From: a virus
Strand: one strand, 5' to 3'
DNA: 32,302 nucleotides
IMG/VR virus record: IMGVR_UViG_3300049043_000107
Span: 1 to 32,302 of that record
Part shown: in pieces, positions 1 through 32,302 of the stretch
Numbering within the stretch: position 1 is the stretch's first letter
How the letters are laid out: every line of letters begins with the position of its first letter
Notes under the pieces: model-generated
Database searches by the model: none
Seen by the model: the letters and a program-made list of their open reading frames with translations, nothing else
What the model was told of the DNA's origin: nothing
Position numbers and translations under genes: made by a program

Positions 1-33
1 TTTTTGCGATGTACTTCGTTCAGTTCTGTTGCT
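1..33 (+). other. Untrimmed Oxford Nanopore ligation-adapter remnant
   Basis: Positions 10-25 read TGTACTTCGTTCAGTT, followed by a degraded version of the adapter's last bases ending in TTGCT at 29-33. The T-rich start and this core match the top strand of the nanopore ligation adapter, which ends CGTTCAGTTACGTATTGCT. It is not biological sequence. It tells the reader that the contig start is a raw read end and explains the many single-base indels in the genes that follow. Confidence 0.9.
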
Positions 34-80
34 CCCCACACCCCACACCCCACACCCCACACCCCACACCCTACACCCCA
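34..80. repeat. CCCCACA heptamer tandem repeat
   Basis: Five exact copies of CCCCACA run from 34 to 68, then one variant copy (CCCTACA, 69-75) and a partial copy. It lies directly before the nanE reading frame. Simple CCCCACA tracts of this kind occur in cyanobacterial intergenic DNA, which fits the gene that follows, but a basecalling artefact in copy number is possible. Confidence 0.85.
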
Positions 81-83
81 ATT

Positions 84-765
84 CATGAAGAAACCTTAAA
101 ATCGGGTTTAATCGTCTCCTGTCAAGCGCCAGTGGATTCATCTCTGCACTATCCTGTAATTATTGCCGCCATGGCTCATGCTTGCGTGGATAGGGGTGCT
201 TGTGGGGTAAGAATTGACAGTCCCGCTCATCTGAAAGCTACCCGTCAACAATTGCCGGATATACCGATAATTGGACTCTGGAACGCAATTATCCCGATTC
301 TTCGGTATATATTACTCCCAAATATCAAGATGCTCTCGCCATTGCCGATGCGGTGCCGATATAATTGCCTTGGATGCTACCCCAGAAAGCGTCCGGATGA
401 TGAAAATTTAGCCACAATTATCGCTCGTATTCATCAGGAAACTGGTAAATTAGTCATGGCAGATATAGACTCGAATCGAAAGTGCTATTTATGCCGTGGA
501 GCCGGTGCTGATATTGTCGGTACAACTCTTTACGGTTACACAGAAGCGACTAAAGCGGGCTACAGCCGCCGAGTTTTCTTTCCTAGAAGAATTAGTTAAT
601 AAGTTATCAGTTCCTGTTATCTGTGAAGGAGGAATATCGACTCCAAAAGAAGCAAAAAAAGCCCTAGAAGTTGGTGCATATTCGGTAGTTGTTGGCACAG
701 CAATTACAGGGATTGATTTAAAAACTAGCGCTTTTTTACAAGGAATTTTGTCGAAATATTCATGA
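84..765 (+). pseudogene. nanE: N-acetylmannosamine-6-phosphate 2-epimerase (NanE), frameshifted
   Basis: NanE converts N-acetylmannosamine-6-phosphate to N-acetylglucosamine-6-phosphate in the cytoplasm during sialic acid breakdown. Family landmarks appear in order along a TIM-barrel-length frame: LKSGLIVSCQAP near the N-terminus, GVRIDSPAHLKATR, PIIGLW, ARIHQETGKLVMADI, ADIVGTTLYGYTEATK, PVICEGGIS and the C-terminal VVVGTAITGIDL. At least two or three frame changes (about 280-345, 470-490 and 560-580) break it. No start codon is visible in frame next to the repeat, so the 5' end is uncertain or damaged. The protein resembles cyanobacterial NanE, and its base composition is clearly richer in GC than the rest of the window. 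I regard the breaks as sequencing errors rather than true decay. It has no functional link to the phage genes. Confidence 0.85.
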
Positions 766-854
766 CATTAATCTTGCTCCTAGCCGTGCCTAGTAGCCAC
801 TTCTAGGGATTAGGAAAAAAACCAAAAAGTTTCGCCGCACCACCCAAAATGGCC

Positions 855-870
855 AGCGACTAAAGCGGGC
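855..870. repeat. 16-bp direct repeat at the chimeric junction (other copy at 545-560)
   Basis: AGCGACTAAAGCGGGC is present exactly at 545-560, inside nanE (coding EATKAG), and again at 855-870. The second copy ends where phage-like sequence begins. Short GCGACTAAAG elements are familiar as dispersed repeats in cyanobacterial genomes. The copy may be such an element, or the shared sequence through which two molecules or reads were joined. Confidence 0.7.
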
Positions 871-1365
871 ATCTTCTATGATTCTAACAAACTCTTCACT
901 AACAATTGTGGAAGTGATCCATCGCAATACCTCTTCAGATAGACAACATTATCCTCTACAATAAAATCTGGCATGGATTTAAGAGTTTCTATTCCTTTCT
1001 TAAGAATAGTTATCTTTTTCGCCTCTTTTGGATATCTTATCTTTCTGCTCTTTCACTTCTTCAATAGACATGATTCTAAGCAATTGTTCTTCAGTTTTGC
1101 TATTTCTGGCATCATTAAAATCCTGCTCTGTAGCATTTGTCTTAGAAACAAGCGACCCATCATTAAGCACCACAGTTAATACATTGTTAACCAGCTTTAT
1201 TTTAATATAAGGCTTATACGTTGTGGTTTGAATAGATGTTGTTTCAGGAGCACTTTCGATTTTCTTACGAAGAAGCGTATTTTTTAATGCTTGTTCTTCA
1301 AGTTGTAATTGTTCTAATTGTTTTTGTTTTTCGGATTTAAACCAATTTAAGCTAAAAATTCCCAT
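871..1365 (-). CDS. Conserved phage protein, C-terminus cut by the junction
   Basis: The start at 1365 (MGIFSLNWF) follows an A/C-rich leader. The first 40 residues are a charged, Q/K/E-rich coiled-coil-like stretch. A beta-rich middle follows (IKIKLVNNVLTVVLNDGS, then NATEQDFNDAR). A frameshift near 1000 leads into a C-terminal part reading MPDFIVEDNVVYL, and a further indel leads to EEFVRIIEDA, which ends exactly at the junction with cyanobacterial DNA. I recall similar proteins near rIIA-like genes in crAss-like phages, but no function is established. Everything beyond about 870 is lost or foreign, so the true C-terminus is unknown. Confidence 0.6.
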
Positions 1366-1392
1366 TTGTTTTGTTTTTTAATGTTTTTAATA

Positions 1393-1425
1393 AGAGAAGG
1401 AGCATTAGAACTCCTCCTCTTTTTT
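1393..1425 (+). terminator. Possible intrinsic terminator (hairpin plus T run on + strand)
   Basis: Ten-base arms AGAGAAGGAG (1393-1402) and CTCCTCCTCT (1411-1420) pair with one mismatch, and six Ts follow on the + strand. The minus-strand reading has the same stem but no U run after it, so it is a weaker stop for the local minus-strand genes. It may act as a barrier to antisense transcription. Confidence 0.45.
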
Positions 1426-1429
1426 CGTG

Positions 1430-1562
1430 TTAGTCGTTAATTAATTGTTCAACAGTTTCCGTTGTTAGCGTCTCCTCTAAAAGGGAGTTCTTCGTTGATT
1501 TTTATGGTTTTGTAATTTTCCCAATTGATTCTATGTTTATGGTATTTAAATAAATCAATCAT
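1430..1562 (-). CDS. Small hypothetical protein (about 43 aa, one frameshift)
   Basis: It starts at 1562 (MIDLFKYHKHRINWENYK) and, after one apparent indel near 1490, continues as LLEETLTTETVEQLIND to a TAA at 1430. It sits between the rIIA-like gene and a hairpin, in the same orientation as both. It is basic at the N-terminus and acidic at the C-terminus. I recognise no family. Its reality rests on gene packing and on a coherent reading after a single correction. Confidence 0.4.
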
Positions 1563-1634
1563 GATAGGAACTGATATCTGTATCGTATGACCGAATAAGC
1601 ACTACATAAGGATTTAATAAAAATGAGAAACTTA

Positions 1635-4600
1635 TTAAATAGAAAATAGTTGTATATATTTAACATCGTCTATCTATAGACTCATCGAACATATTTATAT
1701 TTGTTGCATGTTCTATAATAATAGCTCGTGTGTCATCATTTATATGTAATCTATTATCCCTACGATAGGAAGATAGCTTATCCATTACATCAGCAAGTTT
1801 GCTAGAAACCTTATTTATATTTTTATAATGGTTGAATACAGAACGATAATCATCCATCATTTTATCTATCAAACAATATGTAGCAACTCTTTTAAATGGC
1901 TTGTTCTTTCCTTCCATAAATTTACTAAAAGGTATTAAATTGTGCAAATCTATTTTACTTACGAGCTTTAGTTCTCTTTCACTAAGAGTGATGAATATTA
2001 TATCCTTCTTTTTTGTAATAAGATACCACTTATCCATCAAATCCACATCAGAAGGACCTCCATAAACAATGAAGTTAGCTCTTTTGTGAATACTACTACC
2101 ATCCCATCTTTCACTCACCCATTTTCAATTTCTACCATCTACCCAGCGCTCTAGATCATAAGCTCTCTTAACAATAATTTGCCTTCCAGTCTAGCAATGT
2201 TCTTTTTACCACTTTTCAAAAGACAGAGATGTTGTTGTTGTTTTTGATAATGTCAAAGAAGCTATATAACTATCAGGAATTTCCAATTTAGATAGTCTCA
2301 ATATCCAGTTGTCTGTTATTAATTTCTTAATATGTTGAGACTCTGAAATAAGCTGTCTCCATTGTTCTTTCTTGTAATTTTTCCAATTCCAAAAGTCCAT
2401 AATAACAATTATAATCCATGTCTTTATTGAACAATGGTATTTCTTTGTTTCATGATGATGTACCTTTCATCCCATCTATCTTTACATAAACTTCTCAAAT
2501 AGCTTTTCATTACACCGCTAATATTCTGTCCTTTTTCCTGTACATAGAGTCTATTGTTTCTAACATTAAATACACTATTTAAATCCAAAGATAGATAATG
2601 AGAACTTTTAACACCTCTTAAGCTTCCTTTGCCGATTATATATTTATATGAATAATCTGTAAAAAAATAGCTAGACATTTTTGTAATTCTACGCAAGTCT
2701 AACAATTCCACACCTTTCACCTTAGGATGCTTTATGTATATAGTGGAAAATTTACTCAAAGGGTGAACATCAAATGTTTTACTACCAACAGTGAACATTC
2801 TCTATCTCTTGAGAAATAGTTATATACAGCTTGTATATCTTCTGTATCTTGTACAGTTTCATTGTATTTCTCAATAAAATAATTGATGCTTGTTCTAACC
2901 TCTTGATAATCACATCTTTAGCTTCTTGTGTATATCGTATAGCTTCCCTATTTGGAGTGGGGAAGATACCATCACTTAAACTAAATCTCAAACCTACAGG
3001 TAAATTAATACTATCTATACCAAGTTTTTTGAAATCTATTGGATAGTAGACATTATCCAGACAGATGTGTAGGAATTTCTCACGAGAAATCTCAGAGAAC
3101 TGAAAATATTCATGACGCATAATGAAGAAATCCATTGTTTAATTGATTCTACACTAAAGAACACGCATTATCAAAATATGCTAATTGTTCTTTGATTTTG
3201 CTAATGAAATCATTTCTATCATGATAAATAACAGGAACGATCACCTTAACACCATTAGGCTGATCTGTCAGGAGCTTGGCGTAGAGAGGTCAATTGTATT
3301 AACATCTTCTCCTTCATACATCATATATTTACGTTCCATTCCATTCTTTACGAGCAACGAACTAGAAACTAGATGTATATGCTAGGGGCGCTTTAAAGCC
3401 TAGTGTGGCTTTCCTTATTTCATAAGGCACGGACTATATCATCACCCTAATCGGCTGGAAGCATCTTCATATGGGCACTACTCCATACTACTTCCTGTTA
3501 TTAAGCAGACTCGACTGCTACAGGTAGTATCTCTAAACGTTTTCTACAGATGTATCTGTAGCTTCGCTTTGGTGATTGTGCTTCGTTGAATTCAGATATA
3601 CTTTGTTTATACTTTCTTTGTAGGAAGTAATTGCAATCACCATATAAATACATAATAGCTCTTTGAACATCAGATTTAACTTCTATCCAAAGAACATAAT
3701 TCATAATAGTTCTAACCTTTTCAGTTATATAAGGTTTTTCTCTCTTTGTAAATGTTTGGCTACTTCTAACAGAAAGTCTTTATCTGTTGAAGAAAATGCT
3801 AATACAAGTTTAAACCTATCCTGATGAGGATTAGGAATATTATATGAAGTTTTCTTTTGTACTTATAGCTTTGTTTTTTAAGAATTACACTACCATCACC
3901 ATCAAGAAATCCTCTAATAAAATGAGGAATATGTCAGAAGATAGTTTAGGAAATTTCATTCCTTCTTTACTCTTTCTAATACCACAGACCAAGATTTACT
4001 AAATCTTGACATCAGTTCATTAGAGCTAATGTTAACACAAACTTGAGGTTGATAGCCTTTTTTTATATCTAGATGGAGTTTTTGACTATGTGCTTATGTC
4101 CTCCTGCAGCAGACAAAGATAATTGATCTAGAATATAAGAGTCTCTTTCTTGAACTCCTATTCTAAAATTAAGCTGTCTGTTTCCAGGTGGCTGATAAAC
4201 TGATCCATCTGCATAAATAAAACCTAGTATATAGGCTTTATATTCTGTGTTAATGTTCTTAAAATAACTTGCATTGATGCTGTACTTGTATCCCATAAGA
4301 ATGTTATGTTTAGGATACAACGTGACTAAATTTAATTTCAGATTTCACGAAAGAATTCATCCAGTTATTTATTCACAAAATTACTTCTGTCGGCAGGGCC
4401 TAGTTTTGTTGACCCATCCCCGTACCTAGTTCTGTAGCACTGTTCTCTTTTAGTGCTCTTACCATATTTACTGATAATGTTCTTAACATCATCAGCCATC
4501 TTAAACCAATACCAAAATCCTCTACAGAGAATTCATATGTACTATCCTTTGTAATGTACAAACTAACAACAATAGGTTTGTCTACACCAGCTCTTCTATG

Positions 4601-4783
4601 ACTATTCCAGAGCATTACTAGCACACTCTCTAATAGTTAGAGCCTATAGGGTCTGAATATAAATTCTTACTCAACATTTGCATCAATATCTGAGCTGAAT
4701 CTAAATCTCAGGACATTTCCTATTGATTCTGTTGGTTCTCCTTCCTGATGGATAATTGCTTCTTTTTGTTTTTCTAGTATCAT
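1635..4783 (-). CDS. rIIA-like GHKL-ATPase protein, interrupted by a group I intron
   Basis: Two exons (4783-4412 and about 3403-1635) give roughly 713 residues, close to the 725 of T4 RIIA. The N-terminal domain carries GHKL ATPase motifs: the N-box-like SNALDSHRRAG (assembled across an indel near 4620), the G1-like VEDFGIGL, then KYGKSTK and, across the intron, a G-rich lid reading GMG/LGFKAPLAYT. The C-terminal two thirds is cut into several frames by indels near 3290, 3150, 2790, 2420, 2160 and 1660. The last frame ends DDVKYIQLFSI at 1635. T4 RIIA is membrane-associated and acts in superinfection exclusion of other phages and prophage systems. For this homologue such a role is inferred. 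rII-like proteins are known in crAss-like phages. It lies at the downstream end of the replication block. Confidence 0.72.
3404..4411 (-). mobile_element. Group I intron in the rIIA-like gene
   Basis: The two halves of a conserved G-rich ATP-lid motif (GMG and LGFKAPLAYT) are about 1 kb apart and join in frame if this segment is removed. The 5' exon ends in GGGT, which pairs with GCCC shortly inside the intron, giving P1 with the expected U-G pair at the splice site. CTAG in the intron can pair with CTAG at the 3' exon start as P10. The P7 3'-strand motif GATGATATAGTCC lies at 3429-3441. One doubt is that the last intron base reads A, where group I introns need G; a base error or a site shifted by a few bases would explain it. 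The intron encodes a LAGLIDADG endonuclease. Confidence 0.75.
3501..4320 (-). CDS. LAGLIDADG homing endonuclease inside the intron
   Basis: The frame starts at 4320 and carries the first dodecapeptide motif as AYILGFIYADGSV near residues 28-40. After a frameshift near 4075, a second motif reads FIRGFLDGDGSV around 3900-3935. A last frame from 3704 ends at 3501 with a basic C-terminus. Two motifs in about 270 residues make it a monomeric double-motif enzyme. The acidic residues of both motifs (D in YADG and DGDG) are present, so it is probably active if the frameshifts are read errors. It would cut intron-less rIIA-like alleles in co-infecting phages and drive intron homing. It is encoded entirely within the intron on the same strand as the host gene. 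Confidence 0.75.
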
Positions 4784-4804
4784 TTTGCTGGAAATTTAGT
4801 TAAA

Positions 4805-5162
4805 TCATAATGCTTCTTTTGATTGTCTATATCTATCTAAATCATTTTGTTCTGTAAATACACTTTCTGGATTATCTATTTTTACAACACGAGATGCTGT
4901 TGGTAGAACTCCTTCTCCATAAATATATGATTTAAACAAAAACCTTTTGTTGTAAATCCATTTTTAATTTTTCATCTGCCCAATCAGCTTTTCCTGCTTG
5001 CCATTTTTTGAAAGTATCATATGTATATAAAATATTACCCATAGTGATATATTGGATTGTACCTCTTCCTGTACCAAAATACCATCCAAATTCTACAAAA
5101 TGTGAATGAGCTACAAGAATAAAGTCTCCTGGCTGTAATTCTCCTCCATGTCTAATTTTCAT
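4805..5162 (-). CDS. Conserved hypothetical protein next to rIIA-like gene
   Basis: The start at 5162 overlaps the end of the upstream gene by 11 bases, so the two are probably translated together. The first part reads HGGELQPGDFILVAHSHFVE, a PGD turn typical of small beta-barrel folds, and includes aromatic residues around FGWYFGTGRG. After a frameshift near 4930 it continues as GVLPTASRVVKIDNPESVF and ends in a charged tail at 4805. It is about 119 residues long. No function is recognised. Confidence 0.6.
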
Positions 5163-5478
5163 GTTTTTCTCTTTTAATTAACCAAACAGTTTTACCATTT
5201 AAATCAATGTATTTTTCATTGTTAAACTCATCAGATGTGAAATATTCCCTCTTTTTATATGTATAGGTTCTGTTAGAATAAGTAGCTGTGTATACAGTTT
5301 CTTTTATACTAACCTTACATTTTAAAGCTTTGTAATATGTTTTTCCTACTATTGCATATCTAGGTGTTTGCTTTCTTTGCATAGGAGGTCGTAACACCTT
5401 TGCTCTTGCTAATGATCCACCCCCTGCAGCATAAAGAAATTCATCTCCCACCCTTAATTGTGAAACATCAATTTGCAT
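5152..5478 (-). CDS. Conserved hypothetical protein (108 aa)
   Basis: An intact frame of 108 residues. It begins MQIDVSQLRVGDEFLYAAGG, a VGDEF turn like the PGDF turn of the next gene, followed by alternating polar and aromatic residues (YTATYSNRTYTYKKREYF) that suggest beta structure. The pair 5152-5478 and 4805-5162 may be related small beta proteins arising from duplication, but similarity is limited to this turn. It starts 11 bases after the uracil-DNA glycosylase gene ends. Confidence 0.65.
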   Translation of the reverse strand: MQIDVSQLRVGDEFLYAAGGGSLARAKVLRPPMQRKQTPRYAIVGKTYYKALKCKVSIKETVYTATYSNRTYTYKKREYFTSDEFNNEKYIDLNGKTVWLIKREKHEN

Positions 5479-5489
5479 AAATTTTTGTT

Positions 5490-6209
5490 TTAAAATGGGG
5501 CTGGTTCATATAACCATTCAATTTCCCATCCATTATTTTCTTTTAATAATTTATTCACTTGTTTAAACACTCCTTCAGAGTCCCATTCTGTATTTTTATA
5601 GGAAGCACTTGCTGGGTGTGACAGAACAAACACCTTTGAAAAAGGATTTGTATGTTTTATGTATCTAGCAGCATCCTTCCCAAGGAATATTGTAGGCACC
5701 ATTGTAACAGATAATACCTCTTCTAACAGATATTCTGTAAATGGCTTCCATAATTCTATATGTGAGCCTGCTTTATTCAATTCTGTCGTAAGAGCTGCAT
5801 TAAGCATTAATACTCCCTGGTGAGCCAAATAGCTAACATCTGGAGATTTCTCATATTTCAGATTGAGCCCTTCATATAGTTCTTTCTCCAGAGCATTATA
5901 AAATTGCTCTAGAGAAGGTTGAATGACACCTGTATGAGAACAACCCATAAGTAAGCCATCTGCTACATACATTCCATTTTTAGTAGTGTGATAGGGACAC
6001 ATTCCTATCATAACCACCTTTAAATCATCATAGGAAGTTTCTTTAAATGCTCTGAATACATCAGAAGAAGAGGGGCAATTTTCTTGCCCCTATTAGATTC
6101 CTACTTTAAAAATGTATATATCTCATCACATTTCTCACTCTCTGATAAATGGTCTAATTTTTGGATGCCAGCTTTCATGGAATAAACTAGAGAACTTCGA
6201 CCAATTCAT
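5490..6209 (-). CDS. Uracil-DNA glycosylase, family 1-like, with GMCPYH in the catalytic motif
   Basis: The enzyme family removes uracil from DNA by cleaving the N-glycosidic bond. Reconstructed from 6209 (MNWSKFSSLFHESWHP) with indels near 6130 and 6100, the protein is about 240 residues, as expected. Motifs in order: GMCPYHT (the GQDPYH water-activating loop), VADGLLMGCS (uracil pocket), QPSLEQFYNALEKEL, HQGVLMLNAALT and the leucine-loop region HPASASY. The catalytic Asp of GQDPYH is replaced by Cys, so the mechanism or activity may be altered. Uracil-DNA glycosylase is a regular member of crAss-like replication blocks. The start overlaps the upstream gene by 23 bases. The family assignment is firm; activity is uncertain. 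Confidence 0.85.
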
Positions 6210-6982
6210 TTTCTTGAAAATTTAATTCTAATTGTTTAAAAGGAGATATGGGTGATTCTACCTCCTGTGTTCTTGTTACTAAAATACCAGCAGCATTTAC
6301 AAAGAAACCGTGCGCTTCAATGTGATTATTCATCCATAATGAAGGGTGCACTTCTTTCATAGCAAATGTTGTAAACTGATACAGTTCCCATAAGCTTCCA
6401 GAAGCACCATAATCATGTGTAGGAGCTTTCAGCTCTCTTTTGATTATGTTTAATTGTGTACTTCTGATGAGTTTCATCCTCTAGATAGAGTCTACCTACC
6501 AGTTCAGCAGCTTCTCTTTTACTTAAATCAATCTGCTTCATTGTTTCTCTTTCTTCTTGCATTTTTCTAAATGCATCTCCTGCCTGTTTAATATATTCTG
6601 TAATGGCATGAGGAGTGAAAGTTTGTATTTCACCCATATGTTTCTTTTTAAAAGCTCCATAATCGCCTGATACACAACCATTTTGACAAATCATAATGCG
6701 TGTACCAATAGCAAACTTCAAGCTTAAAGACTTATCATAGCTGTTCTGCCAGCCAATTTGCAGCTGCATTTCTGAATCAGCTACATTGCTAATTGTATAT
6801 TTACCATTAGCTATTTGTGCTTCATTAGCAGAAGAATACATTTCTTTGTCTAATGTAAACCCTGCTTGATGTATGCTCTCCAGGGTGAGATCCATAAGTT
6901 GTTGATGTGAAACTGGCTTATAAGTGCGAGTTTCTGTAGGAAGCGTTGCTCCTAATAATTGAGATTTTGTTGATGTATACAT
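6187..6982 (-). CDS. DUF932-like phage protein, one frameshift
   Basis: It starts at 6982 (MYTSTKSQLLGATLPT) and runs through AIGTRIMICQNGCVSGDYG around residues 92-110. After a single indel near 6470 it reads on as THDYGASGSLWELYQFTTFA to a stop at 6187, about 265 residues in all. The order GTR-x-CxNG-SGD followed by a helical segment and a late SLWELYQFTT block resembles DUF932 proteins, which are common in phages and plasmids near replication and recombination genes. No activity is known for them. The gene sits between small genes downstream of the primase and overlaps the glycosylase gene. Confidence 0.55.
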
Positions 6983-6993
6983 ATTATTGGTTT

Positions 6994-7149
6994 TTATTCA
7001 TCTACGTGTAAATTAATACTAGCTCCTAAATACTTACTAAGGATGGATTGAAGGTTTTCTATGGATATACATTCCACCTCATCTCCTTCAGTTGTTTCCA
7101 ACCATTCGACATTGTTTTTAATCTTGTCTATTAATTCATTTATTGTCAT
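6994..7149 (-). CDS. Small hypothetical protein (51 aa)
   Basis: The frame from 7149 (MTINELIDKIKNNVEW) to TAA at 6994 is intact. It is acidic (TEGDEVEC) and probably helical, ending SKYLGASINLHVDE. It overlaps the end of the preceding small gene by 14 bases and ends 12 bases before the DUF932-like gene, so it is part of the same transcript. No family is recognised. Confidence 0.55.
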   Translation of the reverse strand: MTINELIDKIKNNVEWLETTEGDEVECISIENLQSILSKYLGASINLHVDE

Positions 7150-7324
7150 AAAACTCTTTTTTGTAGTTAAACTCTTCAGCTACATGATTAATATGTTTTG
7201 TTGTTGTTTTAGACCAATATCCATGGACTACTATCACTCTATCTTCAGACTTTAATGTTGCTACATGTGTATTATACGAATACACCTTATTTCCATCAAT
7301 CCTTAAATTTTGTTTATATTTCAT
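7136..7324 (-). CDS. Small conserved phage protein (62 aa)
   Basis: I chose the start at 7324 (MKYKQNLRIDGNKVYSY) because its ATG overlaps the primase stop as ATGA; an upstream ATG at 7348 would overlap more. The core VYSYNTHVATL followed by GYWSKTTTKHINHVAEEF matches a small protein I remember from Bacteroidota phages, where it has no known role. It is basic and has two predicted beta strands before a C-terminal helix. Confidence 0.6.
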   Translation of the reverse strand: MKYKQNLRIDGNKVYSYNTHVATLKSEDRVIVVHGYWSKTTTKHINHVAEEFNYKKEFYDNK

Positions 7325-8329
7325 AAAATGTGTTTTTCTTTTAAACATTGCTCAACAGCTTTTAATCCGTGAGCTTTGGCTAAATCAGCCCAGTCTTTGA
7401 TTCCTTCACTTAAATACTTACGTGGGACGTTAATGTATTGAAAATCATAGGTTTTTGTTATCAACTGACTATTTTTAACACCTGTCTCATCAGCATCAAA
7501 TGATAGGAATTGTACGTCTGAATTAGCCTTTAGATATTCTACATTCTCTTCAGAGAAGCATCCACTACTCTCATTCTGGACAGCACAACAACAAGGAAAT
7601 ATCTTTCTCATCACCATATAGTCTTTCTTACTCTTATTTATGAAAGCTATCTGGCAATTCTTTAATATTTTCCTTACCATCCATTGCTGTAATAGGAACA
7701 TTATTAGGCACCCATTTATTCTTTTTATCTGCAAATGGACGATATATCTTCCAATGCCCATCATAATAGTATCCAAATCTTAGTTCCTCTGGAGGAAGAT
7801 AGAAAAGCTTCTTGTTTAAATACACACTCTTAATAGAATAAACATTACATTCCTTAAGGTCTTGTTCTCCCTGATGATAAGCAGCCCAATAGTCTAATTC
7901 TTGTTTTGTAAACTTTCTAGTGCTTGCCTGTATGAGTGTATATCTCTTATCAGATGGGTCAGGCTGTACATATTCTTTAGTTATTTGTTTCCATCTACCT
8001 ACATCTGGTCCAGAAGAGCTAATACCAAGGCCAAAATCCCTATCTATCATCTTAAGCACATCATCCATTTTAGGAATGCAGAACATAAGTTTTACAAATG
8101 TAAAACAGTCTCCACTCTTAGTTGAATCAGCAAAGTCATGAAATCTCAACTTGCCATATCTATTACTTATGATGAAAGAAGGATGTTTTTCATTCCTAAA
8201 TGGAGAATAAGTAGCTTGATTTATCTTCCAATTCTTGGTAGGCATGTAATATCTAAAGATGTCATAGTCTGAAATCCTTGAGAGAACACTATCTATTGTC
8301 AGTTTTTCTTTTACATTTCCTCCTATCAT
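7321..8329 (-). CDS. DnaG-type DNA primase with Toprim domain, one frameshift
   Basis: It makes RNA primers for the phage replisome. The N-terminal part (from 8329) has YSPFRNEKHPSF and LRFHDFADSTKSGDCFTFVK, the pattern of the CHC2-like primase N-domain but without its zinc-binding cysteines. After an indel near 7640 the Toprim domain follows, with KSKKDYMVMRK and the metal-binding FDADETGV. The C-terminus ends in a short helix, so no helicase-interaction domain is obvious. Total length is about 336 residues, the short form seen in crAss-like phages. It follows a terminator, so it may begin a new transcription unit, and it is ATGA-coupled to the next small gene. Confidence 0.82.
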
Positions 8330-8341
8330 ACCAAAAAGAAA

Positions 8342-8367
8342 GCCCCCAATAGTTTCCTATCAGGGGC
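8342..8367 (-). terminator. Intrinsic terminator after the SSB-like gene
   Basis: GCCCCCAATAG (8342-8352) pairs with CTATCAGGGGC (8357-8367) around a four-base loop, with one mismatch. On the minus strand the stem is followed by TTTCTTTTT. It lies in the 57-base gap between the SSB-like gene stop and the primase start. Confidence 0.75.
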
Positions 8368-8386
8368 CTGTTTAAATGTTCAATAA

Positions 8387-9253
8387 TTAATAATCGTCAC
8401 CATCAGTAGATAGCACAGCATCTGAAGCTACAAGATTATCTTCTGCACTATAGTCTTTAATATCACGAAGGATATAGAAATCTTTACATCCATATTCTCC
8501 TGTAATATTCACTACAAAGCGCTCATGAATCTTTAAGTCTTTCAGTTTCTTGCTACGAAGGTTTGTTAACACTTTGTCATCACTATAATTGATTAAACGA
8601 AACTGTTTCAAAGTGTATACAGGAAGGAATCCTCCACCATAAACACCCTGATATTCTTTCATTTCACCATCTTTCTCTTTAGAAACAACAGTGGCAAGAG
8701 CAAGGAAATTAGTACAATAAGCACCATTCACTTGACTTCTTAATTCACTAGCGTTACCCTTCATCAGCTTTTTCCAATCTAGCTCAAGAACAGAAGCATC
8801 GTCTTTATAGTCTAATTTACCTAACCACAGAGCGAAGAAATGCATACAAATCTTCTTCCCCTACCTTAGCTACACGATATTCACGTCCTTTAAACCAATC
8901 AGGAAGAGCAGATTCTTCAGCAGCCCAACTGCAAGTACCAATATTATTGATGTATTGCTTTTTGGTACCATCTTTATTCACTCTATCCTTGTCTTCTAGA
9001 AAGAAGGTCACCTTATAGATGTCGTCTGTTTTGACATCCTTAATCCAAATGTCTGTTCTTAAATAGGTGTTTTTGTCACTATTTGTTCCTAAATATTCTG
9101 CGGCTTTACTCTCCTGTGGAAGCTCTATTCCTAATATACGAGGAATACTCTTCTGTTGTTGGATTGATGGCTACCACTTGTGCCTCAAATAGTCCTACAC
9201 GTTTTTGTCTTGATTGTTGTTCTTCTTTGTTCTCTTTCTTTTCCTTGAATCAT
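8387..9253 (-). CDS. Probable single-stranded DNA-binding protein of the phage replisome
   Basis: Reconstructed from 9253 with indels near 9130 and 8840, about 288 residues. After a Q/K-rich start it reads RVGLFEAQVVAINPTTEEY, then FFLEDKDRVNKDGTKKQYI, GTCSWAAEESALPDWF, KLDYKDDASVLELDWKKLM and YQGVYGGGFLPVYTLK. It ends in an acidic tail (STDGDDY), as do many phage SSBs. I recall this family as conserved in crAss-like phages between the primase and a P-loop ATPase and usually annotated as SSB. The placement here is the same. The motifs fit the family; the single-strand-binding role itself is inferred from context and the acidic tail. Confidence 0.62.
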
Positions 9254-9272
9254 TGTTCTTAGATTTTTGTTG

Positions 9273-9946
9273 TTATAAATAAAAATTGTTCACTTGGGTA
9301 ACTACTTCCTGCAAGTTGTTAGGAATTTTAACTTCACTAAACATTCCATCTGGACTCTTTGCAGGAAACTTCTTAAATCTGTTAGTGATGAAGTTGTATT
9401 TCACAACTACCATCTTTCTTCTCTTCAACATATGTATATAAGCAAACTGTGAAGAGTCCTTCTAACTTAATACTGGTTATCAATCATTTTACCAGCTGTT
9501 TTCATCTTATATCCTACAATTTCACCACCATCTTCTATAATTTCAGGATGGGTGAAATAAAACACTTTCAAATCATCTCTAAGTGTCCTAGCTGTTCTTA
9601 ACATTTCAACCATTTCTTTAGCCATAATAGTGAACTTTGTGTAGCCCACTTCTGTAGCTTTTTCTAATAGGTTGAATCCCATAATGTAATTGCTGTCCTC
9701 AATAATGATGTTTTTAATGTGAGGGGCTTTTTCTGAAATAGTTTTCAACAAACGAGAAATCTCATTTGCATCATCCACTTCTTTGTAGTTTTTACTTTCT
9801 GAATTGTACAGTTTTTCTGAGCCTTTGAATGGTAATTCTTTCTTAGCTACGTTAATAATGTAAGTTTCTTTTGGGTCTAAATGTTTGATTGATGTGGACT
9901 TACCAGTTCCAGTTTCACCAACCACTGCGATTAATTTACTTGCCAT
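9273..9946 (-). CDS. RecA/Sak4-like P-loop ATPase (AAA_24 type)
   Basis: Walker A is GETGTGKSTSIKH at residues 9-21 from the start at 9946. The Walker B-like strand is NIIIEDSNY near residue 80, and VFYFTHPE follows about 50 residues later as the sensor strand. A frameshift near 9470 and another near 9390 lead to a C-terminal part (NRFKKFPAKSPDGMF) that ends at 9273, about 224 residues in total. Proteins of this type (AAA_24, related to Sak4 recombinases) assist single-strand annealing and recombination in phages. It sits between the SF2 helicase and the SSB-like gene, which suits a recombination or replication mediator. Confidence 0.7.
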
Positions 9947-9978
9947 AATTTTTTTTTACAAATCTACTAAAATATGAA

Positions 9979-11060
9979 TCACTTTCCAAATTTAATTTTA
10001 GATTTATCAAAGAACTCTAATGCTTTGTTGAGCCATTTATGTTCTACATCTTCTGTAGAGCACACTATATAAATGATGGCTTTTTTATCAGGATTGTTGT
10101 ATTCCATAGCCATACACCTGTTTATCTTCTGAGCAAGGTTTTCACCATTACTATCGAAATAATTGATAATCACTCTGTTAAGAGGTTTATATGTAATTCC
10201 TGTATTACCAATCTTTACAACAGCCATTTGATTTATTCCTTCTCCTGATACAAACTTATCAAACATATCTTTTTCTTCCTTCTTACTGTGATAGGAAGGA
10301 ATACCAAGTTTGTCTGCTATGCTTGTGAGCCCACAAAATACTAACACACGTTCATCACTATGTCTCTTGAGGAGCTCACGAGTTTTCTCCATTTTAGCTA
10401 TACTATTCTGAATGATTCTCATTCTTGCCAATCTTAGGAACATTGTTGACTTTCCTGTTCTTTCAAGCTGACCAATCACCCATCCATAAGCATCAATTGA
10501 GCTTTCTCCGTTCTCATCTTACCCTTGTAATTGTTCTTACGTTTGTCATCCAGAGGAACAGTGATGATGTGTATTTCATAATCAACAATTACACCTTCAG
10601 CAATAGCTTGTTCCATTGGATAGTGAGCAATAACCAACATATCTAGCTCCTGAGCTAATGTTTCTTCTGTCCATTTAGAAAGAGTACCTGTAAGTCCTAA
10701 TACAACATCATTATTCTGTAATAGCTTCTTAGCAGCTTCTATTTGAGCTTCTGATAAAAGATGTATTTCATCAATAATCACCATATCATATTGATTATCA
10801 ACATGTTTGTGTAATGATAGATGAGTGGTGTATGTAACTTCTCCTCCTTTCCACTTACGCTTTTTGAAATCTTCTTCCCAAGAGGTTTTGATTTTAACAT
10901 CTGGATAGGCAATAAGAATGGTTTTTGGTTTTAGCTTCTCAAGAATATTAATTGTTGTGAAGATTTTACCAAAACGTGGACACAGGTTGAGAATACCAAA
11001 CTTTCCATTTTTTATCCATTTGTCAGCAAATTCTTGTTGTCTTTCATTCCTTAGTGACAT
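9979..11060 (-). CDS. Superfamily 2 DEAD/DEIH-type helicase, one frameshift
   Basis: About 360 residues. Motif Q/I region: RQQEFADKW then NLCPRFGKIFTT, an unusual Walker A in which GK is followed by I where T is normal. Motif II is VIIDEIH, motif III region LGLTGTLSKW. After an indel near 10480 the second RecA domain has VLVFCGLTSIADKLG (motif IV), VKIGNTGITYKPLN (motif V) and NLAQKINRCMAM (motif VI with the arginine finger). It is probably a DNA translocase or helicase used in replication or recombination. The I after GK may be a base error. It is the second helicase of the block, next to the DnaB-like gene. Confidence 0.82.
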
Positions 11061-11062
11061 AA

Positions 11063-11331
11063 TTAATAAACTTTTAATATTTTTCCAGTGGTGTCATATA
11101 AAAATGTAACACCAAATCTCTCATCATATTCCTTTATGACATTATTTATCAAGGTGTTTAAATCTAGCCTTGTTCCAATCATTGACATGAATTCATGATA
11201 ATTCAGAAATGGACAAATTCTTTTATTTTGCATTTTTGTATCTTCATAATTCTCCATATATTTATCATATACAATATGAAGAGGAGAAGATTGTCTTAAT
11301 TGTAGATATTCTTTTTGTCATTGTTATTCAT
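11063..11331 (-). CDS. Small hypothetical protein (about 88 aa, one frameshift)
   Basis: The start at 11331 (MNNNDKK) overlaps the previous stop as ATGAATAA. After one indel near 11310 it reads EYLQLRQSSPLHIVYDKYM and continues to FGVTFLYDTTGKILKVY at 11063, two bases before the helicase start. It is mostly helical and ends in a beta hairpin. No family is recognised. The tight packing with the helicase gene argues that it is real. Confidence 0.5.
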
Positions 11332-11673
11332 TTGCGTGATAAAATAATGCAGCCATTGGGCTTGACGCATCTAATACATAATCAGGTTCTTTTTTAATAA
11401 GTATTTGTGTACTACCAAATGATTCTTCTTTTCGTAAGGTAATATATATAAATCGTCTCTTTCTTTTAATCTGAAAATTTTAGACATTTCCTTTCTTTCA
11501 GAGCAAGGTAGGTGTTTTTCTTTCTCGTATGCTTCTTCATATAAAATCTCTAAATTTTCTATTTCTATTTTGTTTTTATCAGATTGTTCCCTAAGTAATT
11601 GTCTTGCTTGTTCAACTGTTTCCGCAACTGATAGGCAGAAATTATATTCTCCCATCCAAATAAATAGTTTCAT
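11324..11673 (-). CDS. Conserved hypothetical protein (about 116 aa, one frameshift)
   Basis: It starts at 11673 (MKLFIWMGEYNFCLSVAETV), a beta strand followed by a helix rich in E and Q (EQARQLLREQSDKNK). After an indel near 11430 the C-terminus reads KKEPDYVLDASSPMAALFYH and ends ANE at 11324. The EPDYV-x-ASSPMA-YHANE ending resembles small proteins of Bacteroidota phages in the same genomic place. The function is unknown. Confidence 0.5.
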
Positions 11674-11674
11674 A

Positions 11675-11894
11675 TTAATTGTTTTTTAAAGTTACTTCTC
11701 CATCAAAGTCAATGAAAGCACTCATAGTCCATTGCATCGGAATTATACCCTGATTTATATATCTGAAACTTCCAGTATTTTACAACTACTCCACATTCAT
11801 AACTCCTAAACGATATAACCATGTTAGTCTGTATGCCTTTCATTAATTTCGGAAATTCATTTTTTACTTCTTTTGTTTTTACTATACTTTGCAT
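11675..11894 (-). CDS. Small conserved hypothetical protein (about 72 aa, one frameshift)
   Basis: It begins MQSIVKTKEVKNEFPKLMKG at 11894. The strand-rich middle includes MVISFRSYECGVVVKYW. An indel near 11715 is needed to reach AFIDFDGEVTLKNN, which ends at 11675 just before the next start. The FPKLMKG and FDGEVTL blocks look like a small protein I remember from crAss-like phages. Nothing is known of its role. Confidence 0.5.
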
Positions 11895-11902
11895 ATTATT
11901 TA

Positions 11903-12977
11903 TTATTTAAGAAAAATGTTTTGTTTACAACAAGAATTCTCATAATCAGACTCTGTAATGTCTCTTCTTTTGGGGAGCTCTTTAAATATTCCCACCTGAC
12001 CTAAGAATCCCAATCCTATTCTTAAATCATCTTCCCCAAAGCTATTCTTTATCAACCTTAAGCTTCTGAAATACTTTGCTCCATGTTCATCTTTTAGCTT
12101 ATTCAGGTCATATCCACTTGGGATCAGCCACTTTATAGCGCATAGGGTCAAATAGAGCTAATACAACATCAGCATCATTCTGAGTTTGTGAACTCGTCTG
12201 CAAAGTCCTCCAATTGAGGCTCAACATCTCCATTCTTAATTCTCATTGGATTGCTAATATCTCTATTAAACTGGCTAACAACTACAGGTGTATATCCATA
12301 TGAATCCCTGGCAAACCTGAGTTCATCACTCATCTTATCAATTGCCTGTTTTTTGGTAGGTTGGTCTTTGGTAAGTCTTAACAGTCCTATATGGTCAATA
12401 ACAACAATGGTTATTTCATCCTCATTATTAGGAACATATATTTTGTTATATTCATCTAATTGCTCAATTCTACCATTTTGTAAAGCATAGGCTTTTAACT
12501 CTTTGGCTAATACCAACAGGGTTCTCTGGACCATCTATAATTGTAAGTATTTCATTCATCTCACTAAAATAGTCCTCATATGCAAGAAATAAATCATGTT
12601 CATCCATGTGTAAGTCTTCTCCTTTCCCCAGCCCAACAGCTTAGAAATAGGAATAATAATACCGTGATCCATAAATATTCTCCTACAAGTCCATTTAGCT
12701 AGTTTATAGGTTTTAGAACGCTCCATTGAACGATATATCACTCTCAAACGAGGCTTAGGGCCCTTGTGCATAAGAATACCAGTCAATCAGGATTGCGAAC
12801 AAAAGCATCGTCAATAAAACTGGTTTTACCAGACCCTGTAAGCCCACCTACAAGAAAATACATCTTCTTTCTAATGCCAATATACCTATTTAACCTATCG
12901 AATCCCATAGGTTAGGCCTGTATTTTTCTACCAGCAATACCATTTTCAACTTCCTGCTTTAATTGTTCAAAATTCAT
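11903..12977 (-). CDS. DnaB-type replicative helicase, RecA-core only
   Basis: About 358 residues, cut into four or five frames by indels (near 12910, 12790, 12540 and 12160). From 12977 it starts MNFEQLKQEVENGIAGRK and enters the RecA core almost at once: Walker A GGLTGSGKTSF, then EYNKIYVPNNEDEITIVVID with Walker B VVIDHIGLL, followed by KKQAIDKMSDELRFARD and VVVSQFNRD (sensor). DIRIGLGFLG-type residues (here DLRIGLGFLG) lie near the end. No DnaB N-terminal domain is present, as in some crAss-like helicases. It would unwind the fork as a hexamer ahead of the family B polymerase and be partnered by the Toprim primase at 7321-8329. Confidence 0.8.
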
Positions 12978-13199
12978 AGTTTTCTATTTCTTTTTACTTC
13001 TTGAAAATAATTAACAGTACCCATAAAATATAAATTCTGAATTACACCTAATATCTCATCTACTGCTAATAACGCAAATTTTTTAGCTATATAGATTTCA
13101 ACTTCTGATAAATAATAACCATATTTTTCAGCCATTCTAATATTGGTTCTGCATTTATACACTAATTCTTTTGCTTTCTATTGGTGGTAATGGTGTCAT
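12974..13199 (-). CDS. Small conserved phage protein (about 74 aa, one frameshift)
   Basis: It begins MTPLPPIESK at 13199. After one indel near 13165 it reads AKELVYKCRTNIRMAEKY, then FALLAVDEILGVIQNL and NYFQEVK. The order AKELV - ALLAVDEIL - YFQEVK is that of a small helical protein found very widely in Bacteroidota phages and prophages, often upstream of replication genes, with no known activity. The 3' end overlaps the helicase start by a few bases. Confidence 0.6.
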
Positions 13200-13404
13200 G
13201 CCGAATTATATTGTTCTCCTTTTGCAATATAGCATCTAATACTCTAAATAAAGGAACTAATATTGTTCCGTTTGTATATATTTCATGTTTATCTTTAAAA
13301 CTGTACTCAATTATAAAATCAATAATTTTAAGTTTTTCTTCATCTGTAATACTTTTTATTCTACTACTTACAGATATATCATTTTTATTTCTTCTTAATG
13401 TCAT
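13162..13404 (-). CDS. Small hypothetical protein (80 aa)
   Basis: An intact frame from 13404 (MTLRRNKNDISVSSRIK) to 13162, overlapping the next gene's start by 38 bases. It has a helical middle (EEKLKIIDFIIEYSF) and a second helix (PLFRVLDAILQKEN). It starts three bases after the stop of the upstream gene. The long overlap suggests that the end may be altered by an indel. No family is recognised. Confidence 0.5.
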   Translation of the reverse strand: MTLRRNKNDISVSSRIKSITDEEKLKIIDFIIEYSFKDKHEIYTNGTILVPLFRVLDAILQKENNIIRHDTITTNRKQKN

Positions 13405-13407
13405 ATA

Positions 13408-14183
13408 TCAGGTGCTCCCTGAAGCAACATGTGTTTCTTCCACCTTATTGCCCTCTTTTATTAATTCAATAAATGGTTCAAAGCTTCTTTGATTTAAATA
13501 TGTTAAGCTATTCTGCATATATGTGAGCTTATTAGTGCTGTTCTTTAGAGAAGATTCTTTCTTCTGGAGCACATCATATTCTAAAGAAGCTACTAGTTCC
13601 TGAGCTGTATATTCTCCTTCTTAAGAGGATTTTATCAAAATTTCAGTCTACATTCGTCTTTATTCTGTCTTAAAGTTCTGCAACCAACAAACTTCTTTCC
13701 CTTATGTGTAAAAGTGTCTGTTCCTGGATAGGCTTTCCACCAAAGTTCAAAATCTGAGCTGGAAGGCTTTTTCTTTTCAATCTTTCTTGGTGGTTGTTGT
13801 GGTGGCAACAAAAACAAGAAGCTCCCTACCAAGTGTAGTGATTTCTGTCACCAGTCTTCAGTAAGGAGCCCTTTTCTGACTAATGAACGAAACAAAGCAT
13901 CAACTTTTTTAAACTCTCTTTTTCATATAGAAGAAATATCAATTTGTTTGTCTATTGCATTAAGAAGGAATATGTGGTCCAGTGAGTAGCACCTTCTTCA
14001 CTATCTCCTCGAAATGCCAAGTGGTGATGTTCATCATTTTCTTCTGTTTTTTTTACTACGCTAATTGTTTGCAGGAAGTCTTTCTTCTCTGATTAATTGT
14101 TGTTCTTCTCCCCATTGATCAGCCTGAAAAAATAAGTCATTTTTGAGATGTTCTCTTTCATAATCTAAAGAAATATCAGTCAT
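13408..14183 (-). CDS. Conserved phage protein of the replication block (about 258 aa)
   Basis: Reconstructed from 14183 (MTDISLDYEREHLKND) through several indels between 14090 and 13840. The first part (KKVDALFRSLVRKGLLTED) looks like a winged-helix segment. A proline-rich linker follows, then DFELWWKAYPGTDTF, FVGCRTLRQNKDECRLKF, TAQELVASLEYDVLQKK and YMQNSLTYLNQRSFEPFI. The WWKAYP/GTRTLR/CRLKF/MQNSLTYLN pattern is the C-terminal domain of many phage replication-initiation or helicase-loader-like proteins (it resembles the DnaD-type region in layout). Its position directly upstream of the DnaB-type helicase fits a loader. That role is inference. Confidence 0.55.
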
Positions 14184-14185
14184 AT

Positions 14186-14506
14186 TTAAGTTTTTAATCC
14201 GTAACATAAATCAAACCAAGCAAATGTTTGCTCAGCTTTCTTCTTATTCATTCTAAACACTTTCTTTATTAAGGGAATGGCATATCCTCTGAACTTATCT
14301 CTTTGCTCAGGAGTCATATTACCAATCTGAATACCATTCTGGTGTTCTTTCGAGCTTCTTCGAATGTTCTACCAGATCATTTCCCAGTTGATACCTAACT
14401 AAATGCTCAGCAATGTTTTCTCTAGTTATTTTCTTTCCGTGGTCTGATATTTTAAAATAGACTAAGTTGGTTGGGATTGATTTCTACTTTACGCTTTTAC
14501 CTCCAT
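14186..14506 (-). CDS. Small conserved protein downstream of DNA polymerase (about 107 aa, frameshifted)
   Basis: The ATG at 14506 lies inside the polymerase 3' end. After an early indel it reads KVEINPTNLVYFKISDHG, then KKITRENIAEHLVRYQL. After further indels near 14380-14340 it continues as MTPEQRDKFRGYAIPLIKK and KAEQTFAWFDLCYGLKT, ending at 14186. The start is ambiguous: it could instead be a C-terminal extension of the polymerase, because both frames are damaged here. The composition is basic. The function is unknown. Confidence 0.5.
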
Positions 14507-17500
14507 AATTAATCTTATGTATCATGTTTTCAGCCTTGGTTATGTAATAGTCATAATTGATTCCTGCTGTAGATACATCAGTGGTTTTTGGTAAATAGTT
14601 GCACACCGTGCACACCCAATCACCAGCTTCCACTTGTGCTATATCAGGAGCAGTGCTATCACTAGTGACATTTTTAACCTTTAAAGCTTTTCTCCTGTTG
14701 TAGAAACGTAATAACAGATTATTGTACACCTTCTTTTTAGAATTTTCAAAAGAATAATCTTTTTTGATAATTTCACACATTTGTTCATAGGTGTATCCAC
14801 CAAAGTGATCATTGGTTTCTATACCTTCTTTGATCCAATATGTTTTATTATCCCACCAAGGCTCAGTCTGTTTCCAATCTTTCTTAATAGTTTGGAGAGT
14901 TGTTCTATGCTAATATTTACTCTTTACGAACTATACCCCTCATAATGAAAATCTTTACTGGCTTTTTGCCTCAAGCAAAAGTCATAGATGTTAGAATGAT
15001 TCCTAATAGTATGCTCAACAGATATATTATTAAGAAAATATTGTTCAGAGCCATTTGGGATAATTCTACCTGACTTATTTTATAAAGCTCAAAATCCGTA
15101 ACAAAATCTCCTTTCTTTTTAACTTCTCCATTTGTTTTAATTGCAATATAGTCATTTACTGTGGAAAATATGATTTTTTGATAGTCTGTTCTCTCAAGCT
15201 CATATCCTGTTAGGTTCATCCACCACTCATTTATAGTTTTCATAGCTTCTAAACTAGATTTCTTAATTCTAACAGTGATACCATCTGTATTAGCACTTAT
15301 TACATTGATTCCTCTCATCTCATATTCCTCAATGAGCATCATCAAGCTAAGTTACCCTGTGATGGTGGTGAACATTATTAAGTCTATATCATAATCCAGG
15401 ACAGCATATAGGAGCTTTCCATACACACTATTAACAGCGAGCTTTAGAGCACCTACAATTCCCTTAATTTTCTTATCAGTTTTAGCTAAAGGCTTGAGAT
15501 CCAATCTCTTATCAAACATTTTTCTATAACCAACAAGAAACTCCTTACCCAAATGCTTGAGGTATAGCGTCCATTGTTAATAATAATAGCTGGATAGTAT
15601 GCTTAACCTATAATCTTTCAATTATAGCTGGACTATATCATCATTTAACAACCTTTTTCCAAACAAACCCATACATTGATGGTTTGTAACCTGAACAAAC
15701 TGAATATATCTGCTGCCATTGTATAAGAAGGATTTGTTTTTGTAATTTCATTTACAGAATCCCATCTTCTTACAAATTCTCCATCTTTGGTATACTGATC
15801 AATATAATATACAGTAGTAGCTTTTGAAACTTTTTCTGCCATAGTTTTCGTTGCATCAGGATTATCTTTCCAATAAGTGTGACTTACTTTTTGTCTTTCT
15901 TTTGGATCTTTAAATCTTTTAATCTGAGCTTCACTTAGCTTTTTCTAGTTTCTAAAGAAACTATACATCCTGTTTCTGATTCCTCTCTGAAATTATATCC
16001 TTTATTTCTATCAGTACATTTATAGACTTTCTGCCAATATAACTCTCGTTCTTTTAACTGTTCAATATCTGTATATTCTAAAACAAAATATTCAAAGTTA
16101 TTTCTTCCATATTTATGCCAAGCATTTATAAAATGTTCATTTTCGTCTTTGCTTTTCTTATTTAAAAGATTAATATGTTGACGAATTCTCCTATAAATAC
16201 ACTTAGCTTTTCCTATGTAAACTTTATTGTTTACTTTGTTTCTTATACAGTAAATTCCAGTTCGGTTCAAATGTTCTTTTCTATTCAATTTCATGCTACA
16301 AATGTATGCAGTTAGATGGATAGAACCAAGACACTTGTGTTAATTAATTGTTAAATGTTCCCTGTTTAGTCTCTTGAACCTTGATCTATTTCACTATAGA
16401 TCCTTGGCTGCGGATTGTCCAATCTCAATCTTTTTACGCATACCTGAGTAGTTACTTCAGCCACTATATGTATTTCTACTATAGTTTGGTAGATTAAGTT
16501 CTAAGGAGGTTCCCGTCAATTTAAGGAATTTTAGTTTCGCCATATTGTTAACGAAACATCCCAATCAATGATTTCATACTCATCGTTAGCTTCAAATACC
16601 TTTGGAGCATTTTCTGAATGTAAACCACCCTTAGCAAACGTATATGTATTACCAAATAGAACAACGCTTCCCTTGAAATCATCATTCATTCCTAAGGACA
16701 TTTTCTTTATCCTATTGAGAAAGCTGACCATTTCTTTTGTCTTAAAGCCAACATAATCAGCAATACAGTTACTTTACATATACATTTTTTCTGAAATATC
16801 CTTTCTTAGGAAGGTCTTTGTATGTTATTTTCTTCTCCTCACAATAGTATTTCTTGATGATTTCATCCCCAATCTTACTATCTGAATAATTAATGCAGGA
16901 AATGCCAAATTCAGTTTCTATATCTTCTCTGAGCTCAATTTTATTATCTCCTTTATACAGGGGATGCTCTGTTTCACCTATGGTGACTAAATAGAACTGA
17001 TAAGTGGCTTCCACATCATTAATACAATATTCTGTTGTAAGACGAAGTTCTTCATCTGTCATCTCTTCCTTGTTGTGATTTATAGGCATTTCTTCTATGT
17101 TCTCTAAATCCATTTCAAACTCTAGCCTTTTAAGAGAAATTCTGCGGTGTTTATTGTCGAAATGCCAAATCCTAAATAAATCAATCTGCTTTAGAGACAG
17201 AGAAGCTTCACTATACTCAGGAAGCAACTCATAATTTGCATCATGAATTACATCCTGAGCTTTCTGGTGTATCCTACTGCATATCTCTAAAGCAGAATAG
17301 TTCATGCCAAAAGTGATTATTACGTAACACCCACTCAATCACTTGAGAATCAAAGCGTAAGTTATTATATCCTACCCAGTAGTAGTCTTTATATTCTTCT
17401 GTGAAGGTGATAAAACTATCTCTAAATCATTCTGGTGAATATTCACCTTAAATTCTCTAGGCTTTTCCCCAGGAATGAATGCTACTATAAGGAAATATTC

Positions 17501-17539
17501 CTTTAGTGTCTCAATGTCGTAAATAATCACTTTTTTCAT
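14484..17539 (-). CDS. Family B DNA polymerase, interrupted by a group I intron
   Basis: Replicative polymerase of about 700 residues after removal of the intron. The exonuclease domain starts MKKVIIYDIETLKEYF (Exo I, D-I-E), with LKQIDLFRIWHFDN and YCINDVEATYQFY (Exo III, Y-x3-D). The polymerase domain has motif A split by the intron: DWDVS in exon 1 joins YYPAIIINNGRY in exon 2 to give DVSSYYP. Motif B is KLAVNSVYGKL and motif C is SANTDGITV, in which one of the usual acidic residues before DTD is replaced by N. Indels break the frame near 17430, 17340, 16750, 15570, 15350, 15050 and 14900. The start overlaps the previous stop as TAATG. Family B polymerases are typical of several crAss-like genera. 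Confidence 0.88.
15602..16550 (-). mobile_element. Group IA-type intron in the DNA polymerase gene (949 nt)
   Basis: Removing 16550-15602 joins exon 1 ...GATGTTTCGT to exon 2 CATACTATCC... and restores DVSSYYP, polymerase motif A. Seven bases ending exon 1 (GTTTCGT) pair fully with GCGAAAC inside the intron, giving P1 with the conserved U-G pair at the splice site. TATG just before that guide pairs with CATA at the start of exon 2 (P10). The last intron base is G. Core elements are visible: GACAATCC-GCAGCCAAG (P4-P5 region), GTTCAAGAGACTAAAC (P7 5' side) and GATGATATAGTCC (P7 3' side, near 15628-15640). An internal frame encodes a GIY-YIG endonuclease. Confidence 0.93.
15645..16294 (-). CDS. 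GIY-YIG homing endonuclease inside the intron
   Basis: From 16294 the catalytic domain reads GIYCIRNKVNNKVYIGKAK (GIY and YIG, residues 13-31), then IYRRIRQHINLL with the conserved Arg, HKYGRNNFEYFVLE, and the catalytic Glu in LKERELYWQ. After a frameshift between about 15935 and 15842 the C-terminal DNA-binding part has YIDQYTKDGEFVRRWDSVNE, a NUMOD-like helix used for site recognition. The total is about 216 residues. The intact GIY, YIG, R and E residues suggest an active enzyme that would cut intron-free polymerase genes at motif A. It lies wholly inside the intron, on the coding strand of the polymerase. Confidence 0.88.
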
Positions 17540-17745
17540 TACTTTTTCTTTTTTCTTTTCTTTCTTTCTTCCATTTTACGATGTAATGCCACTTCTGTAG
17601 CATTAACAATAACATGGAACATGTTTTCTCCATCAGGACTAACCATACATGTAGCTATTGCTGCAGATAGAACAGCAGGACTACCTTTGATTTTAGCTTT
17701 TACATTTTCTCCATCACATTCGATAACTAATTTTGACTTTTCCAT
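17539..17745 (-). CDS. Small conserved hypothetical protein (68 aa)
   Basis: An intact frame from 17745 (MEKSKLVIECDGENVKAKIK) to a stop sharing a base with the polymerase ATG (TAATG), so translation is probably coupled. It has an N-terminal beta hairpin, a helix (AVLSAAIATCM) and a strongly basic tail of about 12 residues (RKMEERKKRKKKK). The tail could contact nucleic acid or the polymerase. An A/C-rich leader without a Shine-Dalgarno precedes it. Confidence 0.65.
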   Translation of the reverse strand: MEKSKLVIECDGENVKAKIKGSPAVLSAAIATCMVSPDGENMFHVIVNATEVALHRKMEERKKRKKKK

Positions 17746-17764
17746 TTGTTTTTTTGTTTAAATT

Positions 17765-17953
17765 TTAGAACATATTTGTGTATTCTTCCGAAGGGCAATA
17801 ATAATATTTATTATTCTTTATAACAACTCTTTTTGTTCTTATTTTGAATAATTTATCTACAAATTTATTAACTGCCCCATCAGCCGAATCATCCGAATAA
17901 CTGAGAGGCTTGTTTTTGCTCCAAGAGGAGCGATATACTAGTGTTTTTGGCAT
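17765..17953 (-). CDS. Small hypothetical protein (62 aa)
   Basis: An intact frame from 17953 (MPKTLVYRSSWSKNKPLSY) to 17765, 19 bases before the next start. It has a helix around AVNKFVDKLFKI, followed by a strand pair (RVVIKNNKYYYC). It is basic overall. No family is recognised. It lies between the ParB-like gene and the small polymerase-coupled gene, in one transcript. Confidence 0.55.
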   Translation of the reverse strand: MPKTLVYRSSWSKNKPLSYSDDSADGAVNKFVDKLFKIRTKRVVIKNNKYYYCPSEEYTNMF

Positions 17954-17970
17954 GTGTGTATTTTTTTAAT

Positions 17971-18757
17971 TTATACTAACTTGTTAAACAGCTCATTAAG
18001 CTTTCCTTCTTCTTGAGTAACCAAACTGAACAAATCTTTGTTTTTCTTAAGATTTTGAATAAACTTTACGTGATCATATTTTGCACAACTTTTAACAAAC
18101 TTAATGTATTCTCTACATACATATCTGTTTTCTAGTCTATTCATTCTTGGAATAACATTTAATACATCTGTAAGATGGTCAGAGAATTCTTACATTCTCT
18201 TTCTCATTTACAATTGTAAATGTACCATCTTTAATCTTTTTTGCAGTGTTACCACCATCACTTCCTAAATTACAAAGAACAGAAGCTACAACTCCCATAT
18301 CTAGGTCATACACTTGAAAATAATGGTTAAGCTTTACATAATCTTCTTTTAAAGATGCCCATGCTGTAATATAATCAACTAAAGACCAAGTTTTAGAAGA
18401 AGCATTTAATAATGCTATTGTTTCCACTAATTCTTGTTTATCCTTAATTTGAATGGTTACATAAGGAATATCAAATCCCAGTCTAAGAAGAGCATTAAAT
18501 AAATGCTGACCATCAATGATGTATTTAGTCTTTTTACCTGTAATGAATTCAATTTCAGCAACAACAATTGGTCTAATAATTCCCATTTTGTTTAATGAAG
18601 CTGCTAATTTTGTCACTTGTGCTGGATAGATTGGACGATTGATACCTGCAAGATAACTTAAAGAGTCTTTTGATTTTTCACTAATCCATTTCATTGACAT
18701 TAATGCTTTTTTGTAGAAATCTTTTGCATTTGTTACTTTTAAATTTGCTTTTTTCAT
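17971..18757 (-). CDS. ParB-like nuclease-domain protein, one frameshift
   Basis: It starts at 18757 after the leader AAAACAAACAATC. The ParB N-terminal fold is recognisable: RPIYPAQVTKLAASLNKMGI, then RPIVVAEIEF, KKTKYIIDGQHLFNALLRLG (box II-like GxH in place of GERR) and IPYVTIQIKDKQELVETIAL. A helical region with SLVDYITAW and a C-terminal part after a frameshift near 18180 end at 17971, giving about 261 residues. Chromosomal ParB binds parS and CTP. Here the GERRxRA motif is changed to DGQHLFNA, so it is closer to phage Srx/ParB-fold DNA-binding or nicking proteins. It sits just upstream of the polymerase, so a role in replication is possible. Confidence 0.7.
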
Positions 18758-18791
18758 GATTGTTTGTTTTTAATGGTTAATTGTTTGTTTT

Positions 18792-19224
18792 TTAGTCTTC
18801 TTCTTCTTGTAAATCTGTTAATATCACTTTATTTAATAATATGGAGGGAGAGAATTCACCTTCTTCATCATCATAATACGCTAGAACGTTTACCATTCCA
18901 TCGTTTTCATTAAGAATCATGTTAATATCATCTAGTGTAATGTCCCTGTATTCATCTGTGTCTTCTCCTTCATCCCACCATCCTATTTGCTCATGGGTAG
19001 CTACAATGTTTTCATCTTCATCAATTAACATTAATTCCAATGGAGCACCATTTGCTACAATGAACTCTTCAACTGGAATCTTTGGATTCTCTTAGCTCCC
19101 ATAGCTCAGATGTTTCAAATCTTGTGTCTTGTTTAAACTTGGAAAGAAATAACATTCCTTTCTCAAGCTGTAGAGGCATGTAACTCTTTAACACGAGCTC
19201 TACAGATAGAAGTGTTTCTTCCAT
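18792..19224 (-). CDS. Acidic hypothetical protein (about 143 aa, one frameshift)
   Basis: The start at 19224 (MEETLLSVELVLKSYMPL) is two bases from the previous stop. After an indel near 19085 it reads KIPVEEFIVANGAPLELM, then LIDEDENIVATHEQIGWWDE, and ends LNKVILTDLQEEED at 18792. It is strongly acidic in its second half, with a WWDEGEDTDEY stretch. The strand-helix alternation suggests a small alpha/beta fold. It could be a DNA-mimic-like or regulatory protein, but acidity alone does not show this. Confidence 0.5.
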
Positions 19225-19226
19225 AA

Positions 19227-19421
19227 TTAATATACAGATTGATTGTTTGTAACATTTTGTACTTCTACAATTCCATCTACAGCACCTTTACAATAAGTTG
19301 ACATGAGAGACAGTTTAATTAAAGATAGTGCTGCTTCACTAATATCAAAATTAGACTTAATAAATTCAATTTCTTTTAAAGCAACTTTTTCTGCTTTTTG
19401 TTGATACTCATTTTGTTTCAT
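19227..19421 (-). CDS. Small hypothetical protein (64 aa)
   Basis: An intact frame from 19421 (MKQNEYQQKAEKVALKEIEF) to 19227. It is helical and Q/K/E-rich at the start, with LSLIKLSLMSTYCKGAVDGI following and a polar end. The leader AAAACAAAACAC is A/C-rich and lacks a Shine-Dalgarno. No family is recognised. Confidence 0.55.
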   Translation of the reverse strand: MKQNEYQQKAEKVALKEIEFIKSNFDISEAALSLIKLSLMSTYCKGAVDGIVEVQNVTNNQSVY

Positions 19422-19432
19422 GTGTTTTGTTT

Positions 19433-19655
19433 TTAATTGTTAATTTCTATTTCTGAGTTTAAAAATCTACCCTTAGGATTGTCAAATGAATTACTTAGCT
19501 CTCTGTCTAATTTACCTGCTTCATAGGAAGCATCAGCAAGATTTTTTGACTGGTATAATCATTACTTTATCTACATAAATTGAATAATCTTGCCCTAGTA
19601 TAAATTTAAGTTCTTCATTACTAATAAGTGAATAGTCTTTTAGTTGTATTTTCAT
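19433..19655 (-). CDS. Small hypothetical protein (about 73 aa, one frameshift)
   Basis: The ATG at 19655 overlaps the stop of the upstream membrane-protein gene as ATGA. It reads MKIQLKDYSLISNEELKFIL and GQDYSIYVDKVMIIPVKK. After an indel near 19540 it continues as ADASYEAGKLDRELSNSF to a stop at 19433. It follows a run of tiny coupled genes. The function is unknown. Confidence 0.5.
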
Positions 19656-19801
19656 TCTAAATAGTTTAATATGGCAAAATAAAGACCTACAATAAATGCT
19701 ATAAGAACACCAATCAACCCCATTATTGGAAACATTGCTATAATAACACAACCAACTAAAATCCATATTGTTATTACAGCTGCTTTTAATTTTTTATTCA
19801 T
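19652..19801 (-). CDS. Tiny membrane protein (49 aa)
   Basis: It starts at 19801 (MNKKLKAAVITIWILVGCVI) and has two hydrophobic stretches, IWILVGCVIIAMF and GLIGVLIAFIVGLYFAIL, separated by a short turn. This predicts a two-helix hairpin in the host inner membrane with the charged N-terminus in the cytoplasm. Its stop overlaps the next start (ATGA). Tiny two-helix proteins like this could be holin-like or superinfection-exclusion factors, but nothing in the sequence decides between them. Confidence 0.6.
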   Translation of the reverse strand: MNKKLKAAVITIWILVGCVIIAMFPIMGLIGVLIAFIVGLYFAILNYLE

Positions 19802-19813
19802 AATGATTTATTT

Positions 19814-20029
19814 TTAATCCACTTTAATATCTGTTAATTCTACATTCTCTCCATTGATATGTCTGTAAACAGTATCAAAAAATTGAGATAGTAGTTTGTA
19901 ATCTTCTGGAATCATATTACAATAATCAAAAGCAGGAATAGTTCCATGAACATAACCTTGAACAACTTTGTCACATTTAGCATCTGGCTTATATTCAAAT
20001 ACAGTGTGTCCTCTAAAAATGTATTTCAT
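19814..20029 (-). CDS. Small hypothetical protein (71 aa)
   Basis: An intact frame from 20029 (MKYIFRGHTVFEYKPDAKCD) to 19814. It has a strand-rich first half with VVQGYVHGTIPAFDYCN and a helical LLSQFFDTVYRHI, followed by a short acidic strand. No family is recognised. It lies 12 bases upstream of the two-helix membrane gene and follows an A-rich leader. Confidence 0.55.
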   Translation of the reverse strand: MKYIFRGHTVFEYKPDAKCDKVVQGYVHGTIPAFDYCNMIPEDYKLLSQFFDTVYRHINGENVELTDIKVD

Positions 20030-20078
20030 ATAGTTTTGTTTAAAATATTTTATTGCCTTTATTCTTTATTAAATTGTT

Positions 20079-20474
20079 TCATTGTTTTTGTTTTAACAGC
20101 CAAATTATTAATAATATTGGGTAATAGAATAAGGAAAATAGCACAGAGCCTGCTGCTATAAATAAAAATATCATAGAGAGTGTATTATTACAGTATTCTA
20201 ATGGATTTTCTACATCACGTTTAAATCTTGAGAAAACCCACATTAAAAAACAACTCACTACATATACAAGAACTGGTATAAGTTCTACTGGTATGTTTGT
20301 CACGGTATTAGGTTTTGTAAGGTGTATAGCAGAGCTGCTTCTGTTGCTTCTTGTGGGTGTCAGAAGCATTCTATCTCCAACTGTAAAAACATCGAGAGAG
20401 TCTGGAGTATATACTGCACCATAAAATCCTTTACAACTACCTACGAGAGGTATATCTCGGAATGCATATACCAA
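20079..20474 (-). CDS. Membrane protein with two C-terminal transmembrane helices
   Basis: The open frame begins at 20474, but the first 35 residues overlap the upstream gene. A start at the internal Met (MLLTPTRSNRSS, 20369) is equally possible. The C-terminal half has two clear membrane helices, VELIPVLVYVVSCFLMWVF and MIFLFIAAGSVLFSLFYYPI, separated by a charged loop (SRFKRDVENPLEYC). It ends KQKQ. It is probably an inner-membrane phage protein. Function is unknown; it belongs to the cluster of small coupled membrane-protein genes. Confidence 0.55.
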   Translation of the reverse strand: MVYAFRDIPLVGSCKGFYGAVYTPDSLDVFTVGDRMLLTPTRSNRSSSAIHLTKPNTVTNIPVELIPVLVYVVSCFLMWVFSRFKRDVENPLEYCNNTLSMIFLFIAAGSVLFSLFYYPILLIIWLLKQKQ

Positions 20475-20742
20475 AATTCACTCTTATCCATTCGATAGCC
20501 ATTGAATGAGTTGGAGCATAAATTATATTTTTAATCAAAGCCGATGCTTGTCCTGAAATATATAAACATTTTGATTTATTAATTATTGGGTAATATCTTC
20601 CATGTTCATCAATTCCAAACATTTTACTTCTCGGTTTTGTATAAAACATCTCACACATAACTTTAAACCCTTTCTCCTTTAACAGCGTACTCACCTCAAA
20701 TGAACAATAATGTTCTTGTATGTCGTTTATTAGTTCTTTCAT
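20437..20742 (-). CDS. Conserved hypothetical phage protein (about 101 aa)
   Basis: The start at 20742 (MKELINDIQEHYCSFEVSTL) overlaps the previous stop as ATGA. Landmarks are LLKEKGFKVMCEMFYTKP and PTHSMAIEWIRVNFGI, the latter a phrase common to a small protein of many Bacteroidota phages that usually continues further. Here the last residues (PRYTSRR) overlap the next gene by 38 bases and may be altered by an indel. No activity is known. Confidence 0.6.
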   Translation of the reverse strand: MKELINDIQEHYCSFEVSTLLKEKGFKVMCEMFYTKPRSKMFGIDEHGRYYPIINKSKCLYISGQASALIKNIIYAPTHSMAIEWIRVNFGICIPRYTSRR

Positions 20743-21319
20743 AAATACTTTGATTTAAGAATAATATTGTAATAATCTGTTGTTACTGGTTCTTCATTAT
20801 GCTTATATGAAGTCCATGTCTGTGGAGCTTCCTTTTTACATTGCTCTGATTCTTTACGTTTAGATTTAGTTTTATCAGTTCTATATTCATAATAGAGCCA
20901 TGATTCCCAATAAGCACTAATTGCCTTACTATTTCTAAAACCAATAATTAATGCCAATTGATAACCAAAGAATACAAATGATAATATAGGAACCCATTCA
21001 TATCTAAAATCATCGTATTTTGTTTTCCATCCTAAGCCACAATAACTAAATCCTATAGATAATGGAACTGGTTTAGTCCATCCTCTATATTTGTATATCG
21101 AATGCATTAGGATCTATACCATAATGAATATGATGTATGTTTTGACTATCTTTAGTGGCTGCTTTTAAACAGTCTTCTTTATTAAATTTGACCCATTTTC
21201 TGGGGAGGAAATAAGGAACACCTATTTGTGTTTTACCAGCATAAAAATTAACCTTAAATGGTTTGAATGGACTATTCAGTATCTTCAGCCATCTTAAACT
21301 TCTAAAATAATGTTTTCAT
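20739..21319 (-). CDS. Membrane-associated hypothetical protein (about 193 aa, frameshifted)
   Basis: The ATG at 21319 (MKTLF) overlaps the previous stop as ATGA. Indels near 21305 and 21095 join SLRWLKILNSPFKPFKVNFY and IGVPYFLPRKWVKFNKEDC to a second half reading YRGWTKPVPLSIGFSYCGLG. A single hydrophobic segment, VPILSFVFFGYQLALIIGF, would cross the membrane. A basic, K/E-rich tail follows. The function is unknown. Confidence 0.5.
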
Positions 21320-21417
21320 TTGTCTTCTTTATGATTGTTATCGTATTTTGTTCCATCTATTAATATACATATACCAAAGATGAATATAGCCAATAGTGCA
21401 ATTTTAAGTATTGTCAT
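21316..21417 (-). CDS. Tiny single-pass membrane peptide (33 aa)
   Basis: It starts at 21417, overlapping the DnaA-like gene's stop (ATGA), and ends in TGA that overlaps the next start. It reads MTILKIALLAIFIFGICILI followed by a polar tail, a single membrane helix with little else. Overlap at both ends argues for a translated gene rather than chance. Confidence 0.5.
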   Translation of the reverse strand: MTILKIALLAIFIFGICILIDGTKYDNNHKEDK

Positions 21418-21746
21418 ACAAGTTTCATTATGTTGTTAATATGTGTTTGATATTCATTGGTGTGCTTTAGAGACAGTTGATCTCTCACAGCGTTTCTGTT
21501 GTGAATAACGCTTGTGTGCTCTTTTTTATTCATCAATCTACCTACAGCAGCTAATGTCATATCTGCTTCTGTTAGTAATAAATATTGACAAATGCTTCTA
21601 GGCTTTGTTATTTCTCTAAATCTTCTGGTAGAAAACAATCTATCTCTTGATATATTGAAATAGATGCATGTAGCACTAATTATCTTTTCTTGTAACTCCT
21701 CTTGAGTGTAATTCATTTTTAACGTGTTTTGTAAGAATGTTAACAT
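21414..21746 (-). CDS. Stand-alone DnaA domain IV-like DNA-binding protein
   Basis: About 100-110 residues; the start is either 21746 or the internal Met at 21716 (MNYTQEELQEKI). The central region follows the helix order of the DnaA C-terminal domain: EKIISATCIYFNISRDRLF, then STRRFREITKPRSICQYLLL (basic loop and helix before the helix-turn-helix) and ADMTLAAVGRLMNKKEHTSV followed by IHNRNAV. This corresponds to the DnaA-box reading helix with its DHTTV-H signature, here EHTSVIH. There is no AAA+ domain. It may bind host DnaA boxes or a phage origin, or compete with host DnaA. The fold assignment is by motif; the target is unknown. Confidence 0.7.
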   Translation of the reverse strand: MLTFLQNTLKMNYTQEELQEKIISATCIYFNISRDRLFSTRRFREITKPRSICQYLLLTEADMTLAAVGRLMNKKEHTSVIHNRNAVRDQLSLKHTNEYQTHINNIMKLV

Positions 21747-21835
21747 AAACTGAATAAAGAAGACATTTGTTTTTTCTCCAAATCTTCTCTTTTCTTCAAA
21801 TGCTTAGCTAATATAGTTAATATTTGTTGTTTCAT
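21740..21835 (-). CDS. Tiny basic ORF upstream of the DnaA-like gene (31 aa)
   Basis: The frame from 21835 (MKQQILTILAKHLKKREDLE) ends in TAA at 21740, overlapping the first possible start of the DnaA-like gene. It follows a terminator hairpin and so may be the first gene of the next transcript. It is helical and basic. It could be a leader peptide or the true N-terminus of the DnaA-like protein after an indel. Confidence 0.35.
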   Translation of the reverse strand: MKQQILTILAKHLKKREDLEKKQMSSLFSLC

Positions 21836-21851
21836 GAGATTAAAATTAAAA

Positions 21852-21884
21852 ATCCTCCTGAAGAACATTATTCCTCAGGAGGAT
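21852..21884 (-). terminator. Intrinsic terminator after the small lipoprotein gene
   Basis: ATCCTCCTGA (21852-21861) and TCAGGAGGAT (21875-21884) form a perfect ten-pair stem. On the minus strand TTTTAATTTTA follows. It separates the lipoprotein gene cluster from the DnaA-like gene cluster. Confidence 0.88.
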
Positions 21885-21904
21885 GATTGTACACACACAC
21901 CACA

Positions 21905-22099
21905 CTAATATTTGATTTTCAAGGGCTTATATTTACCATAAGTCCAAGAAGAATTATATCTTTTTCTGGAATAGCCAGAATACAATGATTTTGATTTAGG
22001 CACCTCTTTAAAGAAATACCTCTTATCTGTTGTAGGACATCTTTGAGCTGTACAGCTTGTAAATAATATCACCAATAATAAATAGAATAAATTTTTCAT
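21905..22099 (-). CDS. Small predicted lipoprotein (64 aa)
   Basis: The start at 22099 follows an AAACAAACAAAC leader. MKNLFYLLLVILFTSC is a short lipoprotein signal peptide with a lipobox ending at Cys16. The mature part of about 49 residues is basic and Tyr/Ser/Lys-rich (KSLYSGYSRKRYNSSW). It would be lipid-anchored in the host envelope after expression. Phage lipoproteins often block receptors or DNA entry of competing phages. That role is possible but not shown here. It ends 21 bases before a strong terminator. Confidence 0.65.
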   Translation of the reverse strand: MKNLFYLLLVILFTSCTAQRCPTTDKRYFFKEVPKSKSLYSGYSRKRYNSSWTYGKYKPLKIKY

Positions 22100-22114
22100 A
22101 TGTTTGTTTGTTTT

Positions 22115-22455
22115 TTACCAATATTTAATGCTAAATAATCCTTTAATAATCCAATAGAAAACAAATCCAATGACTAACAAGTAAATTATGAGTTGTGCAC
22201 ATCCTTCAGCTCCATGAATATTGTCATCTTTTTCCTGTAATTTATTAAGCCTCCAATACTTAGTAACCCAATCTTTATAGGCTTCTTCGTATTCAGATGT
22301 ACCTTCTACAAGACCTGAATGTTTCACCTTATTAGATGCTATTAGCTCATCATATCTTGCTTCATACAACTCTTTCTCTCTTTGAGAGGTTTCAGTACCA
22401 TTCCCCAAAAGTTAGGGTCGTATTTTGCCTGTTGTTCTTTTTCTTCTTGCGTCAT
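22115..22455 (-). CDS. Hypothetical protein with C-terminal membrane helix (about 113 aa)
   Basis: It starts at 22455 (MTQEEKEQQAKYDPNFWG). One indel near 22405 joins this to NGTETSQREKELYEARYDEL and a long charged helix (EYEEAYKDWVTKYWRLNKLQ). The end has a membrane helix, CAQLIIYLLVIGFVFYWII, and a short tail, so the bulk should face the cytoplasm as a tail-anchored protein. It begins 19 bases downstream of the tRNA-like element. Confidence 0.55.
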
Positions 22456-22473
22456 AAATTATTATTTATTTCG

Positions 22474-22595
22474 TGCCAGGAACAGGATTCGAACCTGTAA
22501 AAAACCCTCCGACGGTTAGCCCTATTAATAGGGTTCGGTTTAGGAGATATCCCTCAGTTAACACACCATTGCGTCTACCATTTCCGCCACCCTGA
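22474..22595 (-). tRNA. tRNA-Leu-like gene with an enlarged centre (122 nt)
   Basis: The acceptor stem pairs GTCAGGG (22595-22589) with TCCTGGC, with two or three G-U pairs, and has discriminator A. The D arm GCGG-AAATGGTAGAC-GC is the Leu type. The T arm ACAGG-TTCGAAT-CCTGT is perfect. CCA is not encoded. Between the D and T arms there are about 37 more bases than in a normal tRNA-Leu, including the hairpin CCCTAT-TA-ATAGGG enclosed by CTCC/GGAG, and I cannot draw a convincing anticodon arm. A TTAA in the right area suggests UAA, but this is not secure. It may have an extended variable arm, a small insertion, or sequencing errors. Confidence 0.6.
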
Positions 22596-22613
22596 CTATA
22601 TACCCCTTAATTT

Positions 22614-22874
22614 TTAATTTACTTTAATAACTGATTGATTAGATAAAGTCTTACCTTCTCGCACATCATAGTTGATTATAGCAGGCATTGCATCGCTACT
22701 ATCTTTTGGGTACATTATCCAAATAGGGTGTTCGCCATCCGCAGGAACTACTTACATTAACTTATATGTCTTACCATGTATTACGATAAAGTCTTTCGGT
22801 TGTTCATAGATTTGACCTCGTTTTTGACAAGCTATTAAACTAATCAACCCTATTCCTAATAGTATTTTTTTCAT
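22614..22874 (-). pseudogene. Small lipoprotein gene with an in-frame TAA
   Basis: From 22874, MKKILLGIGLISLIAC is a lipoprotein signal with Cys16. The frame reads QKRGQIYEQPKDFIVIHGKT, then hits TAA at codon 41, and continues in the same frame as VVPADGEHPIWIMYPKDSSD to a stop at 22614, 86 residues in all. Continuity of the frame on both sides suggests one gene with a nonsense change or a base error, not two genes. TAA is the normal stop of neighbouring genes, so recoding is unlikely. It resembles small secreted Bacteroidota phage or host lipoproteins. Confidence 0.55.
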
Positions 22875-22877
22875 AAT

Positions 22878-23126
22878 TTATATTTTTTGTTTAAAGGTTT
22901 CGTTGTAGCATCGTTCGGCATCTGCTTTACTTAATTTTTTATACAATTCTGTATCCAATGGTAAATCATCACTTGTTATATATGCATTCATTATCTGCTT
23001 CTTTTCCAGTTCTTTTGCTTTTTTAATCGTTTCATCTATAATTGCATGAGCCAAAGCTGGTGCTACTAAATAGCCATATTTTGTTAATTCATCAACAAGC
23101 CATTCTACTGCTGTTTGTTGTGCCAT
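22878..23126 (-). CDS. Small conserved phage protein (82 aa)
   Basis: An intact frame from 23126 (MAQQTAVEWLVDELTKYGYL). The order TAVEWLVDEL - IIDETIKKAKELEKKQIMNAY is that of a small helical protein very common in Bacteroidota phages and prophages. It probably forms a helical hairpin or dimer. No role is established. The leader is AATAAAACAAAC, and it ends three bases before the next gene's start. Confidence 0.68.
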   Translation of the reverse strand: MAQQTAVEWLVDELTKYGYLVAPALAHAIIDETIKKAKELEKKQIMNAYITSDDLPLDTELYKKLSKADAERCYNETFKQKI

Positions 23127-23204
23127 GTTTGTTTTATTTAAATTCCATGTATCGGTTTCAATATCGTATATATCTCCGTTCAGGGTTTATTATTTTTTTT
23201 ATTT

Positions 23205-23432
23205 TTATTTATTTTTGCTCGGATAAGTTATGGTATTTGTTTCCAATATGGTTCTTTCTAAGGTAGTTCCTTTTTGAATAATTCTATTGTATATGGTTCT
23301 TGCCTTTTCTTCATCAATACTACCAGAATTTGGTATAAACAAAATATCACCTATTTCATTTATTTCTTGCGTAAAATAAAAATCTCCCTGTATTGAGTTT
23401 TCTTTTACAAATCTGTATGTTTTTTGTGCCAT
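23205..23432 (-). CDS. Small hypothetical protein (75 aa)
   Basis: I chose the start at 23432 (MAQKTYRFVKENSIQGDFYF) because its beginning is shared in style with its neighbour and follows an A-rich leader; an upstream ATG at 23450 adds six residues. It has mixed strand content, with IGDILFIPNSGSIDEEKA in the middle, and ends in TITYPSKNK. No family is recognised. Confidence 0.5.
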   Translation of the reverse strand: MAQKTYRFVKENSIQGDFYFTQEINEIGDILFIPNSGSIDEEKARTIYNRIIQKGTTLERTILETNTITYPSKNK

Positions 23433-23462
23433 GTTACTTTGTTTATACAAAATTAAGAAAAT

Positions 23463-23499
23463 AAAACAGCCCTACAAAAAATATCAGTAGGGCTGTTTT
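23463..23499 (-). terminator. Strong intrinsic terminator, 13-bp stem
   Basis: AAAACAGCCCTAC (23463-23475) and GTAGGGCTGTTTT (23487-23499) pair perfectly. On the minus strand the right arm runs into ATTTTCTTAATTTT. It lies just after the stop of the 23515-23662 gene and can act in both directions. Confidence 0.88.
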
Positions 23500-23514
23500 G
23501 GGACACACACAACA

Positions 23515-23662
23515 CTAATATCCTATTTCATTGAGCTGGTGTGCATCAGCATCAATTATCACCCATCCTTTTGATATGTAATAATCAAAAGAATAGGGAA
23601 ATTCTGTTTGCCAGAGCTTTAAATTTAATAAACTCTGTTGGTGTGAGTGTAATTGTTTTCAT
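23515..23662 (-). CDS. Small hypothetical protein (about 48 aa, one frameshift)
   Basis: It begins MKTITLTPTEFIKFK at 23662. After one indel near 23610 it reads LWQTEFPYSFDYYISKGWVI and ends DADAHQLNEIGY at 23515. Two strands and an aromatic-rich centre suggest a small mixed fold. It ends 16 bases before the terminator stem. Confidence 0.45.
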
Positions 23663-23672
23663 ATGTGTGGTT

Positions 23673-23831
23673 TTAGAATCCATCAATCATTATGGCTAAT
23701 TGAACAGCCTCTGCATAGGTCTTTGCCCATACACGATAACCATCAATTATCCATAGTTTTTTGTCACCATTAACTTGTATTGGCTCTGGAGGACTAAATT
23801 CATCCTTTTCTTTTTTGATTTCTACGCTCAT
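23673..23831 (-). CDS. Small hypothetical protein (52 aa)
   Basis: An intact frame from 23831, overlapping the previous stop as ATGA. It begins MSVEIKKEKDEFSPPEPIQV, then KLWIIDGYRVWAKTYAEAVQ and a short helix. The WIIDGYRVWAKTYAEAV phrase resembles a single beta-alpha unit. No function is recognised. Confidence 0.5.
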   Translation of the reverse strand: MSVEIKKEKDEFSPPEPIQVNGDKKLWIIDGYRVWAKTYAEAVQLAIMIDGF

Positions 23832-24215
23832 ATTGAATCATTTGTAAGTGAACAAAATTTTTCTACAAATTTCTCTTCATCAACGTTGCATTTTTTGCTA
23901 ATGCAATACAAGACATTATGTATAGCATTGTCATACGATAGCTTTCTTTCATCTTTGATTCAATATCACCATATTTAAACATTGCATATGCTAATTCATT
24001 TGCATTGCTTAAATTACCAGTGAATTCTTCAATAACACCACTTTTTGTCCTTAAATTAATAGGACAATCATCAATTTCATCAAATAATTCATTCTGATAT
24101 ATCATTTGCTTTACAATGCTGTAAGTCATGTAAGCCATGATTTCTTTTGCTCTTTGTTCAGAAATATTAGGCATCCATAAATTGATTCTTCTGCGTGTTT
24201 GAAAGTTAATTCCAT
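23828..24215 (-). CDS. Hypothetical helical protein (about 128 aa, frameshifted)
   Basis: The ATG at 24215 (MELTFK) follows an A/C-rich leader. One indel at about 24195 joins it to RRINLWMPNISEQRAKEIMA, and another near 23875 to NVDEEKFVEKFCSLTNDSI, which ends overlapping the next start (ATGA). If the first indel is not accepted, the gene starts at 24174. It is mostly helical and slightly acidic (LFDEIDDCPINLRTKSG). No family is recognised. Confidence 0.5.
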
Positions 24216-24236
24216 TTTGTGTGTGTTTTTTTTTTG

Positions 24237-24741
24237 TTATTTAATTGATCTTTCTTTGAAGTTGATTCCTATTCCGAAGGATAGAACATTGATATTGTCC
24301 CATACAATGGATAGCGTTATTTTTTGATTCTATATCCCAATGTGCTCCACATAATAGATAAGTGCCTCCATCTCTTATAACATACCATAACATACCATTT
24401 GTTTCTCCGTTATAGTAGTTTTTACGAACTCCAAATCCTACCTTACTAGCAAAGTAAAACCTATTCTTTTCTATCCCTAGGATGGCATATGAGCTACCAT
24501 GCTTTGCGTTTACCACCTCATATGCTGTTCCTGGATTGATAAACTCGGTATAATCTGCTCCTTCTGCACCATTTAATAGGAATGTGGAAATACCTATTCC
24601 ATACACATTTCCTTTCTTATGCTTGATTAGTTCTGCTCCTATAGATTTAGAGCTGGAATAATATGCAGAAAGTGTATAACTCTGTCCATATGAAGCTATA
24701 GATAGGGCAATAACAAGAATTGTTAATAAAGTTTTTTTCAT
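24237..24741 (-). CDS. Predicted outer-membrane beta-barrel protein with signal peptide
   Basis: It begins MKKTLLTILVIALSIASYGQ, a Sec signal peptide with cleavage after the A-S-Y-G region. The mature part alternates glycine and aromatic residues in strand-like runs: SYTLSAYYSSSKSIGAELIK, NVYGIGISTFLLNG, GSSYAILGIEKNRFYFASKV and GVRKNYYNGETNGMLWYVIR. After a frameshift near 24325 the C-terminus reads ITLSIVWDNINVLSFGIGIN, ending in typical terminal strands. At about 168 residues it suits an eight-stranded barrel. I recall related proteins in other Bacteroidota phages. In the host outer membrane it could alter phage receptors or the envelope; that is inference. Confidence 0.65.
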
Positions 24742-24751
24742 CTAATTAAAT

Positions 24752-24958
24752 TTAGTAATAAATGAATACATACTTCTTATAATAATGCAACATTCTTTTC
24801 CTGAATACAAACCAATTGTTTTTTACATTAGACTTATACAGTCTTGTGAAATTAATAAATTCATGAAAATCAGCAAGCCAAAGTCCTCTAATAAACTCTG
24901 CAATTGCAATTAAAATAGAAATTAATGTGAGAAAAATAATTTTGAATAGATATTTCAT
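24752..24958 (-). CDS. Small membrane protein (68 aa)
   Basis: An intact frame from 24958, with MKYLFKIIFLTLISILIAIA as a signal anchor, then FIRGLWLADFHEFINFTRLY and a basic, Tyr-rich end. It is likely a single-pass inner-membrane protein. It precedes the beta-barrel gene by 10 bases, so the pair may act on the envelope together. The function is unknown. Confidence 0.5.
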   Translation of the reverse strand: MKYLFKIIFLTLISILIAIAEFIRGLWLADFHEFINFTRLYKSNVKNNWFVFRKRMLHYYKKYVFIYY

Positions 24959-24972
24959 TGTGTGTTTTTTGT

Positions 24973-24998
24973 AAAAGGGGGAATTAATTTCCCCTTTT
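24973..24998 (-). terminator. Probable terminator after the vWA gene
   Basis: AAAAGGGG (24973-24980) pairs with CCCCTTTT (24991-24998). On the minus strand the stem ends in CCCCCTTTTA. It starts three bases after the vWA gene's stop. The U run is part of the stem, so it is weaker than the other terminators. Confidence 0.6.
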
Positions 24999-25000
24999 GG

Positions 25001-26265
25001 TTATTTAAATTCGTTTTTCACCAATGTATTAATGAGCCTTGGAACATTCTTAATGATTTCTGCATTATTTTTGCAACAGTGTTGTAAGAGTATATTTCTT
25101 TCACACCGTCATAACCACTCACACCTACACCCATTGTAACAAAACCATCACGTTTGCATTTTTCAATAATACGCTTCAATCCATTAATAGCAGATTTACC
25201 ACCATAATTCCTTCCAGAAGGCTCACCATCAGAAATAGAAATAAATATGATGTTATCAGAAGTTTCATTTCTAATTTACTCATAAATAGATTCTATAACA
25301 GGCCCATCATAATTTTCATGAAATGATACATCTTCCTGATTCAAAATAGTGTCATAAAAATTAACATATTTGTCGTTATATGTTCTGATTTCAGGAGACT
25401 TACCACCACTATGGCCAAAAATGTAAATCTTATTAGAAGGCAATATTTGCTCAAAAGCTAAATAAAGACATTTAACAAGATTGTTTTGGTAATATGCTCC
25501 AGATTGTTGGTTCTTAGCCTTTCCCATACTACCACTCTCATCACGTCAAATAACAAATCAGAGAAAGGTTTTGTAATTAACATCCTCTTCCTCCACTCTA
25601 TGATAGATGTGTGAATTACCAGCAGGAATCTCAGCAATCTTATGACCACTCGTTTTACCACATCTAAGATTTTCTATCTTGTCAGATTGTGGGTCAGAAA
25701 GAAATGTCTAAGAGTCTAACAATACTGGCTGCAAGTGGTAACTTGGTCTGAATTAGGGCCCATTTTCTACCTGAAGATACAAAATCAATAAAATTTGTAG
25801 ATTTTTTTAAATCTTCATCAGTTACAGCTGAACTAGGTAAATATTCTCCCATCTATTTTTAGCTTCTTTTACTTTGGTAATTTTTTTCAAGAGCACGGTA
25901 CACTATGTCATCATTAGAATAATCACCTTCCTCTGAGGATGATGAACAACTTCCTCTACTAACATTAATTCGAAATGTTACATTTTTGTAAAATTCTTCA
26001 TAATGTTCAAACAAATTACCCAATCTCAAATCCTTTTTTAACAAGTTAATACACTCACAAACTGAGTCCTTTTACTAAAAAGATTAAAATTAAGTTCATC
26101 TCCGTCTTCAATATCAGAAATTTTAATAAGCTTATGTCCAATCTTAGAAGAAACCACCTTTGCTAAAAATATTTCACAGAGCAAATCAGAAAAATAAAAA
26201 CTTCCTTCTACTTTATTATACGTGTAAGTGATACCTTCTGGAATAGATATTCTAGGGTGATCCAT
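25001..26265 (-). CDS. von Willebrand A-domain protein, CobT/MoxR-partner type
   Basis: About 420 residues after correcting indels (near 26045, 25860, 25700, 25545 and 25275). The N-terminal half includes LCEIFLAKVVSSKIGHKLIK, a Ser/Glu-rich stretch (RGSCSSSSEEGDYSNDD) and KTSGHKIAEIPAGNSHIYHR. The C-terminal vWA domain has the MIDAS motif DESGSMGKA, IYIFGHSGG, then NIIFISISDGEPSGRNYGGK and GFVTMGVGVSG. CobT-like vWA proteins work with CobS/MoxR-type AAA+ ATPases in metal insertion or protein remodelling. The ATPase gene lies directly upstream, separated by a terminator. Substrate and partner in phage infection are unknown. Confidence 0.78.
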
Positions 26266-26288
26266 TATTCTTTGAATCCACCGTAAAA

Positions 26289-26319
26289 AGCATCTTCCCA
26301 GTTAAAATGGGAAGATGCT
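26289..26319 (-). terminator. Strong intrinsic terminator between ATPase and vWA genes
   Basis: AGCATCTTCCCA (26289-26300) and TGGGAAGATGCT (26308-26319) form a perfect 12-pair stem with a seven-base loop. TTTTTA follows on the minus strand. It begins at the ATPase stop codon, so the vWA gene must be reached by read-through or its own promoter. Confidence 0.9.
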
Positions 26320-27656
26320 AATTTCTTTGCCATATAGAATTATTTGTTTTCAAAATTGGCTCAATAGCCTTTTTGCCTTCAGAACCACCAATACCCTTAC
26401 AAAGAGTGATGTATGCATCATACATAGTGAAACCATCTTTCACCATATCAGCAATCATCTTTAAGTGTCTGATGGATAAACTGAATGAAATATTTAAATT
26501 TATCATGCTCAATATTAATATTATCATACACTCTGCACCATCTCTGACACTTGTTCTGCTGTAAGGAATGGGCAATATAATTGAATTGCTCTTTTTGTCT
26601 GTTGTGTAGACAATGGATCAATTTCAATACACATAAACCTGTCAATTAATGCTCTGTCAAGCTTTATAGAGCACCTGTATACTGACCACCCAAATTGGCT
26701 GTAGCGAAGAATACACACTCTGGATGCACTCTAATTGGCTAGTTACCATCAAATGCATATTCCATAGGTAATTCTCTACAGAAATCGAGGCATGGGAACA
26801 ACAGGTAGCTGTCAAATTTGCTATTCGAAAGCTCATCTAACAATATAATACCTGGTTTGTTATCCCTGTGAAAAGCGTGATTTGATGAATGTTTGAGGTA
26901 GTGACACCATCTTTCATATGAATAGTGTGATTACCAATAAGTGACATAATTGGGTCAGTCATTGCTACCATATATCAAATATTGTGAGAGGTAGTCCCAA
27001 TTGAGCAGCAATATTGCTAACCAATTCTGTCTTACCCACACCTGTCAGGCCTAATAACAACGTATTCACCTTTCTCAATATTACGCTTTGTAATAGCATA
27101 CAATCCCTTATCAACAATGTAATATCCATTTAAAGCTAGTATTTCTCTGAAGGAGTGCTGACATTAATAGTTGCTTCTTTTGGATAACGCTCATAGAATA
27201 CAGTGAATTTTTTAAGATAAATTATATCACTCCAAAAGTCATGTCCTTCTGGGAGCCTTCCCATACAAAAGCATTTGATAAGTTATGTTGAAGTGTTGAA
27301 ATGTCAAACTTACCGTTCTTGTTCATATTGACGTACTAATATCATTTCTATAATTTCAGAAGGAAATCCTACAAGATTATGACTGTAAGTTTCTTCCATT
27401 CTTCTGAACTTCTCTTGTTCAATCACATCTCCAAAAACTATGACCTTCTGTTGTTTCATTCCAATCAAATCCTCCCTTGCATCTCTCCAGTTCCTCTCTC
27501 ATGTTCAAATACAGAAACATCTTCAGTATTACCTTGTTCTTTTTGATAATGAAGCATTTTGATAACCACTTGATGTGGAAATCCTTCAATTTCCCCTTTA
27601 TAAACTGGTGGAGTGCATTTTGCTTCATTTCCTTAGTGTCCTAACTCTTTGTCCAT
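26318..27656 (-). CDS. MoxR/CobS-type AAA+ ATPase with two N-terminal FW-repeat modules
   Basis: Reading from 27656 through several indels gives about 446 residues. Module 1: EGFPHQVVIKMLHYQKEQG, VSVFE, GGFDWNETTEGHSFWRDVIE. Module 2: VGFPSEIIEMILVRQYEQE, FVWEGSPEGHDFWSDIIYL. Then GYYIVDKGLYAITKRNIEKG leads into the AAA+ core: Walker A GLTGVGKTELVSNIAAQLG, MTDPIMSLIGNHTIHMKDGV, Walker B GIILLDELSN, ATANLGGQYTG (sensor 1) and KLDRALIDRFMCIEIDPLST. The C-terminus is helical (KAIEPILKTNN). MoxR/CobS proteins act as hexamers with a vWA partner, here 25001-26265. The damaged frame leaves open whether the modules and ATPase are one protein or two adjoining genes. Confidence 0.72.
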
Positions 27657-27681
27657 ATGTTTATTTAATAAATAAGAGAAA

Positions 27682-27736
27682 AATGTAATATGTAATGGCA
27701 AAGGAGCAGGAAATCTCCCACTCCCTTCACCAAAAC
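27682..27736 (-). repeat. Intergenic hairpin element, copy 1 (copy 2 at 28205-28262)
   Basis: Both copies share AATGTAATATGTA(A)TGGC at one end and CTTCACCAAAAC at the other, with a stem between them (GGAG/CTCC around GGGA/TTCC here). Each lies between the end of one small gene and the start of the next. No strong U run follows on the minus strand, so it may be an RNA-processing or weak terminator element rather than a classical terminator. Confidence 0.65.
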
Positions 27737-27745
27737 ACCAATATG

Positions 27746-27876
27746 TTAAACATAGGCTCTAATAAAGGCCTCTTGAATTAAATTAAATTGTTTTGTGGTT
27801 TTCTCATGGCTTCACAAGGATGAATGTAAGCATATGCCACATTGTTCCATTTCTCATATGTGAGATTGTACGACAT
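27746..27876 (-). CDS. Small hypothetical protein (about 43 aa, one frameshift)
   Basis: It begins MSYNLTYEKWNNVAYAYIHP at 27876. After one indel near 27805 it reads KTTKQFNLIQEAFIRAYV to a stop at 27746. It is directly followed by repeat copy 1. It begins seven bases after the upstream membrane-protein gene ends. No family is recognised. Confidence 0.42.
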
Positions 27877-27882
27877 CAGCAT

Positions 27883-28190
27883 TTAAACTGACATACTTCC
27901 ATATGTTTTAATATATGAACACATATCATCAATGATGCTTTTGTCCACCATATCTCCTATACCTGCTCTTAGCCCATTATCTAATGTTTTTCTCCATTCT
28001 TCCTTTTTACTCAAAAAATAGAAATAAATGAACAACACCCCTTGAAGCAAGCCCATGCCTGTAACAAGAGACAACACCGTTATTCTGAACCCCGTCTAAT
28101 TTCATTGCTGTAAAAGCATAGAAAAACAGGGTAAATCAGATTACGAACAATGAGAAACGCTGATAAGATCAGCAAAAGTAAATTTTTCAT
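27883..28190 (-). CDS. Membrane protein (about 102 aa, frameshifted)
   Basis: The start at 28190 follows the leader AAAACACACAAAAC. It begins MKNLLLLILSAFLIVRNLI, a first membrane helix. After indels near 28125 and 28085 it continues LSLVTGMGLLQGVLFIYFYF, a second helix, then a charged domain KKEEWRKTLDNGLRAGIGDM and a helical end. It is probably an inner-membrane protein with a cytoplasmic C-terminal domain of about 50 residues. The function is unknown. Confidence 0.5.
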
Positions 28191-28204
28191 GTTTTGTGTG
28201 TTTT

Positions 28205-28262
28205 AATGTAATATGTATGGCAAGGAGAGCAGAATTAATATCTGCTTCTCCTTCACCAAAAC
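28205..28262 (-). repeat. Intergenic hairpin element, copy 2
   Basis: The stem is AAGGAGAGCAGA and TCTGCTTCTCCTT around ATTAATA, with one unpaired base. The flanks match copy 1 at 27682-27736. It lies between the coiled-coil gene stop at 28273 and the next start at 28190. The arms differ from copy 1 while the flanks are kept, which suggests that the fold and not the arm sequence matters. Confidence 0.65.
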
Positions 28263-28272
28263 CACTAATTTT

Positions 28273-28512
28273 TTAGAACAGTTCTTGTTGAAGATTAACC
28301 AATCTGGATAAGCCATCTTCTAAGCCTTCCACTTCCAATTGAGCATTAATGATTTTTTTGCTATCAAATGGATAAGCAGATTTAGCTTGTAACAGCTCTT
28401 TGTTTGCTTTTGCCAATGACCTTTTTGTAGCTAAGATGTCCGCTGCTAATTGCTGCTCTGATTCTTCCACCTTGAACTGTAGTTCCTGCTTGTCTTTCTG
28501 TTCTTGACTCAT
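28273..28512 (-). CDS. Small coiled-coil protein (79 aa)
   Basis: An intact frame from 28512 (MSQEQKDKQELQFKVEESEQ) with heptad-like leucine spacing through KRSLAKANKELLQAKSAYPF and QLEVEGLEDGLSRLVNLQ, forming a helical hairpin. Short proteins of this pattern are frequent in Bacteroidota phages. It lies next to the FW-repeat module protein, with which it may share a transcript. The function is unknown. Confidence 0.6.
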   Translation of the reverse strand: MSQEQKDKQELQFKVEESEQQLAADILATKRSLAKANKELLQAKSAYPFDSKKIINAQLEVEGLEDGLSRLVNLQQELF

Positions 28513-28562
28513 CTCCAGTCAGGGATGAATACTTCTTTACTTGTGTCTGTTCTCTTCCTTCT

Positions 28563-29219
28563 TCATTTTTTTGTGTTTTTAATTGTGAAATAATAATCGA
28601 AAAATATATGAAACTTTTTATTACGTACTACATCATTCCAAAAAGTATGTCTTTCTGGGTGTTGTCCCAGGTCGGAAGCACCAGCTTGCATCTCTTTTCA
28701 AATATCTCAACATTTTCTTTTTCCATGTTGTAATTCTTGACATTCTAGCATTCTTTCCACTATCTCAACAGGGAAATCTTTTATATCTCCACCATAAGAA
28801 CTAGATTTTTCAGAAGATTCTGGATAGATTCCAAGAAACACATTAGACCAAAATTTATTTCCTTCTGGAGAATTACTGTCTTCCAATTAAATCTCTCCAA
28901 ATGTATGTAGTATTATCTTTTGGAAAATCCCTGTTCTATCCTTCTGTCTATACACTTAATTTTTATATCTTCAGGCATACCCTTTGGATAGTCAACCTTT
29001 GAGTATTTCTCAAAGAATACATCAGTTTTTTTCAGATCTATAATTTTATGCCAAAAATCAAATCCTTCCATTGCATCACCCCAAGAAAAGCCACCTTCGG
29101 ATTTAGTACTATCAGTTTTATAAATAAAAACTTTTTCATCTTTGACTCCTGTCTGCTCATATTGTCTATGCAACATAAGCCTCTGTATTTCAAGAGGTAA
29201 TTCTTTTAAAACTTTTCAT
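28563..29219 (-). CDS. Protein made of three FW-repeat modules (about 219 aa, frameshifted)
   Basis: Three tandem modules of about 65-75 residues. A: LPLEIQRLMLHRQYEQTG, GGFSWGDAMEGFDFWHKIID, TDVFFEKYSK. B: MPEDIKIKCIDRRIEQG, RFNWEDSNSPEGNKFWSNVF. C: DFPVEIVERMLECQELQ, VEIFEKEMQAG, PERHTFWNDVVRNKKFHIFF. The shared pattern is P-x-E/D-I-x5-ML-x2-Q-x-EQG, then G-F-x-W, EG-x2-FW, and FF-x-Y. The same modules begin the AAA+ ATPase at 27656. Several indels (near 29205, 28915, 28880 and 28720) break the frame. The modules may be adaptor domains for the ATPase. No activity is known. Confidence 0.65.
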
Positions 29220-29251
29220 AATGTGTGTGTTTTGTGAATGAAAAAAAGAAA

Positions 29252-29276
29252 AACAAGAGTTGTAGAGACTCTTGTT
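29252..29276 (-). terminator. Strong intrinsic terminator
   Basis: AACAAGAGT (29252-29260) and ACTCTTGTT (29268-29276) pair perfectly. On the minus strand they are followed by TTTCTTTTTTT. It lies just upstream of the leader of the FW-repeat module gene, closing the transcript from 29.6 kb. Confidence 0.9.
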
Positions 29277-29299
29277 AAAATGCTAAATGTGTGTAGAAT

Positions 29300-29380
29300 T
29301 TATCTGGCATCATCTCCCCAAGCCTGAGCAAGGGTGATAATCATACCAAATACTACCACAAGTGTTGTGTGTGGATGCAT
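29300..29380 (-). CDS. Tiny hydrophobic ORF (26 aa)
   Basis: MHPHTTLVVVFGMIITLAQA followed by WGDDAR, from 29380 to TAA at 29300, between a small conserved gene and a terminator. One hydrophobic helix is present. It could be a membrane peptide or a chance frame. Only its position supports it. Confidence 0.3.
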   Translation of the reverse strand: MHPHTTLVVVFGMIITLAQAWGDDAR

Positions 29381-29410
29381 TTTATTTGGTTTATGGTGAA
29401 AAAATCAGTT

Positions 29411-29633
29411 TTATTCATCATCATCCTCTATTGGAAAGACAGAATTCCATTCTTCTTGTGTTATTCCAGACATCAGAAACTCCCTCTCTTACTTTTGGAA
29501 TATGAGGAATAATGTTTTGTATAAGCTCTCCAGAGCTTCTTCTATTTTCCACTCTTGTCAACTGTTCTTCTGATATGTCTATATCTAGAGTGTGTGTTTT
29601 ACCAGATAGCTGGCTTGTGCGTGTAATTTTCAT
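29411..29633 (-). CDS. Small conserved phage protein (about 73 aa, one frameshift)
   Basis: From 29633: MKITRTSQLSGKTHTLDIDI, then SEEQLTRVENRRSSGELIQN and IIPHIPKVRE. One indel near 29475 restores FLMSGITQEEWNSVF and an acidic end at 29411. The order S-G-TLDIDI - GELIQN - REFLMSGIT-EEW is that of a small protein found across many Bacteroidota phages, often near the left end of a gene block, with no known role. It lies directly downstream of the structured RNA ending near 29660. Confidence 0.65.
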
Positions 29634-29659
29634 AAACGATTGATTATCAATTAATTAAA

Positions 29660-29870
29660 AAATACTCCCTCTGCACACAGGTTGTAATAATACTACTGCA
29701 TCTTTAGCATGTGGTTTTACACTCTCATACTATTACAACCTTTTACATTCTTATGGGTTGACTAACTTACTATCCTTATCGCCTAATACACGGGCTGAGC
29801 GATTTACCCGTTGTCTAGTAATTTGTTGTTGATCAACCCATAAGAATGCATGTGTGCATTAGGGAAAATA
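29660..29870 (-). ncRNA. Structured RNA: three-way junction with inner pseudoknot
   Basis: Three nested perfect inverted repeats define it. The closing stem is TGCACACA/TGTGTGCA (29672-29679 with 29851-29858). Arm 1 is AGGTTGTAATA/TATTACAACCT (29679-29689 with 29731-29741). Arm 2 is a 16-bp stem (29746-29761 with 29833-29848). Almost no unpaired bases lie at the junction. Inside arm 2, ATCGC/GCGAT (29778-29782, 29799-29803) and ACGGG/CCCGT (29790-29794, 29807-29811) interleave as an H-type pseudoknot. On the minus strand the closing stem is followed by GAGGGAGTATTTTTT, a plausible 3' end. No long reading frame is present. The strand is inferred from the U run and neighbouring genes. Confidence 0.7.
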
Positions 29871-29882
29871 TTTTAAAAAAAT

Positions 29883-29899
29883 GAGGATGAGAAGTCCTC
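29883..29899 (-). terminator. Short terminator between two RNA domains
   Basis: GAGGA (29883-29887) pairs with TCCTC (29895-29899). On the minus strand ATTTTTTTAAAA follows. It would end a transcript coming from about 30.45 kb. Confidence 0.65.
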
Positions 29900-30457
29900 T
29901 GTGTTGTTAACGATTTATTTGTTACTCTTTCATTCCTTTCTCAAGGGAACAACACATTTTCCCCTCTCCAACTCAGTTGTAACTCATACCTGCTCTATCA
30001 TAAAGACGAGGGATGTATGCATGCTCTAATTAGACTATTACAACTGCTCACTCTTTGGGAGCTGATTACATTCCTATTGAGTTTAAGCTAACCAGTAAAC
30101 TGTTAACATACACTTGTTGGTTTTACATATAATCAGGTGGTTTCACATCTTATCATCCTATAGTTAGGCAAAAGAGCAAAATAATACTCTTAGTAATAAG
30201 AAGTCTTTATATCCACGTGAGAATGGTGCATTACGTAACACCCTAATTTATCCAACTTGCAGGTGTCATGGCTGTCCTCCAGAGCTTGGTCCAAAAAGAA
30301 CACAAGTTAGAGTTAGGAATAGTCATTAGACTTGGCGAGGTGCAGGCTGACTTGCCTGAGTGTTCATCCCTATACACTCTACGTGATCCAATAGAGAACA
30401 ACTCTATTTCTCATCATCCAGGACTGGACTATCTGCATGTTAGGCAGAACGTATCTT
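29900..30457 (-). ncRNA. Candidate large structured RNA (about 560 nt), no gene visible
   Basis: No convincing minus-strand protein is found here, even allowing indels. The segment lies between two terminators. It is crowded with local hairpins: TGTGTTGTT/AACAACACA (29900-29908, 29948-29956), CAGTTGTAA/TTACAACTG (29974-29982, 30038-30046), GGTG-CATTACGTAA-CACC (near 30225-30243), CAGGC/GCCTG (30343, 30354), GAGTGT/ACACTC (30358, 30374), ATAGAG/CTCTAT (30391, 30402), TCCA/TGGA (30417-30428) and TCTGC/GCAGA (30432, 30444). The five hairpins from 30343 to 30448 follow one another almost without gaps. Size and context recall the large ornate phage RNAs GOLLD and ROOL, but I see no proof of membership. 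A + strand frame at 30268-30459 is probably chance. Confidence 0.55.
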
Positions 30458-30464
30458 AAAAAAC

Positions 30465-30475
30465 CCTGTTACAGG
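30465..30475 (-). terminator. Short terminator after the 30479-30741 gene
   Basis: CCTG-TTA-CAGG forms a small hairpin. On the minus strand the context is GGGCCTGTAACAGGGTTTTTT. It starts four bases after the gene's stop. The ten bases GGGCCTGTAA recur near 30811 after the next gene upstream. Confidence 0.7.
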
Positions 30476-30478
30476 CCC

Positions 30479-30741
30479 TTATAACATTCTCATCCAATCT
30501 GGTGTGCCATCAAAAATGGTATATGAACAATCATCAACCAATCTTCTATGATAACTTACTCTATAGATTAAAGGTGATATTCTGTCCACTCTTTGTATGA
30601 CACAATTAGGAAGAAAGTTCTCAACCCACCATTTATTGGTATCCCTAATAGATTGAGCTAATGATGCTTCTCTAAAGATGTCATATTTACATTAAGCAAT
30701 TCATTCTGTTGCTCTAATGTTATTTCAATCTCTTTTACCAT
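30479..30741 (-). CDS. Small hypothetical protein (about 87 aa, one frameshift)
   Basis: From 30741: MVKEIEITLEQQNELLN. After an indel near 30685 it reads KYDIFREASLAQSIRDTNKW and WVENFLPNCVIQRVDRISPL, ending CSYTIFDGTPDWMRML at 30479. It has a helical first half and a strand-rich second half. No family is recognised. It is an isolated gene between structured RNA and another small gene. Confidence 0.5.
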
Positions 30742-30768
30742 AACAATGTGTTTAGCTGTATACAGCCA

Positions 30769-30830
30769 TTTTGGTGAAAAGAAATAGTGGTGAGAACCAG
30801 ACCCCATTACAGGCCCAGTTCACCAAAATT
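30769..30830 (-). terminator. Long hairpin at the end of the 30807-31055 gene
   Basis: ATTTTGGTGAA (30769-30779) and TTCACCAAAAT (30820-30830) are perfect inverted repeats of 11 bases with a 40-base loop. The upstream arm lies in the last codons of the gene. No U run follows, so it may be an mRNA-end stabilising or processing hairpin rather than a terminator. Confidence 0.45.
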
Positions 30831-31055
30831 AGTTACAGTGTGTGTGTACTCTATAAGATCAACACTACCAGGAGCTTTATCTCTAAGCCTACTAAAGTAA
30901 GCAGTGGCAAAGGTGTTGTAGTTGTTAACCTGCTCCATAGAGTCACAGGATACAGCTTTGTCTTTGAGTCTTTGCTTAAAAGACTGGTGAGCTTCTTCTA
31001 ATACATCTTGAAGAGTAGTAGAGATGATGATACGTTGAGTATATGTGAGGTTCAT
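30807..31055 (-). CDS. Small hypothetical protein (82 aa)
   Basis: An intact frame from 31055 (MNLTYTQRIIISTTLQDVLE) to 30807. It is helical, with EEAHQSFKQRLKDKAVSCDS and NNYNTFATAYFSRLRDKAPG, then a short strand end (NFGELGL). The last codons form one arm of a long hairpin. It is the only gene between two structured non-coding stretches. No family is recognised. Confidence 0.5.
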   Translation of the reverse strand: MNLTYTQRIIISTTLQDVLEEAHQSFKQRLKDKAVSCDSMEQVNNYNTFATAYFSRLRDKAPGSVDLIEYTHTVTNFGELGL

Positions 31056-31065
31056 AAAATTGGTA

Positions 31066-31760
31066 GTTTAGCTCTCCTAAACCAGAGATAAATGGTGACC
31101 CCTGTAGATATATCATTTACCATAAATATGTTATATTGTTATGCAAGGATTTCATTTAAGGAATGTATGTCTTCCAGCCCTTGAACCGTATTAACGTCAT
31201 AACTAACCCTATTTACCCAATGAATTCTAGCTGACTCACAACACTAGAACTAAAAGTACATTTCATCCACAGAACGCACTAGCCTTAACACCTGCTAGTA
31301 AAGAAAAGCACTCTCAACTTCTTTTAACAGTTGAGCAACTCTCACATGACCAGTTCCTATTCCTAAACTTAGCAGAAGGAACACACTGCTTTAAAAACGT
31401 ATGCAATGAACCAGATAGTCTTAAACCCATAAGAATTTGCAATTATAGAAACCCCTAATAGAAAACTTCTACGATTACATATCCTTGTTCTTTTGTGCAT
31501 TGAATGTGTTTTTTGGTGAATTAATGCTATATGTATATCAATAGAAGAATAAATTGATGAATTGCTATTTGATGGCTAAATGCAATGAAGGAGGACACAC
31601 CCACTCTCTAACTAACAGATAATCAATGAGTTATGAAGGAAAATGGAACGAATTTCTTCAATTAATTCCCTCCCTTCGGACTAATTCATTATTCCCCACC
31701 CATATATCACAGAATGAAGAGAATGTGTCCGCATTACACGAACACATTCTTTCCTGTGGA
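31066..31760 (-). ncRNA. Candidate structured non-coding region (about 700 nt), no gene visible
   Basis: No frame of useful length exists on either strand, and the minus-strand translation does not look protein-like even with indels. Local hairpins are frequent: GAATGTGT/ACACATTC (31721, 31742), GTTCCT/AGGAAC (31353, 31377), CTCAACT/AGTTGAG (31313, 31329), ACTAGC/GCTAGT (31278, 31294), TTCTAG/CTAGAA (31225, 31244) and GTTTAG/CTAAAC near 31066-31082. AACCCATAAGAAT at 31424-31436 is identical to one arm of the 29.7-kb three-way junction (29835-29847). ATGCAATGAA occurs twice, near 31401 and 31580. A long 5' leader of the small gene at 31055, or an independent RNA, are both possible. Confidence 0.45.
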
Positions 31761-31762
31761 TA

Positions 31763-32189
31763 TTAAGCATTTACAGCTGCACCCTTTGCCAACATTTTCA
31801 AGCAATTCATCAGTTACAGGAGCTGCCTTCTAAAGATTTGTAAATCTTTTTGATTCTCACCTCACTACCTGCAAGCTTTTCTGCCTGATTAACAGATTGA
31901 CAGTTGTCAAATTCAGAGTGTCAACAGTGCGAGTGATTTCAGCACCCTCAGAGTCAACCTCTTTAACCTCTCTTTGACCTGTGATGAACTCAACAGAATA
32001 GAGCTCTTCACTATCAAAAAGCTGACAAAACTTATTATCACTCTCAACATTGAAAACTGTACCGTTGTAGCGATACTGATTATAAGTCTTCTTGTCCTTA
32101 GCTCTTTGGCCATTCTTGTAAGGCAAACCTTTTCTAAGTAAAAGTGATTTTACCTACCTGAGCACTTCCAATTGAATAGTTGTATTCAT
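31763..32189 (-). CDS. Conserved small phage protein (about 142 aa, frameshifted)
   Basis: From 32189: MNTTIQLE, then (indels near 32165 and 32145) SAQVGKIT, LRKGLPYKNGQRAKDKKTYN, FCQLFDSEELYSVEFITGQR. Further indels near 31920 and 31830 lead to DNCQSVNQAEKLAGSEVRIK, KAAPVTDELL and KMLAKGAAVNA at 31763. The centre is strand-rich with many charged residues. It is the most upstream gene seen in this transcript and lies between hairpins on both sides. I recognise no enzyme motif. Confidence 0.5.
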
Positions 32190-32209
32190 AACGATTTTAA
32201 AGTTTTTAT

Positions 32210-32224
32210 AGTGCTGTCTGCACT
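32210..32224 (-). terminator. Small hairpin in the leader of the 32189 gene
   Basis: AGTGC-TGTCT-GCACT forms a five-pair hairpin. On the minus strand ATAAAAACTTT follows, with no U run, so it is more likely a leader structure. A second hairpin, TTGGGG-ATG-CCCCAA, lies just upstream at 32253-32267. The rest of 32225-32302 shows no gene. Confidence 0.35.
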
Positions 32225-32302
32225 TTATGATTAATGATTGTTATGAGGCAAATTGGGGATGCCCCAAACTTACCTTTACAAGAGCTCTGAGTAGAGGCCG
32301 TC

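Follow-up and report, generated by a model that had tools for sequence, protein, structure and literature searches.

A structured RNA element with a three-way-junction fold in a non-coding block of a crAss-like phage fragment

The non-coding block at positions 29900 to 30457 of an IMG/VR virus record raises the question of whether it encodes a structured RNA and, if so, what such an RNA would do. The window, the whole analyzed stretch of 32,302 nt, is a 32-kb IMG/VR virus fragment of crAss-like phage origin. Its minus strand carries the replication genes, namely, a primase, DnaB-like and SNF2-like helicases, a uracil-DNA glycosylase, and DnaA C-terminal and ParB domains. These genes have distant matches among annotated crAss-like phages (~30% identity for the primase) and close ones in the IMG/VR contigs L002 to L008 (67 to 69% identity for a helicase), which show long synteny with the window. 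Frameshift errors are numerous in the contig, where 12 of 14 conserved genes extend over more than one frame, and the small genes at 31.5 to 30.5 kb, immediately upstream of the block, are likewise frame-broken.

Several features of the fragment lie apart from the block. Positions 1 to 770 of the plus strand, opposite to the phage genes, hold part of a gene for NanE (N-acetylmannosamine-6-phosphate epimerase), and a CACCCC-rich repeat comes before it; this end of the window is possibly chimeric or host derived. Within 14.4 to 17.5 kb, a GIY-YIG-like ORF (15935 to 16294) separates two parts of one gene that is a single 652-aa ORF in L002, and it possibly represents an intron or an inserted homing gene. 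tmRNA genes occur in near relatives of the window phage (L004, 2896 to 3317; L005, 2328 to 2739; L007, L008, and L026; L038, 885 to 1274). The tmRNAs of these phages have long tags ending in ALAA and are flanked by genes matching the window at 17.4 to 18.0 kb; no tmRNA was detectable with RF00023 or ARAGORN in the window or its block.

No credible ORF is found within the block, as the sequence-only reading had stated, although this absence alone is weak evidence here because of the frameshift errors of the contig. A frameshifted protein is possible at 30457 to 30247. Two minus-strand terminators had been described as the boundaries of the block. The downstream hairpin was confirmed, and the upstream site is only a weak one, drawn by eye and missing from the list of the terminator scanner (Table 1). 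The run of short hairpins at 30343 to 30448 can be drawn, yet these sequences fold no better than shuffled ones (z of -0.8 on the minus strand and -1.2 on the plus strand). The entire block is also at chance level (z of -0.8 and -1.6, respectively), so that folding energy alone leaves it unproven. Annotated phages yielded no matches in a DNA search with the block region, and searches with the neighboring 82-aa ORF also found none. The location singled out by the earlier reader is correct, but its justification fails statistically.

The structure contained in the block is recognizable by comparison with a second copy of the same element, which starts 32 nt past the block edge. The region of this copy 2 (29660 to 29860) folds far better than chance (z of -7.1), and the end of its structure is retained in the syntenic relative L024 (TATTACA..TG.GTGCAGAGGGA.TA). 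A pattern built from the L024 end matched 41 IMG/VR stretches, most of which share the architecture AATGCACC..CTCAC-TTCCCAAGG-GTGAG-CAGTTGTAATA-[variable]-TATTACAACTG-AGTGCA-GAGGGA. At least 104 distinct copies were extracted with a two-part pattern, with a second IMG/VR pattern search giving at least 120 rows. Two later scans added further copies of a subtype with an extended P2, bringing the collection to at least ~130.

The copies show a core fold consisting of a three-way junction of the helices P1, P2, and P3 with a hypervariable P3 loop. The alignment of 76 copies contains 91.6% paired cells and shows changes on both sides at 17 of 28 pairs, distributed over P2 (5 of 5), P3 (9 of 11), and P1 (3 of 5). 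Structural covariation in related phages, which the sequence-only reading had named as a check, is present, with 132 doubly changed cells compared to 28.8 ± 4.7 after shuffling (0 of 500); control structures slid along the alignment reach at most 58. The UCCC of the P2 loop and the GGGA following P1 are about 97.4% complementary in the 76 copies but nearly invariant, which makes a pseudoknot between them likely rather than proven. By eye, a CCC located 5' of P1 replaces the UCCC as the partner of GGG in L028, L036, L052, and copy 2 of the window. Invariant unpaired bases are the AA before P1, the A between P1 and P2, the AAGG in the P2 loop, and the A between P3 and P1.

Copy 1, the copy inside the block, belongs to the P2-extended subtype. 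The motif of this subtype, TGCACC..CTCACGTGGATATAAAGACTTCTTA..AAGATGTGAAACCACCTGATTA..TAATCAGCTCCC, recurs in other phages, which argues that the extra P2 domain of copy 1 is not random. A 29-copy alignment of the subtype, excluding the window and restricted to the conserved blocks after removal of the variable segments, shows both-side changes at 17 of 35 pairs and 53 doubly changed cells compared to 12.9 (0 of 500). The block's own structure is thereby supported by an alignment other than the discovery one, with a few copies shared between the two. A frameshifted protein as the source of the core signal was rejected, since the substitutions in two separate sets of relatives keep the stems intact. 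Neither the block nor the element in relatives matches any of the 4227 families of Rfam 15. The block almost certainly contains a member of a new structured RNA family, and the earlier suggestion of a possible new class of structured phage RNA holds, given the strong covariation in two alignments and the lack of an Rfam match.

Table 1. Features of the RNA locus and its surroundings in the window; R1 is a covariance model applied with filters off, and its E-values are rough according to the tool's own warning
Feature	Positions	Strand	Basis or remark
Next gene, 70 aa, phrog_20898-like	29421..29633	-	ATG 29 nt past conserved 3' end of copy 2
Copy 2, outside the block	29657..29868	-	R1 24.4 bits, E 6.9e-5; inverted repeats I1, I2
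Terminator-like hairpin between the two copies, downstream bound of the block	29883..29899	-	GAGGACTTCTCATCCTC + ATTTTTTT
Copy 1, elaborated-P2 subtype, inside the block	29952..30240	-	R1 34.1 bits, E 1.3e-7
P1 3' strand GUUGGA	about 29972-29967	-	One mismatch and one extra base
P3, CAGUUGUAA.. with ..UUACAACUG, variable loop	29974..30046	-	R1 model and covariation alignments
P2 end-loop UCCC, proposed pseudoknot with GGGG 29964-29961	30057..30060	-	Complementary, near-invariant in relatives
P2d hairpin, CUGAUUA 30136-30130 with UAAUCAG 30068-30062	30062..30136	-	Complementary in relatives
P2b/P2c hairpin	30137..30216	-	P2c covaries, 3/6 pairs
P2 5' strand CUCAC, pairs with GUGAG 30051-30047	30217..30221	-	5/5 pairs covary in relatives
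P1 5' strand UGCAC	30226..30230	-	Covaries in relatives
Hairpin cluster of the sequence-only reading	30247..30457	-	Chance-level folding; no relatives found
Weak terminator-like site after upstream gene	30458..30477	-	GGCCUGUAACAGGG + UUUUUU, 4-bp stem, by eye

Both copies score well above the best unrelated R1 score elsewhere in the window, 11.3 bits. Copy 1 can be aligned with L098, L116, L037, L052, L064, and L073 across the P2 extension, an additional 165-nt domain within P2. In this domain, P2b is formed by GUGG (30216 to 30213) and CCAC (30140 to 30137) and P2c by CUUAUU (30200 to 30195) and GAUAAG (30154 to 30149), and P2d shows double changes from C-G to A-U in 4 of 32 copies. The mismatch and the extra base in P1 of copy 1 may be a contig error. 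In copy 2, the arms of the P2 hairpin measure 21 nt, and a CCCU/AGGG pairing extends P1 in place of the pseudoknot. Within this hairpin (29811 to 29774, minus strand), ACGGG/CCCGU and AUCGC/GCGAU could form an H-type pseudoknot, as judged by eye.

A crAss-type large terminase (phrog_6681) is encoded in all 13 R1-bearing contigs tested, compared to none of 14 control genomes. The family seems to be restricted to a subset of the crAss-like phage order, since seven named phages lack a credible match: R1 gave none on phi14:2, crAss001, cr4_1, cr52_1, Dulem virus 42, and SJC03, and a match of 16.4 bits (E of 0.036) on cr115_1 was taken as chance. Species-representative genomes gave eight pattern matches, none with the full motif, and annotated phages searched with the consensus halves gave partial matches at chance level only. 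A contig usually carries one to three copies at one locus. The element and the terminase gene occupy opposite strands, 3 to 25 kb apart, in all 11 large contigs in which the positions of both could be established, and the element is oriented so that its transcription would lead away from the terminase. Two further observations concern the surroundings of the locus. The intergenic stretch 31519 to 31708 of the window is conserved in G001 and G002 (66% over ~120 nt) and directly precedes the point at which the phages with the RNA locus (G002 and the window) and the locus-free G001 diverge. Phage GroEL genes are found near the locus on the other strand in L033 (6097 to 7662) and L067 (3372 to 4937), with E-values of about 1e-140.

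The gene context indicates the probable role of the element. With ORFs called by length only, coding sequence around the copies amounts to 93.9 kb in the sense and 10.8 kb in the antisense direction. Between the 3' end of the element and the next ATG ORF, the most frequent spacing is 25 to 49 nt (20 of 91 copies, compared to 1 to 8 in other 25-nt bins). Terminators within 200 nt downstream are depleted (3 of 81 loci compared to 53 of 460 random positions), and the genes that follow are diverse, forming 36 clusters among 47, which is more in keeping with a leader of general use than with a riboswitch specific to one metabolite. Because of the sense coding, the ATG peak, the scarcity of terminators, and the diversity of the next genes, the element is probably a structured, cis-acting part of the 5' leaders or intercistronic regions of early mRNAs. 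Here, the gene block diverging from the terminase is inferred to be early from its content and its divergence from the structural block. In the proposed mechanism, the element would be transcribed within the leader or an intercistronic region of an early mRNA and would act in cis; the compact RNA knot would set the processed 5' end, the stability, or the translation of the next early gene, and the variable P3 and P2 inserts would be interchangeable modules that either bind factors or are merely tolerated. Counter to a leader function, an ORF is found at a distance of less than 50 nt for only about one-quarter of the copies, and many are located in non-coding stretches of 0.5 to 1.7 kb beside other modules.

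These other modules and the inserts reveal a modular organization. The P3 inserts are hypervariable, with 77 clusters among 94, and they move between scaffolds, since 20 of 25 insert-sharing pairs have similarity in neither flank. In one copy, the P2 hairpin contains an ORF for a GIY-YIG-like endonuclease (L024, 1100 to 1891). Another scaffold, ACTCTCATCC..CAAGG-GTTGCAA-CCTTG-TGAGAGT, whose UUGCAA loop is palindromic, occurs at L034 6788 to 6926 and in 34 other copies and covaries at 6 of 13 pairs (0 of 500; alignment A3). Of 94 loci, 30 have this second scaffold ahead of the element. Hatchet ribozymes with scores of 78 to 82 bits (L047, 8591 to 8727; L073, 5635 to 5767; L079, 6387 to 6553; L091, 46 to 208) are located 1.0 to 1.5 kb upstream of the element on the same strand in four crAss-like phages, and none was found in 21 other records scanned. 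As a tentative model, fixed three-way-junction scaffolds with interchangeable inserts and the second scaffold, sometimes after a Hatchet ribozyme, might jointly form or process a regulatory RNA controlling early infection, encoded at the beginning of the early gene block. If this is true, both the RNA class represented by the modular system of the Crassvirales and its mode of action would be new.

A rather unlikely alternative to the cis-acting leader is a free trans-acting large ornate RNA similar to GOLLD or ROOL, in which the whole locus would be a single multimodule early RNA, possibly oligomeric. Such an RNA would fit the long non-coding loci with several copies, the P3 inserts common to unrelated flanks, and the second covarying module, whose palindromic loop could engage in kissing interactions. 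Copy 1 has terminator-like sites on either side and could end as a free RNA because of the terminator-like hairpin that follows it, and an intercistronic RNA processed for trans action would be expected to show a similar orientation and placement. The number and order of the modules differ among loci, however, and both the depletion of terminators past the element and the clustering of ATGs 25 to 49 nt downstream count against a free transcript. The element is a module of ~110 to 350 nt, usually present one to three times per locus, often preceding a start codon and followed by few terminators, and in this it resembles an mRNA leader more than the large ornate RNA of the sequence-only reading. 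The suggested check with the Rfam covariance models gave no GOLLD, ROOL, or other large-RNA match. The GOLLD and ROOL models found nothing in the window at the gathering score, nothing up to an E-value of 10 over 29600 to 31500, and nothing in the loci of 30-odd relatives. With no tRNA in the window and a few relatives having one within several kilobases, membership in these two families is not upheld.

It is doubtful that the conserved junction and loop form the active site of a catalytic RNA, self-cleaving or other, or the pocket of a leader that senses a ligand (riboswitch). The compact and putatively pseudoknotted junction with its invariant unpaired bases and the Hatchet ribozymes upstream on the same strand in four phages would suit such a function, but Rfam ribozyme and riboswitch models give no matches and the downstream genes are mostly unrelated to one another. 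A mobile or homing-target (intron-like) element with an RNA fold incidental to DNA-level spread is very improbable: the GIY-YIG-like ORF within P2 of the L024 copy, the absence of the locus from G001, which is syntenic with L024, and the shuffling of inserts among flanks are outweighed by compensatory base changes in the copies, which show that RNA pairing is selected, by the lack of conserved ends and target duplications, and by the location of all copies at one locus in the contigs tested whole.

The crAss-like phages rank among the most abundant phages, and little has been established about their early-gene regulation; no report of a structured RNA in these phages was found in the open-access texts searched. 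With a covarying element present across many of them and a model for its detection, regulation by early leaders becomes directly testable. The loci also show the Hatchet ribozyme, a ribozyme with an unclear biological role, in a natural setting. What is new is the RNA family, with no related Rfam family, and the job of a cis-acting leader would itself be of a known kind.

Among the systems already described, the phage RNAs GOLLD and ROOL form cages, are often found near tRNA islands, and have no known function (PMC12286853). The element resembles them in being phage encoded, structured, and non-coding, with variable and conserved parts, and differs in its size, with modules of 110 to 350 nt in contrast to 600 to 800 nt or more (PMC12286853). 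It is furthermore located upstream of genes and outside a tRNA array. The Hatchet ribozyme (RF02678) shares the loci and the strand of the element in four phages but is a separate unit, and RF02678 never matches the element itself. The predicted architecture of the element is similar to that of exonuclease-resistant viral RNAs (xrRNAs), in which a junction is combined with a hairpin whose loop pairs immediately 3' of the closing stem. In the element, the pseudoknot would be made by a different hairpin, and cmscan indicates no sequence relation to the xrRNAs.
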